Source of the DNA: Rhodospirillales bacterium URHD0017 | Lineage (GTDB): Bacteria > Pseudomonadota > Alphaproteobacteria > Reyranellales > Reyranellaceae | Assembly (NCBI GenBank): GCA_900110395.1 | Contig: FODP01000003.1 | Coordinates: 1-64,000, forward strand | Length of the DNA stretch: 64,000 bases | Direction: 5' to 3' | Shown here: in pieces, positions 1 through 64,000 of the stretch | Position numbering within the stretch: the stretch's first letter is position 1 | Layout of the letters: the number at the start of each line of letters is the position of its first letter | The notes under the pieces: model-generated | What the model was told of the DNA's origin: nothing | What the model saw: only the letters and a program-made list of their open reading frames with translations | Databases searched by the model: none | Program-made: the position numbers and the translations under genes

Positions 1-1
1 G

Positions 2-307
2 CCGATGCAGAATGCCTTCGTCGAGAGCTTCAACGGGCGGCTGCGCGACGAATGCCTCAACGAGCACGTCTTCACCACGCTCGCCGAGGCCCGATGGATC
101 GTCGAGGCCTGGCGCGTCGACTACAACACGGTAAGGCCGCATGGCCGTCTGGGGCGGTTGCCTCCGGCGGTGTTCGGCGCTACGCGCAGACAGCCCGAAG
201 AGCAACGGGGCGGAACGCTGCGCTCGATCGGGGGCTTCGCGCCCCGCCCCGTTGCACCATCAACTACGAGAGCAAAAGAGGAACAGACTCAATCTGCTGA
301 CGTATGA
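2..307 (+). mobile_element. IS3-family transposase, C-terminal fragment (cut by window edge)
   Basis: This is the last ~100 residues of an rve/DDE integrase-core transposase. It carries NAFVESFNGRLRDECLNEH, in which the Glu of RDEC is the usual third acidic residue of the DDE triad, followed by the terminal YNTVRPHGRLG motif seen in IS3-type OrfB proteins. The reading frame is open at the left edge, so the 5' part lies outside the window and completeness cannot be judged. The product would catalyse cut-and-paste or copy-out transposition. Its position at the start of a recombinase/relaxase region supports a mobile-island setting. No terminal inverted repeat could be assigned from this end alone. 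Confidence 0.85.
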
Positions 308-471
308 GATGCGGGGAGCAGGTCATATGGCCTCGTCTTAGCTTCCGCACTCAAGACCTCGTTCACAACGGACATTGATAACCGAAGATTGCGCGCAATC
401 GCAGCCGGCTTCATGCCGGCGCGGTACGAGGCCCTGATCAGGCTGATCTTTCCCGCTGGAACAGAAGTCAC
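289..471 (-). CDS. Small HTH-like hypothetical protein
   Basis: A 60-residue reading frame on the minus strand. Its centre (KISLIRASYRAGMKPAAIARNL, then LSMSVVNEVL) has the pattern of a helix-turn-helix, with an Ala-Ile-Ala positioning helix and a following Ser-rich recognition helix. No named family is recognised. Its 3' end overlaps the transposase tail by 19 bases on the opposite strand. It could be a small DNA-binding protein of the island or a non-coding frame. The HTH-like composition is the only positive evidence. Confidence 0.35.
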   Translation of the reverse strand: MTSVPAGKISLIRASYRAGMKPAAIARNLRLSMSVVNEVLSAEAKTRPYDLLPASHTSAD

Positions 472-564
472 CGCGTCGCGCGTGCCTTGCCGGTTTCTCG
501 AGTTCTTTGCTGGAAGTGCCGGCTGAACCGCGGAGACCTTCCTCGTGATTGGACCTGCGCTGGT

Positions 565-765
565 CTAAAGGCGGCGCGCAATCTCGATCTCGACGCTGGC
601 CCGCAATGTCTCGAGATCGTCATCGCTCAGAAACTGCAATGTCTGGGCGAGGTTCGTCGGCAGCGCAATCTTGGGAACGTCAGTTGGGCCAACACTCGGC
701 GCCGGTTGATCCGTCTCCGGCACCGGAGGCTGGGCACTTGTGCTTGTTGGCTTGGATGAAGCCAT
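565..765 (-). CDS. Small hypothetical protein, Pro-rich N-terminus
   Basis: A 66-residue minus-strand ORF. The N-terminal half is low-complexity Ser/Thr/Pro (MASSKPTSTSAQPPVPETDQ). The C-terminal half is helical and amphipathic (LPTNLAQTLQFLSDDDLETL, then RASVEIEIARR), which looks like a genuine coding segment. It lies just left of and divergent from the DUF3489/DUF2924/recombinase cassette. No function can be assigned. The short length and lack of a recognised domain keep confidence moderate. Confidence 0.45.
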   Translation of the reverse strand: MASSKPTSTSAQPPVPETDQPAPSVGPTDVPKIALPTNLAQTLQFLSDDDLETLRASVEIEIARRL

Positions 766-965
766 TTCTTCGAAGAGTGCCGCAACATGCGGTCACCAGC
801 AACGTCCGAATGCCCCCCTCAATGTCGCGAGCGACCGAGCCATGGAAGTATCGGGCGGTGGGTATTTTCGCAATGCCATGATCGGCTTGCTGGCTTGAGA
901 AGGTGAGCAAAGGAAGCATGCATGCTGGGGCCGGTACCAAGCCGGTGATGCAACACATGGAGCCC

Positions 966-1251
966 ATGATGACGAAGCAAAAGAAGACAACTACCAAGCC
1001 TACGCCGGGGGGCCAAGCCCCGCACGCCGCCGGCACAGGCCGCCGCCGCACCAAAAACCAAGCTCGGGCGGCTGGAAGGGATGTTGCGGCGGGCCGAGGG
1101 CGCGACCATCGGCCAGATCGCCAAGGCGCTGGACTGGCAGATGCACAGCGTGCGCGGTGCGATCTCAGGATCGCTGAAGAAGAAGCAGGGCCTTACCGTC
1201 GTGGCCGAGAAGACCGCCGACGGTGAGCGAGTCTATCGGATCGCCGGCTGA
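966..1251 (+). pseudogene. DUF3489-domain gene with a frameshift in a G6 run
   Basis: An ATG at 966, with GGAG about eight bases upstream, opens a Lys/Thr-rich start (MTKQKKTTTKPTPGG). The recognisable DUF3489 winged-helix-like domain (KLGRLEGMLRRAEGATIG, then KALDWQMHSVRGAISG and KKKQGLTVV) is in the next frame and ends at the TGA at 1249-1251. The two halves join if one G is removed from the run at 1007-1012. The gene normally sits upstream of DUF2924 and a large serine recombinase, exactly as here. Either it is inactivated, or the run supports slippage, or there is a sequencing error. Internal initiation at the ATG at 1081 would give only a truncated domain. Confidence 0.7.
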
Positions 1252-1747
1252 TCAATCCCCGATGCGATCCGATCGCGAACAAGCGCTGGAGGCCGAGATC
1301 TCCCGTATACGGGCGCTCGGCCTCAACGAGCTTCGCTCCCTGTGGCACTCGACATTCCACACGCCCCCTCCACCTTCCTTCACCAAAGACCTTATTGCCC
1401 GGTTCATCTGCTGGCATGTCCAGGAACAAGGCTTGGGCGGTCTCGATCACAAAGCCACCAAGCTCCTGGAGGGTCTGGCACGAGGCGACAAGCCAGGAGC
1501 GGATCGCTTGAGACGCCTCAAGGTCGGCACAGTCCTGGTCAGGGAATACCAGGGCGAGCGCCATACGGTAACGGTCGTAAGCGACGGATACGTGTGGCGC
1601 GACACCACCTACGCGAGCCTCTCGACCATCGCGCGTTCCATCACCGGTACCGCCTGGAGCGGCCCACGGTTTTTTGGGGTCCGTGCCGTCGGGAGCCGAC
1701 CGGTGCGTGGTGAGCACGCGAAGGGCCTTGGCGATGCCGGCAGTTGA
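1223..1747 (+). CDS. DUF2924 domain-containing protein
   Basis: A 174-residue protein of the DUF2924 family, of unknown biochemical function, typically co-encoded with phage-type serine recombinases. Recognisable blocks are EAEISRIRALGLNELRSLW, a basic middle segment, and the C-terminal REYQGERHTVTVVSDGYVW followed by YASLSTIARSITGTAWSG and PRFFG. The GTG at 1223 overlaps the preceding DUF3489 frame. An ATG at 1262 is an alternative start that keeps the whole domain. Its 3' end overlaps the recombinase start by about 14 bases, suggesting translational coupling. The tail after PRFFG appears extended relative to what I expect of the family. Confidence 0.85.
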   Translation: MSESIGSPADQSPMRSDREQALEAEISRIRALGLNELRSLWHSTFHTPPPPSFTKDLIARFICWHVQEQGLGGLDHKATKLLEGLARGDKPGADRLRRLKVGTVLVREYQGERHTVTVVSDGYVWRDTTYASLSTIARSITGTAWSGPRFFGVRAVGSRPVRGEHAKGLGDAGS

Positions 1748-3398
1748 TCATCGGAAACGCCGCTCGCAGCTCGCGATGAAGCGACCCGCACAAAAGACCT
1801 TCCGCTGCGCTATCTATACCCGCAAGTCCACCGAACATAACCTCGACCTCGAATTCAACTCGCTCGACGCCCAGCGCGAGGCCTGCGAGGCCTACATCAA
1901 AAGCCAGGCCCATGAAGGTTGGCGGCTGCTGGGTGACAACTACGACGATGGCGGCGTGTCGGGCGCTTCGTTGGAGCGCCCTGCGCTACAGGAACTGCTG
2001 TCCGATATACGGGCCGGCAGGATCGATATCGTGGTGGTCTACAAGGTCGACCGACTGACCCGCTCGCTCGCCGACTTTGCCAAGCTGGTCGAGTTGTTCG
2101 ACCGCCACGCAGTGTCGTTTGTCTCGATAACGCAGTCGTTCAACACGACCTCGAGCATGGGCCGGCTCACTCTTAATGTGCTGCTATCCTTCGCTCAGTT
2201 CGAGCGCGAGGTCATCGGCGAGCGGGTGCGTGACAAGATCGCTGCCTCCAAGCGCAAGGGCATCTGGGTCGGCGGACCTGTGCCTCTGGGCTACCGGGTC
2301 GCCGACAAGAAAGTCGTCGCGATCCCAGATGAAGCGGTGGCGGTCCGTACAATCTTTACCCGCTATCTCGAGCTTGGATCCATTGGCGCCCTGACCAAGG
2401 ACCTCGACCGGCGTGGTGTCCGCACGAAGACAACCCGGCTTGTTGGCGGCAGGGTACGGGGCGGCATCCGTTTTGCGACCGGTGCACTTGCTCATTTGCT
2501 CAAGAACCGCTTCTACATTGGCGAGGTCGCCTATCGCGGCGCGATCCATGCCGGTGGGCATCCGGCGATCATCGAGCGGGAGCTGTTCGAGGCCATGCAG
2601 GCCAGGCTCGCGGAAAATGCCGTGGGGCGTAGGATAAGGCTCAGAAGCTCGCCGGCCATTCTGACCGGCCGCATTTTCGACGACCGGGGCAACCGCATGA
2701 GCCCCTCGCACACCAACAAGGGTGGTGTGCGCTACCGGTACTATGTTTCGCATGCCATCCTGCAGCGGAGGCAGAACGAAGTTGGCAGCGTCGGGCGCGT
2801 GCCCGCTGCCGAGATTGAGACGCTTGTGCTCGAGGGCATCCGCAGCTGCCTGGCATCAGGCGACGAAGCTGCTTCCGGCATCGCCGACCGAGATCTGATC
2901 GTTCAGCGGGTCCAGGCGGTGACCATCAAGCCTAGGGGCGTGGAAGACAGGCTCCTCCTGGCAAGCAAGCCGCCATTTGACAACACCTGCGCCCCGGGAT
3001 CTGACGATTTGCATCCCGACAGCCTGCCAACGACCGTCATCACACTGCCCTGGACGTCTCCCGGGTTTACTGCCGTCAAAGGCATCCTTCACTTCCCCTC
3101 TGCAGCAGGGCCCACACTGAGTTCGGAGAGCCGCGATGCCCTGCTCGGCGCCATCGCCAAAGCCAGGCGATGGATCAATGACCTTCGGCATGGCCGAACT
3201 GCGTCGTTCGAGGACATCGCGAAGCAAGTAGGCCAGGGTGAACGGCATATACGCCTGCTGGCTCCCCTCGCCTTCTTATCGCCCCGGATCATCTCGGCGA
3301 TCATTGAAGGTACCGCCCCCGCAAGTGTCACCGTCACTGGTCTCGCCCGAGCCTTGCCGTACTCCTGGGCCGAGCAGGAACACAGCATCGGTCTATAG
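1734..3398 (+). CDS. Large serine recombinase (resolvase/recombinase family)
   Basis: The N-terminal resolvase domain has the nucleophile context AIYTRKST (Ser about residue 32) and NSLDAQREACEAY. The helix region carries KVDRLTRSLADF and RLTLNVLLSFAQFEREVIGE. The Recombinase domain follows at about residues 170-300. The zinc-ribbon region lacks its usual cysteines. A C-terminal ~150-residue tail resembles those of rhizobial recombinases next to DUF2924. ATG 1734 is preferred because AAGGG lies eight bases upstream and it overlaps the DUF2924 stop. ATG 1776 is the alternative. The protein would catalyse site-specific DNA integration, excision or inversion. No att sites for it are identified. 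Confidence 0.93.
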   Translation: MPAVDHRKRRSQLAMKRPAQKTFRCAIYTRKSTEHNLDLEFNSLDAQREACEAYIKSQAHEGWRLLGDNYDDGGVSGASLERPALQELLSDIRAGRIDIVVVYKVDRLTRSLADFAKLVELFDRHAVSFVSITQSFNTTSSMGRLTLNVLLSFAQFEREVIGERVRDKIAASKRKGIWVGGPVPLGYRVADKKVVAIPDEAVAVRTIFTRYLELGSIGALTKDLDRRGVRTKTTRLVGGRVRGGIRFATGALAHLLKNRFYIGEVAYRGAIHAGGHPAIIERELFEAMQARLAENAVGRRIRLRSSPAILTGRIFDDRGNRMSPSHTNKGGVRYRYYVSHAILQRRQNEVGSVGRVPAAEIETLVLEGIRSCLASGDEAASGIADRDLIVQRVQAVTIKPRGVEDRLLLASKPPFDNTCAPGSDDLHPDSLPTTVITLPWTSPGFTAVKGILHFPSAAGPTLSSESRDALLGAIAKARRWINDLRHGRTASFEDIAKQVGQGERHIRLLAPLAFLSPRIISAIIEGTAPASVTVTGLARALPYSWAEQEHSIGL

Positions 3399-3933
3399 CG
3401 AACCGCCTTTAAGCAGCGACGGACGGAAGTTGGGGCACAATGGTCGCGCGGACCCGTTGCGCTCAACTCCTATGCCCGCCCTCAGTACCTGTCGAACCGG
3501 TCTCGGGCATCGCAAAACGGAAACCGGAAAACGACGCCCTGAGACTGGCGCCACGCACGGATCAATTTCGCCCGCATCGTCCTTGAACCGGCTCCCAGAG
3601 ACTGACCCGGGTCAGCCTAACCCACGGAAATGTCGGCACTTCCACCACACCCGGAAATCGCGTCGCTGAGACTCATGTGGCTGGCTGGGGTGGCAGGATT
3701 CGAACCCGGGAATGGCCGAACCAAAGTCCTCAATCCTACCATAGGGCTACGCCCAATCGAGTAGACATCGCCGGTTTCGATGGCCTGACGCCGAGCAACT
3801 CGGCGGCGCTAGAGAAACTGCCGGCCTTAGCAGGGTTACGCACAACGTGGCCTTTGACGGCCGGCACGATCGGAGGCCGATGACGCAAGGCAGGTCTGGG
3901 TCACGTCGCCGCCTGAAAGCGCCAATGTGGCGG
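3399..3933. other. Intergenic region without a gene, containing a tRNA relic
   Basis: Between the serine recombinase stop and the relaxase stop I see no credible coding sequence on either strand. The only structured element is the degenerate tRNA-Gln at 3682-3756, annotated separately. Base composition is slightly less GC-rich than in flanking genes. Small reading frames through this stretch are short and have no recognisable domain. Confidence 0.5.
3682..3756 (-). pseudogene. Degenerate tRNA-Gln (TTG) relic
   Basis: Reading the minus strand, the 3' part is clearly tRNA-like: a GGGTTCGAATCC T-loop core, then an acceptor strand ending CACCCCA-G-CCA at 3682. The anticodon loop reads CTTTGGT, giving anticodon TTG (Gln), and the D-region keeps TGGTA. 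The stems are damaged: about two mismatches in the acceptor stem, two in the anticodon stem and two in the T stem. It is therefore probably a non-functional relic, or a mobile-element-borne tRNA under relaxed selection, rather than a working gene. Confidence 0.6.
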
Positions 3934-6039
3934 TCAGACTCCCAAACCTAATTTGCGGCCGAGTGACCAGTTTACATCGCCGCCGGGCGTGGCGACGCCC
4001 GAGATCTGGCGACCGATATGCTGCTCGAGCGCGGGCCGCCAGGGCACGAGGCTGAAGCCCAGTCCATCATCGATCATGGCGAACCGGCCGCTGGAAAGCT
4101 GCGTAGAACCGACCAGCTGGCCGCTGACATAGTTGCCGGGAACAGCGGGTCGCCAATCCCGTCCGCGTTCGGCCGCGAGCACCGTGCCGGCTCGTTCTAC
4201 GTCGCGGGCCTCGAGCCGCTGGACCAAGTCTCGCGGTGCTCGGGGCCGGCCATCGCCAAGGTCCGTGGCATATCCCTTGTCAGTGAGCCATTGCCGGCGC
4301 CGATCCATTGCCGTCGCCACCTCCCGGCCGAAACCCGCATCGGCCAAGGCCGTGCGCTCCCGGGACGCCAGCTCGCGGTCAAGCCAGGTGGCCCCGTCGT
4401 GGCTGGTCTGCTGCTCCAGGCCCATGGGGGACAGAACCCTGATGCTGCCGTTCGTCCGGTCCCTGGTCCGATCGTAGGCCTGCCCGCGCGCCGGAAGGTC
4501 GGCCGGGATGCGCCACTGGTCGGGGTCGATCCGCTCGACATGGCCGGCGCGGCGCAACGCCTCCAGCCGACGGACGTGGGAACGGACGTACGCAGCGGGA
4601 TCGCCACCCAGCCGCTCGATGGTGCCGACGGCTTGTTCCAGATGCTTGGCTAGACGATAGACGCCTTCCTTCCCGGCAATGGCCAGGATGTTGCGGTCCG
4701 CGGCGCGCGGGCCGGTCGGCCCGGCGCCGGCTGCCACGATCATGCCCCGCTGGACCTCCTCGGCTCGGGCCGGGTCCATCTCGATGTGATGGACACGCCC
4801 GTCCACGCCGTCGATCACCAGCCGCACCCGCTCGCCCATCTCGTCGCCACCCAGGCCCTTTTCGAGCACACGGCCGACGATCGGCTCCGTCGTCTTCTGC
4901 CCGTGCAGGACATAGGCCGTAATTGGGCGGGCCTCCGCCAGGCCTTCCCGGCTCAATGCCCGGTGCATGGTCTTGATGATGTCGCCGCGCTCGCCGAGCT
5001 CTCGCAAAGCGCTTTCCGCCCTGGGCGACAGGCTCCAACGCCCGACCTCGACCTCAGTGGCAAGACCCATGCGCTCCAACTTGCGCGCCCGCTGGATCAG
5101 CAGGGCCCGGTTCTGCCGCAGGCTGTCCATCATGTCTCTGTCTGGCCGCAGGTCAGCGAACTCGTTGCGGCTGCGCTGCTCGGCGATCAGCATGCGGTCC
5201 AACCGCGTGAAGCGATCGACATCGACTTCCCGCTCCAGGCTACGCGCAACCTCCTGCTCGGTCTGCCGGCCGAGCTCGCGGGTCACAACCTCGCTCGCCC
5301 GCTCCCGGATGCCGTGGGCGATGTAGTCGCCGGCAATGTTGAGCGTCTTGCCGTCGTCGGTCACGCCCCGGACGATGATGTGGGTGTGGGGATGGCCGGT
5401 GTTGTGGTGGTCGACCGCAATCCAGTCGAGCTTCGTGCCAAGATCGGCTTCCATCTCCTTCATCAGATCGCGCGTGGTGGCGCGGGGATCGGCGAGTTCG
5501 ACGCCATCCTCGGCCGACACGATCAAGCGGAACTGGTGACGGTCCTCGCGGCCGCGTTCGACGAACGCGCGTCCGTCTTCCACATCCAATTCGGCCGAAT
5601 AGACCTGGCCCTTCTCGCCGTCCTTCGTCACGCCGTCTCGTTGGAGATAGCGCAGGTGAGCGTCGACCGCTTTGGCACTGACGAAGGCGCGGCCGCGCGT
5701 CGCCCCGCGTTGGGGGTTGAGCTTCACGGCCCGGGCCTTGACCGCGACGCGCCGCGCCCTCGTACGAATCCCACCATTCCGGCTCCAGGAGCTGCGATTC
5801 TTCAGCGCCGCCGCGACCGCTGTGCCGCGGCCACGCGCATTGAACCGGCCGCTTCCCTTCCCTGCGCCGCTCAGGCGGGACGGATCGCCACCGGCTCGGC
5901 GGATTGCTTGCTGGATCTGTCCCGCAAAGCTGGTCGGACGAGCGCGGACACCACGCAACCGGCGTCCGCCAGGTCGTTCGCCACTCTGGTCGCGGATCTT
6001 GCCAGGGCGGAGTCGAAAGTCGTCATCATCGTGTGGCAT
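3934..6039 (-). CDS. HUH relaxase (TraI/VirD2-like, DUF3363 type)
   Basis: A 701-residue conjugative relaxase. After a basic N-terminus, the nicking domain carries a conserved Tyr in DAHLRYLQRDG (about residue 131), the DWIAVDHHNTGHPHTHIIVRG region with the HPHTH metal triad (about residues 216-220), and a long C-terminal region typical of DUF3363 relaxases in rhizobial integrative elements. It would nick oriT and carry the strand during transfer. The start at MPHDDDDF fits relatives better than an upstream ATG at 6081. No other mobilisation gene is intact nearby, so transfer would need help from elsewhere. The reading frame is full-length. Confidence 0.9.
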   Translation of the reverse strand: MPHDDDDFRLRPGKIRDQSGERPGGRRLRGVRARPTSFAGQIQQAIRRAGGDPSRLSGAGKGSGRFNARGRGTAVAAALKNRSSWSRNGGIRTRARRVAVKARAVKLNPQRGATRGRAFVSAKAVDAHLRYLQRDGVTKDGEKGQVYSAELDVEDGRAFVERGREDRHQFRLIVSAEDGVELADPRATTRDLMKEMEADLGTKLDWIAVDHHNTGHPHTHIIVRGVTDDGKTLNIAGDYIAHGIRERASEVVTRELGRQTEQEVARSLEREVDVDRFTRLDRMLIAEQRSRNEFADLRPDRDMMDSLRQNRALLIQRARKLERMGLATEVEVGRWSLSPRAESALRELGERGDIIKTMHRALSREGLAEARPITAYVLHGQKTTEPIVGRVLEKGLGGDEMGERVRLVIDGVDGRVHHIEMDPARAEEVQRGMIVAAGAGPTGPRAADRNILAIAGKEGVYRLAKHLEQAVGTIERLGGDPAAYVRSHVRRLEALRRAGHVERIDPDQWRIPADLPARGQAYDRTRDRTNGSIRVLSPMGLEQQTSHDGATWLDRELASRERTALADAGFGREVATAMDRRRQWLTDKGYATDLGDGRPRAPRDLVQRLEARDVERAGTVLAAERGRDWRPAVPGNYVSGQLVGSTQLSSGRFAMIDDGLGFSLVPWRPALEQHIGRQISGVATPGGDVNWSLGRKLGLGV

Positions 6040-6277
6040 GGCATGACGATTGGAAGCTGCGCGAAGGCTTGCAAGACGCAAACTGTACGCGTCGGCGCTT
6101 GGCGTAGAAAAGGTCGCGCTGGCGTAGCGTGTCCTCGAGCGACGGCGCTCGGAGCGTTGAAAGCAAAGAGGAAATCGGTCTAAGAGCCAGCACGTCCCGA
6201 TCGGGGAGCTGTTGGAAGGCGCTCAGGAAACAACGTGCAGACAGGCTTTCAAGCGCATCGCGCCACCAGCGGGGCAA
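6026..6277 (-). CDS. Possible short hypothetical ORF upstream of the relaxase
   Basis: An 83-residue minus-strand frame starting with TTG (LPRWWRDALESLSARCFL...) and overlapping the relaxase start by 14 bases. The N-terminal half has a Trp/Leu-rich helical pattern and the C-terminal half is basic. No family is recognised and no ribosome site is convincing. It may be the degraded end of a mobilisation gene or non-coding. It is recorded because it would be the relaxase's immediate upstream partner. Confidence 0.25.
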   Translation of the reverse strand: MPRWWRDALESLSARCFLSAFQQLPDRDVLALRPISSLLSTLRAPSLEDTLRQRDLFYAKRRRVQFASCKPSRSFQSSCHATR

Positions 6278-6323
6278 CCCGCTTTATCTTGCCGTCCTAA
6301 TCGGTGGGATGAGGCTGATCTTG

Positions 6324-6413
6324 TTCGCCATCGTCGTCTTCGCCATCGTCGTCTTCGCCATCGTCGTCTTCGCCATCGTCGTCTTCGCCATCGTCGTCTT
6401 CGCCATCGTCGTC
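6324..6413. repeat. Tandem repeat, six perfect copies of a 15-bp unit
   Basis: Six uninterrupted identical copies of ttcgccatcgtcgtc. On the minus strand the unit reads Asp-Asp-Asp-Gly-Glu. That frame runs from a TGA at 6429-6431 through the repeats into QDQPHPTD and a stop, so it could be the acidic C-terminal tail of a disrupted gene. On the plus strand it reads Phe-Ala-Ile-Val-Val, an artificially hydrophobic repeat. The perfect identity suggests recent expansion by slippage. Confidence 0.95.
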
Positions 6414-6764
6414 TCTCCTCTTGGCTAGTCAACGCCCTTGTTCTGGTCGCGGCAAGAGCCCGTGCCACGACAGCTGAGAGTCCCGGTGCGCCGTGCAGTC
6501 CTCCGCGCTCAGCGACCGGTTGATCGGACTGCGTGGTTGCACGCGCCGAGCCGTCGCGGCGCATGTTTCCATGAAGTGACAGAGCATCATCGCAAGCACT
6601 CGAGCGTGGTCCGACGACACCGCGAGGGCGTCGGCCACAGGCAAGCCAACGTGCGTTCCGTCGTCTTGGTCTCCACCAGTCCTCATCCGCCGCAGCGGAG
6701 CTCCATGGTCAGTTTGCGACCGTCGGAATGACGGAATGCGGCATCGAAGGTGTCGGGCGCGGGC
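6414..6764. other. Degenerate intergenic stretch, no confident gene
   Basis: A minus-strand frame at 6429-6686 encodes 85 residues without a recognisable domain. It is in frame with the DDDGE repeat but separated from it by one TGA (6429-6431). Read together they could be one gene broken by a nonsense mutation, but neither part has a known homologue that I can name. No promoter, RNA or IS end is evident. Confidence 0.3.
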
Positions 6765-7042
6765 TCATGCCTCGGCTCCCAGCAGCTTGCCATCCTTCCT
6801 GTGGCGCGCGCCGCGCGATCGCTGGCGCTGGCCGCCGACGTAGCAGGTTCCATCCGTCCACATCGCGTGCATGATCACCGCCAGCTTGCGCGCTACGGCC
6901 ACCGTCGCCTTGCGGTGGCAGCTGCGCTTGGCCAGCGCTAAGCCCACGTCCGCACCTTGTCGCGCCCCTTGGAGCGCGTCATCAGCGCCGACGCCGCCTC
7001 GTACAACGCCCACCGGACGTCCGGATCGCCGGCCCGGCGGCA
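6765..7042 (-). pseudogene. IS110-family transposase remnant (C-terminal, frameshifted)
   Basis: Minus-strand translation shows the C-terminal IS110/Transposase_20 signature in two frames. RAGDPDVRWALYEAASALM and TRSKGRDKVRTW occur in one frame. LALAKRSCHRKATVAVARKL and AVIMHAMWTDGTCYVG follow in another. The switch is a single-base frameshift near 6940. The RuvC-like N-terminal half is absent. This is a dead insertion sequence, one of several in this part of the island. Confidence 0.75.
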
Positions 7043-7170
7043 ACGAAACATTTTGAGAATGCGTCACCGTCTCACCGACACGACGTTTACACGTTGGCTG
7101 CGTGCGATCGCTGATGCGGAAGTGGCCAAGATCCGCGCGCAAAACGCCAGAATCCTTGCCGGAACCGAAC

Positions 7171-7877
7171 GTGACGAACCCGCAAACGTCGCAAGAGACG
7201 CCGGTTCAAACTGTCCGACGACAAACGCAACCAGGCGGTTCGGCGGTTCTGGGCGATGCATGTGGAGACACTAAACTGGAGCGGCAGGACAGTCAGGCAG
7301 TATGCAGCAGCGAGGAGGCTGTCGAAGCACAGCCTGCGCCGCTGGTAAGATCTGGTCGACAGCGGCGAGGTTGCGATCGACTGGCGCGCCCGACTTCATC
7401 CCAGCGCTCGCCCGAAGACACGCAGCGGTGTTAGCAGCGCTGCTAAGGAATTCTCCGTCGAAACGGAGTTGACAGAACTGCCGACGGCCGGGCCGCAGTA
7501 CGATCGGCGGTCAAACCGACGCAGCTTCACCGATGAACAGAAGCTGGCGATCGTCATGGAGTCGGAGATGCCTGGGGTGAGGGTGGCTGCGGCCTGCCGG
7601 CGTCATGACATCTCCACCAGCATGGTGTTCCGTTGGCGCATCCCGTTCGGCTTCGCTGCGGAGCAACCGGCCAGGCTGCTGTCGGTCGCCGTAGCCGGGA
7701 CGGAAGAGGCAAGCAGCGCGGGTGTCAATGGAGGGGCGCTCGCTGCAGGATCTTCTCCCAGTTCCCGACGGCATGACTGCGGTCGACCTACCCGACGGGC
7801 GCCGTGTGTTCGCCCCGGCGGGCGCCGATCCAGAGGCGGTCCAGGTGCACGTCGCCGAGCGGGAGACCAAGCGATGA
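7171..7877 (+). pseudogene. IS66-type TnpA (OrfA) remnant, multiply disrupted
   Basis: Pieces of an extended IS66-group TnpA are visible: AVRRFWAMHVETLNWSGR, then VRQYAAARRLSKHSLRRW, then an in-frame TAA at 7346-7348, then WRARLHPSARPKTRSG, RSFTDEQKLAIVMESEMPG and RRHDISTSMVFRWR. Near 7700-7740 the frame shifts again before LQDLLPVPDGMTAVDLPDG and AERETKR. A frameshift also lies near 7200. The end overlaps the TnpB start as ATGA, the normal arrangement. The intact protein would be a HTH accessory factor for IS66 transposition. Confidence 0.75.
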
Positions 7878-8111
7878 TGATCGTCCCCCGCAGGCGCAAA
7901 AGTGCACCTGGCGCTTGTCTGCACCGACACGAGGAAGGGCATCCACGGGCTTGCCGCGTTGGTCGAGGAGCAGCTGAAACGAGACCCCTTCTCGGGCCAT
8001 CCGTTCGCCTTCCGCGGCAAACGGGCGTCTATCCTGAAGGTGTTGTTCTGGGATGGGAACAAACTGTGCCTTTTCACCACGCGCATCGATCGGGGCGGCT
8101 TCGTGTGGCCG
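7874..8111 (+). pseudogene. IS66-type TnpB remnant (frameshifted and truncated)
   Basis: The IS66 TnpB core is plain: VHLALVCTDTRKGIHGLAAL, EEQLKRDPFSGHPFAFRGKR and SILKVLFWDGNKLCLFTTR, ending at RGGFVWP. The start MMIVP is joined to the core only after removing one C from the run near 7886, so the frame is broken. Homology stops at about 8111. The nominal frame then runs through unrelated DNA to a TGA at 8156. The large TnpC transposase is missing. Confidence 0.8.
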
Positions 8112-8117
8112 CGGCCC

Positions 8118-8293
8118 AGCGCGACGGCGATCGCGCTGGCAGTGAACGCCCGATGACGGAACAAGGCAAAATCGACCAACGGCCAGACGGCCGATCGTTC
8201 GCTGCGTACGAACAGCGCAAAAAGGGCCGCGGCGAGGACGCAGACGATCATTGCCGGCGAAGCAACCAACGTCCGTAGTTGCCAGCCGTGGTG
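8118..8293 (-). pseudogene. MFS (DHA2-like) transporter fragment
   Basis: On the minus strand an open stretch encodes HHGWQLRTLVASPAMIVCVL, then a hydrophobic helix, then RSERSAVWPLVDFALFRHR and AFTASAIAVAL. The pattern of a membrane helix followed by 'PLVDxxLFRxRAF' is typical of the middle of 14-TM drug:H+ antiporters of the DHA2 family. Only about 58 residues remain. The fragment abuts the truncated IS66 TnpB at about 8112-8118, so the IS or a deletion cut the gene. It is non-functional. Confidence 0.55.
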
Positions 8294-8357
8294 TTGCTAC
8301 TCGGCAACAACCAAATTGGCTTTCCCGCTGCGTTTTATTCCAGGCGGGGCTGCTCGA

Positions 8358-9692
8358 TTAGCACCCGAGCGGTGGCGGAAGGGGCGATAATTTCCGACCT
8401 TCGCGTTGGAGCTGTAGCGTCCGTCGTCGAAGCCTGCGGGCTTGGCCAACTGGCTTTTTCAACATCTCGGCGGGCCGTATCGCGCTCGCGTTGTCCGCAA
8501 GTTGTGGAGTGGGTCGTTGGCCGGAAAGCACGACGAGTCGACGCGACGCGACAGTCTCGGCGGCGGCACGAACCGGGTCATCCTCAGTGTGCACGTATCG
8601 CATGAACTGAGTGACGGTCTTGTGCGCCGTTAGCTGCATTCCGACCTTTACCGGCACACCGGAGTTCGCAATCTCAGTGGTGGTGCGGTGTCGGATTCCA
8701 TGCGTTCCCACGTGTAGGACCCTTGCTCGCTCGAGGACGCGCGTCCAGCCTCTAGAGTAGGTAGTCTGGGACATCGGTCGGCCTGGCTTAGAGATGGAGG
8801 GAACGACATAGCGCGAACCTTCGAGGCGCGGTGCGTTCGAAAGAAGGGCAACGACGTCCTCACTCATTGGTTTCGAGATTTCTCCAGTCTTGCTGTCCGG
8901 CCAGACCACGCGACGATTTACAAAGTCGATCCACTCCCATTCCATACTGATGATCTCCGACATGCGCGCCGCAAAGGCGAATTGCAGACGGATCCCGAGG
9001 CTAAGGAACGGATGCTCCAGCCCTTCCATATCGGAGCGCTCGAGATAGCCGAACAGTCGGGCCATTTCATCGTCCGTGATCAACCGCGTCTTGCCGCTCT
9101 CAGGATATTTTGGGATGTGGCGGCAAGGATTAGTGCCATCGTCGCGGAAGCCCCAGACTTCGGCCATGTTGAACATCTTGCGCAGGCAAGAGAGAACACG
9201 ATTGGCGGTAACGGGCGTCTTCTTCATCCGTGTGATGAGGCTCGACACGTCTGACCGAATGACCTCACGGACCTTCAGCGTGCCGAGTTTGGGAATGATG
9301 TGGCGGTCAATGTAGCCTTGGTTGCTTTCAACGGTTCGTGGCCGATTCTTCGGTTTCGAATAGTCTTCGATGAACTTGGTGCACAGCTCCTTCACGCGAG
9401 GAGCGTCGCGTGCGGCCCTTTTCTCGGTGCTCGGATCCTTGCCCTTGCGAACGTCGGCAAGCCAGTCTTGGGCAATGGAGCGCGCTTGCTCGACTGTGAG
9501 TTCGCCGAACCGGCCAACGGCTGGCTTCCGGCGCTCACCCGTGTTCGTGCGATATTGCACCATGAAGATCTTTCGGCCAGCAGGCGTCACTTTCAGCAGG
9601 AACCCGGGCGCAATGGTGTCACGCAGTTCGTACTCCTTGGCTCTAAGCGTTGCCGCGTCGACGACTGTCTTTGTCAGCTTGATCTTGGCCAT
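8358..9692 (-). CDS. Tyrosine recombinase / site-specific integrase (P4-like)
   Basis: A 444-residue integrase. It has an N-terminal DUF4102-type arm-binding domain (LRDTIAPGFLLKVTPAGRK, about residues 20-90), a SAM-like core-binding domain (about 100-190) and a catalytic domain with Arg in FAARMSEII (about 243), Lys near SKTG (268), HGIRHR (331-334), His in LTAHKT (357) and the Tyr nucleophile in MRYVH (366). A basic ~75-residue extension follows the Tyr. Start MAKIKLTK is chosen because the DUF4102 domain begins there; a longer frame extends to 9776. It lies beside a tRNA-Leu 3' fragment, as expected for tRNA-targeting island integrases. Confidence 0.93.
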   Translation of the reverse strand: MAKIKLTKTVVDAATLRAKEYELRDTIAPGFLLKVTPAGRKIFMVQYRTNTGERRKPAVGRFGELTVEQARSIAQDWLADVRKGKDPSTEKRAARDAPRVKELCTKFIEDYSKPKNRPRTVESNQGYIDRHIIPKLGTLKVREVIRSDVSSLITRMKKTPVTANRVLSCLRKMFNMAEVWGFRDDGTNPCRHIPKYPESGKTRLITDDEMARLFGYLERSDMEGLEHPFLSLGIRLQFAFAARMSEIISMEWEWIDFVNRRVVWPDSKTGEISKPMSEDVVALLSNAPRLEGSRYVVPSISKPGRPMSQTTYSRGWTRVLERARVLHVGTHGIRHRTTTEIANSGVPVKVGMQLTAHKTVTQFMRYVHTEDDPVRAAAETVASRRLVVLSGQRPTPQLADNASAIRPAEMLKKPVGQARRLRRRTLQLQREGRKLSPLPPPLGC

Positions 9693-9869
9693 TCGAGCGG
9701 TCCGTTCCTTGCCTATATCCAGGAGCCAACTAGGAGCCACCAGGAAGACGGTTACTTCGCAGTCCCGGCTACGCAAGGTCGTTCGTCATCGACCGAAAAT
9801 CTAGCCGCGCCGGACACTTAGCGAAGGAATTCGCGTTCCCGGATAGAAAGAGGATAAGGGACAAAGGCG

Positions 9870-9928
9870 GACTTAAAATCTCGAGGCCCGAAAGGGCCGT
9901 GCTGGTTCGAGTCCAGCAGCGGGCACCA
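9870..9928 (+). other. Displaced 3' part of tRNA-Leu(TAA): island attachment site
   Basis: From the anticodon loop CTTAAAA (anticodon TAA) rightward the sequence is a regular tRNA-Leu: a long variable arm with GGCCC-GAAA-GGGCC, T stem-loop GCTGG-TTCGAGT-CCAGC, acceptor strand AGCGGGC, A and CCA at 9926-9928. Leftward there is no D-arm or acceptor 5' strand, and the anticodon stem does not pair. This is what is left at the far border when an integrase recombines into a tRNA gene. The complete tRNA should lie at the other island end, left of the window. Confidence 0.8.
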
Positions 9929-10011
9929 AACCATCGACGCAAGCTGCGGCCCCAGTCGGACACGGGAACCGCCTAGCGCGCGGCCGGCGCCCATCGAACC
10001 GGAGAATCGCA

Positions 10012-10860
10012 ATGCACTATGGCAGTCCCATCCCAATCACGGCGTTCCCGGAGTTCGATGCGGTCAAGGACTACGTCCAGACGCTCGAGGGCGAGGGCTT
10101 TGACTTCACCTCGACCAGCGGCCATGTCCTCGCACAGCCGTCCGGCACGAATCCACAACGGCCGGACCGCCAATATGTCGGGCCGTTCTACGACCCGATG
10201 GTCACGTTCTCCTACCTGGCCGGCATGACGCGGCGCATCCACTTCATCACCGGCATCCTGATCCTGCCGGCCTGGCCCACCGCGTTGGCGGCGAAGCAAT
10301 CCGCCGAGCTCGCGATCTTGAGCCACGGACGCTTCGAGCTCGGGATCGGCATAAGCTGGAACGCGGCCGAGTATCGCGCGCTCGGGCAGGACATCCACGG
10401 TCGAGGGAAGCGGATCGAGGAGCACATTGCCGTGCTGCGACGGCTCTGGTCAGAGCCCTACGTCACCTTCGAGGGACGTTATCACACGCTCGACAAGGTC
10501 GGACTCAATCGCGTCGCCATTCCGCCGATCCCGATCTGGATGGGAAGCGAGTCGGGAGAAACAGCCCTTCGCCGCGTGGCGCGCTGGGCCGACGGCTGGA
10601 TGTCGCTGGGAGATCCGCTCCCCGACATCCCGCGCCTGCAGCAGTACATGCGCGAGGCTGGACGCGATCCGTCGACGCTGAAGGTGCGCGGACCGCTCGT
10701 CGTGGACGATGACCTGAAGGGCACGATCGAAAGGGGCCGCAAGCTGGCGGCGGGCGGGGTAAGCCACATCAACATCGTGGCGCCCCCCGACCGCGATCCG
10801 CGGGCCGCGTTGCCGACCATCGTCGCGACACGGAAGGCGTTGGCCGAGGCTCTCGGCTGA
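10012..10860 (+). CDS. LLM-class flavin/F420-dependent oxidoreductase
   Basis: A 282-residue bacterial luciferase-like monooxygenase fold protein. Typical TIM-barrel blocks are present: ITGILILPAWPTALAAKQ (strand followed by the 'P' turn), LSHGRFELGIGISWN and IPIWMGSESGETALRRVARW with ADGWMS. These bind FMN or F420 and act on unknown small substrates. GGAG precedes the ATG by seven bases. It is followed after 27 bases by an SDR gene on the same strand, suggesting a two-gene redox operon. It is the first chromosomal gene past the island junction. The substrate is unknown. Confidence 0.9.
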   Translation: MHYGSPIPITAFPEFDAVKDYVQTLEGEGFDFTSTSGHVLAQPSGTNPQRPDRQYVGPFYDPMVTFSYLAGMTRRIHFITGILILPAWPTALAAKQSAELAILSHGRFELGIGISWNAAEYRALGQDIHGRGKRIEEHIAVLRRLWSEPYVTFEGRYHTLDKVGLNRVAIPPIPIWMGSESGETALRRVARWADGWMSLGDPLPDIPRLQQYMREAGRDPSTLKVRGPLVVDDDLKGTIERGRKLAAGGVSHINIVAPPDRDPRAALPTIVATRKALAEALG

Positions 10861-10887
10861 GGGCACCAACCGACAGGGAGGAATGCG

Positions 10888-11859
10888 ATGAAAGAATTCT
10901 CCGGCAGGATTGCCGTCGTCACCGGTGGCGGCTCGGGAATGGGACGCGAGCTGGTACGCCTGCTGGTGGCCGAGGGCTGTCACGTCGCCATGTGCGACGT
11001 CTCGACGGACGGCATGGCGGAGACACGACGACAGTGCGAAGCCACGGGGCTGCCGCAAGGCCTGCGCGTCACCTCGCATCTCGCCGACGTGTCCAACGAA
11101 GCCGACGTGATGCGCTTTCGCGACGAAGCCGCAAAGCAGCACGCGACCGACCGTATCCATCTGCTGTTCAACAATGCCGGGATCGGCGGTGGTGGCAGCA
11201 TGGTCGCGAACAGCCGGGACGAGTGGGAGCGCACCTTCAACATCTGCTGGGGTGGCGTCTACCTCGCCACCCGCACGTTCCTGCCCCTGCTGCAGGCGGC
11301 GGACGAAGGGCATATCGTCAACACCAGCAGCATGAACGGCTTCTGGGCCTCGGTCGGCCCCGGCGCGCCGCACACCGCCTACTCGGCGGCGAAGTTCGCG
11401 GTGAAAGGGTTCAGCGAGGCCCTGATGACCGATCTCCGGCTGAACGCACCGCACATCAAGGTGTCGGTCGTCATGCCCGGACATATCGGCACCGGCTTTC
11501 GCAGCAACTCGCTCAAGGTCCAGACCGGCAACGAGACGGATGAGCTGGATGCAAGGCAGATCGCCCAGGCGCGAGCGCGGCTCACCTCGATGGGCAAGGA
11601 CGCCTCGGCGCTGTCGGATGACGACATCAAGGCCGGGCTTGCCGAACGCGCCCGGCGCTTCCTGCTGGATGCGCCGACCAGCGCGGCCGAGGCGGCGGCG
11701 ATCATCCTGGACGGGGTCAAGGCGGACAAATGGCGCATCCTGGTCGGCTCGGACGCCCAGCTGATGGACCGGATGGTGCGCGAGGACCCCGAGCACGCCT
11801 ACGAGGCTGAGTTCTTCGCCCGCTTCGCGGCCGCGGCAGGCTGGCACCCGGGACGCTGA
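10888..11859 (+). CDS. Classical SDR-family oxidoreductase
   Basis: A 323-residue short-chain dehydrogenase. It has the cofactor motif TGGGSGMG, the NNAG motif, a Ser in VNTSSMNGFW and the YSAAKFAVKGFSEAL catalytic Tyr/Lys. The acidic residue after the second beta strand (CDVS) suggests NAD preference. The ~50-residue C-terminal extension is longer than in minimal SDRs. It is strikingly similar along its whole length to the gene at 29269-30243 in this window, sharing for example FNNAGIGGGGSM and MPGHIGT. Both are adjacent to LLM flavoproteins. The substrate is unknown. Confidence 0.93.
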   Translation: MKEFSGRIAVVTGGGSGMGRELVRLLVAEGCHVAMCDVSTDGMAETRRQCEATGLPQGLRVTSHLADVSNEADVMRFRDEAAKQHATDRIHLLFNNAGIGGGGSMVANSRDEWERTFNICWGGVYLATRTFLPLLQAADEGHIVNTSSMNGFWASVGPGAPHTAYSAAKFAVKGFSEALMTDLRLNAPHIKVSVVMPGHIGTGFRSNSLKVQTGNETDELDARQIAQARARLTSMGKDASALSDDDIKAGLAERARRFLLDAPTSAAEAAAIILDGVKADKWRILVGSDAQLMDRMVREDPEHAYEAEFFARFAAAAGWHPGR

Positions 11860-11992
11860 GGCTGTTGCTTGATTGCAACGTCACCGCGACTGCAGCGCGT
11901 GTACCCATAATTGCCTTAAAGATCACGGATGGTTGTCTCCGGGCGCGCTGGACCCGGCGCGACACCATCGTGGATTGAAGTTGGGGAACGCC

Positions 11993-12925
11993 ATGCCGCG
12001 CTTCGTCCAGTTCCTGCAGTATTCCGGTGTGTATGCCGAGCAAGACTTCATGATCGTGCCGCGGCCAGGCTTCAACCTGGTCTGCCTGCGCGACAGCAAG
12101 GACGTTCGCCTGTCGCATGACAATCGGTTGCAGGTGGACGTTATCGGCTTCGACGACGTCGAGCATGTCGCTCTGGAATACATCAACTATCGTTATGGGA
12201 AGAAGAAAAGCCAGGAACGCGACGATCAGTTGCTGCGCCTGCGTACGGCGCTCTTTGCCACCGCACCGAAGGATAGCCTGGCGCGCGGCTACAAGGTCAC
12301 GGCCAACGGTAAAGGTATTCCGGACCTCACGGCCACGCGCGGCAGCATAAGCGTCAAGCTGGCCGTCGGCCTTCTGCCGCGGAAGGACTTCAAGATCGCG
12401 TTCAAATTCCTCAGGCAGCTCGATTCATCGGGCAAGGAGATCGAGGCCACGAGATGGAAGCCGGAGGACGCGCCCTGGATGCTCACCAGGCTGAACTGGA
12501 CGTTCGGTGCCCAGGCGAACATCTTTTTCACCCAGGTCGACGCCTCGTGGTTCACGGTCGAGAAAGCCCTGGGACCCAAAATCTCGCGGGATGATTTTCG
12601 AACGCATATCGTCCCTCGCAAGACGAAAGGCGCCGATATCACGTGCTTCCTCGTCGGCGACTACGATGCAAAGGCGACCGAGGCGGCCGGCGAGTATCTG
12701 CCTGACGAGCAGGTATGCGTGGTTGTCGACCAGGGCAATCCCCCTGTGTTCGACTATGGCGAAGCGTTCATCGGCGTCATGGCGCACGAGATCGGTCACT
12801 TCCTGCACCACAAACGGAACATCGGCGGAAGTGGACACCATGACCGGGGCGGTATCCTGCTTTCCAGCGGCATGGAAAGCCTGTCCCTGGACAAAGACCT
12901 CGTCACCGACCTCACCGCGTGGTGA
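11993..12925 (+). CDS. Putative zinc metalloprotease-like protein (HEIGH motif)
   Basis: A 310-residue protein of unrecognised family. Its only strong signature is VMAHEIGHFLHH at about residues 262-273, a zincin HExxH site. Further histidines at 282-283 are candidates for the third ligand and a Met in SSGMES for a Met-turn. No signal peptide is visible, so it may act in the cytoplasm or be exported by another route. The ATG at 11993 has GGGG about seven bases upstream and is preferred over an upstream frame start at 11873. It is flanked by unrelated genes on the same strand. Parts are less GC-rich than neighbours. Confidence 0.7.
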   Translation: MPRFVQFLQYSGVYAEQDFMIVPRPGFNLVCLRDSKDVRLSHDNRLQVDVIGFDDVEHVALEYINYRYGKKKSQERDDQLLRLRTALFATAPKDSLARGYKVTANGKGIPDLTATRGSISVKLAVGLLPRKDFKIAFKFLRQLDSSGKEIEATRWKPEDAPWMLTRLNWTFGAQANIFFTQVDASWFTVEKALGPKISRDDFRTHIVPRKTKGADITCFLVGDYDAKATEAAGEYLPDEQVCVVVDQGNPPVFDYGEAFIGVMAHEIGHFLHHKRNIGGSGHHDRGGILLSSGMESLSLDKDLVTDLTAW

Positions 12926-13029
12926 GGGCCCCGGCATCCTCTTGCGCGTTGAGGCCACGATTGCCGCGCCAAACCGGCATGAGGCGTAATAAAACGCAAC
13001 GACCGAGACAGCAGGAACGGAGGTAATCG

Positions 13030-13902
13030 ATGACCGAGTCGAGCCGACGCACCGTTCTCATGATCGGTGCCGCCGCTGCGGCAACCACCGCGCCGCGGGC
13101 ATTCGCGCAAGCGCCGCAGGCAGCTGTCCCGCAGGGCTCGCCGGCAGGCCTCAAGGTCGGGTTCTACGAGAAGGGCGATGTCCGCATCCGCTATGCCGAG
13201 ACCGGCTCGGGCTTCCCGCTGCAGGCGACGCCCGGCGGCGGCTTGAACTCGCGCATGATCAACTGGCCCAACGCGGTGATCAACATCGTGGAGGAATTCA
13301 AGAACGACTTCCGCGTGATCACCATGGATCAGCGAAACGCCACGAACGGCGAGTCCACCGGTCCGGTCCCGGTCGCCAATCCCTGGGACGCCTTCGCCGA
13401 CGACCAGCTCGGCTTGATGGACCATCTCGGCATCCGCCAGTTCGCCTTCTTCGGCAACTGCATCGGCGGCCCGTTCGCGATGAAGCTGATGGAGCGCGCA
13501 CCGCAGCGCGTCGTCGCGGCAATCCTGAGCCAGCCGGTCGGACACAAGCCGGACAAGCCGGATTTCATGTACGACTCCGGCCGCGAGGTCTGGGCCAAGG
13601 AGTTCCTCGGGCGCCGGCCCGACGTGTCAATGGCGACCATCGAGCAGTACCTGCACAACCTTTACCGTGTGCGTCCCGACTTCGTGTACAGCGTCTCGCG
13701 CGACTTCGCGAAGTCCTGCCAGACCCCGATGCTGGTGCTGCCCGACGATGTCGTCGCCCATCCGCTTCAGGTCTCCATCGACATCGCATCGCTGGCGCCG
13801 AACGCCGAGATGACGGTGTTTCCCTGGAAAGAGCCCCCGGAGCTGAAGGCCCGCACCATCAACCGCGCGCGCACGTTCCTGAAGCGGTATCAGACGGCGT
13901 AG
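13030..13902 (+). CDS. Tat-exported alpha/beta hydrolase with a Cys nucleophile elbow
   Basis: A 290-residue alpha/beta-hydrolase. The N-terminus has a twin-arginine signal (SSRRTVLMIG, then an Ala-rich stretch ending AFAQA). The fold is seen in YAETGSGFPL, FRVITMDQRNATNGEST and the nucleophile elbow FFGNCIGGPFA, where Cys144 takes the place of the usual Ser. A late Asp lies in LPDD and a His in VAHP. GGAGG precedes the ATG by six bases. The Cys at the elbow resembles dienelactone-hydrolase-type enzymes, but the substrate is unknown. It is convergent with the Bug-type receptor gene. Confidence 0.85.
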   Translation: MTESSRRTVLMIGAAAAATTAPRAFAQAPQAAVPQGSPAGLKVGFYEKGDVRIRYAETGSGFPLQATPGGGLNSRMINWPNAVINIVEEFKNDFRVITMDQRNATNGESTGPVPVANPWDAFADDQLGLMDHLGIRQFAFFGNCIGGPFAMKLMERAPQRVVAAILSQPVGHKPDKPDFMYDSGREVWAKEFLGRRPDVSMATIEQYLHNLYRVRPDFVYSVSRDFAKSCQTPMLVLPDDVVAHPLQVSIDIASLAPNAEMTVFPWKEPPELKARTINRARTFLKRYQTA

Positions 13903-13914
13903 CGACGTCGTCGG

Positions 13915-14889
13915 CTATTCGATCTTGATACCGGCAGCCTTGATCAGCGGCCACCACAGCTTGATCTCGGCCTCGTGGTGGGCGCGCAAGGCGGCGGGCG
14001 TCTGTTGCGCGGGCTCGGGGATGTCCTGGCCAAGCGCGGCGAACTTCTCGCGGACCTCGGGATCAGCCAGCGCTTCGAATATCGCGGCGGAGAGTTTGGC
14101 CGTCACGTCCTTCGGCGTGCCCTTCGGTGCCCACAGCCCGTGCCAGACCGCGATATAGAGGCCCGGCAGACCAGCCTCATCGACGGTCGGGATATCCGGC
14201 ATCGCCTTCAGACGCTGCTTGGCGGTCACGGCAAAGGCCTTGATCTTGCCCGCCTGGATCTGGGGAATGGAGTTGGCGGCCTGGTCGAACATGATGTCGA
14301 TCTGGCCAGCCACGAGATCCTGCAGCGCAGGGCCGCCTCCCCGATAGGGAATGAAGCGCAGCTTGATGCCGGTCTTCTGCTCGAAGTAGAGACCGCCAAT
14401 ATGGGACGCCGCGCCGACACCAGCCGTACCAGCAGTGACCTTGTCGGAATTGGCCCTTGCCCATTCGATCAGGCCCTTGAGGTCGGTGGCCGGAAGATCC
14501 TTGCGTGTCACCAGCAATTGCGGATTGGTGGCGATCTCGGCCAGTGGCTCGAGATCGTCGAGAATGTCGAACTTCAGCGGATAGATGGCAGGATTGACGA
14601 CGTGTGTGCTCCAGTGACCGATGCCGATCGTGTAGCCGTCAGGTGCCGCGCGCACGACGCGCGCGACGCCCAGTGTACCGGCGGCTCCCGTGGTGTTTTC
14701 GACGACCACCGTCTGGCCGAGCGTCCGGCCCATCCGCTCGGCCAGGATGCGCGCCAGCGTGTCGGTTGGACCGCCGGCGGTGAACGGCACCACCACGGTG
14801 ATCGGCTTGGACGGAAAGGTCTGGGCGCCGGCGCTGCCGGCAGCCAAGCCGGCGGCCAGCATCAGGCCCGCGATGTATCTTCTACGCAT
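13915..14889 (-). CDS. Tripartite tricarboxylate transporter receptor (Bug/TctC family)
   Basis: A 324-residue periplasmic solute-binding protein. It has a Sec signal (MRRRYIAGLMLAAGLAAGSAGAQ, approximate cleavage after AGA), then FPSKPITVVVPFTAGGPTDT with the family's ligand-binding loop, and VVVENTTGAAGTLG and DGYTIGIG. Such receptors feed TctAB permeases, but no tctA or tctB lies nearby, as is common for Bug genes. The ligand is usually a carboxylate; which one cannot be read from sequence. It is complete and is followed upstream by a palindromic repeat cluster. Confidence 0.93.
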   Translation of the reverse strand: MRRRYIAGLMLAAGLAAGSAGAQTFPSKPITVVVPFTAGGPTDTLARILAERMGRTLGQTVVVENTTGAAGTLGVARVVRAAPDGYTIGIGHWSTHVVNPAIYPLKFDILDDLEPLAEIATNPQLLVTRKDLPATDLKGLIEWARANSDKVTAGTAGVGAASHIGGLYFEQKTGIKLRFIPYRGGGPALQDLVAGQIDIMFDQAANSIPQIQAGKIKAFAVTAKQRLKAMPDIPTVDEAGLPGLYIAVWHGLWAPKGTPKDVTAKLSAAIFEALADPEVREKFAALGQDIPEPAQQTPAALRAHHEAEIKLWWPLIKAAGIKIE

Positions 14890-14930
14890 CGTCGTCTCCT
14901 AGTGCGGACTGGAATTCCACGCTCCTTGAC

Positions 14931-15058
14931 TCATTCCTCCCCAACGAAGCTGGGGAGTTGTCCGCGAAGCGGACGGAGGGTCATGAGCGGCGTACGGTCA
15001 CCCATGACCCCTCCGGCCCTGCGGGCCACCTCCCCACGCGAAGCGTGGGGAGGAAGTG
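14931..15058. repeat. Composite palindromic repeat (REP-like cluster)
   Basis: A ~128-bp imperfect palindrome. Its outer arms (ttcctcccca... and ...tggggaggaa) are complementary and each also folds on itself (CTCCCC/GGGGAG with a CGAAGC-type loop). Inner hairpins include gtccgcgaagcggac and ggccctgcgggcc, and a catga/tcatg pair lies between. It sits between two minus-strand genes and could terminate the MBL transcript. The structure is that of a dispersed intergenic repeat unit. Confidence 0.8.
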
Positions 15059-15073
15059 ATCCAAGCAGCGTCT

Positions 15074-15949
15074 TCAGAATGTTGGGTATTCCAGGCGGAA
15101 GCCGTCACCCCAGCGCTTGATATGACCGACCGAGGGCGACGGGAAGTGCATCGTGCAGCACAACGTGTCGGTGTCGCAGTAGCGCTCGAGGAAATTCCGG
15201 CGCGTCCGGACGGCCTGGTCGCGGTCGGTGTCGACGCGCATGACCAGGTCGGGATAGCGGGCCTGGATCGGCGAATGGATCAGATCGCCGGTGAACACCG
15301 CGGCGTCGGAGCCCTTGCCGGCGCAGACCGCGAAATGGTCGGGCGTGTGGCCCGGGGTCGGGCTCAATCGGATATGGTCGTTGAGCGCATGATCACTGGC
15401 GACCAGTTCGGCCCGGTTGGCCTCTATGATCGGCAGCACGCTGTCGGTGATCTGGTCGAGCGGCGTCTTCTTATGGATCTCGCTCCAATAGGCGTATTCT
15501 TTTTTCGAGAACAGGTAGCGCGCCTTGGGGAAGGTCGGGACCCAGCGGCCGTTCTCCAGCCGCGTGTTCCAGCCGACGTGATCGCCGTGCAGATGCGTGC
15601 ACATCACGAAATCGATGTCCTCGACGCCGAGGCCGGCAGCCTTCAGCGCACCCATCCAGTTGGGGTCGGTCTTCTTGTTCCAGGCCGGCCGCAACGGGAA
15701 GTTCTTGTCGTTGCCGATGCAGCTGTCCACCAGGATGTTATGGTGCGGCGTCTTGACGACATAGGACTGGAAGCACAGCACGACATTGCCGCTCGCGCTG
15801 TCATAGCCGCCGGGCGCCAGCCAGGACAGGTTCTCGCCGAGGGTTTCTTTCGACAATGTCGGCAGGAAGTCGAGCATCGGCGTGAAGCCGCTCTCCTGCT
15901 CGACGATGCGGTGGATAGTCATGTCGTTGACGGAAAAGCTGGTGCGCAT
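15074..15949 (-). CDS. MBL-fold metallo-hydrolase
   Basis: A 291-residue metallo-beta-lactamase-fold enzyme. Zinc ligands are evident in CTHLHGDHVGWN (HxHxDH), LSPTPGHTPDH (third His) and AAVFTGDLIHSP (bridging Asp). The long insertion with TRLENGRWVPTFP and KARYLFSKKEYAYW is typical of lactonase/AttM-like MBL hydrolases, which open lactone rings, but specificity is not determinable. No signal peptide is seen. It is complete, ends right at the palindromic repeat and is divergent from the dioxygenase gene. Confidence 0.92.
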   Translation of the reverse strand: MRTSFSVNDMTIHRIVEQESGFTPMLDFLPTLSKETLGENLSWLAPGGYDSASGNVVLCFQSYVVKTPHHNILVDSCIGNDKNFPLRPAWNKKTDPNWMGALKAAGLGVEDIDFVMCTHLHGDHVGWNTRLENGRWVPTFPKARYLFSKKEYAYWSEIHKKTPLDQITDSVLPIIEANRAELVASDHALNDHIRLSPTPGHTPDHFAVCAGKGSDAAVFTGDLIHSPIQARYPDLVMRVDTDRDQAVRTRRNFLERYCDTDTLCCTMHFPSPSVGHIKRWGDGFRLEYPTF

Positions 15950-16122
15950 CGCTCGCGTCTCCTCACCCGGGGGCTATCCGAACTTGCCGGGCCATCGTAG
16001 CCCAGCCGGGGCCGATGACGAACGGCCATCCGGGACGAACCTTCGCCTGACAAAAGATCAGTGTTGGTTGTCGGGCGGACTTCAATCAGGATGATCCTCT
16101 CGCTCTCCACGAAGGGGCACCC

Positions 16123-16998
16123 ATGACCGTCACCATCACGCCGCTCACGCCCGGCTTCGCCGGCGAAGTGGGCGCGATCGACCTGCGCCAGGTGCATGAT
16201 CGCCACTCCCTCGAGGCGATCCGTGCCGGCATGGACAAGTACGCCGTGCTGGTGTTCCGCGACCAGGATTTCACCAACCAGGAGCAGCTCGACTTCGCCC
16301 AGCGTTTCGACGGTACGCTGCATGCCCGGACGTCCTCCTCGGCCATCGGCGGCAACCGGTTCGGCAACGAGGCGCTGGCCGACGTCTCCAACGTCGACGG
16401 TGACGGCAAGATCCGGGACGCCAACAACCGCATGCGCGCCTCCTCGGTCGCCAACCGCCTGTGGCACACCGATGCCTCGTTCGTCGATCCGCCGGGCCGC
16501 TATTCAATGCTGTCGGCGCGGGTGGTGCCATCGGTGCGGGCCGATACGGAGTTCGCCGACATGCGCGCCGCCTACGACGCGCTCGACGAGGAAACCCGCG
16601 CCTCGATCGAAGGGCTGCGCGTCTTTCATTCCATCGTCTATTCGCGGCACGTGCTCGGCTTCGACTTCAACGAGGACGAGCAGGAGAAGCTGAAGGGCGC
16701 CGTCCACCCGCTGGTCCGCACGATCCCGGGTTCCGGCCGCCGCGCCCTCTATCTCGCCTCGCACGCCGCCCACGTCGTCGACTGGCCGGTGCCGGAGGGC
16801 CGGCTGCTGCTGCGCGAGCTGATCGACCATGCCACGCAGCGGCAATTCATCTACCGCCACGTCTGGCGGCCGCATGATTTCGTGATCTGGGACAATCGCT
16901 GCACCATGCATCGCGCCCGGCCGTTCGACGACAAGACCCACCGCCGCGAGCTGCGCCGCACCACGTCGCTCGACCTGCCGCTGCCGGCGTCAGCCTAG
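16123..16998 (+). CDS. TauD/TfdA-family Fe(II)/2-oxoglutarate dioxygenase
   Basis: A 291-residue dioxygenase. Iron ligands are in RLWHTDASFVDP (HxD) and WDNRCTMHRARPFDD (distal His), with the 2-oxoglutarate-binding Arg in THRRELRRTT. The N-terminal ITPLTPGFAGEVGAIDL and VLVFRDQDFTNQEQLDFAQRF blocks are family hallmarks. Enzymes of this group hydroxylate small organics such as taurine or 2,4-D, releasing succinate and CO2. The substrate here is unknown. The gene is complete and is followed after 20 bases by a metallophosphoesterase gene on the same strand. Confidence 0.93.
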   Translation: MTVTITPLTPGFAGEVGAIDLRQVHDRHSLEAIRAGMDKYAVLVFRDQDFTNQEQLDFAQRFDGTLHARTSSSAIGGNRFGNEALADVSNVDGDGKIRDANNRMRASSVANRLWHTDASFVDPPGRYSMLSARVVPSVRADTEFADMRAAYDALDEETRASIEGLRVFHSIVYSRHVLGFDFNEDEQEKLKGAVHPLVRTIPGSGRRALYLASHAAHVVDWPVPEGRLLLRELIDHATQRQFIYRHVWRPHDFVIWDNRCTMHRARPFDDKTHRRELRRTTSLDLPLPASA

Positions 16999-17018
16999 AC
17001 GTCCGCCAGAGATCTCCG

Positions 17019-17606
17019 TTGAAGCTCGGTATCGTCTCCGACCTGCATTGCAACATCGATGGCCTCGATCGGGCGTTGGAGACCATGGGACCCATCGATG
17101 CCCTGCTGTGTCTCGGCGACAGCATCAACGAGTATGGCTTCTCGAATGCGGTGATCGGCCGGCTGCGCGAGCGCGGCGCCCTCACCATCCTGGGCAATCA
17201 CGAGGAGGTCTTCCTCGGCGCGGCCGGCGTGCGGGCGCGGTCCCGGGCGGACATCGACCGGCCCTTGCTCGGCTGGCTCGCCGAGCAACCCCATCGGCGC
17301 GCGCTGCGGATCGGCGGCAAGCGCATCCTGATGGTGCATTCGACGCCATGGGAGCCGCGCGGCAGTTATGTCATGCCCACCAGCTCCGAGCTGGACCGCT
17401 TCGGCGAGGCCGACGCCGACATCGTGCTCTACGGCCATACGCACCGCCAGGTCGTCCGTCGCATCGGGCGGGTGCTGGTGGTCAATCCCGGCTCGGCCGG
17501 CGATGGCCGCGACCCGCGCAATGGCCGGCAGTTGAGCTGCGCCGTGCTCGACACGGTGACGGAAGAGGTCGTCGTCCAGGATTTCCCGGCGCGACCCTTA
17601 CAGTGA
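17019..17606 (+). CDS. Metallophosphoesterase family protein (YfcE-like)
   Basis: A 195-residue calcineurin-like phosphoesterase with all metal motifs in order: DLHCN (residues ~8), GDSINE, GNHEEV, MVHSTPW and YGHTHRQV. The compact length matches the class III YfcE/MJ0936 type, which hydrolyses phosphodiesters in vitro. The start is TTG at 17019, immediately giving MKLGIVSDLH, and no better start exists downstream. It follows the dioxygenase gene by 20 bases and its end overlaps the convergent MFS gene by nine bases. Confidence 0.9.
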   Translation: MKLGIVSDLHCNIDGLDRALETMGPIDALLCLGDSINEYGFSNAVIGRLRERGALTILGNHEEVFLGAAGVRARSRADIDRPLLGWLAEQPHRRALRIGGKRILMVHSTPWEPRGSYVMPTSSELDRFGEADADIVLYGHTHRQVVRRIGRVLVVNPGSAGDGRDPRNGRQLSCAVLDTVTEEVVVQDFPARPLQ

Positions 17607-18833
17607 AATGGCACGCCCGCGTCGGGCCGTCGCCATCGCTAGCGCAGCGAGCGCCTGAAGCGCCGCGGTCAACGCCAGTGCCCAGCTATAGCCGTCCGGA
17701 TCCCAGCCGTCCGACGCGGTGCGCGGCCAGAGATCGAGGATCCAGCCGATCGTCGCCTGGACCAGGAAAGCACCACCCAGCGTCAGCGTGTTCACGGCCG
17801 TCGAGACCCGCCCGGTCTGCTCGGGCGGAAACATCTGGCACACCGCGATATAGCCCACGGGTCCGGCCGTACCGAGCATGGCGATCGCCAGCCAAAGCAC
17901 GAGCACGACCGAGGACCGGCTCGGCTGCAGCATGAGGCCGGCCTGCAGCAGCACCATGCAGACAAGGCACACGATCGGAACGAGAAAGGGCGGCAAGCCG
18001 GCCGCGTTCGCCCGGCTGGCGGCGCCGCCGGTCAGCATGCTGCCCGCGACCATCGCGAAGGTGTAGAGCAGCAGCACGCCGGCGCGGGCCGGTCCGTCCA
18101 TGCCGGCGACGTCGCGCAGCCAGGGGCCTGCCCAAAGGCCCAGGTAGGCAAAGTTGAACATCGACAGCGTCGCAACCGCCGGACCGAACCGCCAGAAGGT
18201 CCGCGAGGCGAGGATGCGACCGCTCAAGGCGATGTCGCCGCGCAGGGTTCGCGCCGGACCAGAGGTGCGCGGCTTGTCCGGCACCGACAGGAAAATCCAC
18301 GCCGCCACGCCAAGCGCCAGCAGGCACAGAACCCAGAAGACGCCCCGCCAGCCGAACGCGGGCAGCATGGCCTGGACGGGCGACGTGGTGAGCGCGCTGC
18401 CGAGCGCGCCGATCGCCGTCGCGATGCCGGTCACGTAGGCGACCCGGCTGCGTTCGAACCAGTCGGCGTGCGCCTTGATCAGCGCCATCAGGCCGGCCGA
18501 AATGCCGACGCCCAGCACGATCCGCGCCGCGGCGAGACCGGCAAAGCCCGGCGACAGCGCGAACGTCGCGAAGCCGATCGCCGCCAGCACCATCAGCACG
18601 GTCTGCACGCGCCGCGGCCCGAAGGCATCGAGCGCGACGCCGAGCGGCAGTTGTGTGGCCGCATAGGCGGCGAACAGGCAGGCTGCCAGCACGCCGAGCT
18701 CGATCGCCGACAGGCCGAGCTCGACGGCGAGCACGGGGCCGACGATCGCCATCACCGTCCGCGCCGACTGGTTCAGGAAGTTTGCCGCGGCCAGCGGAAA
18801 GGTCACACGCGCCAGCATCCGGGAGACCAGCAT
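17598..18833 (-). CDS. MFS transporter
   Basis: A 411-residue major facilitator with about twelve hydrophobic segments. The loop 2-3 motif region reads LPLGVALDAFGPRRVQT, a form of the canonical G-x-x-x-D-R/K-x-G-R-R motif, and ARIVLGVGISAGLMALIKA lies in TM4. The C-terminal half repeats the fold (PEQTGRVSTAVNTLTLGG). The start ATG directly abuts the stop of the upstream LLM gene, so the two are almost certainly cotranscribed. Substrate is unknown; an organic compound metabolised by the LLM enzyme is a plausible guess. Confidence 0.9.
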   Translation of the reverse strand: MLVSRMLARVTFPLAAANFLNQSARTVMAIVGPVLAVELGLSAIELGVLAACLFAAYAATQLPLGVALDAFGPRRVQTVLMVLAAIGFATFALSPGFAGLAAARIVLGVGISAGLMALIKAHADWFERSRVAYVTGIATAIGALGSALTTSPVQAMLPAFGWRGVFWVLCLLALGVAAWIFLSVPDKPRTSGPARTLRGDIALSGRILASRTFWRFGPAVATLSMFNFAYLGLWAGPWLRDVAGMDGPARAGVLLLYTFAMVAGSMLTGGAASRANAAGLPPFLVPIVCLVCMVLLQAGLMLQPSRSSVVLVLWLAIAMLGTAGPVGYIAVCQMFPPEQTGRVSTAVNTLTLGGAFLVQATIGWILDLWPRTASDGWDPDGYSWALALTAALQALAALAMATARRGRAISL

Positions 18834-19799
18834 TCAGGCGAGCTTCGACAGCACGCCGTCGCGGAAGCGATGCATGTTGTCGATCGTGCCCTGCAGGGTC
18901 TGCGCCTCGCCATAACCGAACAGCCGCACATCGACCGAGCTGACGCCGAGGTCTTTCAGCCGCCTGATATCCCCGACCCAGTCGGAGTCGCCGCCCGTGA
19001 ACAGTTCGCCCTCGCCCTCGATGCTGCCGCGCGGACGCACGCCGGGGCCGGAAAGAACCCGATAGGCCAGCGTGATCTCCTTCGGATCGCGGCCGCCGCG
19101 CTGGCAGAACCCGTGGAAGCGCTCCAGCCCCTGCTTGAAGGTCGAGACCGTGTTCATCGGGTGCTGCGGGTTCGTGCCGACTGGATACCAGCCGTGGGCA
19201 TAGCGCACCGTGCGACGCAGCGCCGGCGCGCTTTCGCCGCCCACCCAGATCGGAATCGGCTTCTGCACCGGCTTGGGCGTGAAGACCACGTCGTCGAAGC
19301 TCACATACTTGCCGTTGAATTTCGGCGCCTCGGCGGACCACAGTTCCTGGCACGCGGCCATCCATTCGTCGGTCACGTTGCCGCGATCGTCGAACGGGGC
19401 GGCGCCGATGGCCTCGAACTCCTCGCGGCACCAGCCGACACCGATGCCCAGGGTCAGGCGTCCCTTGGAGATGTAGTCGATGGTGGACAGCACCTTGGCG
19501 GTCAGCACGGCCGGGCGGTGCGGCACCACCATGACCGACAGGACGAAGCGAAGCTTCTTGGTCAGCCCGGCGACGAAGGCCGCGGTCGTCAGCTGCTCGA
19601 GCCAGGCGGCCGAGGCGCCCGCCGGGAACTCGCCGGTCCCGGTATAGGGATACTTCGACTGCAGATTTCGCGGCACCATGATGTGGTCGCTGATCGTGAT
19701 GTAGTCGAAGCCCAGCGCCTCGCCTTCCGTGACGATCCGAACCAGGCTGTCCGGCTCGATCAGCGGACCTGTGGTGGGCAGATTGAAGCCGATCTGCAT
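18834..19799 (-). CDS. LLM-class F420-dependent oxidoreductase
   Basis: A 321-residue luciferase-like monooxygenase. Motifs are MQIGFNLPTTGPLIEPDSL, YITISDHIMVPRNL, LTLGIGVGWCREEFEAIG and PIPIWVGGESAPALRRT. The layout matches the Rv-type F420-dependent subfamily, although FMN use cannot be excluded. It is the first gene of a tight pair with the MFS transporter, with stop and start codons adjacent. It is divergent from a tiny membrane-protein ORF across a 128-bp gap that probably contains its promoter. Confidence 0.92.
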   Translation of the reverse strand: MQIGFNLPTTGPLIEPDSLVRIVTEGEALGFDYITISDHIMVPRNLQSKYPYTGTGEFPAGASAAWLEQLTTAAFVAGLTKKLRFVLSVMVVPHRPAVLTAKVLSTIDYISKGRLTLGIGVGWCREEFEAIGAAPFDDRGNVTDEWMAACQELWSAEAPKFNGKYVSFDDVVFTPKPVQKPIPIWVGGESAPALRRTVRYAHGWYPVGTNPQHPMNTVSTFKQGLERFHGFCQRGGRDPKEITLAYRVLSGPGVRPRGSIEGEGELFTGGDSDWVGDIRRLKDLGVSSVDVRLFGYGEAQTLQGTIDNMHRFRDGVLSKLA

Positions 19800-19927
19800 G
19801 ACGTTCTCCTCCTGCGGGACGAAAAGCCGTTGTCAGCACTCACAGGACGGGGATGGTCCCGAAGGAGCAGTCGTAGATACTCCACAGGCCTGCGCTACCA
19901 CGCTTTGCGACTTCCGGGAGAGGGGCA

Positions 19928-20068
19928 ATGAGCAACTGGAGGGAACGTTTGCTCTGCGGCATCGGGCGTCGCGAGTGGTTTCGTGCGGAGGCAGACGAGG
20001 TCGTCAACGCTGTCACGCTGGTATTGATGGCGGCCTCGGTGGCACTGCTGGCGTCGCTGGTCGTTTAG
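19928..20068 (+). CDS. 46-residue single-pass membrane protein
   Basis: A short ORF, ATG 19928 to TAG 20066-20068, with a strong purine-rich ribosome site (gagagggg) just upstream. The sequence starts MSNWRERLLCGIGRREWF, a basic amphipathic stretch. It ends with one hydrophobic helix (AVTLVLMAASVALLASLVV). Predicted topology is a C-terminal anchor with a cytoplasmic basic head. No family is recognised. It lies alone between a divergent LLM gene and a convergent amidohydrolase gene. Confidence 0.6.
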   Translation: MSNWRERLLCGIGRREWFRAEADEVVNAVTLVLMAASVALLASLVV

Positions 20069-20122
20069 GGCCGACAGCGCCAACGAGACCTTGGTCGAAC
20101 CGTCTTTGAGAGACGCTTCTGC

Positions 20123-21247
20123 TCAGGTGAGGCCATAGAAGCCCATGGCGCCCCCTGCCATGACCTGACGTCTTGTCTCCGGCGACACGCCTTCGAGGCG
20201 ATCCAGCATCATTTTCGGCGCACCGGGGAAGAACCCGTCGGGATGCGGATAGTCGGTCGCCCACAGGATCTTGTGCGGCCCGATATAGTCGGCCAGCACC
20301 TTGATGCTGTTCTCGACCGGCTCGAACGAAATCCAGCAATTGCGTTGAAAAAGCTCGCTTGGCCGCGTCTTCAACCCGCTGTCGTTGAAGCCCTGGTCAT
20401 CGAAATGCCGGTCCATCCGATCCAGCCACGGTGCAATCCAGCCGCCACCGGACTCGAGAAAGCCAATACGGATTTTCGGATGGCGTTCGCAGACGCCGCC
20501 CCAGATCACGCTCATGCAGGCCAGCATCATCTCCATCGTATGCGAGATGATGTGTCGGGCGCCGCGGCCCTCGAAACGGTCGACGCCAACCGTCGGCATG
20601 CCGCTGCTCGCCCCTTCGTGAAAGCCGATCGAAAAATCCAGATTCTCCGCCGCCGTCCAGAACGGCTCATAATCCGGATGATGAATCACCTTCTCGTTAT
20701 AGGGATTGGGCCGAATGAAGCCGCCTCTCATGCCCAATTCCTTGCGGGCGAACGTCATCTCCTCGATCGTCAGATCGACGTCCTGCAGCGGCAGCATCGC
20801 CACGCCGAACAGCCGGTCGGGATAGGGCTTGCAGTAATCGGCAAGCCAACGGTTGTAGGCGCGGCACGTCGCGGCGGCGAGTTTCGGATCGTGTATGGCG
20901 CCTGAGAACAGGCCGAGGCTGGGATAGAGGAAGGCGGCATCGATACCGTCGGCATCCATGTCGGGGATTCGCTTGTGCGGATCGAAGCCGCCCGGCTTGC
21001 CGTCCTTGTAGGCCATGGTATCGGCCTCGACCACGCCCTGGCGGGCGCCGACCGCGCCAATCCGGCCGATGCCGCGCTGGCCGTCGCCAACCACCTGCTC
21101 CTCGATGACGAGGCGCTCCTTGCCGTTTTCGCCTTTCATTATTCGCGGCGCCCTGTCGCGGAAAGCAGGGTCGATGTAATTCTCCCAGAGATCGAGTGGC
21201 TCGAGGATGTGGCCGTCGGCATCGATGACGTTATAGACGCGTCCCAT
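20123..21247 (-). CDS. Amidohydrolase family protein (ACMSD-like)
   Basis: A 374-residue amidohydrolase_2 protein. Its metal-binding start IDADGHILEP replaces the usual HxH by DxH, as in many ACMSD-type hydrolases/decarboxylases. Later blocks are PNPYNEKVIHHPDYEPFW, SIGFHEGASSG with a metal His, and the conserved C-terminal KILWATDYPHPDGFFPGAP bearing the catalytic Asp. Members hydrolyse or decarboxylate aromatic or cyclic acids. The next gene downstream of its start is an extended SDR on the same strand (84-bp gap), suggesting a shared pathway. Confidence 0.9.
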   Translation of the reverse strand: MGRVYNVIDADGHILEPLDLWENYIDPAFRDRAPRIMKGENGKERLVIEEQVVGDGQRGIGRIGAVGARQGVVEADTMAYKDGKPGGFDPHKRIPDMDADGIDAAFLYPSLGLFSGAIHDPKLAAATCRAYNRWLADYCKPYPDRLFGVAMLPLQDVDLTIEEMTFARKELGMRGGFIRPNPYNEKVIHHPDYEPFWTAAENLDFSIGFHEGASSGMPTVGVDRFEGRGARHIISHTMEMMLACMSVIWGGVCERHPKIRIGFLESGGGWIAPWLDRMDRHFDDQGFNDSGLKTRPSELFQRNCWISFEPVENSIKVLADYIGPHKILWATDYPHPDGFFPGAPKMMLDRLEGVSPETRRQVMAGGAMGFYGLT

Positions 21248-21331
21248 GGCTCTGCTCCTCTTCAGTTGGAAAGCGCAGGCTAAAGAACCGACCGAACAAC
21301 CCAGAAATAGTCCTCTTTGTCCTCGACCGCA

Positions 21332-22273
21332 TCAATGGGGCGCGAGTTCCGGAAGGCCTTCTGCCTTGCGGACGTCGTTGATGATCTGCAGCACCCGCTC
21401 ACGGTACGGCCGGTACTGCATCCCGAATTCCGAAACCAGCCGGGTATTGTCGATGAGATAGTTGCCCGAGAGTTCCCGGCCGCCCGTCTCCTTGTCGAAG
21501 CTGATCTGCGCATCGGGCAGGTAGCCGCGCACGATATCGGCCAGGTCGCCCAGGCTGATCGCCTGGCCGCCGGAGTTGTAGACCCAGTGTTGCGGCTTGT
21601 CGGTCATGATCACGCGGGCAAAGATCTCGGCGATTTCGTCGACATGAATGGGGCAGCGCATCGCGTCCCTGTAAGGGAACTTCACCGGCTTGCCGCGCGC
21701 CGGGTTGGTGATGCAGAACACATGATCGACCGAGCCGACGATCTTGTCCGGCCCGGTGACGTTGGCGGGCCGGATCGCGGTGATCTCCATGCCATGCTTG
21801 TCGCGGTAGTCCTGGGCCTGCCACTCGTTGAAGATCTTGTGCATCGCGTATTGCACGTGGCCATGGCGAAAATCGTCCTCGGTGACCATGCGGTCGCCGA
21901 AGAATTTCTGTTCGCCGCTGACCGCCAGCGAGCTGGCATAGGCAACCCGGTTGCAGCCGGCGAGGCGCGCCGCCTCGAACACGTTGTCCATGCCGAGGAC
22001 GTTGAGCTTGAAGGCGGCTCGCGGCCGGTGCTCGCTTCCAATCCAATAGGCGAGGTTGATGACCCGGTTGGGCTTCGCCGCGGTCATCGCCGCCATGACG
22101 TCATCGAACTGACTGACATCGCCCCGCACGACCTTCACCTGGTTGCCAAGCTGGCCGAAGTCGGCGGTCTGCGGGTTGATATCCATGCAGACAATCTCTT
22201 CGCCGCGCTGCGCCAGGAGCGGAACGAGCCGTCTCCCGATGAACCCGGTGCCACCGGCGATAAAGGTCGTCAT
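21332..22273 (-). CDS. NAD-dependent epimerase/dehydratase (extended SDR)
   Basis: A 313-residue extended SDR. The N-terminal Rossmann motif is GGTGFIGRRLVPLL. VCMDIN has the acidic residue that selects NAD(H). YASSLAVSG carries the Ser and QYAMHKIFNE the YxxxK pair. Substrate-region blocks GMEITAIRPANVTGP and HVDEIAEIFARVI follow. It is complete. Such enzymes epimerise or reduce nucleotide sugars and related carbonyls. It precedes the amidohydrolase on the same strand. Confidence 0.92.
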   Translation of the reverse strand: MTTFIAGGTGFIGRRLVPLLAQRGEEIVCMDINPQTADFGQLGNQVKVVRGDVSQFDDVMAAMTAAKPNRVINLAYWIGSEHRPRAAFKLNVLGMDNVFEAARLAGCNRVAYASSLAVSGEQKFFGDRMVTEDDFRHGHVQYAMHKIFNEWQAQDYRDKHGMEITAIRPANVTGPDKIVGSVDHVFCITNPARGKPVKFPYRDAMRCPIHVDEIAEIFARVIMTDKPQHWVYNSGGQAISLGDLADIVRGYLPDAQISFDKETGGRELSGNYLIDNTRLVSEFGMQYRPYRERVLQIINDVRKAEGLPELAPH

Positions 22274-22298
22274 GGATCCCGTCCCTCTGTCGTCGTCG

Positions 22299-22481
22299 CT
22301 ATTGGTACGCCGCCTTTACCGTCCGGGCGAGTTCCTCGGTCAGCTCATCGGTCGGCCCCTCCGATTCGCTGTCACTGGGCTTCGTCGATTTGGTCATCGC
22401 CGTCACGCCGGGCAGCGTGATCAGCCGCCGGCCAACTTTCACCCGCTCGCCCGCTCCTGGAAGGCGTCTTTTCTTGATCAT
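22299..22481 (-). CDS. Small protein with AGxRVxVGRR module (copy 1)
   Basis: A 60-residue protein starting at ATG 22481 with AGGA about seven bases upstream. The core RRLPGAGERVKVGRRLITLPG, then VTAMTK, closely matches the start of the neighbouring larger protein at 22523-22939 (LKAGDRVRVGRRAMSVPGVP and SMTDD). The rest is an acidic, Ser-rich tail ending in a short helix (ELTEELARTVKAAY). The module looks like a small beta-barrel or hairpin (SH3-like) by pattern. No named family is recognised. It is 25 bp downstream of the SDR start, so it may be the first gene of that transcript. Confidence 0.6.
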   Translation of the reverse strand: MIKKRRLPGAGERVKVGRRLITLPGVTAMTKSTKPSDSESEGPTDELTEELARTVKAAYQ

Positions 22482-22522
22482 GCGCAATCCTGCTGTGCGG
22501 CCGACACCGAGTAAACCCGGAA

Positions 22523-22939
22523 TCAGCCCGCCCGAATGTCTTGATCGTCCAGTATTTCCAAAATTTCCAGATCGCAGATCGATACCCAGGTGACGCCGTT
22601 GGGCCAATACGACGGGCATTGCATCATTGCCTGTGTCCCATGGGACGCCACGTCGGTTTCGCCGACGCGTCGAAAGACGTCCTCCCTGCCGATAAAGCGC
22701 TCGAGGCCTGGCGCCAACCTGTCGCTACTCTTCGGACGGAAGATCGCACGCACGCGATCCAGATGCTGGACAGCGTCGCGGTTGATCGCCGGTTGCCGAT
22801 CGGAGGCGCGAGCGGGCACGCTTGCCTCTGTCGGCCGGTCCCCATCATCTGTCATCGAGGGCACGCCAGGCACGCTCATGGCGCGCCGTCCAACGCGCAC
22901 GCGGTCGCCGGCCTTCAAAGAACGTCCCTTCCACCTCAT
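22523..22939 (-). CDS. Hypothetical protein with AGxRVxVGRR module (copy 2)
   Basis: A 138-residue protein starting at ATG 22939 with AGGA upstream. Residues 1-35 (MRWKGRSLKAGDRVRVGRRA and MSVPGVPSMTDD) match copy 1. A linker rich in polar residues follows. The remainder, with VRAIFRPKSSDRLAPGLERF, IGREDVFRRVGETDVASHG and WVSICDLEILEI, looks like a second compact domain. Function unknown. The tandem arrangement with copy 1 (41 bp apart, same strand) suggests duplication of the N-terminal module. It is divergent from the sterol-desaturase-like gene. Confidence 0.6.
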   Translation of the reverse strand: MRWKGRSLKAGDRVRVGRRAMSVPGVPSMTDDGDRPTEASVPARASDRQPAINRDAVQHLDRVRAIFRPKSSDRLAPGLERFIGREDVFRRVGETDVASHGTQAMMQCPSYWPNGVTWVSICDLEILEILDDQDIRAG

Positions 22940-23071
22940 CGGTCGATCCTGACACGGGTCGTCTGCCGCCGACAATACAGACGACACAATTGGCAGCCGC
23001 CTCAACATGGCCGCGATACGCTAGGAGATTAAACCGATCGGTGCGGGCGTGTGCCGACCAGCGCGGGTGCC

Positions 23072-24223
23072 ATGAAGCCGACATCGATCCTGAAGAAGCC
23101 TACCGCCGTCTTTCACCAGTCCGGTTCCCTTGACGTCGGTCAAGGCAAGATCACCGGGATCATCGCCCTGACACTGGGCGGCCTCGCCGTGCTGTCGGTG
23201 CTGGCCTTCCACTTTCCCGAATACTTGACCACGCCGGATCTGCGCAGGAAGTACGACGTGAACGTGCTGCGCGAGATCCTGCTCGTCGGGATGGTGATCG
23301 GCGGCGGTCTTGCCCTCGCCAACCTCATTCGATTGCGCAATCGCTGGCTGAACGGCACCGCCCTGATCCTGATCGGAATAGCGGCCGCCGCAGGCGGCCA
23401 TCGCGTTCCGGTCGGCGACTTTCCCGACAACACACCCTATATCGGCCTCGACTGGTTCGTCCTCGACCTGCTGGGCTCCAGCCTGGTGTTCATCCTGATC
23501 GAGAAGCTGTTTCCGCTGCATCGCGGACAGCCTGTCTTCAGGCCGGACTGGCAGGTCGACTTCACGCATTTCGTGATCAACCACCTTCTCGTCGGACTGG
23601 CGCTGGTGATCGTCAACTTCGCCATCCACCGCCTGTTCGGCTGGCTGGTCTGGCCGCCGCTTCAGAAGTGGGTCGGCGGGCTGCCGTTCTTCGCCGAGCT
23701 GTTCGGGGCGCTGCTGGTCGCCGATCTGGTGCAGTACTGGACGCACCGCGCATACCACGAGATTCCGTTCCTGTGGCGCTTCCACGCCGTGCATCACAGC
23801 GCCAAGCACATGGACTGGATGGCCGGCTCCCGGCTGCACCTGTTCGAGCTTTTGACCACCCGCGTGTCGATCCTGGGCGTGCTCTACGTGCTGGGCTTCA
23901 CCGAGGCGGTCATGAACGTCTACATCGTCATCGTCGGCTTCCAGGCCGTGTTCAACCACGCCAATGTGGCACTTCCGACTGTCTTTGCCCGGGCGCCGCT
24001 GAAGTGGCTGATCGTGACACCCGACTTCCATCACTGGCATCACAGCTCGGAGCGCGAGGCGATCGACCGCAACTACGCCGCCCATTTCGCCTTCATCGAC
24101 TATCTGTTCGGCACCGCCGTGAAATCAGACCGGCGTTTCCCGGGGCAGTATGGCGTGCTGGGCGACTACATGCCGGGAAGCTACTTCCGGCAGCAGCTTT
24201 TCCCCTTTACCTGGCGGCATTGA
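23072..24223 (+). CDS. Sterol desaturase / fatty-acid hydroxylase superfamily membrane protein
   Basis: A 383-residue integral membrane di-iron protein. Histidine clusters appear in order: QYWTHRAYHEIP (HRxxH), RFHAVHHSAKHMDW (HxxHH) and DFHHWHHSSE (HHxHH), following several hydrophobic helices from residue 30 onward. Family members hydroxylate or desaturate lipids using O2 and an electron donor. The ATG at 23072 is preferred to an in-frame GTG 21 bases upstream. It is followed by an LLM oxidoreductase gene. The substrate could be a hopanoid, sterol or fatty acid; the sequence does not say. Confidence 0.92.
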   Translation: MKPTSILKKPTAVFHQSGSLDVGQGKITGIIALTLGGLAVLSVLAFHFPEYLTTPDLRRKYDVNVLREILLVGMVIGGGLALANLIRLRNRWLNGTALILIGIAAAAGGHRVPVGDFPDNTPYIGLDWFVLDLLGSSLVFILIEKLFPLHRGQPVFRPDWQVDFTHFVINHLLVGLALVIVNFAIHRLFGWLVWPPLQKWVGGLPFFAELFGALLVADLVQYWTHRAYHEIPFLWRFHAVHHSAKHMDWMAGSRLHLFELLTTRVSILGVLYVLGFTEAVMNVYIVIVGFQAVFNHANVALPTVFARAPLKWLIVTPDFHHWHHSSEREAIDRNYAAHFAFIDYLFGTAVKSDRRFPGQYGVLGDYMPGSYFRQQLFPFTWRH

Positions 24224-24338
24224 TTCGCCGCGACGGCGCCAGGCCCCGTCTTGACCAGTGAAACGGCAGCGCTGTCCGGCCCTTTGCATTCCCACCGTTT
24301 TTGCGCATGCTGGCCGGAGCACCCGGAAGGAACAGCGC

Positions 24339-25550
24339 ATGAAGTTCGGCATCTTCTATGAGTTGCAGCTCCCCCGCCCCTGGAAGGAGGGCGACGAGCA
24401 CCGGCTGTACCAGAACGCGCTCTCCCAGCTCGAGCTCGCCGACAAGCTCGGCTACGACTATGCCTGGGAGGTCGAGCACCACTTCCTCGAGGAGTACTCG
24501 CACTCGCCCTCGCCCGCCTCGTTCCTGGCGGCGGCCAGCCAGCGCACCAAGCAGATCAGGCTGGGCCACGGCATCCTGCAGCTCACCACAAACCATCCCG
24601 CCCACATCGCCGAGCGTGTCGCCTGCCTCGATTTGCTGTCGAGCGGCCGGGCCGAGTTCGGCATGGGCGAGAGCGCCTCGATCACCGAGCTGGAACCCTT
24701 CGACATCACCATGGAGAACAAGCGCGAGGTCTTCGAGGAGGCCGTGCGCGCCATCGTCCCGATGTTCAAGGACGGGCCCAGCGAGCACAAGGGCAAGTAC
24801 TTCGACTTCCCGCTGCGCATGGTGGTGCCGAAGCCGATGCAGAAGCCGCATCCGCCGCTCTGGGTCGCCTGCTCGCAGCTGGAAACGCTGGCCAAGTGCG
24901 GCGAATGGGGCATGGGCGCGCTCGGCTTCCAGTTCGTCTCGGCCGACGCCGCGCACGCCTGGGTGCACGCCTACTACAACGCCTTCGTGAAGCGGCAGAA
25001 GCTTCTGGCCGACTACAAGACCAACCCCAACATCGCGCTGGTCTCGTTCTTCATGTGCGCCAAGACCGACGAGGAGGCGCGCGCCCGCGCCGACGGCGAC
25101 ACCTTCTTCCAGTTCTCGCTGCGCTTCTACGGCGCGTCGAGCGACCGCCGCCGGCCGCCCGCCGGCACGGTCAACATGTGGGAAGAGTACCAGAAGTGGA
25201 AGGCGGCCAATCCCGAGGCCCATGCCGCGGCCCTGCGCGGCGGCCTGATCGGCTCACCCGACACGATCCGCCGCAAGCTGCGCAGGTTCCAGGAGTCCAA
25301 CATCGACCAGGTCGTGCTGCTGAACCAGGCCGGCAAGAACACCCACGAGCACATCTGCGAATCGCTGGAACTGTTCGCCAAGGAAGTGATGCCCGAGTTC
25401 CAGGAGGCGCATCCCGAGCTGCTCAAGTGGAAGGAGCGGGTGCTGAACCGCGAGATCGAGCTCGCGGAGATCGACACCTCGGCCTTCACGGACCGCTACG
25501 GCGGCACCATGAAGGCGATCGCGCCGGCCAAGGCACAAGCCGCGGAATAG
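24339..25550 (+). CDS. LLM-class flavin-dependent oxidoreductase (long form)
   Basis: A 403-residue luciferase-like monooxygenase, longer than the other copies here. Blocks include MKFGIFYELQLPRPW, YDYAWEVEHHFLEEYSHSP, LSSGRAEFGMGES, HPPLWVACSQLETLAKCGEWG and the late GLIGSPDTIRRKLRRFQES. The EHHF motif is typical of alkanal/luciferase-type monooxygenases using reduced FMN. GGAAGGA precedes ATG 24339, which is favoured over an upstream frame start at 24258. It lies 115 bp after the sterol-desaturase-like gene on the same strand, so both may act on the same lipid or hydrocarbon substrate. Confidence 0.92.
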   Translation: MKFGIFYELQLPRPWKEGDEHRLYQNALSQLELADKLGYDYAWEVEHHFLEEYSHSPSPASFLAAASQRTKQIRLGHGILQLTTNHPAHIAERVACLDLLSSGRAEFGMGESASITELEPFDITMENKREVFEEAVRAIVPMFKDGPSEHKGKYFDFPLRMVVPKPMQKPHPPLWVACSQLETLAKCGEWGMGALGFQFVSADAAHAWVHAYYNAFVKRQKLLADYKTNPNIALVSFFMCAKTDEEARARADGDTFFQFSLRFYGASSDRRRPPAGTVNMWEEYQKWKAANPEAHAAALRGGLIGSPDTIRRKLRRFQESNIDQVVLLNQAGKNTHEHICESLELFAKEVMPEFQEAHPELLKWKERVLNREIELAEIDTSAFTDRYGGTMKAIAPAKAQAAE

Positions 25551-25580
25551 GGCAGCAGAATAGGCTAACCTCCGCCGGAG

Positions 25581-26126
25581 ATGGCCCGGCTCCATATTCT
25601 CGGCGCTTCCGGCGCGGGCACGACGACGCTGGGAGCGGCCCTCGCCGACCGCCTCGCGTGCCCCCATATCGACGCCGACAGCCTCTTCTGGCTGCCGACC
25701 GAGCCGCCTTTCACGACGAAGCGGCCCAAGGATGACCGGCAGGCCCTGCTGCTTCGACTGCTGCCCGCGGCGGGACGATGGGTATTCTCCGGTTCGGCGC
25801 CGGAATGGGCGACGCCGATCGAACCGTTCTACGACCTCGTCGTCTTCCTGCGGTTAGATCCGAAGGTCCGCGTGGAGCGATTGCGACGGCGCGAAGCGGC
25901 CCGATACGGCAATCGCATCGAAGCGGGCGGTGACATGGCCGCCGCCAGCGCCGCCTTTCTCGCCTGGGCAGAAGCCTACGATGTCGCAGGCGCAGAGCAG
26001 CGCAGCTTAAGCGGCCACGAGACGTGGTTAGCGACGCTCAAGGTTCCCGTGCTGCGGCTCGATTCCGCGATGCCCCTGGCCGACCTCGTCTTTGCGGTTC
26101 TCTCCAAGCTCAATGGCAGGCAATAA
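25581..26126 (+). CDS. P-loop kinase-like protein (adenylate/shikimate kinase fold)
   Basis: A 181-residue P-loop NTPase. The N-terminus has LHILGASGAGTTTLG, a Walker A motif in which TT takes the place of KT/KS, followed by PHIDADSLFWLPTEPPF, which resembles the lid of FlaR/adenylate kinase-related proteins. VVFLRLDPKVRVERLRRRE is a typical NMP-kinase segment. The missing Walker A Lys (GAGTTT) is a known variant in this subgroup but makes catalytic activity uncertain. It lies 30 bp downstream of the LLM gene. Confidence 0.8.
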   Translation: MARLHILGASGAGTTTLGAALADRLACPHIDADSLFWLPTEPPFTTKRPKDDRQALLLRLLPAAGRWVFSGSAPEWATPIEPFYDLVVFLRLDPKVRVERLRRREAARYGNRIEAGGDMAAASAAFLAWAEAYDVAGAEQRSLSGHETWLATLKVPVLRLDSAMPLADLVFAVLSKLNGRQ

Positions 26127-26166
26127 TCGGGCGCGGTTTCAACCCTTGTAGAGTGGTGGCTTACCC

Positions 26167-27192
26167 ATGGCCGACGAGACGAACCAACCGCCTGCCCTCG
26201 CCGTCATCGATTCGCTTGGCGTCGACGTCCTCACCGACAATGTCAGCGACACCTACGTCAGCAAGACGACCTTCGCGGTATCGGAGTTCGCCAACGTGGT
26301 GCTGGCCGGCGCCACCGAGATCTCCGGCGAGACGCTTTTGGCCGCCAACCTGGGCTATGGGCTCCGCCTGCGCTCGAAGGCCGGCGGCCGCGAGCACACG
26401 ATGCTGTTCGACACCGGCACCGAAGGCGCCGTCTTCATCCGCAACTGCCGCAATCTCGGGCTCGACCTCGGCACGGTCGAAGAGATCGCCATCACCCACG
26501 GCCATTGGGACCACATGGGCGCGCTGCCGGCGGCGATCGACGCCATCGTCGCCCGGCGCGGCCGCGGCGCGGTGACGGTGCACGTCAATCCCGGCATGTT
26601 CAACGAGCGCGGCGTGCTCTTGAAGAGCGGCACCATCTTCCCCGCCGCCCGCGTGCCGACGCCGCCGCAGATGGAGGAGCGCGGCGCCAGGGTCGTCAAC
26701 GACGGCAAGGCGCGTCTGCTGCTCGACAGCCATTTCTACTACAGCGGCGAGATCCCGCGCGTCAGCCCCTTCGAGACCGGCCGCGAGGACCATCTCTGCC
26801 GCAAGGACAACTCGGAGGAATGGCGGCCCGACCCCTACCTGATGGACGAGCGCATGCTGGTCGCCAATGTGCGCGGCCTCGGCCTGGTCGTGTTCAGCGC
26901 CTGCAGCCATGCCGGCATCGTCAATGTCTGCACCGAGGTGCGGCGGCTCTTCCCCGACACGCCGATCCACGCCGTGATGGGCGGCCTGCATCTCGGCGGC
27001 GTCATGGAGCACCTGATTCCGCAGACGGTGGAAGCGCTGAAGCCGTTCGACATCGGCAATCTCATCACCGGCCATTGCACCGGCTGGCGGGCACTGCATG
27101 CCCTGGCCGACGCCTACGGCGAGCGGGTCAGCCAGTCCGCGGTCGGCACCAGCTACCTGTTCGACGCCGCCGCGCCGCCGGCTGGCGCATGA
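26167..27192 (+). CDS. MBL-fold hydrolase, MptA/COG1237-like
   Basis: A 341-residue metallo-beta-lactamase-fold protein. The metal site is visible in EIAITHGHWDHMGALP (HxHxDH). FSACSHAGIVNV, MGGLHLGG and ITGHCTGWRALH carry further ligands in the pattern of COG1237 proteins, which include pterin-ring phosphodiesterases and related hydrolases. Its stop codon overlaps the start of a COG0523 GTPase (ATGA), so the pair is translationally coupled. A zinc or other metal chaperone role for the GTPase toward this enzyme is a reasonable inference. Confidence 0.88.
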   Translation: MADETNQPPALAVIDSLGVDVLTDNVSDTYVSKTTFAVSEFANVVLAGATEISGETLLAANLGYGLRLRSKAGGREHTMLFDTGTEGAVFIRNCRNLGLDLGTVEEIAITHGHWDHMGALPAAIDAIVARRGRGAVTVHVNPGMFNERGVLLKSGTIFPAARVPTPPQMEERGARVVNDGKARLLLDSHFYYSGEIPRVSPFETGREDHLCRKDNSEEWRPDPYLMDERMLVANVRGLGLVVFSACSHAGIVNVCTEVRRLFPDTPIHAVMGGLHLGGVMEHLIPQTVEALKPFDIGNLITGHCTGWRALHALADAYGERVSQSAVGTSYLFDAAAPPAGA

Positions 27193-28139
27193 CGCCCGCC
27201 ACCTTCACGGCGCCGCGCCGTGCTGCGAGGCTGCCGGTGACGCTGGTGACCGGCTTTCTGGGCAGCGGCAAGACCACGCTGGTCAATCACATCCTGTCGA
27301 ACCGCGCCGGTGTGAAGGCCGCCGTCCTTGTGAACGAGCTGGGCGAGATCGGCATCGACAACGACCTGATCGTCGCGGCCGAGGGCGGCATGATCGAGCT
27401 CAGCAACGGCTGCATCTGCTGCTCGACCAACAGCGACCTTCTGGACAGCATCGTGCGGGTGCTGAGCCGCCCCGATCCGGTCGACCATATCCTGGTCGAG
27501 ACCACCGGCGTCGCCGATCCGCTTCCCGTGGCGCAGACCTTCCAGCGGCCGGAGCTCCGCGACGCGTTGCGCCTCGACGCCATCGTCGCGGTGGCGGACG
27601 CCGAGCAGTTCAGCCTCGACCTGTTCGACGGCCATGCCGTGCGGAGCCAGCTCCGCCACGCCGACGCCATCCTGATCAACAAGTGCGACCGGGTCGGCGA
27701 CGACCGCCTCGCTGTTGTCGAGGAGAAGATCCGTGCGGTGAATGCCGAGGCGAGGGTGCTGCGCACCACGCGCAGCGCCGCGCCGTTGCCGCTGATCCTC
27801 GACATCGACCTGCACCGGCCGGCATCGGAGGGCCACAGCCATCACCATGCGCACCTCGAGGATGACGGGTTCGTGTCGCTGTCCTTCGAAAGTGACCGGC
27901 CATTTTCCGTCACCCGCCTGCAAGAATTTCTCGACACCCGGCCGCCGGGTTTGTTCCGCGGCAAGGGCTTCCTGTGGCTGGCCGAAACCGGCAAGCGCTA
28001 CGTCTTCCATCTCGTCGGCGGGCGCTTCACGCTGGACGAGGACCGATCGGCAACCGGCGCCAATCGCCTGGTCCTGATCGGACGCCAGCTCGACACCGAG
28101 GATTTGCGCCTGCGCCTTTCGCGTTGCCTCGCCGGCTAG
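27189..28139 (+). CDS. CobW/COG0523-family GTPase (metallochaperone type)
   Basis: A 316-residue G3E GTPase. Walker A is GFLGSGKTT (about residues 22-30). The CxCC metal site GCICCS lies at about 75-78. LVETTGVADP is the Walker B region and LINKCDRV the NKxD guanine motif. A His-rich loop (GHSHHHAHLED) precedes the CobW C-terminal domain. The family loads zinc or other metals into client enzymes. It overlaps the MBL-hydrolase gene by four bases, which makes that hydrolase the prime client candidate. Its end overlaps the convergent LLM gene by four bases. Confidence 0.92.
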   Translation: MTPATFTAPRRAARLPVTLVTGFLGSGKTTLVNHILSNRAGVKAAVLVNELGEIGIDNDLIVAAEGGMIELSNGCICCSTNSDLLDSIVRVLSRPDPVDHILVETTGVADPLPVAQTFQRPELRDALRLDAIVAVADAEQFSLDLFDGHAVRSQLRHADAILINKCDRVGDDRLAVVEEKIRAVNAEARVLRTTRSAAPLPLILDIDLHRPASEGHSHHHAHLEDDGFVSLSFESDRPFSVTRLQEFLDTRPPGLFRGKGFLWLAETGKRYVFHLVGGRFTLDEDRSATGANRLVLIGRQLDTEDLRLRLSRCLAG

Positions 28140-29227
28140 CCGGCGATGGCCTTGCGAGCCCGGTCGAGGCTCTGCCCCTGGATCGTCTTCGCCAGGTCGC
28201 GCAGGCGGTCCTTGTCGCTCGCGCCGGTGACCGGGATCGAGAACTCGCAGTGCGTAACGACGCCCGAGTAGCGATCCAGGAGCTTGGCCGCGATCTGGTC
28301 GTAGGTGCCGACGGTGACGTAGGTGTGGAGGATGTCGTCAGTGATGAACCGCGGCATCTCCTCCCAGCGCTGCGCCCGCGATAAAAGCTTCAGCTCGTCG
28401 GCCAGGTCGCCCAGCCCGTGATGGGCGAAGGCGGCGCGATATTGCGGCGTCGAAGCATAGAAGGAGATGCGGGCGCGCACGTCGACGATCTTCCTGGCGA
28501 GCTCCTCCTCGGTGGCGGCAGTGGCGACCAGCGGCTTCATGCAAACCTGGAACTCGGAAAGCGAGCGGCCGGCTCTGGCCGCACCCGCGCGCACCGCCGG
28601 CAGCATGACCTCGGCGATGTAGGACGGCGTGCAGACCGGATGCGGACGCAGGCCGTCGGCGACCTCGCCCACGATCTGGCTCATCACCGGATTGACCGCG
28701 GCGAGCTGGATCGGGATGCGCGGATGCTCGATCGGTCCCGGATTGAACAGCGGCACCATGAGGTTGATGTTGTAGTGCGGTCCCTTGACGTCGAGCTTCG
28801 CGCCGTTCTGCCAGCAGTCCCAGACGGCGCGCACGGCGCTGACGTATTCGCGAATCCACGGGCCGGCGGGTGAGGCGGGCATCCCGAACCGGCGCTCGAT
28901 ATGCGCCTTGACCTGCGTGCCGAGCCCCAGCGTGAAGCGCCCGCCCGACAGTTTCTGCAGGGTCCAGGCGCTCATGGCCGTGACAGTCGGACTGCGCGGG
29001 AAGGCGATGGCGACCGAGGTCCCAAGCTTCAGCCTGGTTGTCGACTGCGCGGCGAGCGCCATGATGACGAAGGGATCGTCCTTGGTCTCCTCGACCACCA
29101 TGCCGTGGTAGCCGATCTCCTCCAGAAGCTTTGCATCGCGGCCGATGCTCGAAAGATCGAGCGGCACCTCGGGTGCGCGCAGACCAGGATCGACTTTGCC
29201 GAGCGGCAGGAGAGTTTCGAGCAGCAT
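28136..29227 (-). CDS. LLM-class F420-dependent oxidoreductase
   Basis: A 363-residue luciferase-like protein with MVVEETKDDPFVIMALAAQ, LKLGTSVAIAFPRSP, LSGGRFTLGLGTQVKAHIER and IPIQLAAVNPVMSQIVGEV. The blocks fit the F420-dependent subfamily that includes actinobacterial and alphaproteobacterial members of unknown substrate. It is divergent from an SDR gene 41 bp away, so one compact promoter region may serve both. That mirrors the LLM-SDR pairing at 10012-11859, although orientation differs. Confidence 0.92.
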   Translation of the reverse strand: MLLETLLPLGKVDPGLRAPEVPLDLSSIGRDAKLLEEIGYHGMVVEETKDDPFVIMALAAQSTTRLKLGTSVAIAFPRSPTVTAMSAWTLQKLSGGRFTLGLGTQVKAHIERRFGMPASPAGPWIREYVSAVRAVWDCWQNGAKLDVKGPHYNINLMVPLFNPGPIEHPRIPIQLAAVNPVMSQIVGEVADGLRPHPVCTPSYIAEVMLPAVRAGAARAGRSLSEFQVCMKPLVATAATEEELARKIVDVRARISFYASTPQYRAAFAHHGLGDLADELKLLSRAQRWEEMPRFITDDILHTYVTVGTYDQIAAKLLDRYSGVVTHCEFSIPVTGASDKDRLRDLAKTIQGQSLDRARKAIAG

Positions 29228-29268
29228 TGTGTTAGGGAGGATAGCAGTTCAGTCGGAGGAGGACGCGC

Positions 29269-30243
29269 ATGAAGGATCTCGCAGGGCGGATTGCCGTCAT
29301 CACCGGCGGCGGCACGGGCATGGGGCGCGAGCTCGCCCGCCAGCTCGTGGCCGAAGGCTGCAGCATTGCCATGTGCGACGTGTCGGCCGCGGCGATGGCC
29401 GAGACCAAGCGGTTGTGCGAGGCCGAGCGTCTGCCGCAGGGCCTGCGCATCACCACGCACATCGCCGACGTCTCCAGCGAGGACGACGTCAAGCGCTTCG
29501 CCGCGGAAGTGGCGCGCGAGCACGACACCGACAAGATCCACCTGCTGTTCAACAATGCCGGCATCGGCGGTGGCGGCAGCATGTTCGTGCACGAGCGCTC
29601 GGAATGGGAGCGCACGTTCAACATCTGCTGGTTCGGCGTCTACTACAGCACCCGCGCCTTCCTGCCGATGATGCTGAAAGCCGACCGCGGCCACATCGTC
29701 AACACCTCGAGCGTCAACGGCTTCTGGGCCTCGATCGGACCCGCCGTGCCGCACACCGCCTACTGCGCCGCCAAGTTCGCGGTGAAAGGCTTCAGCGAGG
29801 CGCTGCAGACCGACCTCAACATGAACGCGCCGCACATCAAGTGCTCGGTGGTGATGCCGGGCCACATCGGCACCTCGATCGTCACCAACTCGCGCAAGAT
29901 GCAGGCCGGCCACGATTCCGCCGACTTCACGCCCAAGGAGCTGGCGCAGATGCGGGCCCGCGTGGCGTCGATGGGCGTCGACGTCTCCAAGCTCACCGAC
30001 CAGGACATCGGCAAGCTCGCCCTTGAGCGCGCCCGCCGCTTCCTCGAGGATGCACCGACCACCGCCGCCGAGGCCGCCAAGATCATCCTCGACGGCGTCA
30101 AGGCCGAGCGCTGGCGCATCCTGGTCGGCAGGGACGCCGAAAAGATCGACCGCATGGTGCGTGAGTCGCCGGAACGGGCCTACGACACGGATTTCTTCCA
30201 GACGCTGGCCAAGGAAGTGGGCTGGAAGCTCGGCGCCAACTGA
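29269..30243 (+). CDS. Classical SDR-family oxidoreductase (duplicate of 10888-11859)
   Basis: A 324-residue SDR with TGGGTGMG, FNNAGIGGGGSMF, VNTSSVNGFW and YCAAKFAVKGFSEAL. It aligns end to end with the gene at 10888-11859, including the shared MKxxxGRIAVxTGGG start, the PHIKxSVVMPGHIGT block and the long helical C-terminal extension. The pair is therefore a recent paralogue or reflects repeated acquisition of one module. GGAGGAGG lies upstream of the ATG. NAD(H) preference is suggested by CDVS. Substrate unknown. Confidence 0.93.
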   Translation: MKDLAGRIAVITGGGTGMGRELARQLVAEGCSIAMCDVSAAAMAETKRLCEAERLPQGLRITTHIADVSSEDDVKRFAAEVAREHDTDKIHLLFNNAGIGGGGSMFVHERSEWERTFNICWFGVYYSTRAFLPMMLKADRGHIVNTSSVNGFWASIGPAVPHTAYCAAKFAVKGFSEALQTDLNMNAPHIKCSVVMPGHIGTSIVTNSRKMQAGHDSADFTPKELAQMRARVASMGVDVSKLTDQDIGKLALERARRFLEDAPTTAAEAAKIILDGVKAERWRILVGRDAEKIDRMVRESPERAYDTDFFQTLAKEVGWKLGAN

Positions 30244-30258
30244 CGGAACCCCCACCCC

Positions 30259-30294
30259 CGCCGCTCGTTTCCCTGTATCGGGAAAGGAGCGGCG
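30259..30294 (+). promoter_or_regulatory. Hairpin that buries the ribosome site of the hemerythrin gene
   Basis: A 15-bp stem with one mismatch (30259-30273 with 30280-30294) closes a six-base loop. Its 3' arm contains the purine-rich GGAAAGGAG that should be the Shine-Dalgarno sequence, seven bases before the ATG at 30297. Folded RNA would hide the ribosome site. It could also act as the terminator of the upstream SDR gene, although no T-run follows it on the plus strand. Confidence 0.6.
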
Positions 30295-30296
30295 TC

Positions 30297-30992
30297 ATGA
30301 CGAGCATTTCCAACCGACGCGGCCTGCTCGGCCTCGGAATGGCCGGCGGCCTTATTCTCGCCGCACCCATCGTCCCCGTCTTCGCGCGCGACACCAAGAA
30401 GCCGGGCGCCGACGAGGCTGCGGCGCCACCCGAGCAGCTGATGCGCGGCCACGCCATCCTCGCGCGGGTGCTGCTGATCTACGAGAACGGCCTGCGACGC
30501 GCCGGCCAGGGCGAGGATATCGACCCGGCCGTGTTCACGCGGGCGGCCGAGATCACCAAGCGCTTCATCCATGACCACCTGGAGAAGGCCGAGGAGGAGC
30601 TGGTGTTCGCTCACTTCAAGAAGGCCGGCCGCATGGTCGAGATCATCGGCGTCCTCACCAGCCAGCACGCCGCCGGCGCAAAGCTGACGGACAAGATCCT
30701 CGCCGCTGCTCCGCAGGCCCGCAACAAGGACCCGCGCGAGGCGATGGCCCGTGACGTCCAGGCGCTGGTGGCAATGTACCGGCCGCACATGGCGCGCGAG
30801 GCGACCGACGTTTTTCCGACCTTGCGCCATCTTGTGACGTCCGACGAATACGCCGAGATCGCCGACGAGATAATGAAGCGCGAACGCCAGGCGGTGGGCG
30901 CCGACGGTCTCGAGAAGGTCGCCAAGCAGGTGGCCGAGGTCGAGAAGGTGATCGGCCTGGAAGATATCGGCGTGTTCACGCCGAAGAGCTGA
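30297..30992 (+). CDS. Tat-exported hemerythrin-domain protein
   Basis: A 231-residue protein with a twin-arginine leader (SISNRRGLLGLGMAGGLILA). The hemerythrin four-helix pattern follows: His in MRGHAIL (about 52), FIHDHLEKAEEEL (about 92-101), TSQHAAGAKL (about 124) and MYRPHMAREATDVFP (about 164). These would form a di-iron site that binds O2 or NO. The Tat leader places it in the periplasm. Its ribosome site lies in a strong hairpin. A small conserved hypothetical follows with a five-base gap. Confidence 0.88.
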   Translation: MTSISNRRGLLGLGMAGGLILAAPIVPVFARDTKKPGADEAAAPPEQLMRGHAILARVLLIYENGLRRAGQGEDIDPAVFTRAAEITKRFIHDHLEKAEEELVFAHFKKAGRMVEIIGVLTSQHAAGAKLTDKILAAAPQARNKDPREAMARDVQALVAMYRPHMAREATDVFPTLRHLVTSDEYAEIADEIMKRERQAVGADGLEKVAKQVAEVEKVIGLEDIGVFTPKS

Positions 30993-30997
30993 TCGCG

Positions 30998-31267
30998 GTG
31001 GATGAGGATCTCGAGCCGCTGAGCCGTGAGGCGCTGATCGCCGAGGTGAAGCGCCTGCGCCAGGGCATCCGGGAGCACCGCGACAGTTCCGGCCACGATC
31101 TCTGCTGGCATCATCCGCAGCTCTGGGGCCTGCTGCCCGAGCGCGTCGATCCGGAGATCGCCGTGCCGCCGTGGCCCAGGTTTTTGCGCGGCTGCGTGAA
31201 GTACCGAGAGTCGCTTGAGCGGGAGCGGCCAGACGCACCGGTCCACGACCGCGAGTTCGAATCTTAA
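30998..31267 (+). CDS. Conserved hypothetical protein (89 aa)
   Basis: A small protein with a GTG start five bases after the hemerythrin stop. The N-terminal heptad-like helix LSREALIAEVKRLRQGIREH is followed by RDSSGHDLCWHHPQLWGLLP, a compact His/Cys/Trp motif that I recognise as recurrent in alphaproteobacterial hypothetical proteins. The end is Pro/Trp-rich (VPPWPRFLRGCVKYRESL). No biochemical role is known to me. Coupling to the hemerythrin gene may be functional. It is convergent with the ABC operon. Confidence 0.7.
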   Translation: MDEDLEPLSREALIAEVKRLRQGIREHRDSSGHDLCWHHPQLWGLLPERVDPEIAVPPWPRFLRGCVKYRESLERERPDAPVHDREFES

Positions 31268-31289
31268 GTCATACGCGGACCGCGCTTCG

Positions 31290-32275
<986 letters not shown>

Positions 32276-32279
<4 letters not shown>

Positions 32280-33247
32280 AGCACGCACGCCACGCGATGG
32301 CCGGGCGCCACTTCTTTCAGGGGCGGGATGCCCTGGGTGCAGATGTCCATGGCGTACTTGCAGCGGGCGGCGAAGCGGCAGCCGGCTGGCGGATTGAGCA
32401 GGCTCGGCACCGTGCCCTGGATCGATTCCAGCCGCGCCTGGCGGCTCACCGCGCGGTCGATGCGCGGGATCGAGCGGATCAGGCCCTGGGTATAGGGATG
32501 GCGCGGATCGGCGAACAGCGCCTCGACCGGCGCCTCCTCGACGACCTTGCCGGCGTACATCACGGTCACGCGCTGGCAGGTCTCGGCGACGACGCCCATG
32601 GCATGGGTGATCAGCATGATCGCCATGCCGAACTTGTCCTTCATCTCGTGCATCAGCTCGAGGATCTGCGCCTGAATGGTGACGTCGAGCGCCGTGGTCG
32701 GTTCGTCGGCGATCAGGAGCTTGGGCTGGCAGGAAAGCGCCATGGCGATCATGACGCGCTGGCGCATGCCGCCGGAGAACTGGTGTGGGTAGTCGTGCAC
32801 GCGCTTCTGCGGGTTGGGGATGTTGACCAGGCGCAGCATCTCGGCGGCGCCGGCCATCGCCTGCTTGGGCGACAGCTTCTGGTGCAGCGCGATCACCTCG
32901 GCGATCTGGTCGCCCACCGTGTAGACCGGGTTCAGCGAGGTCATCGGCTCCTGGAAGATGATGGCGATCTCGCGGGCGCGGATCTTGTTCATCTCGCCCT
33001 GGTCGAGCGGGATCAGGTCCCTGCCCTGCCACAGGATCTGGCCGGCCTCGAAGCGGCCAGGCGGCATGTCGATGAGCTTCAGGACCGAGCGTGCGGTCAC
33101 GGTCTTGCCGCAGCCCGATTCGCCCACCACGCCCACGGTCTCGCCGCGGTCGATGTGCAGGTCGACGCCGTCGACCGCACGCACCATTCCGTCCTCGACC
33201 TTGAACCAGGTCTTGAGGCCGCGAATGTCCAGCAGAGTGTCAGCCAC
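32276..33247 (-). CDS. Oligopeptide/dipeptide ABC transporter ATPase (DppD/OppD-like)
   Basis: A 323-residue ABC ATPase with Walker [13 protein letters not shown], signature [15 protein letters not shown], Walker [14 protein letters not shown] and H-loop LITHAMGV. The oligo_HPY C-terminus carries [12 protein letters not shown] and the Cys-rich [14 protein letters not shown]. With the downstream paralogue it forms the heterodimeric motor of a Dpp/Opp-type importer. It follows the DppC-like permease by 14 bases and overlaps the next ATPase gene by four bases (ATGA). Confidence 0.95.
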
Positions 33248-33261
33248 GCTTACGATTGCTC

Positions 33262-34218
33262 CTAAAGCACGCGGCGCGGATCAAAGGCGTCGCGCAGCCC
33301 GTCGCCGATGAAGTTGATCGCGAGCACAGTGAGGAAGATGGCGCCGCCCGGGAACAGGGCCCAGTGGGCGGCGATGTCGAGATAGTCCTTGGCGTCGCGC
33401 AGCATCGAGCCCCAGGTCGGGACGTCCGACGGGAAACCGAGGCCGAGGAACGACAGGGTCGATTCGAAGATGATGGCGGCTGCCACGTCGATCGTGCCGA
33501 CCACGATCACCGGCCCCAGCGCGTTGGGCAGGATGTGCTGCACCACCTGGCGGACCTTGGAGGCGCCGAGCGCCCGGGCCGCCTCGACGAACTCCTTTTC
33601 GCGCAAGGACAGGAACTGGGCGCGCACCAGGCGCGCCACGGGCATCCAGCGCAGGCCGCCGATCACCACGACGATCAGCACGAAGGCGCCCCCCTCAACG
33701 CCCAGGACCTTCTTCATGCTGTCGCGGAAGAGGTACATGACCAGCAGCAGCAGCGGCAGGGTCGGCAGCGCCAGGAATAGATCGGTGAGCCACATCAGGG
33801 CGGCGTCGAGCCAGCCGCTCGCCATGCCCGCCACCGAACCCACCAGCACGCCGACGGTAAGCGCCACCAGCATGGCGGCGAAGCCCACAGCGAGCGAGAT
33901 GCGCCCGCCATACATCATGCGCGCCAGCAGGTCCTGGCCGAGGTCGTCTGTGCCCAGCGGATGCGCCAGCGATGGCCCCTGCAGCTTGGCGGCGAAGTCG
34001 ATGTCATTGATCGCCACCGGCCAGACATAGGGTCCGAGCAGGACGCCAGACACCAGGATGAGCAGCACGATGGCGCCCGTCACCGCCAACGTATGGCGGC
34101 GGAAGCGACGCCAGGTCTCGAGCGCCGGCGAGATCGAGCGCGCCTTGCGGGGCTGAACGGCGAGCTGCGGGCTCGCCGGCGCGTCAGCGGAAAGAGATAC
34201 GGGGGTCGAGCCAGCCAT
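33262..34218 (-). CDS. ABC transporter permease (DppC/OppC-like)
   Basis: A 318-residue inner-membrane permease. After a ~40-residue cytoplasmic N-terminus there are six hydrophobic segments. The OppC-type periplasmic segment [20 protein letters not shown] and the EAA coupling loop [21 protein letters not shown] with LPNALGP are clear. It pairs with the DppB-like permease, whose gene overlaps its start by 35 bases. The operon order is SBP-B-C-D-F on the minus strand. Confidence 0.95.
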
Positions 34219-35146
34219 AGAGGATGTCTGCGATGAGGTTGAAGAGGACGACGAGGCAGGAGATCACGAAGGTGATGCCCATCACGACGGGAGTGTCGTT
34301 GGCGAGGATCGCCGCGATCAGCAGCGAGCCGATGCCGGGGACGCGGAAGATCTGCTCGGTGACGATGGCGCCGCCGAACACGGCCGGCAGCTGCAACGCG
34401 ATCAACGTAACCACCGGGATCAGGGCGTTGCGCACGACGTGCCTGACGATGACCTTGCGCTCGCCGATGCCCTTGGAGCGCGCCGTCGTCACGTAGTCGA
34501 GCCGGATGACGTCGAGCACGGACGAGCGCATGAAGCGCACCAGGGTGCCGGCCTGGGCGAGACCCAGCACCACGACTGGCATGATCGACTGTTTTATGTG
34601 CTCCCCGTAGAAGGCCCAGCCCGTGGCGTTGATGTCGGCGCGATAGACGAAGGGCAGCCAGTCGAGCTGGATCGAGAACACCAGGATCAGCACCAGGCCG
34701 GTGAAGAAGGTCGGCAGCGAGAAGCCGATCATGGCGAAGGTGCTGGCGATCTGGTCGAAGATCGAATAGGGCTTGATCGCCGCCAGCACGCCGACCGGAA
34801 TGGCGACCGAGATGGCGAGGAGCTGCGACGCGCCGATCACGATCAGGGTAACCGGCAGGCGCTGCAGGATCAGCCTGTCGACGTCCATGCGGCTCTGGAA
34901 GGAGAAACCCCAGTCGCCCTGCACCATGGCGCTGAACCAGTGCAGATAGCGCTGCCACACCGGATCATCGAGGCCGAACTTGGCGCGCAGCGCCATGCGG
35001 ACTTCGGGCGGGATGGCGGGATTGGTGGCCAGTTCCTCGAACGGATCGCCCGGTGCCATGGCGAGCACGCCGAACAGGATGACGCTGATCCCGAGCAGGC
35101 TCGGGATGGCGATGAGGATGCGGCGGATGATGTACTGGCGGTTCAC
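34184..35146 (-). CDS. ABC transporter permease (DppB/OppB-like)
   Basis: A 320-residue permease with an N-terminal TM (IIRRILIAIPSLLGISVILFG), the OppB-type LGLDDPVWQRYLHWF-like segment (here KFGLDDPVWQRYLHWF) and an EAA-type loop (VTTARSKGIGERKVIVRHVV). Six membrane spans are apparent. It follows the substrate-binding gene, with a 64-bp intercistronic gap holding a UUCG-type hairpin, and overlaps the DppC-like gene. It should form the substrate channel with that partner. Confidence 0.95.
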   Translation of the reverse strand: MNRQYIIRRILIAIPSLLGISVILFGVLAMAPGDPFEELATNPAIPPEVRMALRAKFGLDDPVWQRYLHWFSAMVQGDWGFSFQSRMDVDRLILQRLPVTLIVIGASQLLAISVAIPVGVLAAIKPYSIFDQIASTFAMIGFSLPTFFTGLVLILVFSIQLDWLPFVYRADINATGWAFYGEHIKQSIMPVVVLGLAQAGTLVRFMRSSVLDVIRLDYVTTARSKGIGERKVIVRHVVRNALIPVVTLIALQLPAVFGGAIVTEQIFRVPGIGSLLIAAILANDTPVVMGITFVISCLVVLFNLIADILYGWLDPRISFR

Positions 35147-35174
35147 GAGATGTCTCTCGAAACAATATGCAATT

Positions 35175-35192
35175 CCGGGGCCGAAGCCCCGG
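35175..35192 (-). promoter_or_regulatory. Intercistronic hairpin with UUCG tetraloop
   Basis: On the minus-strand transcript, CCGGGGC-TTCG-GCCCCGG forms a perfect 7-bp stem capped by the exceptionally stable UUCG loop. It sits between the substrate-binding gene and the permease gene. No T-run follows, so it is more likely an mRNA stability element or partial attenuator that keeps binding-protein levels above permease levels than a full terminator. Confidence 0.7.
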
Positions 35193-35210
35193 TTTGCAAC
35201 GTTCAGCTGA

Positions 35211-37001
35211 TCACGCGTCCTTATACCAGTTCTGGATATCCCAGGTGTTGTTGTCCCAGCCGCTCATGACGGCGACGAGCTTGTTGCCCATGGCCTGCAC
35301 GGCGGGCCGGGCGACGACCGGGATCACGACCTGGTCATTGATCACCATGTCGTTGAGCTTGATGAACATGGCGGCGCGCTTGACCGGGTCGACCTCGACC
35401 TGGGCGGCCTTGTGGATGTCGTCGTATTCCTTGTTGCGCCAGCGCGTGATGTTGCGGCCCTGCCACTTGTTCTCCTTGGTAGCCGCCTCCTCGGTCATGA
35501 ACTGCTTCATGAACAGCTCCGGGTCGGGCTGCGTCATGGTCGTCGTATACATCTGCAGGTCGCAGTAGAACTTCGTATACGTATCGGGATTGGCGACGTC
35601 CGACGAGAAGAACACCGACGCCGTCACCGACTTGATCTCGATATCGATGCCGGCCTTCTGGCAGGCCTGCTTGACGATGGCCTGGGTCTTCTGGCGCGGC
35701 TGGTTGATCGAGGTCTGGTAGACGAACTTCAGCTTCTTGCCGTCCTTCTCGCGGATGCCGTCGGAACCCTTCTTCCATCCGGCCTTCTCGAGAATGTCGT
35801 TGGCCTTGTCGACGTTGAACTCGAACTTGGTGTTCTTGGAGCGGAAGCGCTCCGGATTGTTGACGAAGTTCGCCGTGGCGTTGCCGGTGCGGCCGTAGAT
35901 GTGCTTCTCGACCGAATCCTTGTCGACCAGCACCGCGAGCGCCTGGCGGACCGCGGGATCGGAAAGCGTCGGGTGCTTGGTCTTGAGGCTGGAGCGCTCG
36001 CCGTCGACCTCGGTCCAGGGATCGGTGGTGTTGAGCTGGATGTGCTCGATGTTGCCGCCCGGCGAGATCGCGACGCGGCCCTTGCCGCCCTTCTCCATGC
36101 GTTGGAGGATCTCGTCCTCGACCTGCATGTTCCAGGCGAAGTCGAACTCGCCGCTCTGCAGCACCGCGCGCGCCGCCGAGACGGCGTCGCCGCCGCCCTT
36201 CATTTCGAAGGCGTCGAAGTAGGGCCGATTCTCCATGTGGTAGTTGGGATTGAGTTCGCCCGAGACCATGTCGCCCGGCTTGAAGTCCTTGAACTTGTAC
36301 GCACCCGTGCCGACCGGCTTGAGATTGGTCGGCGCATCACGCGACTTGCCGCCGCTATAGTCGGCGAACAGGTGCTTGGGGATGATCATGCCCTGGGCGC
36401 CGACAAAGGCGAGAGCCCAGAAGGGGGTCGGCTTCTCGAACAGCACCTTGACCGTGTACTGGTCAACCTTCTCCACCTTCACGTCCGTGTAGACGGCGCT
36501 GGTGGTGGCGGCGGTGGCGGGGTCCTTCGCGTACTCCCAGTTGAAGACGACGTCGTCGGCGGTGAACGGCTTGCCGTCGTGCCATGTCACCCCCTGCTTC
36601 AGCTTCCAGGTCACCGACTTGCCATCGGCCGCCAGGGTGCCGTCCTCGCGCCCGGGGATCGAGGCAGCCAGCACGGGCTGGAGGTTGCCATCGGCATCCC
36701 ATCCGGCCAGCGGTTCGTAGAAGAAGCGCGAGCCGTCCTGATCCTTGGTGCCGACAGCGAAATGCGGATTGAGGAGCGTCGCGCCCTGCCACCACAGGAC
36801 CTTCAACAGGCCACCGCCGCCGCGCTTGGTCGGCTTGTAGGTCGACTTGGGCTGGGCGTGCGCCACGCCGGCAACGGCCAGCAGCTGGGTCGCCATCGGC
36901 GCGGTCAGGCCGACCGCCAGCATCCGCTGTGCAAAGCTTCGTCGTGAAAGTTTTCCGACCTTCACCTCGCCGATCAGCCGGCGCAATTCACGTTCGTTCA
37001 T
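35211..37001 (-). CDS. Peptide-type ABC transporter substrate-binding protein
   Basis: A 596-residue SBP_bac_5 family protein. It has a long cytoplasmic N-terminus and a twin-arginine-like leader (VGKLSRRSFAQRMLAVGLT, then an Ala-rich core ending VAHAQ). The conserved SBP_bac_5 segments are DGKSVTWKLKQGVTWHDGKP, FTADDVVFNWEYAKDP, VGTGAYKFKDFKPGD and SDPAVRQALAVLVDKDSV. It binds a peptide or similar ligand in the periplasm for the downstream permeases. The ligand cannot be deduced. It is the first gene of the operon and is divergent from the SMR exporter gene. Confidence 0.94.
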   Translation of the reverse strand: MNERELRRLIGEVKVGKLSRRSFAQRMLAVGLTAPMATQLLAVAGVAHAQPKSTYKPTKRGGGGLLKVLWWQGATLLNPHFAVGTKDQDGSRFFYEPLAGWDADGNLQPVLAASIPGREDGTLAADGKSVTWKLKQGVTWHDGKPFTADDVVFNWEYAKDPATAATTSAVYTDVKVEKVDQYTVKVLFEKPTPFWALAFVGAQGMIIPKHLFADYSGGKSRDAPTNLKPVGTGAYKFKDFKPGDMVSGELNPNYHMENRPYFDAFEMKGGGDAVSAARAVLQSGEFDFAWNMQVEDEILQRMEKGGKGRVAISPGGNIEHIQLNTTDPWTEVDGERSSLKTKHPTLSDPAVRQALAVLVDKDSVEKHIYGRTGNATANFVNNPERFRSKNTKFEFNVDKANDILEKAGWKKGSDGIREKDGKKLKFVYQTSINQPRQKTQAIVKQACQKAGIDIEIKSVTASVFFSSDVANPDTYTKFYCDLQMYTTTMTQPDPELFMKQFMTEEAATKENKWQGRNITRWRNKEYDDIHKAAQVEVDPVKRAAMFIKLNDMVINDQVVIPVVARPAVQAMGNKLVAVMSGWDNNTWDIQNWYKDA

Positions 37002-37128
37002 GACACGCTCCCATCACCCGAGTCGTTCCTGCCTACCGCTCTCGCTATCCTGCAAGATGCGTGCAAGTCTCAATCAGAACAGGACGCAACGGTCCCGTCA
37101 ATGACGGCCGTTGTCATGGGGAGGGGAG

Positions 37129-37446
37129 ATGGCTTGGCTCTATCTTGTATTGGCGGGAATTTGCGAGATCGGCTGGCCAGTCGGATTGAAGCTCGGCTGG
37201 ACCGACCAGGGACCCCGGCCGTCGTGGATCATCTTCGCCGTCGTCGCCATGTCGGCCAGCGGCGCGCTGCTTTTGTGGGCGCAGCGCGTCATTCCGATGG
37301 GGACGGCGTACGCTGTGTGGACGGGGATCGGCGCGGTCGGCGCATTCGTGGTGGGTATCCTGGCCTTCGGCGATTCGGCGTCGGCCATGCGCATCGTCTC
37401 GATCGCGCTGATTGTCGCGGGCATCATCGGCCTCAAGCTTGCGTGA
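37129..37446 (+). CDS. SMR-family exporter (SugE/Gdx or QacE type)
   Basis: A 105-residue four-helix small multidrug resistance protein. It has the membrane-embedded Glu in GICEIGWPVGLKLGWT, and MGTAYAVWTGIGAVGAFVVG in TM3, then SASAMRIVSIALIVAGI. The EIGWPVGLK pattern is closer to SugE/Gdx guanidinium exporters than to EmrE, but the assignment is tentative. The ATG at 37129 is preferred, with GGGGAG just upstream; an in-frame TTG at 37111 is an alternative. It is followed by an SDR gene 29 bp downstream. Confidence 0.88.
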   Translation: MAWLYLVLAGICEIGWPVGLKLGWTDQGPRPSWIIFAVVAMSASGALLLWAQRVIPMGTAYAVWTGIGAVGAFVVGILAFGDSASAMRIVSIALIVAGIIGLKLA

Positions 37447-37475
37447 ACGCTGAACAAAAAGTGGGAGCACGGACC

Positions 37476-38234
37476 ATGCGTATGAAGGACAAGGTGGCTT
37501 TGGTGAGCGGCGCGGCCAGCGGCATGGGAGCGGCGACCGCCCGGCTGCTCGCCCGCGAGGGCGCCAAGGCCGTGGTAGTGGCCGACCTTCTGGACAAGGA
37601 GGGCGAGGCGGTCGTCGCCGAGATCAAGAAGGCAGGCGGTACGGCCAGTTACATGCATCTCGACGTCACCAACGAGGCCGAATGGAAGTCGGTGGTCGAC
37701 AAGACGGTGTCGGCCCATGGCGGTCTCAACGTGCTGGTGAACAACGCCGGCATCTCGGGCTCGGCCGAGCAGGACCTCTACGACACCGCGGCCTGGAACC
37801 GGCTGATGGGCATCAACGCCACCGGCGTCTTCCTCGGCATGAAGTACGGCATCGCCGCCATGAAGAAGGCGGGCAACGGCGGTTCGGTGATCAACCTGTC
37901 GTCGATTTCCGGCATCGTCGGCCAGGGCAACATCCATGTCGGCTACAATGCCTCCAAGGGCGCGGTGCGGCTGATCACCAAGGCGGCGGCGGCGCAGCAC
38001 GGTCGCGATCGCATCCGCATCAACTCGGTGCATCCCGGCCTGATGCCGCCCATGCGCACGTCGGGCCGCACCGCCGATCCCGAGACCCGCGCCAAGACCT
38101 TGAAGGGCGTGCCGATGGGACGCGCCGGCGAGGTCGACGAGGTGGCCTACGCCATCCTGTTCCTGGCGTCGGACGAATCGTCCTACGTCACGGGGGCTGA
38201 GATCGTGGTCGATGGCGGCTGGACCGCCGTCTGA
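37476..38234 (+). CDS. SDR-family oxidoreductase
   Basis: A 252-residue classical SDR. It has GAASGMGAATARLL (cofactor loop), VNNAGISG, NLSSISGIVG and YNASKGAVRLITK (YxxxK), and ends with the family's typical YVTGAEIVVDGGWTAV. VVADLL has the Asp that prefers NAD. The closest well-known relatives are hydroxysteroid and cyclohexanol-type dehydrogenases. The start ATG 37476 is followed six bases later by a second ATG (MKDK), which is also plausible. It is cotranscribed with the Nudix gene 13 bp downstream. Confidence 0.92.
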   Translation: MRMKDKVALVSGAASGMGAATARLLAREGAKAVVVADLLDKEGEAVVAEIKKAGGTASYMHLDVTNEAEWKSVVDKTVSAHGGLNVLVNNAGISGSAEQDLYDTAAWNRLMGINATGVFLGMKYGIAAMKKAGNGGSVINLSSISGIVGQGNIHVGYNASKGAVRLITKAAAAQHGRDRIRINSVHPGLMPPMRTSGRTADPETRAKTLKGVPMGRAGEVDEVAYAILFLASDESSYVTGAEIVVDGGWTAV

Positions 38235-38247
38235 CGTTGGGCGTCCG

Positions 38248-38868
38248 ATGGCCGATCCGAAGAAGCCTGCCACGACCCCCTCCGCGGGCATCGCGCCGTG
38301 GCAGGTGCTCGAGTCGAAGTACTCCTATCGCGACCGCTGGCTGGCGGTGCGCAGCGACACGGTGCGCGTGCCCAACGGCACGATCCTGTCGCCCTATCAC
38401 ACCATCGAGTTCCCGGAGTGGATCTGCGCGATCGCGCTCACGTCCGAGCGCGAGATCGTGCTGATCGAGGAGTATCGCCACGGCATCGAGCGCAACTCCT
38501 TCGAGCTGCCCTGCGGCACGCCCGACCATGAGGGCGAGAGCGTGCTGGAGGCGACCAAGCGCGAGCTGCGCGAGGAGACGGGGTACGCGGCGGACGAATG
38601 GCATGCGCTCGGATCGTCGACGGCCAACACCGCGCGCCAGAACAATCGGGTGCACGCCTTCGTGGCGCTCGACGCCCGCAAGGTCGCCGAGCCCGAGCTC
38701 GACCGCGGCGAGATGATCAGCACGCACCTCGTGCCGTGGGATCGCTTTCTGGCCGACCTGGCCGACGGCACGCTCGAAATTCCAGGCCTGCACCTCGCCG
38801 CCTTGTGGCAACTAAAGGTCTTCGCCAAGCAGACGCGCGACCCGCGCCTGCTCGCCCTCGGACTCTAG
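38248..38868 (+). CDS. Nudix hydrolase (ADP-ribose pyrophosphatase-like)
   Basis: A 206-residue Nudix protein. The Nudix box is GTPDHEGESVLEATKREL then REETGY, with one extra residue between the Gly and the REL...EE core compared with the canonical GX5EX7REUXEEXGU spacing. The preceding LIEEYRHGIERNSFELPCG is typical of ADP-sugar pyrophosphatases. The enzyme would hydrolyse ADP-ribose or a related nucleoside diphosphate. ATG 38248 is chosen because an upstream frame start would overlap the SDR gene and add no conserved residues. Confidence 0.9.
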   Translation: MADPKKPATTPSAGIAPWQVLESKYSYRDRWLAVRSDTVRVPNGTILSPYHTIEFPEWICAIALTSEREIVLIEEYRHGIERNSFELPCGTPDHEGESVLEATKRELREETGYAADEWHALGSSTANTARQNNRVHAFVALDARKVAEPELDRGEMISTHLVPWDRFLADLADGTLEIPGLHLAALWQLKVFAKQTRDPRLLALGL

Positions 38869-38875
38869 CCGGACC

Positions 38876-38915
38876 GCGGGCCTCCCGGCCCGCTCATGCT
38901 CTTCCGGACCGCGAG
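38876..38915. repeat. Degenerate copy of the palindromic repeat at 48350-48408
   Basis: The stretch starting at 38876 (gcgggcctcccggcccgctcat) matches about 18 of 23 positions of the repeat arm and loop start at 48350, but the second arm is badly eroded. It lies just after the Nudix gene. Two related copies in one window suggest a dispersed intergenic repeat family in this genome. Confidence 0.5.
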
Positions 38916-38948
38916 CCGGCGATCCAGCCCCGGCGCGGGAAATCCTTG

Positions 38949-38973
38949 TTGCCGCAAGGGACGCTTTCGGCAA
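38949..38973. promoter_or_regulatory. Inverted repeat upstream of the copper operon
   Basis: TTGCCG and CGGCAA lie 13 bases apart, with further partial symmetry (ccttg...caagg) around them, about 65-85 bases before the first gene of the putative copper operon. It could be an operator for a metal regulator or a transcript hairpin. No known consensus is matched, so the regulatory role is only a suggestion. Confidence 0.25.
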
Positions 38974-39035
38974 GGAAACCGTCCTAGGACAACACGCCTC
39001 TTTCGCTGCCGCCGCGTTCGTGTCTAGCTAGCGCC

Positions 39036-39413
39036 ATGATTCGCAGACGCTCCGACCAGGGCTGGCGCGCGGCGGCATTGGCCGCGGCGCTGTTTGCGAT
39101 CACCCTCAATTTCCTGCAGCCGCTGGCCCATGCCGCGCTGATGCGGGGTGGCGCGTCACCCGCTACCTGGTCGGCAATGTGCCTGCCCAGCGCCCCCCAA
39201 GGCGACAACCAGCACCCGGCATCCGCGGCAACGATGCACGAATGCTGCCTGGGCCTCGCCCATGCAACGACGCTCGCCCAGCCGTCGACAGCGTTCGTCG
39301 CCATCGTGCGCCTGCCGGCAAGCGTCCGGCCCCTCGAGACGCCTGAGACCCTCACGCCCGTCGGCATTCGCGACGGACCCAGCCAACCGCGAGCGCCCCC
39401 CCTCCCCGTCTGA
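39036..39413 (+). CDS. DUF2946-like exported Cys/His protein
   Basis: A 125-residue protein with a signal-like N-terminus (AAALAAALFAITLNFLQPLAHA). The Cys/His centre contains CLPSAPQGDNQH and MHECCLGLAHA. The pattern resembles DUF2946 proteins, which commonly precede TonB-dependent copper receptors. The clustered Cys, His and Met residues could bind copper in the periplasm. It is the first gene of the operon and ends 62 bp before the receptor start. Family assignment is tentative because overall conservation in DUF2946 is low. Confidence 0.7.
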   Translation: MIRRRSDQGWRAAALAAALFAITLNFLQPLAHAALMRGGASPATWSAMCLPSAPQGDNQHPASAATMHECCLGLAHATTLAQPSTAFVAIVRLPASVRPLETPETLTPVGIRDGPSQPRAPPLPV

Positions 39414-39475
39414 CGCCTGAAACCGCGACGCGCGTAACCGTGCGTCGCGTTCGTTCGTTAGTCGGGAGTTTGTTC

Positions 39476-41638
39476 ATGTTTTCCGTTCGCGCGGCGACGT
39501 TCGCCGCATTCGCGGGCTTCGCGTTGATCCCATCGTTGGCCAAGGCGCAGGACACGCCGCCGCCGGCAACGCCGCCCGTCAGCCTGCCACCCATCACCGT
39601 CAGCGCCGGCCGCGGCTCGGCGCTCGACAAGCTCGACGTCAGCACCACGCTGATGAACCGCGAGCAGATCCAGGCGCTGCCCGAGACCGGCGTCGACCAG
39701 ATCGTCAACCGCATCCCGGGCGTTTGGCTGCCCAACATCCCGACCGGCCAGCTCCATCCGACGGCGCAGCCGGTCAACATCCGCGGCTTCGGCACCAGCA
39801 CCACCATCAACACGCTGGTGATGGTCGACGGCGTGCCGATCAACGATCCCTACTTCCGCACCATCAACTGGAGTGCCATTCCGAAGAACTCGGTCGATCG
39901 GATCGAAGTGATCCGCGGCGGCGGCGCCACCAGCCTGTGGGGCAACATGGCGATGGGCGGCGTCATCAACATCGTCACCCGCGAACCCAGCAAGACCGGG
40001 GCCTCGGCCGACGTGAGCTACGGCAGCTACAACACGGCCAACGCCGAGGTGACAGGCAGCGCGATCGTCAACGACAACGTCAAGATCGGCATGAGCTACA
40101 ACCACGGCCAGAGCTCGGGCTACAACCTCACGCCCGCGCAGTACCAGAACGTCAATCTGGTGCCGACCGCGTCGAAGGCCGACAACGTCGCCGCCAGCGT
40201 CTTCCTGACGCCCTCCGACAAGCTGAAAGTCTTCGCCAAGGCCTATCTCAACCAGACCTACGAGGACGGCCTGGTCTGGACCTTCGCCCACAACAACTGG
40301 TCGACGTACCGCCTGCTGCTGGGCGGCAGCTACCAGATCGACGAGAAGTCCTCGGTCAACGCCAGCGCCTGGGCCGCCGGTGGCTCGTTCGGCACCATCA
40401 ACGTGGCGAGCGGCTCCTATACGTTGAACAACATCAGCGCGACCAATCAGTTCGTCAGCCAGATCGAGGCCTCGCCCAGCGCCGACCAGGGCGGCTCGAT
40501 CTTCTACGAGGCCAGCTTCGGCCCCCTGCGCGACGTCAAGATCGGCGTCGACGGGCGGCGCACGCTGATCACCGATTACAACAGCCTCTATGCCAGCGCG
40601 ATCGCGAACCCCACGACGTTCGTCACCAACGGCGAACACCGGTTCCAGGGCGTGTTCGGACAGGGCACCTGGCGCTTCACCGGCGTGCCGGTCGACGTCA
40701 CCGTCGGCGTGCGCGGCGACTTCTGGCAGGCGCTGAATGCCAGCGTGCTCACCCAGAATTCCAGCACGCTGAACGTCGTGCCCAACACCAGCGCCGCGAG
40801 CTTCGATCCGCGCGTCGGCCTGAAATTCTACGCCAGCGACGAGGTGACGCTGCGCGGCGCGATCTACCGCAACTTCTCCGCGCCGGGCATGAACCAGATG
40901 TACAGGAGCTTCGCCAGCGGCACGTCGCTCACGGCGACGAATCCCAACCTGCAGCCGATGACCAATTTCGGCCAGGAGGTCGGTCTGGACTTCGAGTGGA
41001 AGGGCTTCACCCTCTCGGGCACCTACTTCAACAACAACCTGAACAACTTCATCGACTTCGTGACGGTGTGCAACACCAACCCGCTCTGCGCGGCGCCCTT
41101 CATCGCGGCGGCGGGGCTCAGCCCCGCCTTCACGACGATCCGCCAATACCAGAACGTCGGTAACGCCACCTTCCAGGGCTTTGAGCTGATCGCGACCTGG
41201 CAGCCCTTCGAGCAGCTCAAGCTGATCGGTAGCTTCACCAATACCGTGGCCTATCTCACCAGCTCGACCAATCCGGCGCTGGTACGCACCGGTGTGCAGC
41301 TCGGCCAGGTGCCGAACTACATGTTCACGGCCGGCGTCGAATGGCGCCCGATCGAGAACCTGGTCCTCACGGCTTCGATGAAGTCCTTCCCGCAGTACTG
41401 GAACGACACCGGTCACACGCAGTTGAACGATGGCGCGACCCTGATCGACCTCGGATTGCGCTGGTCGCCGGCGAAGGACGTCGACGTCTATGGCAGTATC
41501 CAGAACCTGACGAACGTAAACTACCTGGCATCGGGCTATACGCTGACGTCGTTCGAAGGGTCGACCGTGAGCGCCACGTCCATCCCGCAGCTCGGGATGC
41601 CGCTGACCGCCGTCGCCGGATTGAGAGTGAGGTTTTAA
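39476..41638 (+). CDS. TonB-dependent receptor (likely copper)
   Basis: A 720-residue outer-membrane receptor. It has a Sec signal (MFSVRAATFAAFAGFALIPS), a probable TonB box (PPITVSAG), a plug domain with IPGVWLPN, VNIRGFGTSTT, LVMVDGVPIND and RIEVIRGGGATSLWGNMAMG, and then a 22-strand-type barrel ending in Phe (VAGLRVRF). The ATG at 39476 has GGGAG seven bases upstream. It actively imports a metal complex across the outer membrane. Copper is inferred from the downstream PCu(A)C and thioredoxin genes. Its stop overlaps the next ATG by one base (TAATG). Confidence 0.92.
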   Translation: MFSVRAATFAAFAGFALIPSLAKAQDTPPPATPPVSLPPITVSAGRGSALDKLDVSTTLMNREQIQALPETGVDQIVNRIPGVWLPNIPTGQLHPTAQPVNIRGFGTSTTINTLVMVDGVPINDPYFRTINWSAIPKNSVDRIEVIRGGGATSLWGNMAMGGVINIVTREPSKTGASADVSYGSYNTANAEVTGSAIVNDNVKIGMSYNHGQSSGYNLTPAQYQNVNLVPTASKADNVAASVFLTPSDKLKVFAKAYLNQTYEDGLVWTFAHNNWSTYRLLLGGSYQIDEKSSVNASAWAAGGSFGTINVASGSYTLNNISATNQFVSQIEASPSADQGGSIFYEASFGPLRDVKIGVDGRRTLITDYNSLYASAIANPTTFVTNGEHRFQGVFGQGTWRFTGVPVDVTVGVRGDFWQALNASVLTQNSSTLNVVPNTSAASFDPRVGLKFYASDEVTLRGAIYRNFSAPGMNQMYRSFASGTSLTATNPNLQPMTNFGQEVGLDFEWKGFTLSGTYFNNNLNNFIDFVTVCNTNPLCAAPFIAAAGLSPAFTTIRQYQNVGNATFQGFELIATWQPFEQLKLIGSFTNTVAYLTSSTNPALVRTGVQLGQVPNYMFTAGVEWRPIENLVLTASMKSFPQYWNDTGHTQLNDGATLIDLGLRWSPAKDVDVYGSIQNLTNVNYLASGYTLTSFEGSTVSATSIPQLGMPLTAVAGLRVRF

Positions 41639-42819
41639 TGCGTCCGCTACTTGCGCTTGTCGCGCTCGTCCTGTCCGGGTCCACCGCCGTGGCTCAGCAT
41701 CAGCACGGCAAGCCGGGCAGCACCCCGGAAGCGTTCACCGCCACGCCGGCCTTCGCGCCGGACGGCACGCTCTGGGTCGCGCGGCCCAACGTCGACCGCA
41801 TCGTCGTGCAGCGCTCGACCGATCTCGGCAAGACTTTTGGCGCACCGGTCACGGTAACGCCCGAGCCCCTGAACCTCGACTGGGGACCCGATGCGCGGGC
41901 GCGCATCGTCGTCGATCCCAAAGGCCAGCTTGTCGTCACCTTCGGCACGTTCCAGGACAAGAACTTCAACGGCCGCGCCTTCTTCGCTCGCTCGAGCGAC
42001 GGCGGAGTCTCGTTCACCAAACCGCGGCCCATCACATCGGACACGACCAGCCAGCGCTTCGAGGTCGCGGGCATCGACCCCGACGGCCGCGTCTTTGCGG
42101 CCTGGCTCGACAAGCGCAACGTCGCCAAGGCACGCGCCGCCGGCAAAGCCTATCCTGGAGCGGCGCTGGCCTATGCCTGGGAGAACGGCGATGCGGATTT
42201 CGGCAATACCGCCATCGCCCTCGACAACACCTGCGAATGCTGCCGGCTCGGCCTCGCTTTCGCCGGCGCCGGCCGGCCGGCCGTGGTGTTCCGCAACATC
42301 TTCCCGGGCTCGGTGCGCGATCATGGCGTGATCAGCTTCCGCGATCCCGCGACGCCGGGACCGGTGCGCCGCGTCAGCGTCGACGACTGGAAGATCGAGG
42401 CCTGTCCGCACCACGGACCCAGCCTGGCGATCGCCGCCGACGGCTCGTACCACGTCGCCTGGTTCACCGACGGCGCCGCGCGCAAGGGCCTGTTCTACGC
42501 GCGCGCCGATTCGGGCGACACGCCCTACTCGCAGCCGCGGCCGTTGTCGGCGGCCAACCGCCAGCCGTCGCGGCCGTATCTTTTGACCAACGGCCCGGCG
42601 CTGCATCTCGTGTGGAAGGAGTTCGACGGCGACAAGGTGGCAGTGCGCTGGCAGGTCAGCCACGACAGCGGCCGTCAATGGAGCCCGCCGCGCACCGTGG
42701 CCGAGACGGCGGACGCCTCCGACCATCCCCTGCTCGTCGGCGACAAGCAGCGCGCCTACCTGTCGTGGCTCACCAAGAACGAGGACTATCGCCTGATCCC
42801 GCTGGGAGACCAGCCATGA
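41638..42819 (+). CDS. Exported Asp-box (BNR) beta-propeller, putative copper-binding
   Basis: A 393-residue exported protein (signal MRPLLALVALVLSGSTAVAQ). At least three Asp-box repeats are seen: RSTDLGKTF (about 59-67), RSSDGGVSF (about 118-126) and SHDSGRQW near the end, indicating a sialidase-like propeller. Unusual for such a fold are an N-terminal HQHG, a TCECC cluster (about 198-202) and CPHHGP (about 256-261). Placed between a TonB receptor and copper-delivery genes, it may be a periplasmic metal-binding scaffold rather than a glycosidase. It is coupled to both neighbours by overlapping start/stop codons. Confidence 0.85.
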   Translation: MRPLLALVALVLSGSTAVAQHQHGKPGSTPEAFTATPAFAPDGTLWVARPNVDRIVVQRSTDLGKTFGAPVTVTPEPLNLDWGPDARARIVVDPKGQLVVTFGTFQDKNFNGRAFFARSSDGGVSFTKPRPITSDTTSQRFEVAGIDPDGRVFAAWLDKRNVAKARAAGKAYPGAALAYAWENGDADFGNTAIALDNTCECCRLGLAFAGAGRPAVVFRNIFPGSVRDHGVISFRDPATPGPVRRVSVDDWKIEACPHHGPSLAIAADGSYHVAWFTDGAARKGLFYARADSGDTPYSQPRPLSAANRQPSRPYLLTNGPALHLVWKEFDGDKVAVRWQVSHDSGRQWSPPRTVAETADASDHPLLVGDKQRAYLSWLTKNEDYRLIPLGDQP

Positions 42820-43301
42820 GACTGCCTGTCTTCCTCGCCCTGCTGCTCGGCCTCGCCTCGTTCGGAGCGACCAACGCCGATCCTCTGCCTTTCGAACGCG
42901 GAAGCTGGGCCAAGCTCAGCGCCAGCCATGCCGGCCAGCCGACCGTGATCCACTTCTGGGGGCTGACCTGCGCGCCCTGCCTGGTCGAGATGCCGCACTG
43001 GGCAGCGCTCAAGAAGGCTCGCCCCGACATGCGCCTGGTGCTGATCGCCGCCGATCCGGTGCCCCAGGACCCCGAGCGCCTCGACGCAGCCCTGAAGCGT
43101 TTCGGCCTCGAGGCAGCCGAAAGCTGGTCCTTTACCGACCGTTTCTACGAGCGCCTGCGCTACGAGATCGATCCGGCCTGGGCCGGCGAACTGCCGCGCA
43201 CCGTCATGATCGACCGCAGCGGCAAGGCCACCGTGCTGCCCGGCGTCGCCGACCTCGCCCAGGTCCGCCAGTGGCTCGACGTCCAGTCCAAGTCTCATTG
43301 A
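42816..43301 (+). CDS. TlpA/thioredoxin-like periplasmic protein
   Basis: A 161-residue exported thioredoxin-fold protein. It has a signal peptide (MRLPVFLALLLGLASFGATNA), then VIHFWGLTCAPCLVEMPHW with the CxxC at residues 52-55, a middle insertion, and the cis-Pro region GELPRTVMIDRSGK. Its start overlaps the propeller gene stop (ATGA). The fold and operon suggest it keeps copper-site cysteines reduced or acts like TlpA/Sco proteins in loading cytochrome oxidase. Confidence 0.9.
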   Translation: MRLPVFLALLLGLASFGATNADPLPFERGSWAKLSASHAGQPTVIHFWGLTCAPCLVEMPHWAALKKARPDMRLVLIAADPVPQDPERLDAALKRFGLEAAESWSFTDRFYERLRYEIDPAWAGELPRTVMIDRSGKATVLPGVADLAQVRQWLDVQSKSH

Positions 43302-43311
43302 GGAGCACGTC

Positions 43312-43782
43312 ATGTTCATCCGAATCCTTTGCCTGATCGCCGCAACGCTGCTCGCGTCGCCGGCGTGGGCGCAGGACTACAAGCTCGGCTCGCTGGAAAT
43401 CAGCCAGCCGTGGACGCGCGCCACCCCGCCCACCGCCAAGACGGGCGGCGGCTTCGTCACCATCACCAACAAGGGCGCGACACCCGACCGCCTCATCGCG
43501 GTCCGCAGCACCGCATCCGACAAGGCCGAGATCCACGAGATGAAGATGGACGGCAACGTCATGCGCATGCGCGAGCTCGACAAGGGCCTGGAGATCCCGC
43601 CGGGCGCAACCGTCGAGCTGAAGCCCGGCGGTCTTCACATCATGTTCATGGAGCTGAAGGCGCCGTTCGCCAAGGACGCCAAGGTCCCGGTGACCCTGGT
43701 GTTCGAGAAGGCCGGCAGCATCGATGTCGAGCTTGCCGTGCAGGCCATGGGCGCGGCCACGCCCGGTCAGCCCAGGCACTGA
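43312..43782 (+). CDS. Periplasmic copper chaperone PCu(A)C
   Basis: A 156-residue exported protein (signal cleaved near SPAWA-QDY). The copper site is the Met/His motif EIHEMKMDGNVMRMRELD and, 23 residues further, GGLHIMFM, matching the PCu(A)C pattern of H-x10-M-x~21-H-x-M (the second spacing is about 22 here). It binds Cu(I) in the periplasm and delivers it to the CuA or CuB site of cytochrome c oxidase. It ends the copper operon, ten bases after the thioredoxin-like gene. Confidence 0.95.
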   Translation: MFIRILCLIAATLLASPAWAQDYKLGSLEISQPWTRATPPTAKTGGGFVTITNKGATPDRLIAVRSTASDKAEIHEMKMDGNVMRMRELDKGLEIPPGATVELKPGGLHIMFMELKAPFAKDAKVPVTLVFEKAGSIDVELAVQAMGAATPGQPRH

Positions 43783-43917
43783 GAGACTCGGAAACATTTC
43801 ACGGCATCAAAAACGTCGAAGGGGAAACGTTGGGCGCCGGACAGGCCCGATTCAGGGTTTTCCGCGCGACGCTTGCCGGCGATTTACCGCCTTTCCTGCC
43901 TTTTCCGCCGGTGGTTT

Positions 43918-44050
43918 TCACGCGTCGGCCAGGGCCGGATTGACCAGCCAGCGATGGGCGGGCCGGCCTCTGCCGGCATAGGCCAGGTCGGGCCGGACGT
44001 AGCCGAGATAATCCAGGCGCTCCAGGACGTGCTGCGTTTCATCAGCCGTC
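43918..44050 (-). pseudogene. C-terminal fragment of a primase/DUF3987-like protein
   Basis: Minus-strand residues ATADETQHVLERLDYLGYVR and PDLAYAGRGRPAHRWLVNP, then ALADA and stop, look like the winged-helix C-terminus of phage or island primase/helicase proteins, which commonly end in 'GRPxxRWxVNP'. Homology stops near 44050, where a plus-strand TerB fragment begins. The 5' part is absent. It is a remnant left by a rearrangement. Family identification is by motif recognition only. Confidence 0.45.
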
Positions 44051-44054
44051 GCGC

Positions 44055-44398
44055 TCCTTGCCAGGAAGTTCGGCCTCGATTCCAGGAGCGTGCAATCGCT
44101 CGTCGAGCAGGCTGAACGGGTGATGCAGCGCTCGGCGCAGTACTTTCCCTTCACGCAACGGATCTGCCGGGACGCCAGCGCCGCGACGCGCGTGCAGATC
44201 ATCGAGATGTTGTGGACGGTCGCCTACTCGGACGGCGCCCTCGATCCGGACGAGGATGCCCTGATCCGCCAGGTCGCCGGGCTGATAAAGGTGTCGGACT
44301 GGGAACGCGGCGCCGCGCGGAAGAGAGCGTTGGAGAAGCTGGAGGCGACCACCGAGCCCGCCGGGCCTGCTCTCCTTCATGCTCCTCTCACCTGCTAG
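44055..44398 (+). pseudogene. TerB-family protein, 5'-truncated
   Basis: In-frame translation gives ALLARKFGLDSRSVQSLVEQ, then RSAQYFPFTQRICRD, TRVQIIEMLWTVAYSDGALD and PDEDALIRQVAGLIKVSD. This is the second half of a TerB/tellurite-resistance-type helical domain with its acidic DGxxxPxED metal-like loop. The expected N-terminal ~50 residues are missing and the frame runs into the primase-like fragment. A GTG at 44090 could give a shortened 102-residue product. Most likely a gene truncated by rearrangement. Confidence 0.6.
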
Positions 44399-44492
44399 GG
44401 GGAATGTCCATTCGGCTCTCTCCCAAGGAACAGTTGAAGTCTCGACAACCTCAGCTTCCTCGGATCGAGCCGGATGGATTGAAACCTCACAG

Positions 44493-44795
44493 CTAGCGCA
44501 GGCTCAAGATGTAGGCGACAAGCGCGTTGCGCTCCTGGGAGCTGAGCAAGAAGTCGGGCATGAGCGTGTGCTCTACGGCGAGGTAGCGGTCGAGCGAGGC
44601 CGCCGTCGTGCTCGGCCGGGCGGCGATTGCCCGGAAGCTCGGCGCGTTGTCGGTGGCCGTGCTCTGGTTGGGTTCGACGACGTGGCACGCCATGCACCAG
44701 CGGACGGCGAGCCTGCCGCCGACCGAGCGATCCTGCGCGGCCGCCGGAAACGCCAGCAGCGCCAAGGCCAATAACATCGCCAGTGTTATTCGCAT
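44493..44795 (-). CDS. Small exported class I cytochrome c
   Basis: A 100-residue monohaem cytochrome c. The signal peptide is MRITLAMLLALALLAFPAAA. The haem motif WCMACHVV places Cys at 34 and 37 and His at 38. The distal Met ligand lies in HTLMPDFLLS (about 79). The helical C-terminus ERNALVAYILSLR is typical of small cytochromes c. It would carry electrons in the periplasm. No partner oxidoreductase lies adjacent. It is on the opposite strand from the TerB fragment. Confidence 0.92.
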   Translation of the reverse strand: MRITLAMLLALALLAFPAAAQDRSVGGRLAVRWCMACHVVEPNQSTATDNAPSFRAIAARPSTTAASLDRYLAVEHTLMPDFLLSSQERNALVAYILSLR

Positions 44796-45111
44796 CTATT
44801 TCACCCTCCGTAGGCGATCGTTGATTGCAAGCATTGCCACAGCTTGCACACTCTCACCGCGCATGGTGCTGCTGGTTAGATTTTGCTGCCCGCTAGGCGG
44901 GCCTTCTCCTTCGACAGCGGCGCCCCGGACTATTCGCGCAACACATCATGCCCATCATCGGCCTTCAACCGACTCTTGCAACAGTATCGGCACCAAGCCG
45001 ACGCTACTTGGGCCCGCAGGAGCTTCCGCTCCGAAGGGTAAAGAGGTCATTTCGCCGGATCAGCGGTTAGTGTCAAACTGACTCAAAGCGACCCGGGTGG
45101 AGTAAGGGATC
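44796..45111. other. Intergenic region, no gene seen
   Basis: About 316 bases between the cytochrome c start and the PNPOx-like stop. A short palindrome, gcccgc-ta-ggcgggc, lies at about 44890 but has no T-run. Composition is less GC-rich than the flanks. I see no ORF with coding character on either strand and no RNA gene. It probably contains the cytochrome c promoter. Confidence 0.5.
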
Positions 45112-45564
45112 TCACCCCGGCAGTCCACGGCGGCCGCTGATCTGGTCGATGTGGATGCGAAAATACAGGACTTCGAGCGGGCGCTCCTTGCCGTCCACGA
45201 TGGTCTTCACATAGCCGGGTTCCCACCACATCGGGCGACTTCCTTGGAGCAGGGCGTGGGCGTGGGCCCGCGACGCCTCGTGTTCTTCCGTATGCGGCAG
45301 GTCTTCGTATTGCCCGAGAACGACGACGGTTTCCCATTGCTGCGTCGTCACCAGATCGTCCACTTCGACGCAGACCCGGGGATTGGCGCGCATCGCGTCG
45401 ATCTTCTGGCCCTCGGTGGAAATGCTGTAGAGATAGTCGACGTTGTAGGCCAACAGCATCGGCACAATGTAGGGTTGGCCGTCGTGGATGTAGCCTAGCC
45501 GGGCCACGCGCGCGCGCTTCAGAAGGTCGAGACTCGCCTGGCGGGTCATGCTTTCGATCAACAT
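45112..45564 (-). CDS. Pyridoxamine 5'-phosphate oxidase-like flavoprotein
   Basis: A 150-residue split-barrel FMN-binding protein of the PNPOx-like/NimA type. RVARLGYIHDGQPYIVPMLL is the flavin-binding strand. STEGQKIDAMRANPRVCVEV and TQQWETVVVLGQYEDLP follow. It is too short for a biosynthetic PdxH and probably reduces or sequesters nitro- or F420/FMN-linked substrates. ATG 45564 is chosen over one three codons upstream; neither start is decisive. The downstream neighbour on the minus strand is a cytochrome c gene about 320 bp away. Confidence 0.88.
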   Translation of the reverse strand: MLIESMTRQASLDLLKRARVARLGYIHDGQPYIVPMLLAYNVDYLYSISTEGQKIDAMRANPRVCVEVDDLVTTQQWETVVVLGQYEDLPHTEEHEASRAHAHALLQGSRPMWWEPGYVKTIVDGKERPLEVLYFRIHIDQISGRRGLPG

Positions 45565-45661
45565 TGCGATCACCTGGTAAAGTCGACGCTTTCGATTTCC
45601 TTCGGATGGCTCAAGCGGATCACGGTGGAGACGGCGGTCCCTTGAGCTGGATCAACGGCCA

Positions 45662-46009
45662 TCAGAAGAAGTTGTAGCCGCGCAGCCCGTCCCACGGCAG
45701 CTTCAGCGCCGTCACCGTGAGCAACGCGTAGCAGGCGCGGTAGAGCTCGCGCTGGTCGAGCCGTAGCAACCGCCAGCCCAGTCAGGCCAGCTTGCGATAG
45801 GCCTCGTAGCGCCGCGCCAGCACCGCGCCGTTCGACCCCGCGCGCGACGAGCGCGCGCGGCTCAGCGGAAAGAACAGCGTCTCGAGCGGCGCGCTGCCGG
45901 CGAGGAAGCGGCCCGGCTGCAGGAAGGAGAGACCCTCCAACCGGCAGCGCTTCAGGTAGTCGACATAGGCGCTGCCGATGCGAGCGAGAAGCCGCACAGG
46001 CGCCGGCAC
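45662..46009 (-). pseudogene. Hypothetical ORF with in-frame TGA
   Basis: From a GTG at 46009 a frame encodes PAPVRLLARIGSAYVDYLKR and RCRLEGLSFLQPGRFLAGSA to YEAYRKLA, then a TGA at 45784-45782. It continues in frame with LGWRLLRLDQRELYRACYAL and LTVTALKLPWDGLRGYNFF to a second stop at 45664-45662. Both halves have coding-like composition and end in aromatic-rich sequence. It may be one gene with a nonsense mutation, or two short ORFs. It begins 12 bases after the MAPEG stop. No family is recognised. Confidence 0.35.
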
Positions 46010-46020
46010 CGATCGCGGCG

Positions 46021-46416
46021 CTACATCGCCTGCAGCAGCACCCAGGCGATCATGGCCATGCCGATCACCGACACGAACCAGGCGAGCGTACGCAGCCAGG
46101 GCATGCCGACCAGGTAGATCACGGCATAGGCGATCCGGCCCCAGAAGAAGATCATGGCGCCCATCGCCGTGGTCGCATTGGCCTTGCCCGCGGCGGCCGC
46201 GATCAGCACCAGGGCCGCGAACAGGACCAGGTTCTCGATCATGTTGAGATGGGCGCGGCGCGCACGGCCGGCCCAGCCGGTCATCGGAGGCATGTCCTCC
46301 CGGTTGCCGGCCAGGGTCGGCAGGCCGACCTGCTGGTTGGCGCCCACGGCGGCGATCAGCACCTGCACGAAGCACAGGATGGTCGAGAGCAGAAGGTATT
46401 TCAGGTCGGGTGACAT
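46021..46416 (-). CDS. MAPEG family membrane protein
   Basis: A 131-residue four-helix membrane protein. The first helix is MSPDLKYLLLSTILCFVQVL, followed by the MAPEG loop GRARRAHLNMIENLVLFAAL with the Glu-Asn-Leu signature, then AMIFFWGRIAYAVIYLVGM. Family members are glutathione-dependent or eicosanoid-type membrane enzymes. Bacterial members are mostly of unknown substrate. The gene is 33 bp from the upp stop on the same strand, so it may be read from the URC transcript. Confidence 0.9.
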   Translation of the reverse strand: MSPDLKYLLLSTILCFVQVLIAAVGANQQVGLPTLAGNREDMPPMTGWAGRARRAHLNMIENLVLFAALVLIAAAAGKANATTAMGAMIFFWGRIAYAVIYLVGMPWLRTLAWFVSVIGMAMIAWVLLQAM

Positions 46417-46449
46417 TGGCGTTTCTCCCCCTCGTCTTTTCAGGCTCGT

Positions 46450-47088
46450 CTATTTGGTCCCGAACAGGCGGTCGCCCGCATCGCCCAGGCCGGGGACAAT
46501 ATACCCGTGATCGTTGAGCTTGGCATCGATCGCCGCTGCAAACACCGGCACGTCGGGATGGACCTCGGCGAAGGCGCGCGCGCCCTGCTCGGAGCCCAGC
46601 ACGCAGATGAACTTGATGCGCTTGGCGCCCGACTCCTTCAGACGGTCGACCGCGGCGATGGCGGAATGCGCGGTTGCCAGCATGGGATCGCAGACGATGA
46701 CGTCGCGGTCGGAGATGTCCTGCGGGATCTTGAAATAATACTCGACCGCCTGCAGCGTCTTGGGATCGCGGTAGAGACCGACATGGCCGACGCGCGCCAG
46801 CGGCACGAGATCGATGATGCCCTCGGCCAGCCCCAGGCCCGCGCGCAGGATGGGCACCACCACCAGCTTCTTGCCCTCGAGCAGCGGCGCCTTCATCGCC
46901 TCGATGGGCGTGGTGATGTCGCGCTCGACCAGCGGCAGGTCGCGCGTGGCGTCGTAGCCCAGCAGCAGGCCGATCTCGCGCAGCAGCCGGCGGAAGTTGG
47001 TGCTCGACGTCTCGCGGTCGCGCATCTTGCTGAGCTTGTGCTGCACCAGCGGATGGCTGACGACGTGGATCGAATGCGGCAAGGACAT
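46450..47088 (-). CDS. upp: Uracil phosphoribosyltransferase
   Basis: A 212-residue UPRTase of the standard length. Blocks are [65 protein letters not shown] (the PRPP-binding loop) and [14 protein letters not shown] at the end. One change is notable: the usual LDPMLATGGS reads [10 protein letters not shown] here. It converts uracil and PRPP to UMP. Next to URC4 and URC1 it fits the first step of the URC uracil-catabolism route, as well as salvage. Confidence 0.95.
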
Positions 47089-47109
47089 CTCTATCTCCCC
47101 AAAAACCCT

Positions 47110-47177
47110 GTCATCCCGAGCGTAACGAGGGACCTTTGCTCAAGGTCTCAAAGGTCCCTCGCTACGCTCGGGATGAC
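47110..47177. repeat. Near-perfect palindrome between upp and the URC4 gene
   Basis: Two 29-base arms (47110-47138 and 47149-47177) are reverse complements with a single mismatch, separated by ten bases. They begin gtcatcccgagcg and end cgctcgggatgac. In RNA this would be a very stable hairpin between the URC4 stop and the upp start. It resembles a dispersed genomic repeat and could also reduce read-through from URC4 into upp. Confidence 0.9.
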
Positions 47178-47201
47178 AACGGTGCTCTCTCGACGAATCG
47201 C

Positions 47202-48347
47202 TTAAAACACAGTGCCGTCGCTCACGACAGCAATCGGCGGGCCGCCGCCCGGACGGCGCTCGGCGGCAAGCACGCGGCCGGCGAACCAGGTGCCGGCCTC
47301 CAGCACTTTCACCAGCGGCAAGCGCTCGGCATCGAGGCCGAGATGGCCGCGCACGTGTTGGGCGATGCGATCGAGCAGCGCTACCGTCAGCGCTCGCCAC
47401 TCCACGATCGGCTCGTCGCCTGCAGCAAAGGCCTTCTCCAGCAGAGCCTTCTGCTTGGGCCTGAGCGCCCCGGCATCGACCAGCAGGCCGCCGTTGCGAT
47501 ATTCGGGCAGGCCGGTGAGCTCATCGAGGGCTGTCACCTTGAGGCCCGCGCCCTCGATCGGCTCGACCAGGGAATAGGACAGCCACTGGGACAGTTTGTG
47601 GAACGGCACCCAGCCGATGGCCGCGTGCTGCCAGACGTCGCCCATGGGCAGCGGCCAGATCGGCGACAGCTTGTCGAGCACGGCGGCCAGGATGCTCGCC
47701 GCCTTCACCTCGGGGCCCGCGACGAGGTCGAACAGCTCGCCCGGTCGCGACAGTCCGACGCCGCCCAGCTTGCGCAAAAGCTCGGCGCGGCCTTCCAGCC
47801 CGGTCAGTGGATTGTGCGCCTTCACCTGGAAGCCCATGGCGATGTCCATCGGCGTCAGCGTGCTCAGCCGCTCGGCATCGACGCGCAGCGGGTCACCCTT
47901 GGCGTCGCGACTGAACGCTCCGTTGGCGAACATGTGGAGGCTGGCCACGCCCAGCCCCTCGGAGCGCGCATAGGTCTCGCCGGTCCCCGGCTCGCGGAAA
48001 GACCAACTAGGTCCCGCGCCGGCATCGAGCAGCACCGACACCACGGCAAGGTCCATGCGCCGGCGCGCGATCTCTTCCCTTGGCAGTCCGGACAAGCGCT
48101 CGGCCAGCGCCGGCCAGCGATCGCGGCCACCGGCCTCGAAGTGCCGCCAGCGCGAATGGAACGGGATCGCCGCCGGATTGGCGAAGCGCTGCCGCGTCAC
48201 GCCGAGCGTCGCCTGCACCGCGGCCTCAAGCCCGTTGGGGTCGACCGAGAACCAGGCCGATCGCCCGTCCTCGGCATATTTCAGCATCGCCTCCGCCCGC
48301 TCGCGGATCGCCGCGGGCGTGCGCAGGTACGCAAGGGAGTCTGTCAT
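47202..48347 (-). CDS. URC4/Urg3-like protein (DUF1688), uracil catabolism
   Basis: A 381-residue DUF1688 protein. Recognisable segments are LRTPAAIRERAEAMLKYAE, HSRWRHFEAGGRDRW, RMDLAVVSVLLDAGAGPSW and LPEYRNGGLLVDAGALRP. DUF1688 is the URC4/Urg3 family, required with URC1 and uracil phosphoribosyltransferase for the URC pyrimidine-degradation route first described in yeast; its exact reaction is not established to my knowledge. The gene lies between upp and URC1 on the same strand, with palindromes in both junctions. Its ATG is only two bases from the 48350 palindrome. Confidence 0.9.
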   Translation of the reverse strand: MTDSLAYLRTPAAIRERAEAMLKYAEDGRSAWFSVDPNGLEAAVQATLGVTRQRFANPAAIPFHSRWRHFEAGGRDRWPALAERLSGLPREEIARRRMDLAVVSVLLDAGAGPSWSFREPGTGETYARSEGLGVASLHMFANGAFSRDAKGDPLRVDAERLSTLTPMDIAMGFQVKAHNPLTGLEGRAELLRKLGGVGLSRPGELFDLVAGPEVKAASILAAVLDKLSPIWPLPMGDVWQHAAIGWVPFHKLSQWLSYSLVEPIEGAGLKVTALDELTGLPEYRNGGLLVDAGALRPKQKALLEKAFAAGDEPIVEWRALTVALLDRIAQHVRGHLGLDAERLPLVKVLEAGTWFAGRVLAAERRPGGGPPIAVVSDGTVF

Positions 48348-48349
48348 GC

Positions 48350-48408
48350 GGAGCGCGGACCTCCAGGTCCGCTCATAATCATGATGCGGACCTGGAGGTC
48401 CGCGCTCC
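48350..48408. repeat. Perfect palindrome overlapping the URC4 leader
   Basis: Two perfectly complementary 23-base arms (48350-48372 and 48386-48408) flank 13 bases. On the minus-strand transcript the second arm contains GGAGG, 12 bases before the URC4 start codon at 48347, so folding would bury the only ribosome-site-like sequence. It fills almost the whole URC1-URC4 gap. A degraded relative lies at 38876. Confidence 0.9.
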
Positions 48409-48410
48409 CA

Positions 48411-49646
48411 CTACTCATCGAGACCCCGCCCCTTGGGCTTGGCGAGCTCGGCCGTCTCCGGCTTCCTGGACGTGAAGTAGCCCGCGGCCTTCTTGGCATC
48501 CATCTCGACCTGGGCGTCGGCGGGGATCAGCTCGTCGGGGATCGGCACCTGTTCGACGATCTCGATACCCTGCTCCCTGAGCGCATCGGATTTCATGTTG
48601 CTCATCGAGGCAAAGCGGTCGATGCGGGCGATGCCCAGCCAATGGAACACGTCGGGCATCAGCTCCTGGAGACGCATGTCCTGCACGCCGGCCACGCATT
48701 CGGTGCGATTGAAGTACTGCGCCGCCGAATCACCGCCGGGCTGACGCTTGCGCGCGTTGTAGACCAGGAACTTGGTGACCTCGCCCAGCGCGCGGCCTTC
48801 CTTGCGATTGTAGATGACGACGCCGACGCCGCCCCTCTGCGCCATCTCGATGCAGATCTCGATGCCATGCGCGAGGTAAGGCCGGCAGGTGCAGATATCG
48901 GAGCCGAACACGTCCGAGCCGTTGCACTCGTCATGGAGACGGCAGGCGATCTTCGTCTCGGGCTTGCCGAGCTTCGCCACGTCGCCGAAGAAATAGATCG
49001 TCGAGCCGCCGATCGGCGGCAGGAACAGTTCCAGGTCGGGTCGCGTCACCAGCTCGGTGTACATGCCCCCGGTCTGTTCGAAGAGCGTGCGACGGAGGTC
49101 GACCTCCTTGACGCCGAAGCGCTCGGCGATGCCGGGCAGCCACCACACCGGCTCGATCGCCGCCTTGGTCACCTTGACGTCGCCCGAGCCGCTCAGGATG
49201 TCGTTGTCGGGCTTCAACCGGCCGGCGGCCATGGCGTCCATGATCTCCGGCATGTTCACGTGCGCCTTGGTGACGGCGATGGTCGGCCGGATGTCCCAGC
49301 CAGCCGCGAGCTTGTCGGCGAACACCTCGGCCACCATGTGGCCCCACGGGTCGAGCGACACGATCTTCTTGGGGTCGAACCAGCTCTCGAACGGGCCGAT
49401 CGGCTCGGCCGGCGAGGTGTTGGTGAAGTCGGGGCGATGGCCGGGCTTCAGCTCCTGCGCCGCAATCGCCAGCGCCCGGTAGATGCCGTAGGAGCCGGAA
49501 TGCACGCCGATGGCATTGCGCTTGGCGGGATCGCCCACGGTGCCCACGACGGGCCCGCGAATCTCGGGATCGCGCGCACCCCAGATCACCGGGGGAGCCG
49601 CCTGGCCGCCCTGGGAGGGGTGGGTATTCAGTCTGATGTGAGCCAT
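48411..49646 (-). CDS. URC1-type GTP cyclohydrolase II-like protein, uracil catabolism
   Basis: A 411-residue protein with a RibA-like catalytic core. The zinc triad is in ACRLHDECNGSDVFGSDICT followed by C, i.e. the DEC-x8-SxxCxC pattern of GTP cyclohydrolase II. YNRKEGRALGEVTKFLVYNA is the second conserved block. Residues 1-200 form an N-terminal extension (VIWGARDPEIRGPVVGTVG...) typical of URC1 rather than riboflavin RibA. Together with DUF1688 and upp it makes a URC cluster. The ATG at 49646, with GGAAAG upstream, is preferred to one seven codons earlier. Confidence 0.9.
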   Translation of the reverse strand: MAHIRLNTHPSQGGQAAPPVIWGARDPEIRGPVVGTVGDPAKRNAIGVHSGSYGIYRALAIAAQELKPGHRPDFTNTSPAEPIGPFESWFDPKKIVSLDPWGHMVAEVFADKLAAGWDIRPTIAVTKAHVNMPEIMDAMAAGRLKPDNDILSGSGDVKVTKAAIEPVWWLPGIAERFGVKEVDLRRTLFEQTGGMYTELVTRPDLELFLPPIGGSTIYFFGDVAKLGKPETKIACRLHDECNGSDVFGSDICTCRPYLAHGIEICIEMAQRGGVGVVIYNRKEGRALGEVTKFLVYNARKRQPGGDSAAQYFNRTECVAGVQDMRLQELMPDVFHWLGIARIDRFASMSNMKSDALREQGIEIVEQVPIPDELIPADAQVEMDAKKAAGYFTSRKPETAELAKPKGRGLDE

Positions 49647-49753
49647 GTGCTTTCCGAAATGCCCCAAAAGGCGGGAAAGCGAGGCATCTTAGGCCCTGTG
49701 GATGACAAAGGGAAGGTGGCGTAAGCGCCTGATCCAACAGGCATTCTCCGGGC

Positions 49754-49791
49754 AAAAAGAGGGGCCCGCTGGACCAACAGCGGGCCCCCTC
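49754..49791 (-). terminator. Rho-independent terminator after the MFS remnant
   Basis: On the minus strand, GGGGCCCGCTG pairs with CAGCGGGCCCC across a six-base loop (arms about 49759-49771 and 49778-49791), immediately followed by TCTTTTT (complement of 49754-49760). It lies about 20 bases past the MFS stop and would end that transcript before the URC genes. Confidence 0.85.
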
Positions 49792-49812
49792 GCCGCCCTT
49801 GCTCCCCGACTC

Positions 49813-50629
49813 CTACTTGAAGAGCACGAAAGCGCTCTTCAGCGTGATCCACACGCCCCAGGCAATGGGAATGCCCACGGCGAGCCACGCCAGGATCGAG
49901 GTGGCGTTGAGCTGCCACCGGCCGATACCCATCGAGCCGGGCGTGACGATGGCGGCTGCATGCGAACGAGCCTGCAGGGCCGCCACCTCCCCCGGCTTCA
50001 TGAACCAGTGCGATGCGAGCGGGCGAACCAGGAAGTTGCACGGGAAGCCCACCACCAGCATCCCGGCCAGGATGTACATGGTGAAGTCGTAGACGAGCTC
50101 GCGCGGCACACCGGCATTGAGCTGCGCCTCGCGGATGTAGTTCACGACCACCGGCCCGACGATGCCCGCCGTCGACCAGGCCGTCAGCAGGCGGCCGTGG
50201 ATGGCGCCGACGAACTGGGTGCCGAAGATGTCGGCAAGGTATGCCGGCACCGTCGAGAAGCCGCCGCCGTACATCGACAGGATGATGCCGAAGAACAGCA
50301 CGAACAGCCTCGCTGCCGATGTGCGCGGTCCATGGCGCCAGCGCATAGAGCGCAATGCCGAGCGCGAAGAACGTGTAGTACGTCATCTTGCGCCCGATCT
50401 TGTCGCTGAGCGACGCCCAGAAGAACCGGCCGCCGATGTTGAACAGCGACAGGAGGCCGGTGAAGCCCGCGGCGATGGCCGCGATCATCGTGCGCTGCTC
50501 GCCGCTCAGCTGGGCGAACTTCAGCTCGGAATGACCGATCAGCGAGCCGCCGAAGATCTCCTGCAGCATGGGCGAGGCCATGCCGATCACACCGATGCCG
50601 GCGCTGACGTTCAGCGTCAGCACCAGCAC
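49813..50629 (-). pseudogene. MFS transporter (OFA-like), C-terminal half, frameshifted
   Basis: The remnant starts inside the protein at [20 protein letters not shown] and continues LLSLFNIGGRFFWASLSDKI with GRKMTYYTFFALG. A one-base shift near 50305 then moves it to the frame with LFVLFFGIILSMYGGGFSTV, PAYLADIFGTQFVGAIHGRL and the last helices to VWITLKSAFVLFK. The pattern matches the second half of oxalate/formate-antiporter-type MFS proteins. The first six helices are gone, replaced by a truncated LysR gene. Doubly disrupted and not functional. Confidence 0.8.
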
Positions 50630-50763
50630 CGGACGCCCAGCATCTCCTCGAGCTGCTTGATGCCGCCCGACAGGCTAGGCTGCGTCACGCCGCACGCCTG
50701 GGCCGCGCGCCCGAAGTGACGTTCACGCGCCAGGGCCAACAGGAATTGCAGCTGCCGCGGCAA
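50617..50763 (-). pseudogene. LysR-type regulator, N-terminal HTH fragment
   Basis: A TTG at 50763 opens [20 protein letters not shown] and [20 protein letters not shown], the canonical LysR helix-turn-helix, but after MLGV the sequence passes directly into the MFS remnant (RCWC, stop). The entire effector-binding domain is missing. The junction at about 50630 is a deletion scar joining a regulator to its probable neighbouring transporter gene. A HTH-only peptide could still be made but is unlikely to be stable. Confidence 0.8.
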
Positions 50764-50853
50764 CGTGCCAAACGCACCAGTGAACGGCGCCGCACAAGCC
50801 ACTGCCCGGCGTGACGACGCGCCAAAACACGGCAAAACCGCCGTCCGCCGTCC

Positions 50854-51240
50854 TCACCAGCTCTCGCGAGTCTCCCGTCCCGGCAGGTCCCGTCCGATGT
50901 CGGCCCAGGCCAACCGGCCTTCGACGCCATAGTGATGGGTCGGCGTCACGGCCTGCGGCTGGTCGAGCGTGCCGGCCGTTATCGCCGTATCGGCGCGCGA
51001 ATCGTACTTGAGATAAAGCGGCGTGCCGCAGACTCCGCAATGGGCGCGCACCGCGATCGGCGACGAACGGAACACGGCAGGCGTGCCGTGCCACACAAGC
51101 GCGCCATCGCCGAACCAAACGAGCGTGGCAAAGCCGCCGCCGGTCCAGCGCCGGCACATGCCGCAATGACAGTGATGGATGTTGCGCGGCGGCGCGCTGG
51201 CGGACCAGCGGACAGCGCCGCACAGGCAGCCCCCCGTCAT
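50854..51240 (-). CDS. GFA-family protein (glutathione-dependent formaldehyde-activating-like)
   Basis: A 128-residue zinc protein with the GFA cysteine pattern: TGGCLCGAVRW, HHCHCGMCRRWTGG and AHCGVCGTPLYLKY. Family members bind zinc through these Cys. The founding Gfa enzyme was proposed to speed glutathione-formaldehyde adduct formation, but most members have unknown roles. The ATG at 51240, which gives MTGGCLCG, is preferred; one five codons upstream overlaps the topoisomerase stop. It is translationally close to topoisomerase IB, an unrelated function. Confidence 0.9.
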   Translation of the reverse strand: MTGGCLCGAVRWSASAPPRNIHHCHCGMCRRWTGGGFATLVWFGDGALVWHGTPAVFRSSPIAVRAHCGVCGTPLYLKYDSRADTAITAGTLDQPQAVTPTHHYGVEGRLAWADIGRDLPGRETRESW

Positions 51241-51244
51241 TACG

Positions 51245-52273
51245 TCAGCCGGCATGACGGGCCACGATACGTGCCAGCAACTCCGCCTGGGTAGCCGGCG
51301 ACTTTGCCTTCCTGGTCCGCTGACGCTTCAACGCCCCTGCTTCGAAAGCGGCGATCACCGAGTCATGGACATAGGAGGTGCGACACACCGTGGGCGTGTT
51401 CGCCAGCTCCTCGGCGATCCCGATCACCGCGTCGCGTACCTGGCGCCGGCGCTGTCGCTCGCTGTCGGCAGGCTCGGTGGCCGCGAGCGCCTTCAAGGCC
51501 GAAGCGGAGGCGACCAGCGTGCGGAAATCCTTCAGCGAGATGCGCCTGCCGGCGATCTCCTGCAGGAAGGCGTTGACCTCGGCCGCGCGCACCGGGCGCA
51601 CGACGTCGCCATCGCGGCACTGGAACAGGCGCCGGCCCGGCAGCTCGAGAAGACGCGTCACGGCCGCATGGAGGCGCGCGCTTTTCGCTTCCTTGCTGAT
51701 GATCTTGCCGCCCTTGGCCTTGAACGACAGCGTCACCACCGTCTTGTCGGCGAGCCTGACGTTCGACTTCAGCAGCGTCGTGGCGCCCCGCGTGCCACGC
51801 TCGCGGGCATATTCCTCGCCGCCGGCGCGGATCGCCGTGCGGCTCACCAGCTCGACGACCGAAGCGGCAACGAAGCGCCGATCGATCTCTTCCGACGACA
51901 GGCAGCGGCCGACCGCGCGGCGGATCGCCGGCAGCGCCTTAGCGAGACCGGCGAGCCTGCGCGCCTTGAGCGCCTCGCGGACTTCCGCCCACTTGGGATG
52001 ATAGCGGTATTGCAAGCGGCCAGCGGCATCCTCACCGACCGCCTGCAGATGGGCGGCCGGATCGGCGGCAAACCGGGCATTGATGTAGGCCGGCGGCACG
52101 GCCAGGGCTTTCAGCCGGCCGATTTCCGCGCCATCGCGCACGACGGCGCCGGACGGCGTGACGAAGGCGAAGCCCTTGCCGCAACGGCGGCGCCGGAAGG
52201 TCAGCGCCTCTGGGCCGACGATCACAAGGCCCTTTTCCTCGGCAAGCCGAGCGACGGTCGAGCGCTGAGACAT
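51245..52273 (-). CDS. DNA topoisomerase IB (poxvirus/eukaryote-like)
   Basis: A 342-residue type IB topoisomerase. The N-terminal DNA-binding part includes FRRRRCGKGFAFVTPSG and VPPAYINARFAADPAAHLQA, with QYRYHPKWAEVRE. Catalytic elements are LLKSNVRLADKTVVTLSFKAKG (Lys region), RISLKDFRTLVAS and the active-site Tyr in NTPTVCRTSYVHDSV. It nicks and reseals duplex DNA through a 3'-phosphotyrosine to relax supercoils. The start MSQRSTVARL is chosen over an upstream in-frame ATG. It is divergent from the hybrid kinase gene. Confidence 0.92.
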   Translation of the reverse strand: MSQRSTVARLAEEKGLVIVGPEALTFRRRRCGKGFAFVTPSGAVVRDGAEIGRLKALAVPPAYINARFAADPAAHLQAVGEDAAGRLQYRYHPKWAEVREALKARRLAGLAKALPAIRRAVGRCLSSEEIDRRFVAASVVELVSRTAIRAGGEEYARERGTRGATTLLKSNVRLADKTVVTLSFKAKGGKIISKEAKSARLHAAVTRLLELPGRRLFQCRDGDVVRPVRAAEVNAFLQEIAGRRISLKDFRTLVASASALKALAATEPADSERQRRRQVRDAVIGIAEELANTPTVCRTSYVHDSVIAAFEAGALKRQRTRKAKSPATQAELLARIVARHAG

Positions 52274-52380
52274 GAGGGGGAAAACGCCGGGCCCGGGTGG
52301 GCGTTGCGCCACACCCCATGCGGCTTCATTTTAGCTGCAACCTGGAAGCTCTGTCGGCGTTGTGGGTCAACGGGGAGTGT

Positions 52381-54327
52381 ATGAACGCCGCAGCGGGAAT
52401 GATCAAAGAAACATCGTTGGGACGCACAACCGAGGCAGAACGGTTTCGCCTGCTGGTCGAGGCCGTCACCGACTACGCCATCTATATGCTGGACCCGAAC
52501 GGCATTGTGTCGAGCTGGAATGCCGGCGCCGAACGCATCAAGGGCTACAAGGCGAGCGAGATCCTGGGCCACAGCTTCGCCGAGTTCTACGAAGAGGCCG
52601 ACCGCGCGGCCGGCATACCGCAGCGCATGCTCGCCGTTGCCGGACGTGAGGGCAAGTTCCAGGCAGAAGGGTGGCGCGTGCGCAAGGACGGCACCCGCTT
52701 CTGGGCTTTCGTCATCGTCGACGCCATCTACGACAACGGCGAGCTCATAGGCTTCGCCAAGATCACCCGCGATCTCACCGAGCGGCGGCAGGCCGAGGAG
52801 GAGCTGCGGCGCAGCGAGGAGCTCTTCCGCCGGCTTGTCGAAGGCGTTACCGACTACGCGGTCTACATGCTCGACCCCAGCGGCATCGTCAGCAACTGGA
52901 ACGCCGGCGCCCAGCGGATCAAGGGCTACGGGCCGGACGAGATCGTCGGCCGGCACTTCTCGATCTTCTACACGCAAGAGGACCGCAGCAACGGCGAACC
53001 GGCGCGCAGCCTCGCGATCGCTGAACGCGAGGGCCGCTTCGAGGCCGAGGCCTGGCGGCAGCGCAAGGACGGCACGCGCTTCTGGGCCAATGTGGTGATC
53101 GATGCCATCCGCGAGCCGTCCGGGCGACTGATCGGTTTCGCCAAGATCACGCGCGACATCACCGAGCGCCGCGAAGTCCAGCTCGCCCTCGACCGCACGC
53201 GCGAGGCGCTGATGCACTCGCAGAAGATCGAGGCGATCGGCAAGCTGACCGGCGGCGTGGCGCACGACTTCAACAACCTCCTGACCGTCGTGCTGGGCAG
53301 CCTCGATCTCTTGCGCCGCTACGTGCCCAATGACGATCCACGCATCGCGCGGCTGCTCGACAACGCACTGCAGGGTGCACAACGCGGCGCCACCCTGACG
53401 CAGCGCATGCTGGCCTTCGCGCGGCGCCAGGAACTCGATCTGCGGCCGGTCGACATGGTCGAGCTGACGCGCGGCATGCGCGACCTGCTGCAACGCTCGC
53501 TCGGGCCGCAGATCGCCATCGAAACGCGTTTCCCGCTCGCTCTCGACCGCGTGACCGCAGACCCAAACCAGCTCGAGACGTCGCTGCTCAATCTTGCCGT
53601 CAATGCGCGCGATGCCATGCCGGCCGGCGGCACTCTGACCATTGCCGCCCGCAACGAGGTCACGGTAGGCGACGGCAACCTGCGCCCCGGTCGCTATGTC
53701 CGGATGACGCTGAGCGACACCGGTGAGGGAATGGACGAAGAGACGCTGGCGCGCGCCACAGAGCCGTTCTTCACGACCAAAGGGACGGGCAAGGGAACCG
53801 GCCTCGGCCTTTCGATGGTTCACGGCATGGCCGAGCAGCTCGGCGGGCAACTGGTCCTGCACAGCAAGCCGGGCGAAGGCACGGCCGCCGAAATATGGCT
53901 GCCGGCGGCCGAGCAGCCGGTCGAGATCGACATTCCGGAAGCGCCGTCTCCGGCGATCGAGCGGATGCGGCCGCTCACCATCCTGGCCGTCGACGACGAC
54001 GCGTTGGTGCTCGCCAACACATGCGCCATGCTCGAGGACCTTGGCCACACCGTTTTCTTGGCCTACTCGGGCGAGCAGGCGCTCGAAGAGTTCGAACGCA
54101 CATCCGCCATCGACCTGGTCATCACCGATCACGCCATGCCGAAGATGACCGGCACCGACCTGGCGAAGCGCATCCAGGCACGCCGCCCCGACATGCCGAT
54201 CATCCTGGCGACCGGCTATGCTGAACTGCCGGTCGGCACGGATTCCGGCCTGCCCCGTCTGTCCAAGCCTTATCGTCAGGACGCCTTGGCCCGCGCCATC
54301 ACCAACGCGGTCAGGACCAGGGGCTAA
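52381..54327 (+). CDS. Hybrid PAS-PAS sensor histidine kinase with receiver domain
   Basis: A 648-residue soluble sensor kinase. Two very similar PAS domains (about 22-140 and 146-268) share DYAxYMLDPxGIVSxWNAGA and RIKGY. The HisKA box has [11 protein letters not shown] with His295. The ATPase domain has NAVNARD-type N box ([11 protein letters not shown]), DTGEGMD, and [13 protein letters not shown]-terminal receiver has DDD at 538-540, Asp583 in VITDHAMP and Lys629. It would sense a cytoplasmic ligand, redox state or light and phosphorylate its own receiver. GGGGAG lies five bases before ATG 52381. No cognate regulator is adjacent. Confidence 0.95.
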
Positions 54328-54431
54328 GCCTCGCCGTAGCCCGCCGCGCTGCATCGACAGCCGGCGCAAGTGCGTCGAGGCCGCCGGAGGCCAGCTAGAC
54401 GGATTGTGCGTCAGGATGCGATTGTGACGGC

Positions 54432-54884
54432 ATGATCCGTCGTCGTTTCCTCTTCGCGCTGCCCGCCGTCCCGTCAGCTTCGAGCCGCGCCTTCGCCCAA
54501 CCGGTCAACACCCTGCCGGGGATGACGACCGTCACTTTCCCGCCCGGCTCCAACACATCGACGCTTGCCGGGCAATTGGGTCCCGGCGGCCGCAATGTCT
54601 ACTACGTGCAGGCCAAGGCGGGGCAGACTCTCATGGTGTCGGTGATGCCCGTTGCCACCGGCATCAGCTTCCAGGTCTTCAGGGCCGATGCGAGCCTGGC
54701 CAAAGGCGCCGACGGCCTGCCCGTCGTCAGCGGCGGCACGCTGCCGGACGCCGGGCCGACCGACAATGCGACGGCGTGGATTGGCGCAATTCCCGTCGAT
54801 GGCAATTACCTGATCCTGGTTGCACTGCGGGTCGCCGCGGCGGCAACGCCGGGCCCCTACAATCTCACCGTGTCCTTGAAATAG
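54432..54884 (+). CDS. Exported protein with pre-peptidase C-terminal-like beta-sandwich
   Basis: A 150-residue exported protein. The leader MIRRRFLFALPAVPSASSRA ends near AFAQP. The mature part has the YYVQAKAGQTLMVSVMP and YLILVALRV pattern of PPC-type beta-sandwich domains often attached to extracellular proteases, here alone. Its function is unknown. It could be a periplasmic binding or inhibitory module. It starts about 100 bp after the kinase gene on the same strand. Confidence 0.7.
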   Translation: MIRRRFLFALPAVPSASSRAFAQPVNTLPGMTTVTFPPGSNTSTLAGQLGPGGRNVYYVQAKAGQTLMVSVMPVATGISFQVFRADASLAKGADGLPVVSGGTLPDAGPTDNATAWIGAIPVDGNYLILVALRVAAAATPGPYNLTVSLK

Positions 54885-54944
54885 GGTCGCAAGTATTTGC
54901 CTCTTTGATGCAAATTAGACTAGACTGCGCTCAAGGAGACTTCC

Positions 54945-55265
54945 ATGAAAGCGCTCGTCGCCATCGCCTTCGTGTCCGTGTTGATGGGAACCGCTCATGC
55001 CCAGCAGCAGCCGCCGGCGGCGCCGGCGGCGCAGCAACAGGCGCCTGTCGGACAGGCGATCTGCATGTCCCAACATGTCGAGGCGCCGGGCGTGTCGGCT
55101 GCCGCTCTGATCACCCGCGGCTATGACATCAAGGCCGCCGTCCCGGGCGGCCTTTGGGTGCAGAAAGACCGGGAGGTCTATTTCTGCAATTCCGGCCGCG
55201 CCTTGGACAATGACGTGCTGTGCTGGCGTCTGCGCGAGCCGGTCAAGGGGCAAGTCTGCCAATAA
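54945..55265 (+). CDS. Small exported Cys-containing hypothetical protein
   Basis: A 106-residue exported protein. The signal is MKALVAIAFVSVLMGTAHAQ. A low-complexity Gln/Pro/Ala linker follows, then a short domain with Cys in AICMSQHVEAPG, VYFCNSGRALDND, LCWRLRE and GQVCQ. Four cysteines could make two disulfides in the periplasm. No family is recognised. It has a purine-rich ribosome site (aaggaga) upstream of ATG 54945. Confidence 0.7.
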   Translation: MKALVAIAFVSVLMGTAHAQQQPPAAPAAQQQAPVGQAICMSQHVEAPGVSAAALITRGYDIKAAVPGGLWVQKDREVYFCNSGRALDNDVLCWRLREPVKGQVCQ

Positions 55266-55466
55266 AGTGATTGCGCCACGGGTGCAATTAATTCATAAAG
55301 CCGCGGTCAGCTGATCGCGGGCGCCGAGGCGCTTGGGGGAGTTCGGACTCGCGATCGTTGGCAATTGTGTGGAGGGTGCCGGCGCGTTCGGGGTGGACTG
55401 CGCCGGCATCTCTTCTCTTCCTCTGACAAAATCCCATGCCGGGGAACCGCGCGACGCGCAGTGTCT

Positions 55467-56972
55467 CTAGGATTTGCCGGTGCAGGCGAAGGTGATCGGC
55501 CGAGGTTTGAAGACCGGTGCCGGCTTCTGCGAGGCTTCGATCTTCTTGGGCCAGGCGCCGCTCTTCAGGTGGCGCTCCACGATGGGCACCAGCCCCTGCA
55601 GGAACACCCATGCCCTCAGACGCTCGCCGGCGTAGCTGTTGTGGATGGCGTCGATGAAGAGATCGGGATCGAACGGCATCAGGCGCGCCACATCGATGAA
55701 GGCGAGATCGTGCACACGCGCGTACTTGGCGAACACGCGATTCTGGAACGCCGCCAACCGCTCAATGTCGCGATAGTGGAACGGTCCGTAGTTCTGGTTG
55801 ATATGGTCGAGGATCGAGCGGTGGCGGATCGGATCCAACTCCATCCCGTCCTTCACCAGCCAGAAGAATGACGCCAGGACCAGCTCGGCGCCGACCGAGT
55901 CGCCCGCGGCCCGGATGGTGTCGAGGTCGCTCAAGATCGTCGTCAGATGGACCGGCAGGTCGATGCGGGTGATATCGGGATCGCGCGGGTCGAGGCCCTT
56001 GGGCCACGCCAACGTATAGTCCTTCTTCGTCCATTCGCCGCCGCCTTCAGGGAGACTGCGCGCACCGAACAAAGCCTGCACGCGTCGCACCAGCGCCGAT
56101 TCGTATTGCAGATCGGTCAACCACGAACTGCTGGCTGCTGCGGCGGCGCCGCCAGCAGCTGGTTTTGTCGGACAATGGTCGACGCCGCTGCCGGCCGCGG
56201 AAGAAACATCGGCCGTCATGGTGCGCAGATCGAACTGATTGGCACCTTCGTAATAGACGAGCAGGTCGGGGCGCAGCGGCAGCACCTCATCGCGCACGAT
56301 CACGACATTGTCGCTCGAGGTGATGCTTTCGCGGCCGGCATTGAGGATCTCGAACGTCACGCCAAGCTTGCGCGACGCGGCCCAAATGTTCAGCCAACCG
56401 CCGATGAACTCGGGATACGAATAGGCAAAGGAGTGACTGCCGACAGTGGTCGAGGCGCCGATGAAGGCGATGCGCACCGTTCGCCGCTGGCGCGCGAACG
56501 GCACCGGTGGTCCGCGAAAGCCGTAGTCGTTGGTCACCAGGCCGATCGGCGTCGTCGCGTTGGGCAGAAAGCGATAGGGCGGCCGCGCCTCGCCAGACGG
56601 TGGGTCGTACACAAAGAGATGACCCGGGGCGCCGCACAGATAGACATGCCGACAGGGATCGCCGACGAAGTTCGCGTTCCATGCCTTGAACATGTCGGCG
56701 CGGCGCGTCCCCTCCGTGATCCCGCTCTGTTCGACCTTGTGGACGAGGTCGAGCCATTCCTTCGGTATCGCCCTGCGGTTTGGCAGAGGCGGAGGATCGG
56801 CGAAGAACCACGCGCGATCGACGCCGGGTGCGAGCGCAATCTCGTCGAGGTGTCGTCCGACAGGGGCGTTGTCGGCGCTCGTATCGAGCTGACGCACGAT
56901 GAATTCGGCCGCGGCGGTGCAAAGCGCAACCGAAACCACGACCAGAACAACGTTGAACCAAAGCCTTGCCAC
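55467..56972 (-). CDS. Membrane-anchored SGNH/GDSL-like hydrolase-fold protein
   Basis: A 501-residue protein with an N-terminal membrane helix (ARLWFNVVLVVVSVALCTAA) and a large outer domain. The SGNH fold is suggested by VRIAFIGASTTVGSHSFAY, where GAST replaces the GDS block I, by LVYYEGANQFD (block III Asn-like) and by FIDAIHNSYAGERLRAW (block V Asp-x-x-His). Such proteins modify or bind cell-surface sugars. A GTG at 56972 with AGGAG six bases upstream is preferred over an upstream ATG. The gene is convergent with the small exported ORF and divergent from the first STAS-like gene. Confidence 0.75.
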   Translation of the reverse strand: MARLWFNVVLVVVSVALCTAAAEFIVRQLDTSADNAPVGRHLDEIALAPGVDRAWFFADPPPLPNRRAIPKEWLDLVHKVEQSGITEGTRRADMFKAWNANFVGDPCRHVYLCGAPGHLFVYDPPSGEARPPYRFLPNATTPIGLVTNDYGFRGPPVPFARQRRTVRIAFIGASTTVGSHSFAYSYPEFIGGWLNIWAASRKLGVTFEILNAGRESITSSDNVVIVRDEVLPLRPDLLVYYEGANQFDLRTMTADVSSAAGSGVDHCPTKPAAGGAAAAASSSWLTDLQYESALVRRVQALFGARSLPEGGGEWTKKDYTLAWPKGLDPRDPDITRIDLPVHLTTILSDLDTIRAAGDSVGAELVLASFFWLVKDGMELDPIRHRSILDHINQNYGPFHYRDIERLAAFQNRVFAKYARVHDLAFIDVARLMPFDPDLFIDAIHNSYAGERLRAWVFLQGLVPIVERHLKSGAWPKKIEASQKPAPVFKPRPITFACTGKS

Positions 56973-57200
56973 GAGCTCGCTCCTACACGATTTGTCCAGG
57001 CGGGTCGCCAAGTCATCGAGCCACAACTGCCTGCGAGCCCCTTGGATGCAAGAAGGTGGGGCATCGGACACCCGTCCGGCGGCGCACCCCCAATGTATTT
57101 GCAGCAACTATTACCCTCGGCTTGGCGTTGGGGCCCGAGTTGTAACTGCCTGTTCTGTAGCGACTTTTTGCACTGACCATCAGCCCGGGGACATTGTGTA

Positions 57201-57632
57201 ATGCCTCTCAGTTGGTCGACCCTTCCCGACTCTCAGCTCTGCATCGTCAGCGGCGAGGGCACGGTGACACGCGCCGACATCGACACATATCTCGCCAGCA
57301 CCCTTGGTGAAGGCGCCAAGAGTTATGCCAAGCTGATCGACATCACGACCTGCACGCTGGCGCTCGACGCCGACGATCTGGACATGGTGGCCGATCGCCT
57401 CATGCACTACGGCATGGGCGAGCGGCCCGGCCCGGTCGCCATGGTCGTGGATTCTGCTCTCCAGCTCGACATGGCGGTGTTGTTGAAGCAGAAGGCCGGT
57501 GATCGTCCGTTTCGCATCTTCACCAGCATTGGCGCGGCGCGCTCCTGGTTGAAGAGCTATCAGGAAAGCTACGATCCCCAGGCCCTGTCGACCGGCATCA
57601 GCACACGATCCCGCTTCCTGCGCGCCGGTTGA
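57201..57632 (+). CDS. Small STAS/SpoIIAA-like protein, paralogue A
   Basis: A 143-residue soluble protein. It shows the same plan as two genes at 60897-61649: an N-terminal strand with SGEGTVTRADIDTYLAS, KLIDITTCTLALDADDLDMV, PGPVAMVVDSALQLDMA and a final DRPFRIFTSIGAARSWLKS. The pattern alternates beta strands and helices as in STAS or SpoIIAA-like domains that regulate signalling. No catalytic motif is evident. This copy has a longer C-terminal tail. It lies 58 bp before an LLM gene on the same strand. Confidence 0.75.
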   Translation: MPLSWSTLPDSQLCIVSGEGTVTRADIDTYLASTLGEGAKSYAKLIDITTCTLALDADDLDMVADRLMHYGMGERPGPVAMVVDSALQLDMAVLLKQKAGDRPFRIFTSIGAARSWLKSYQESYDPQALSTGISTRSRFLRAG

Positions 57633-57690
57633 CCGCGCGGCGAGAAACAGCCGCCTTGCCTCGCCCCGCCAAAGCGGGTGAATTGGGCGC

Positions 57691-58758
57691 ATGCAGTTCG
57701 GTTGGCTTACCCTTCAGATGTCGCCCTCGCCCGACGAGGACGCCCAACGCATCGACAACCTGATCGACCAGGTCTGCGGCGCCGAGCGCCTGGGCTTCTC
57801 CGACGTATGGTTGACGGAGCACTATTTCACCGGCGAGAGCGTCTACTCCGATTCGCTGATGTTCGCCGCGGCACTCGCCATGAAGACCGAGCGCATCCGC
57901 ATCGGCTTCGCCGTGGTGCAGATGCCGTTCCACCATCCGGTGCGCCTCGCCGTGCAGCTCGCCCTGCTCGACAATCTCAGCAAGGGTCGCATCGACGTTG
58001 GCATCGGCAAGGGCACGGTCTACAACGAGTACGAGTTCGTGGGGCATGGGCTGCGCAGCACCGACAGCCGCGAGCGCATGGAAGAAGCAGTCGATATCAT
58101 CGAGCGCGCCTGGCGCGAGGCGCCGCTCACCTACGACGGCCGGTTCCACAAGGTCCATATTCCGGCGATCCGGCCCAAGCCGGTGCAACAGCCCGGCCCG
58201 CCGCTGTGGCGCTCGGTGATCTCGCCGGGATCATTCAGGGAATGCGGGCGGCTCGGCGTGCCGATCCTGACCGCGCGCCTGCCCGTCGAGCGCATCAAGG
58301 AACGATGGGCGACCTACGAGGCCGGCATCGCCGAAGGCGGTCACGACGAGCGCACGCGGGCGCGGCTGCTGGCGCAGAGCGCGCTGTGGCGCAACGTCTA
58401 CGTCGCCGAATCGGACGCACAGGCCGAGGACGAGCTCGCCGGGTTGCTCACCGAGACGCGCGCCCACATGATGCATGTGCGCGAAGCGTACAATCCGGCC
58501 GACTTCGAGCCCGAGCCGGCGACGCTCAATGCCTGGACCGATCCCAAGGTGCCCGACTCGGTTGCGATTCCCTTCGCCCTGCAGACGGGGTCGCTGTACG
58601 GCTCGGCCAAGCGCGTGCGCGAGCAGGTGGCGGAACTGCGCGACGTCGGGGTCCGCCATCTGCTCTGCCAGACCGGCTTTGGCGCCATGGACCATGCGCA
58701 GAACCTGGCCTCGATGCGACGCTTCGGCGAGCAGGTGATGCCGGCGTTCCGCGACTAG
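57691..58758 (+). CDS. LLM-class flavin-dependent oxidoreductase
   Basis: A 355-residue luciferase-like monooxygenase. FGWLTLQMSPSPDEDAQRID, GFSDVWLTEHYFTGESVYSD, IRIGFAVVQMPFHHPVRLA, LSKGRIDVGIGKGTVYNEYE and ERAWREAPLTYDG are clear family segments. The EHYF motif and size fit FMN-dependent alkanal-type or related monooxygenases. It is the fifth LLM protein in the window. It is convergent with the matrixin-like gene, only four bases apart. Confidence 0.92.
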   Translation: MQFGWLTLQMSPSPDEDAQRIDNLIDQVCGAERLGFSDVWLTEHYFTGESVYSDSLMFAAALAMKTERIRIGFAVVQMPFHHPVRLAVQLALLDNLSKGRIDVGIGKGTVYNEYEFVGHGLRSTDSRERMEEAVDIIERAWREAPLTYDGRFHKVHIPAIRPKPVQQPGPPLWRSVISPGSFRECGRLGVPILTARLPVERIKERWATYEAGIAEGGHDERTRARLLAQSALWRNVYVAESDAQAEDELAGLLTETRAHMMHVREAYNPADFEPEPATLNAWTDPKVPDSVAIPFALQTGSLYGSAKRVREQVAELRDVGVRHLLCQTGFGAMDHAQNLASMRRFGEQVMPAFRD

Positions 58759-58762
58759 CAGA

Positions 58763-59443
58763 TCAGCGATAGCTGGTGCGGCCGCCGTCGAGGCCCGGCC
58801 CGACGCACCAGTTGAGCTGGTTGAGCGGCAGGCGCTGCGCTGACGCAACCATCGCCACGGCACCGCGATCGATGCAGTGGCCGTTGTTGCGGTCGTAGAC
58901 CGGCGCCATCAGGTTGCCGTGCGGATCGTGGCCGGCACCCAGCGTGTGACCGACCTCGTGCAAAAGGACGGCGGTGAGATCGCGCGTCGAGAAGCGGTCG
59001 GCGATGATATAGACGATGCCTCCGCCGCGATTGCCCACCGTGACGGCGAGCGCACTTCGGTCTCGCGCCAGCTGATGGCCGCTGTCGACCTTCGCGACGA
59101 TCCAGACGCCGTTGCGGCGGAACTGACCGAGATCGCGATCGGATGCCTCCGGCGGCAGCAGCACCGGCCGAAGTCGCACGAACCCGTTAAGCACATGGTT
59201 CCATTGCTGGAGGGCGAGGCCGATCCGCTCGCGTTCGGCCGCGGTGAAGTCATGGTCGATGGCAACGGTGATGGTCCGGCCGGCGATCGCGACCGCCGAT
59301 GGCCTGTCGGTGTAGCGATAGGCGGATGTGTCGTAGCTCGGCGCGCCGCTTGCAGCGTCGGCCCTAAAGGACATCACGATGGCCAATGCCAGCAGGGCGA
59401 GGCCAGTAGCCATCAAGGTCGTGATAAGCCGCGTCAACCGCAC
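58763..59443 (-). CDS. Exported matrixin-like zinc metalloprotease
   Basis: A 226-residue exported metzincin. A signal/anchor helix (LITTLMATGLALLALAIVMSF) precedes the protease domain. The zinc site is LLHEVGHTLGAGHDPHGNLM, i.e. HExxHxxGxxHD, followed by the Met-turn LMAP. The substrate cleft strand GIVYIIADRF lies upstream. It is small, without propeptide or C-terminal domains that I can see. It probably acts in the periplasm or cell surface on proteins. Confidence 0.88.
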   Translation of the reverse strand: MRLTRLITTLMATGLALLALAIVMSFRADAASGAPSYDTSAYRYTDRPSAVAIAGRTITVAIDHDFTAAERERIGLALQQWNHVLNGFVRLRPVLLPPEASDRDLGQFRRNGVWIVAKVDSGHQLARDRSALAVTVGNRGGGIVYIIADRFSTRDLTAVLLHEVGHTLGAGHDPHGNLMAPVYDRNNGHCIDRGAVAMVASAQRLPLNQLNWCVGPGLDGGRTSYR

Positions 59444-59526
59444 CGGAACCCCGCTCCTACGGCGGGTATACGCAGGCCCGTGTACGGCTATCCCTGATCA
59501 AATGGGGCAACTTCGCGGCACGCCCC

Positions 59527-59967
59527 CTAGCAGTCCCCCACCCGCTTGCCGCTCAGCACGCTGCTGCCCTTGACTGTTGTGCCGGCCTTGTCCTTGACGG
59601 TGAGCTGGCCCAGGCCCTCGTAGCTGTCCGGCTTGTAGCTGATCTCCGCTTCGGCGGTGACGCCGGGCGTCTCGCCGGTCGGCGGGCAGACGGTGGTCGC
59701 CTTGAAGATGCCGGGCTGCCTGGGTCCCGGGCTGAAGGTGCAGCCGTGCTTGGCGAAGTCGTCGGGCGTCGGATAGAGCAGGCGTTCCAGGATCGCCTCG
59801 CCGCCTTTGACGCAGACCTTGTTGGAAGTCGCCGGCATCGGCTGCATGCCCTCCAGGGTTGTCTTGTCGGTGACCTCCCACAGACCCGCCTGGATCGCCG
59901 TCTGGCCGAAAGCCGGGCCGGCGACCAACGTGGCCGCGATCGCTGCGGCAATGACAGAACGCTTCAT
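59527..59967 (-). CDS. DUF3617 family exported protein
   Basis: A 146-residue exported protein (signal MKRSVIAAAIAATLVAGPAFG). DUF3617 features are seen in IQAGLWEVTDKTTLEG and the spaced cysteines in NKVCVKG, KHGCTFSP, TTVCPP and VGDC. The function of the family is unknown. It is common in Proteobacteria as a periplasmic or outer-membrane-associated protein. It is complete and stands alone between the matrixin-like gene and a small membrane protein. Confidence 0.85.
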   Translation of the reverse strand: MKRSVIAAAIAATLVAGPAFGQTAIQAGLWEVTDKTTLEGMQPMPATSNKVCVKGGEAILERLLYPTPDDFAKHGCTFSPGPRQPGIFKATTVCPPTGETPGVTAEAEISYKPDSYEGLGQLTVKDKAGTTVKGSSVLSGKRVGDC

Positions 59968-60044
59968 CGACTTGGACCGCTCCTGATGTGGCGACAGCGC
60001 AGCATAGCCTGCTGCGCTGTCGTCGTGCGATCCAAATCAGATGG

Positions 60045-60296
60045 TTACTGCTGGCGCTGCGGCGCCGGAGCAGCGGGGGCGGGCTGAGCCGGAGTGCGCG
60101 GCTGCTCGACTGTGACATTGACGTTGCGGTCAGGCGCACGGGCGACGTTGTTGTGCAGGCCCGGCGCGCCGAACATGAAATAGGCGCCCACCAGCACGGC
60201 CACCACCAACGCGCCGACGATGAAGTACAAACCGCCGCCACCGCTGGGCGGCCCGGACGTCACATGGATATCGGTCTTCGGATCGTAGTCGGGCAT
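60045..60296 (-). CDS. Small single-pass membrane protein with Pro/Gln-rich tail
   Basis: An 83-residue protein starting MPDYDPKTDIHVTSGPPSGG. One membrane helix follows (GLYFIVGALVVAVLVGAYFM), then a Pro/Ala/Gln-rich tail. The predicted form is N-in with a short periplasmic tail. No family is named, though similar bitopic proteins are common in alphaproteobacteria. The ATG at 60296 follows a purine-rich aggagata-type ribosome site. It is divergent from the response regulator. Confidence 0.65.
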   Translation of the reverse strand: MPDYDPKTDIHVTSGPPSGGGGLYFIVGALVVAVLVGAYFMFGAPGLHNNVARAPDRNVNVTVEQPRTPAQPAPAAPAPQRQQ

Positions 60297-60520
60297 GGTA
60301 TCTCCTCCTGGAACGGTCTGCGAGAAACGGCGCGGATCACGGATCGTTCCCAACAGCAACCGACGCGATCAGAGCGACGTACAGGTCTTCGATGAGTCGT
60401 ACCCGCAAAGCAGTCGACTGCGGCACGGACGCGCTGGCTGCTGCACGGGTGGGTGCACGGTCAGGCCGGAGGCGCTGGTTTGTGCGGAACCGTGGGGCGG
60501 GGCTCAGCGTTACAGCCTTA

Positions 60521-60946
60521 ATGTCGACTGAGCCTCCGCCTTCCGAAACGCCGCTCAGCGGTCGAAAGATCCTGATCGTCGAGGACGAGGCTCCTATCGC
60601 GCTCAATCTCGCGGCAGCTGTCCAGCAGGCCGGTGGCATCGTAATCGGCCCCGTCGCCTCGGTGGCCGGCGCCCATGCGGCGATGGCGGACAACCGGCTG
60701 GATGGCGCCCTTCTCGACATTCGACTGCGCAACGAGACGTCGTTCCCGCTGGCCGACGTGCTGGCGGTGCTGAACATCCCCTTCGTGTTCGTGAGCGGCC
60801 TGTCGAGCGCCCTCATGCCCTACACGCACCGCGAACGGCCGCTGTTCGACAAGCCCTACGAGCCGACCGAGGTGATCGAGGCGCTGGCCCGGCTGGTCAG
60901 GGGGACCGCGGCGGCTGAGCCTCGATCCAACGACGCGCCAGCCTGA
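60521..60946 (+). CDS. Single-domain response regulator
   Basis: A 141-residue CheY-like receiver. Acidic pocket residues are in LIVEDEAPIA, the phospho-acceptor Asp in GALLDIRLRNE, the switch Ser in FVFVSGLSS and Lys in LFDKPYEP. There is no output domain. ATG 60521 is chosen because the receiver fold starts just after it; a longer frame from 60392 adds a basic segment of low plausibility. Its 3' end overlaps the tail of the convergent STAS-like gene by 50 bases. The hybrid kinase at 52381 is a distant candidate partner. Confidence 0.88.
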   Translation: MSTEPPPSETPLSGRKILIVEDEAPIALNLAAAVQQAGGIVIGPVASVAGAHAAMADNRLDGALLDIRLRNETSFPLADVLAVLNIPFVFVSGLSSALMPYTHRERPLFDKPYEPTEVIEALARLVRGTAAAEPRSNDAPA

Positions 60947-61277
60947 CGTCGTCGAACACCTTCATCGGGCGGTCGGCGACAGCGGCCGCGCCCAACAGGC
61001 GCGCGATGCGCTGGGCCTGCTCGGCGGTGGCGACGACGGCCAGCGCGCCCATGGTGCCGAGCGCATGCAGTCCGCGGATGCGCACGATGATCGACAACAC
61101 CTCATCAGGCGTCATCGCCGCCTGTGCACGGGTGCCGTCGAGCAGCTTGCTGTAGGCCAGCGCGTTCGCCCCTTCGACGGCATCGAAAAAGCCCATGGCG
61201 TCGGCCATCGTCACATCGCCGTCAGCCACGACGTCGACGGTGCGCCTGCGCGAATCGATCGTCCAGTAAAGCGCCAT
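60897..61277 (-). CDS. Small STAS/SpoIIAA-like protein, paralogue B
   Basis: A 126-residue protein: MALYWTIDSRRRTVDVVADG, VTMADAMGFFDAV, YSKLLDGTRAQAAMTPDEVL, MGALAVVATAEQAQRIARLL and DRPMKVFDDVRLARRWIEAQ. It aligns along its length with the adjacent upstream gene (61278-61649) and with 57201-57632. Its ATG directly abuts the upstream gene's stop, so they are cotranslated. The family is unnamed here. The fold is inferred from alternating strand/helix pattern. Confidence 0.75.
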   Translation of the reverse strand: MALYWTIDSRRRTVDVVADGDVTMADAMGFFDAVEGANALAYSKLLDGTRAQAAMTPDEVLSIIVRIRGLHALGTMGALAVVATAEQAQRIARLLGAAAVADRPMKVFDDVRLARRWIEAQPPRSP

Positions 61278-61649
61278 CTAGGCCGGCTGGGCGTCCAGCC
61301 AACGCCGCGCTGCCCGCACGTCGCGGAAGATCTTGATCGGGCGGTCGGCGGCCGCCAGTGCGCCGAACAGGCGGGCCAGCCCATGCGTGTGCTCGGTGAT
61401 GACGACGATGGCCAGCGGTCCCATCGTCCCCGCCGTGTGATAGGCGCGGATCCGCGCTCCAAGCAACATCATCTCCTCGTCGGTCAAGGTGGAATCGCCG
61501 CGCGTTCCGTCGAACAGTTTGCGGTAGGGCATGCTGCCGGCCACGACCACGGCATCAAGATATTCTTCGAGGTCGAACAGTGTGACGTCGCCTTGGCAGA
61601 TGGCGGTAAGCATGCGCTGTTCGTGATCGATCGTCCAAGTGATGGGCAC
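61278..61649 (-). CDS. Small STAS/SpoIIAA-like protein, paralogue C
   Basis: A 123-residue protein starting at GTG 61649 (PITWTIDHEQRMLTAICQGD) with KLFDGTRGDSTLTDEEMMLL, MGPLAIVVITEHTHGLARLF and DRPIKIFRDVRAARRWLDAQ. It is the tandem partner of paralogue B, with stop and start codons touching. The GTG start is chosen because it aligns with paralogue B; an upstream in-frame start at 61718 adds a Cys-rich stretch not present in either paralogue. Confidence 0.75.
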   Translation of the reverse strand: MPITWTIDHEQRMLTAICQGDVTLFDLEEYLDAVVVAGSMPYRKLFDGTRGDSTLTDEEMMLLGARIRAYHTAGTMGPLAIVVITEHTHGLARLFGALAAADRPIKIFRDVRAARRWLDAQPA

Positions 61650-61744
61650 GCGGGACTCGCCAGTTCTCCCTCGCCCGCACAGTAGGCAGGGCGCGCACGG
61701 GCTGCAACCTCCGATCACAGGCCACGTTTACCTGCAGATCGACC

Positions 61745-62044
61745 ATGAACAGCAAGAACATCACCCCGCTCGGAACCCAGGAACATGAGATCCTGCGCGC
61801 CATCGCCCGGTCGACGGCGGCGCTGGCGGTTCCGCTGTCATCGACCCAACGCCTGCGGTTCGAGATGCTGGGCCTGATCGAAGATCGTGCCGACGGCATC
61901 CGGCTGACCGAGCGCGGACGTGCGATCGCCGCGGCGCCGAGCGGGACATCACAGGCACCGCCGAAGGATTTGCAGGAACACGCGGCAGCGCCGCGCGACC
62001 GGCGTGGCCGCCGGCTCGGGCTGAGGCGTCGCTCTCCCTTCTGA
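61745..62044 (+). CDS. Hypothetical protein with winged-helix-like middle
   Basis: A 99-residue protein. The core EHEILRAIARSTAALAVPLS and STQRLRFEMLGLIEDRADGI with RLTERGRAIAAA looks like a small winged helix (recognition segment followed by a beta wing ending in 'LTxxGR'). A basic, Arg-rich C-terminus follows (PRDRRGRRLGLRRRS). This may be a DNA-binding protein. No named family. Confidence 0.6.
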   Translation: MNSKNITPLGTQEHEILRAIARSTAALAVPLSSTQRLRFEMLGLIEDRADGIRLTERGRAIAAAPSGTSQAPPKDLQEHAAAPRDRRGRRLGLRRRSPF

Positions 62045-62114
62045 GAAAATTTCCAAATGGTTGCCGGCCGATGGCGTCGCCCAGGAAGGCGACGCCACCG
62101 CCCAACTGCCGTGC

Positions 62115-62480
62115 CTACCAATAGGTCGGCGCGTTGTAGTAGCGGTCGACCTGACGGCCGTAGTCCGGCGTCCACTGGAAATCCTCGTCCATGTCGTAGG
62201 TCGGCGCGCTCTCGAGCAGCTTCTTGTCGAGATTGACGACATAGCCGCCCTTGCTCTCGTCGTAGTTCAGGGTCGACCAGGGAAGCGGATGGTATTTCTC
62301 GCCGATGCCCAGAAAGCCGCCGAACGACATGATGGCGTAAATCGCCTTGCCGCTCACCTTGTCGATCATGATGTCATCGATCGTGCCGAGCTTGTCGCCT
62401 TGCGGGTTGTAGACGGAGGTGCCCTCGACGCGTTCGGCGTTGATGAGCGTATTAGGCGTGATCTTGGTGATGTCGGCCAT
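62115..62480 (-). CDS. PRC-barrel domain protein
   Basis: A 121-residue PRC-barrel protein: TLINAERVEGTSVYNPQGDK, GTIDDIMIDKVSGKAIYAIM and LGIGEKYHPLPWSTLNYD are the barrel strands; a short Tyr-rich tail follows (MDEDFQWTPDYGRQVDRYYN). The PRC barrel occurs in photosynthetic reaction-centre H subunits and in many stress or RNA-related proteins. Stand-alone copies are frequent in alphaproteobacteria, probably general stress proteins. The ATG at 62480 is the natural start. Confidence 0.92.
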   Translation of the reverse strand: MADITKITPNTLINAERVEGTSVYNPQGDKLGTIDDIMIDKVSGKAIYAIMSFGGFLGIGEKYHPLPWSTLNYDESKGGYVVNLDKKLLESAPTYDMDEDFQWTPDYGRQVDRYYNAPTYW

Positions 62481-62580
62481 CGCTTGGTTCCTTCTTGCTT
62501 GGTTGTTGGTGCGCGCCCTGCCCAGCCGCGTCGGCCGATCAACGCGGCGCTGGCCCGGCAGTTGCCGCCGGGGGCCGAAT

Positions 62581-63267
62581 CTAGCGGCGCGCCAACAGGT
62601 CCGGCCAGCGTCGGGCGATGGCCGCAACCATATCGTCGGTGCGGGCGGCCAGGATGCGCTCGCCCTTGAAGGCCGTGGCCGACGTCGGATCGCCGGTGGC
62701 GCCGGTGCGCTCGAACGGCCCGTCGAGTGCCAGTCTGTCCATGCGCACGCTGCGCGGGTCCAGCGCCAGCATCACCGACGTCTCGCGCTCGTCGGCGTGG
62801 CCGCCTTCGGCGACGGCGAGCAGCTTCTCGGCCGCCAATCCCAGCCCCCGCATGTGCAACACCAGAAGGTCGGTTGCTCCCGCGGCAACCTCGTCGATCG
62901 GCTTTTCGGTCGAGACGCCGGTGTTCAGGACGACGAGGCGCCGGGCCCCGTGGCTGCGCAGGTTGCCCAAAAGCTCAGCCAGCAGGGATTTGAAGGTCTC
63001 GGCCGACAGGTGCTGGCTGCCGGCGAACGACGTGAAAGCCGGGTAGAAGCCGAAACCCACGACCGGCGCGGCAACCGCGGGCAGGCGTTCGATCAGCCGC
63101 TGGGCGAGCGCGCGGGCGGTCAGCGCATCGGTCTTGAGCGGCAGGTGCGGGCCGTGCGCCTTGGCCACCGCGCCGATCGGAACCACGACCAGCGCCCCCG
63201 CCTCGAAACGCGCCTTGGCCTCGGGCCAAGTGAGGTCTTCCAGCCAGACGCCGGTGTCGGATGTCAT
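62581..63267 (-). CDS. Creatininase-family amidohydrolase-like protein
   Basis: A 228-residue creatininase-fold protein. PIGAVAKAHGPHLPLKTDAL occupies the place of the usual 'GSxEQHGPHLP..TD', so the metal-ligand Glu before the His seems to be missing or shifted (KAH instead of EQH). Other blocks are RRLVVLNTGVSTEKP and GGHADERETSVMLALDP, the latter keeping the Glu of the second site. Activity is therefore uncertain. Relatives hydrolyse cyclic amides or related cofactors. It is divergent from the SnoaL-like gene. Confidence 0.85.
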   Translation of the reverse strand: MTSDTGVWLEDLTWPEAKARFEAGALVVVPIGAVAKAHGPHLPLKTDALTARALAQRLIERLPAVAAPVVGFGFYPAFTSFAGSQHLSAETFKSLLAELLGNLRSHGARRLVVLNTGVSTEKPIDEVAAGATDLLVLHMRGLGLAAEKLLAVAEGGHADERETSVMLALDPRSVRMDRLALDGPFERTGATGDPTSATAFKGERILAARTDDMVAAIARRWPDLLARR

Positions 63268-63309
63268 GCGGCCACGCTAGCATGAGGCCCGGCGAACGAG
63301 GAGAATCTC

Positions 63310-63744
63310 ATGCGAAAGGCTGCCCTTATCCTGGCGTTGGTCGTGGGAGCGCTGCCGGCGTACGCAGCCGACCCCGAGGCCAACAAGAAAGTGGTGCTCG
63401 ACTTCTACGAGAAGGGGCTGAACCAGAAGGATTTCGACGCGGCGGCCAAGCACTTCGGCCCACGCTACATCCAGCACAATCCCGGCGCGCCGGACGGCAT
63501 CGAGGGCTTCAAGGCCTTCATCGCCATGCGCAAGGAGAAATTCCCCAACGCCAAGAGCGAGATCAAGCGCGCCTTCGCCGAGGGCGACTATGTGATCCTG
63601 CACGTCCATGGCATGCGCGAGCCGGGCGAGCGCGGCGTGGCGATCATCGACATCTTCCGGCTGGAGAACGGCAAGATCGTCGAGCACTGGGATGTCGTGC
63701 AACCGATCCCGGAGAAGCCGGCCAACAACAACGGAATGTTTTGA
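63310..63744 (+). CDS. Exported SnoaL-like (NTF2-fold) protein
   Basis: A 144-residue protein with a signal peptide (MRKAALILALVVGALPAYAA). The mature part is a SnoaL-like cone fold: NKKVVLDFYEKGLNQKDFDA, GPRYIQHNPGAPDGIEGFKA and AIIDIFRLENGKIVEHWDVV with the usual His/Asp-lined cavity. Members of this group include small isomerases or binding proteins. Substrate unknown. GAGGAGAA lies upstream of ATG 63310. Confidence 0.9.
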   Translation: MRKAALILALVVGALPAYAADPEANKKVVLDFYEKGLNQKDFDAAAKHFGPRYIQHNPGAPDGIEGFKAFIAMRKEKFPNAKSEIKRAFAEGDYVILHVHGMREPGERGVAIIDIFRLENGKIVEHWDVVQPIPEKPANNNGMF

Positions 63745-63753
63745 TAGTCCGCG

Positions 63754-64000
63754 CTAGCTTTCCCAGGGCAGTTTGACGCGCTTCAGCGGATGCGTACCCG
63801 GCACGATCAGCTTGCGCCATCGCGCCGACGGCGCGCTGTCGTCGAGCGCGATGCGGCCGGCGACCAGCGAGATGCCGAGATCCTTCCATAACGCCGCGAG
63901 GTCGACGGGTTGGGCGTTGTTGAAATGGCGCTCGACCAGGCTGCTCATGACGGTGGTGCCGGTGACGCGGTCGCAGGTGGCGGCATACTCCGCGATGGTG
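63754..64000 (-). CDS. C-terminal part of an unidentified protein (cut by window edge)
   Basis: A minus-strand frame open at the right edge: TIAEYAATCDRVTGTTVMSS, LVERHFNNAQPVDLAALWKD, then LGISLVAGRIALDDSAPSAR and a basic end (KRVKLPWES). The ATG at 63948 is probably internal because the frame continues upstream. Comparison with M61-type peptidase ends is suggested by the 'LWxxLGI' pattern but is not secure. Family unknown. Confidence 0.45.
   Translation of the reverse strand, partial: TIAEYAATCDRVTGTTVMSSLVERHFNNAQPVDLAALWKDLGISLVAGRIALDDSAPSARWRKLIVPGTHPLKRVKLPWES

Follow-up and report, generated by a model that had tools for sequence, protein, structure and literature searches.

CruR is an arrest peptide that heads copper operons and whose arrest at a RAPP motif is relieved by copper (PMC9426467); its RAPP arrest has been shown in vitro (PMC12992588). 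In the cruR-bfrG(crtA)-bp2921(crpH) operon of Bordetella pertussis, a DUF2946 leader with RAPP comes first, followed by a TonB-dependent receptor and a PepSY_TM protein (PMC9426467, PMC12914433, PMC13038864). The Bradyrhizobium japonicum operon pcuABCDE, which is headed by a cruR homologue (PMC9426467), responds to copper starvation and encodes a receptor, PCu(A)C (PcuC), YcnI (PcuD) and YcnJ (PcuE) (see also PMC8424229 and PMC12617631). In the Rhodobacter capsulatus cutFOG operon, a proline-rich leader precedes a stem-loop that hides the Shine-Dalgarno (SD) site of the next gene, and copper turns the multicopper oxidase on (PMC9973294, PMC8456105). Here, we analysed a 64,000-nucleotide stretch of DNA (the window) from Reyranella, a soil bacterium of the Alphaproteobacteria, which holds an operon with the same kind of beginning, a DUF2946 RAPP leader and a TonB-dependent receptor, and with a PCu(A)C gene, as in some operons of the cruR-crtA type; however, a β-propeller and a thioredoxin are found here instead of PepSY_TM. 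To our knowledge, these two proteins are not part of pcuABCDE. Judged by its sequence, the operon very probably imports scarce copper under a copper-sensing leader peptide. An SD-hiding stem is present, as in cutFOG, but the expected sign is opposite, with import turned on at starvation.

The five open reading frames are all on the plus strand, between positions 39036 and 43782, as the initial annotation had placed them (Table 1). The tight junctions that it described are borne out as well: the receptor stop and the propeller start have one base in common, the propeller and thioredoxin genes overlap by ATGA, and 10 nt separate the thioredoxin gene from that of PCu(A)C. A survey of the conservation of the locus, which had been called for, found the full five-gene set in 21 of 28 Reyranella-type loci, and the arrangement is therefore not due to chance. 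Six other loci end at a contig edge, and a single one, L041, has no adjoining PCu(A)C gene.

Table 1 Features of the copper-type operon in the window.
Feature	Position	Strand	Basis
cruR-like leader ORF, DUF2946, 125 aa	39036..39413	+	PF11162, 32.1 bits (cut-off 23.7)
RAPP codons, predicted ribosome arrest site	39390..39401	+	RAPP arrest published for CruR (PMC12992588)
RNA stem, leader end to receptor SD region	39402..39469	+	Consensus fold, covariation, covariance-model match
TonB-dependent outer-membrane receptor, 720 aa	39476..41638	+	PF00593, 147 bits; PF07715, 74 bits; start by comparison
Exported β-propeller with Asp-boxes, 393 aa	41638..42819	+	AlphaFold2, fold matches, conservation
Exported TlpA/ResA-like thioredoxin	42816..43301	+	Weak Redoxin/AhpC-TSA; all Pfam matches below cut-off
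PCu(A)C copper chaperone	43312..43782	+	PF04314, 140.5 bits (cut-off 29.4)

The first gene had been annotated as DUF2946-like. This family assignment stands, but the nature of the product, a regulatory leader of the published CruR type, had been missed. As its motifs indicate, gene 1 is a DUF2946 leader ending in RAPP, of the CruR type of copper-responsive arrest peptide, and such a leader would tie the operon to copper starvation. Its HxCC motif comprises residues 68-71, and RAPP, at residues 119-122, is followed by three more residues. All 28 Reyranella-type leaders contain HxCC and R[AG]PP, the latter as RAPP in 16, including the window, and as RGPP in 12. The CXXC copper motif of B. pertussis CruR is absent from these 28, which have HxCC instead; CXXC-like motifs were found only in leaders of other lineages, such as CPYC in L070. 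This difference counts against the copper-starvation switch proposed below, and we therefore refer to the leader as CruR-like, and not as CruR. The spacing from the Cys motif to RAPP, for which the CruR criterion is 45 residues (within one or two), is 47 or 48 in 27 of the 28 leaders if one counts from the final Cys; L019 carries an additional Cys late in the leader.

Leader and receptor are separated by 62 nt with a covarying, SD-hiding stem, whereas 162 bp and Rho termination are described for CruR (PMC9426467), a second point against this switch. In the consensus fold of 27 sequences, the last codons of the Reyranella leader and the gap form a stem that hides the SD site of the receptor. 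Immediately downstream of RAPP, the codons at 39402-39408 are base-paired to the SD region (39463-39469), and the stem encloses an apical hairpin of 39425-39432 with 39441-39448. Compensatory changes occur in 11 of 22 pairs across these 27 sequences, a number reached in none of 500 shuffles. The 27-row alignment (A3) left out L034, whose leader frame was not recovered, and the duplicate L082; L029 and L033 have no leader. The covariance model matches the window and also L034, which lies outside the alignment. It found no second copy in the window's own genome and no confident match in loci of other lineages, so that the stem is not one sequence family across lineages.

The energy of the anti-SD/SD pairing was -16.2 kcal/mol for own partners and -14.1 kcal/mol for swapped partners (0 of 10,000 permutations), in a test that included L030 with its start codon taken one ATG too early. 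The window is one of three rows, out of 25, in which pairing with the own partner did not surpass the average over swapped partners. Shuffled left arms were equally good in 429 (window), 115, 124, 2, 3, 69, 25, 202 and 37 of 2000 trials in nine loci, the window's own pairing thus being no stronger than shuffles. When the footprint of a stalled ribosome was masked, the SD region was predicted to be less paired in nine loci of several lineages, a test that leans toward an unpaired SD because masking takes away pairing partners; the GGG of the window's SD was still paired, to an alternative partner. These three results for the window count against control by the stem. In the window and in L072, a stronger partner of the SD lies further up the leader gene.

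In SecM-secA, the codons of the arrest site overlap the pairing partner of the downstream SD, and the signal is secretion. The covarying stem suggests a SecM-like control here, with copper as the proposed signal, and not the Rho termination described for CruR. At low copper, a ribosome on the CruR-like leader would stall at RAPP and thereby shield the codons that, left uncovered, base-pair with the SD site of the receptor. With this site freed, all four downstream proteins, from the receptor to PCu(A)C, would be made. Once copper binds to the HxCC of the growing peptide, the stall would be released, the stem would close and synthesis would stop.

For the receptor, ATG 39476 is the most likely start codon. 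This start was revised from GTG 39440 because an in-frame ATG recurs 59-66 nt past the leader stop in 27/28 loci (L040 has TTG at 63), and the GTG is found at that position in the window only. The receptor was assigned by PF00593 and PF07715, while CrtA membership is defined by a sequence cluster and by conserved ligand residues with an invariant His; a PDB sequence search, which lists siderophore and colicin receptors, does not discriminate for it. Between the window's receptor and those from outside the genus, identity is only 16-29%, so that a common copper cargo is argued from context. The same divergence makes the propeller and thioredoxin look portable.

The propeller contains HQHG, TCECC and CPHHGP, from which the initial annotation had suggested that it may be a periplasmic copper scaffold. 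Its AlphaFold2 model has a pLDDT of 84 and a pTM of 0.85, and the nearest solved folds are sugar-binding propeller lectins. The four Cys, those of CxCC (codons 42232-42243) and Cys256 (codon 42403-42405), are present in every one of 17 divergent rows. His258 and His259 of CPHHGP vary (HH, HQ, DH, EH), and the N-terminal tail, which bears His, differs between homologues, HQHG being one of its forms; both motifs were dropped as a copper site because their His are not conserved. His229 is present in 15 and His272 in all of the 17 rows. The fold is also common to sialidases, and the protein has three Asp-boxes. However, it lacks the RIP motif (R-[IVL]-P) of GH33 sialidases and has no sialidase match over cut-off in Pfam or NCBIfam, its BNR/BNR_2 matches being below the Pfam cut-off, and its copper-type neighbourhood is conserved. 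A PDB search with the single sequence gave one chance match; with the propeller profile, the only matches were to the Asp-boxes of sialidases. That the propeller is a sialidase, or another glycosidase or lyase, with copper neighbours by accident, is rejected on motif, profile and gene context as next to negligible, in agreement with the initial annotation. Our literature searches, which covered the main texts of open-access papers, found no such propeller, and the words propeller, sialidase and BNR are absent from the main texts of key copper-import papers.

Among 398 evenly drawn Pseudomonadota genomes, 15 have a full-length homologue of the propeller; four short matches were not counted, and the three of these loci that were fetched had no thioredoxin by profile. 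A thioredoxin gene is directly downstream in 15/15 genomes and a TonB receptor directly upstream in 14, the other one having ExbB/ExbD. PCu(A)C is encoded at ten of the 15 loci and does not adjoin in five, which counts against transfer to it. The thioredoxin profile was built from loci overlapping those tested, and the window thioredoxin alone as query already matched most of them. In a class sample, 13 of 385 genomes gave matches, of which five strong and one medium were treated as homologues and seven weak, short ones were left aside. Three further homologues from this sample served as a check set, with a receptor in 3/3 and a thioredoxin in 2/3; none was detected in L095, which counts against the two proteins acting as a thiol pair. 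L042 has a Sco-like frame (read by eye), and L068 has DUF1775/YcnI and CopC-CopD and carries the same set as pcuABCDE (receptor, PCu(A)C, YcnI, YcnJ). Furthermore, distant CxCC propellers lie near copper or metal genes in 4/4 plasmids examined, of 22 matched. These neighbours, together with the leader and the receptor-propeller-thioredoxin order, give good support to the earlier proposal of a copper uptake locus. A propeller that is a periplasmic copper component is also well supported by comparison, but the unit is the propeller plus the thioredoxin and not the propeller alone. Judged by gene context, the pair looks like a portable periplasmic module, which most likely uses reduced thiols to move copper from an imported chelate on to PCu(A)C; binding and transfer are what we infer.

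The thioredoxin has CAPC at residues 52-55, both Cys being invariant in a 43-row alignment, and it scores 1e-6 with the NCBIfam TlpA model, below that model's cut-off. A propeller-thioredoxin fusion in L077 was rejected, as the two lie in different frames. The exact PCu(A)C ligand pattern H-X10-M-X21-H-X-M is absent from the window protein, in which the spacing, counted by eye, is X10, X22, X1, which we take to be that of PcuC.

The four Cys could also form two structural disulfides, a reading that counts against a thiolate copper site. The operon would still import copper, the propeller binding the imported ligand or docking to a receptor partner, and the thioredoxin serving PCu(A)C targets, e.g. 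CuA, as TlpA does. The lectin folds and the resemblance of the thioredoxin to TlpA speak for this, as do the four distant plasmid propellers, which keep their Cys with no annotated thioredoxin adjoining and thereby also count against a thiol pair. However, the thioredoxin stands beside the propeller in 15/15 and 2/3 loci even without PCu(A)C, which points to the propeller as its partner, and we regard the disulfide reading as unlikely. It is still more improbable that the pair is a general metal-chelate reductase or release system, a soluble equivalent of CrpH and other PepSY_TM reductases with no specificity for copper. Receptors differ from lineage to lineage, CrpH falls within a reductase superfamily (PMC13038864), and PepSY_TM follows crtA in >75% of crtA loci (PMC12914433), yet no PepSY_TM match was found in the fetched propeller loci of the 15 genomes, 12 of which have the family elsewhere. 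Against it, the neighbours are consistently copper genes and the leader is of the CruR type.

The balance is slightly in favour of a copper-starvation import operon, switched by a stall, in which propeller thiolates relay Cu(I) to PCu(A)C. Receptor and TonB would carry a copper chelate, the presumed ligand, across the outer membrane. The propeller would take the copper as Cu(I) at a thiolate site of CxCC and Cys256, with the His-bearing tail helping. In its proposed redox role, the partner thioredoxin would hold the cysteines of this site in the thiol state and may also donate the electrons that turn Cu(II) into Cu(I). From the propeller, copper would go to PCu(A)C and onward to heme-copper oxidases. 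More tentatively, and at somewhat less than an even chance, the CxCC propeller, together with a thioredoxin dedicated to it, may be a new thiol-driven periplasmic copper machine, swappable between unrelated TonB receptors, that strips copper from imported chelates, reduces it and loads PCu(A)C as a soluble version of the PepSY_TM role, in an operon switched by a copper-released stall masking anti-SD codons.

The step concerned is the freeing of imported copper from its carrier and its handing over to periplasmic chaperones. A propeller and a thioredoxin conserved as a pair between receptor and PCu(A)C would supply two named, testable proteins for this step, in harmless soil and freshwater bacteria. 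Moreover, a leader with a covarying stem would mean that CruR-type sensing can also act on translation directly, which would be a third wiring in addition to those by Rho termination and CutF.

The initial annotation described five tightly linked genes, and re-reading of the window sequence confirms the five ORFs and their junctions; from a comparison of loci, we reassigned the start of the TonB receptor gene. The source genome (8.18 Mb, 62 contigs) has Reyranella as its named close relatives, and the locus is conserved in this genus, as a survey showed. A single scan across named genomes yielded 32 loci, 28 of which (L015-L041 and L043) are of the Reyranella type. All five genes occur in the same order in 21 of these 28; six others are interrupted by a contig end, and L041 has no adjoining PCu(A)C gene. 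The propeller is matched in 16 of 24 congeners, one of them (G019) with a fragment only, and in none of the 16 extra-generic genomes scanned beside them. The table includes three further genes of the source genome.

Coordinates of the features (in the window, unless prefixed by a locus or by G000, the source genome)
Feature	Position	Strand	Remark
Receptor start	39476	+	ATG; 62 nt gap to gene 1
Propeller gene	41638-42819	+
Small exported c-type cytochrome	44493-44795	-	PF00034, 29 bits; ~700 nt downstream of operon
Second PCu(A)C gene	G000:C29:417635-417967		108 bits; 41% identity to operon copy
Sole Sco/SenC gene found in source genome	G000:C28:393408-393815		Far from operon
DUF2946 leader	L070:2830-3201		Terminal AAPP instead of RAPP
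DUF2946 leader	L072:8610-8981		Terminal AAPP instead of RAPP
Two separate small RAPP-ending ORFs	L094:1364-2377		Preceding PCu(A)C and receptor, respectively

Gene 1 matches DUF2946 over the cut-off and ends in RAPP followed by three residues. In Bordetella pertussis, a TonB receptor is under the control of such a protein, CruR: the operon stays on as long as translation is stalled at RAPP, and copper at the CXXC of CruR releases the stall, after which Rho terminates (PMC9426467). RAPP arrest was later demonstrated in vitro (PMC12992588). All 28 Reyranella-type leaders differ from CruR in having HxCC in place of CXXC.

A stem common to 27 sequences occupies the region between RAPP and the receptor start; its 22 pairs are arranged in four helices. 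In one helix the codons after RAPP pair with the Shine-Dalgarno (SD) region, and in another the stop-codon region pairs with a GUC; the third helix is short, and the fourth is a strong hairpin at the apex. Across the stem, 93.9% of alignment cells are paired. Two-sided changes occur in 11 pairs, versus 3.7 in shuffles, which ignore relatedness and of which none in 500 reaches 11, and 3-5 in slid controls; this covariation supports the stem and is not proof of it. The residues after RAPP vary freely (LPV, SHV, FLA and others), which is what conservation of the RNA itself would predict. Two observations count against the stem: the window's own stem-arm pairing is unexceptional, and, with the stalled footprint masked, part of the window SD pairs with an alternative partner. 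A stem-loop between cutF and cutO of R. capsulatus likewise hides the SD, but its copper response is opposite (PMC9973294).

The propeller fold is predicted confidently by AlphaFold2 (mean pLDDT 84.1, pTM 0.85), with residues 4-31 disordered. Its top structural match is to PLL-type lectins of Photorhabdus (Z 30.3, 308 residues, 2.9 Å), and CylK is the other best match (Z 29.9, 347 residues, 3.4 Å); sialidases rank lower in the Foldseek list. Cys199, Cys201, Cys202 and Cys256 are invariant in 17 divergent propellers, as are Arg203, Arg227, Trp251, Pro257 and His272. In the predicted secondary structure, the CxCC motif immediately follows strand 192-198, Cys256 is located in the loop preceding strand 262-265, and Arg227-His229 begin strand 226-236. 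With the usual propeller strand order, these three elements would share a face of the propeller, close to its channel. All 17 propellers have, ahead of the core, an N-terminal tail with at least two histidines, although the counted stretch includes signal-peptide residues in some. An additional C-x(6)-C pair is found in between the tail and the first blade in many propellers from outside Reyranella (L065-L072, L075).

Among 398 evenly sampled Pseudomonadota genomes, 19 matched the propeller, 15 of them over its full length, and all 15 neighbourhoods were inspected. The thioredoxin gene lies directly 3' of the propeller in all 15, a TonB-dependent receptor directly 5' in 14, and PCu(A)C downstream in ten. 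The exception, L071, reads DUF2946 leader, ExbB, ExbD, an ORF in TonB's place with no Pfam match, propeller and thioredoxin. Candidate arrest leaders are found in 11 loci (window, L065-L072, L076, L081), with uneven support: Pfam DUF2946 in three, our own profile in four, and otherwise a small ORF with terminal RAPP or, for L072, likeness to L070. L070 and L072 are two near-identical small-genome lineages. L073 has a weaker twelfth candidate, and L068 also carries DUF1775 (YcnI) and CopC-CopD. An after-the-fact check used three previously unseen homologues from the class sample. L093, of the same genus, has the complete five-gene set; in L094 a RAPP leader heads receptor, propeller and thioredoxin, and the PCu(A)C gene lies upstream, preceded by a RAPP leader of its own; in L095, the most distant one, a receptor lies 5' of the propeller and no thioredoxin was detected at the locus. 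Outside both samples, the genes of L042 are receptor, propeller, thioredoxin, a Sco-like frame (read by eye) and PCu(A)C; two Methylobacter loci pair propeller with thioredoxin but lack the other operon genes. Furthermore, 22 plasmid-borne 'sialidase family' records match the propeller at 24-27% identity. The four that were read share CxCC and CPxxG; one adjoins CopC, and the others lie in the vicinity of, respectively, DUF411 with a cation efflux gene, a copper oxidase with copper-binding proteins, and a multicopper oxidase. In none of the four is the adjacent gene annotated as a thioredoxin.

The operon type and its leader are of known kinds; of the propeller-thioredoxin pair, no description was found in the literature searched. 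According to the CruR papers, operons of this kind can include AhpC_TSA genes, which may be the same thioredoxin. PepSY_TM genes follow most crtA loci (PMC12914433), and CrpH belongs to a reductase superfamily (PMC13038864). In contrast to crtA loci, no PepSY_TM genes were found in the propeller loci, so the pair may substitute for a PepSY_TM/CrpH-type role. Five aligned Reyranella receptors are 64-79% identical to that of the window, whereas receptors of other lineages reach 16-29% and the propellers 33-55%. Judged by these identities, it is not the receptors that stay constant between loci, and propeller and thioredoxin seem to be coupled to differing receptors, which argues for a shared periplasmic step downstream of import. 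The comparisons demonstrate which genes are present and in what order, the invariant cysteines and the stem; we infer a copper response, copper binding, a redox state and transfer for the operon products. The best account is copper import under starvation, in which a thiol-based relay of propeller and thioredoxin would hand copper to PCu(A)C.
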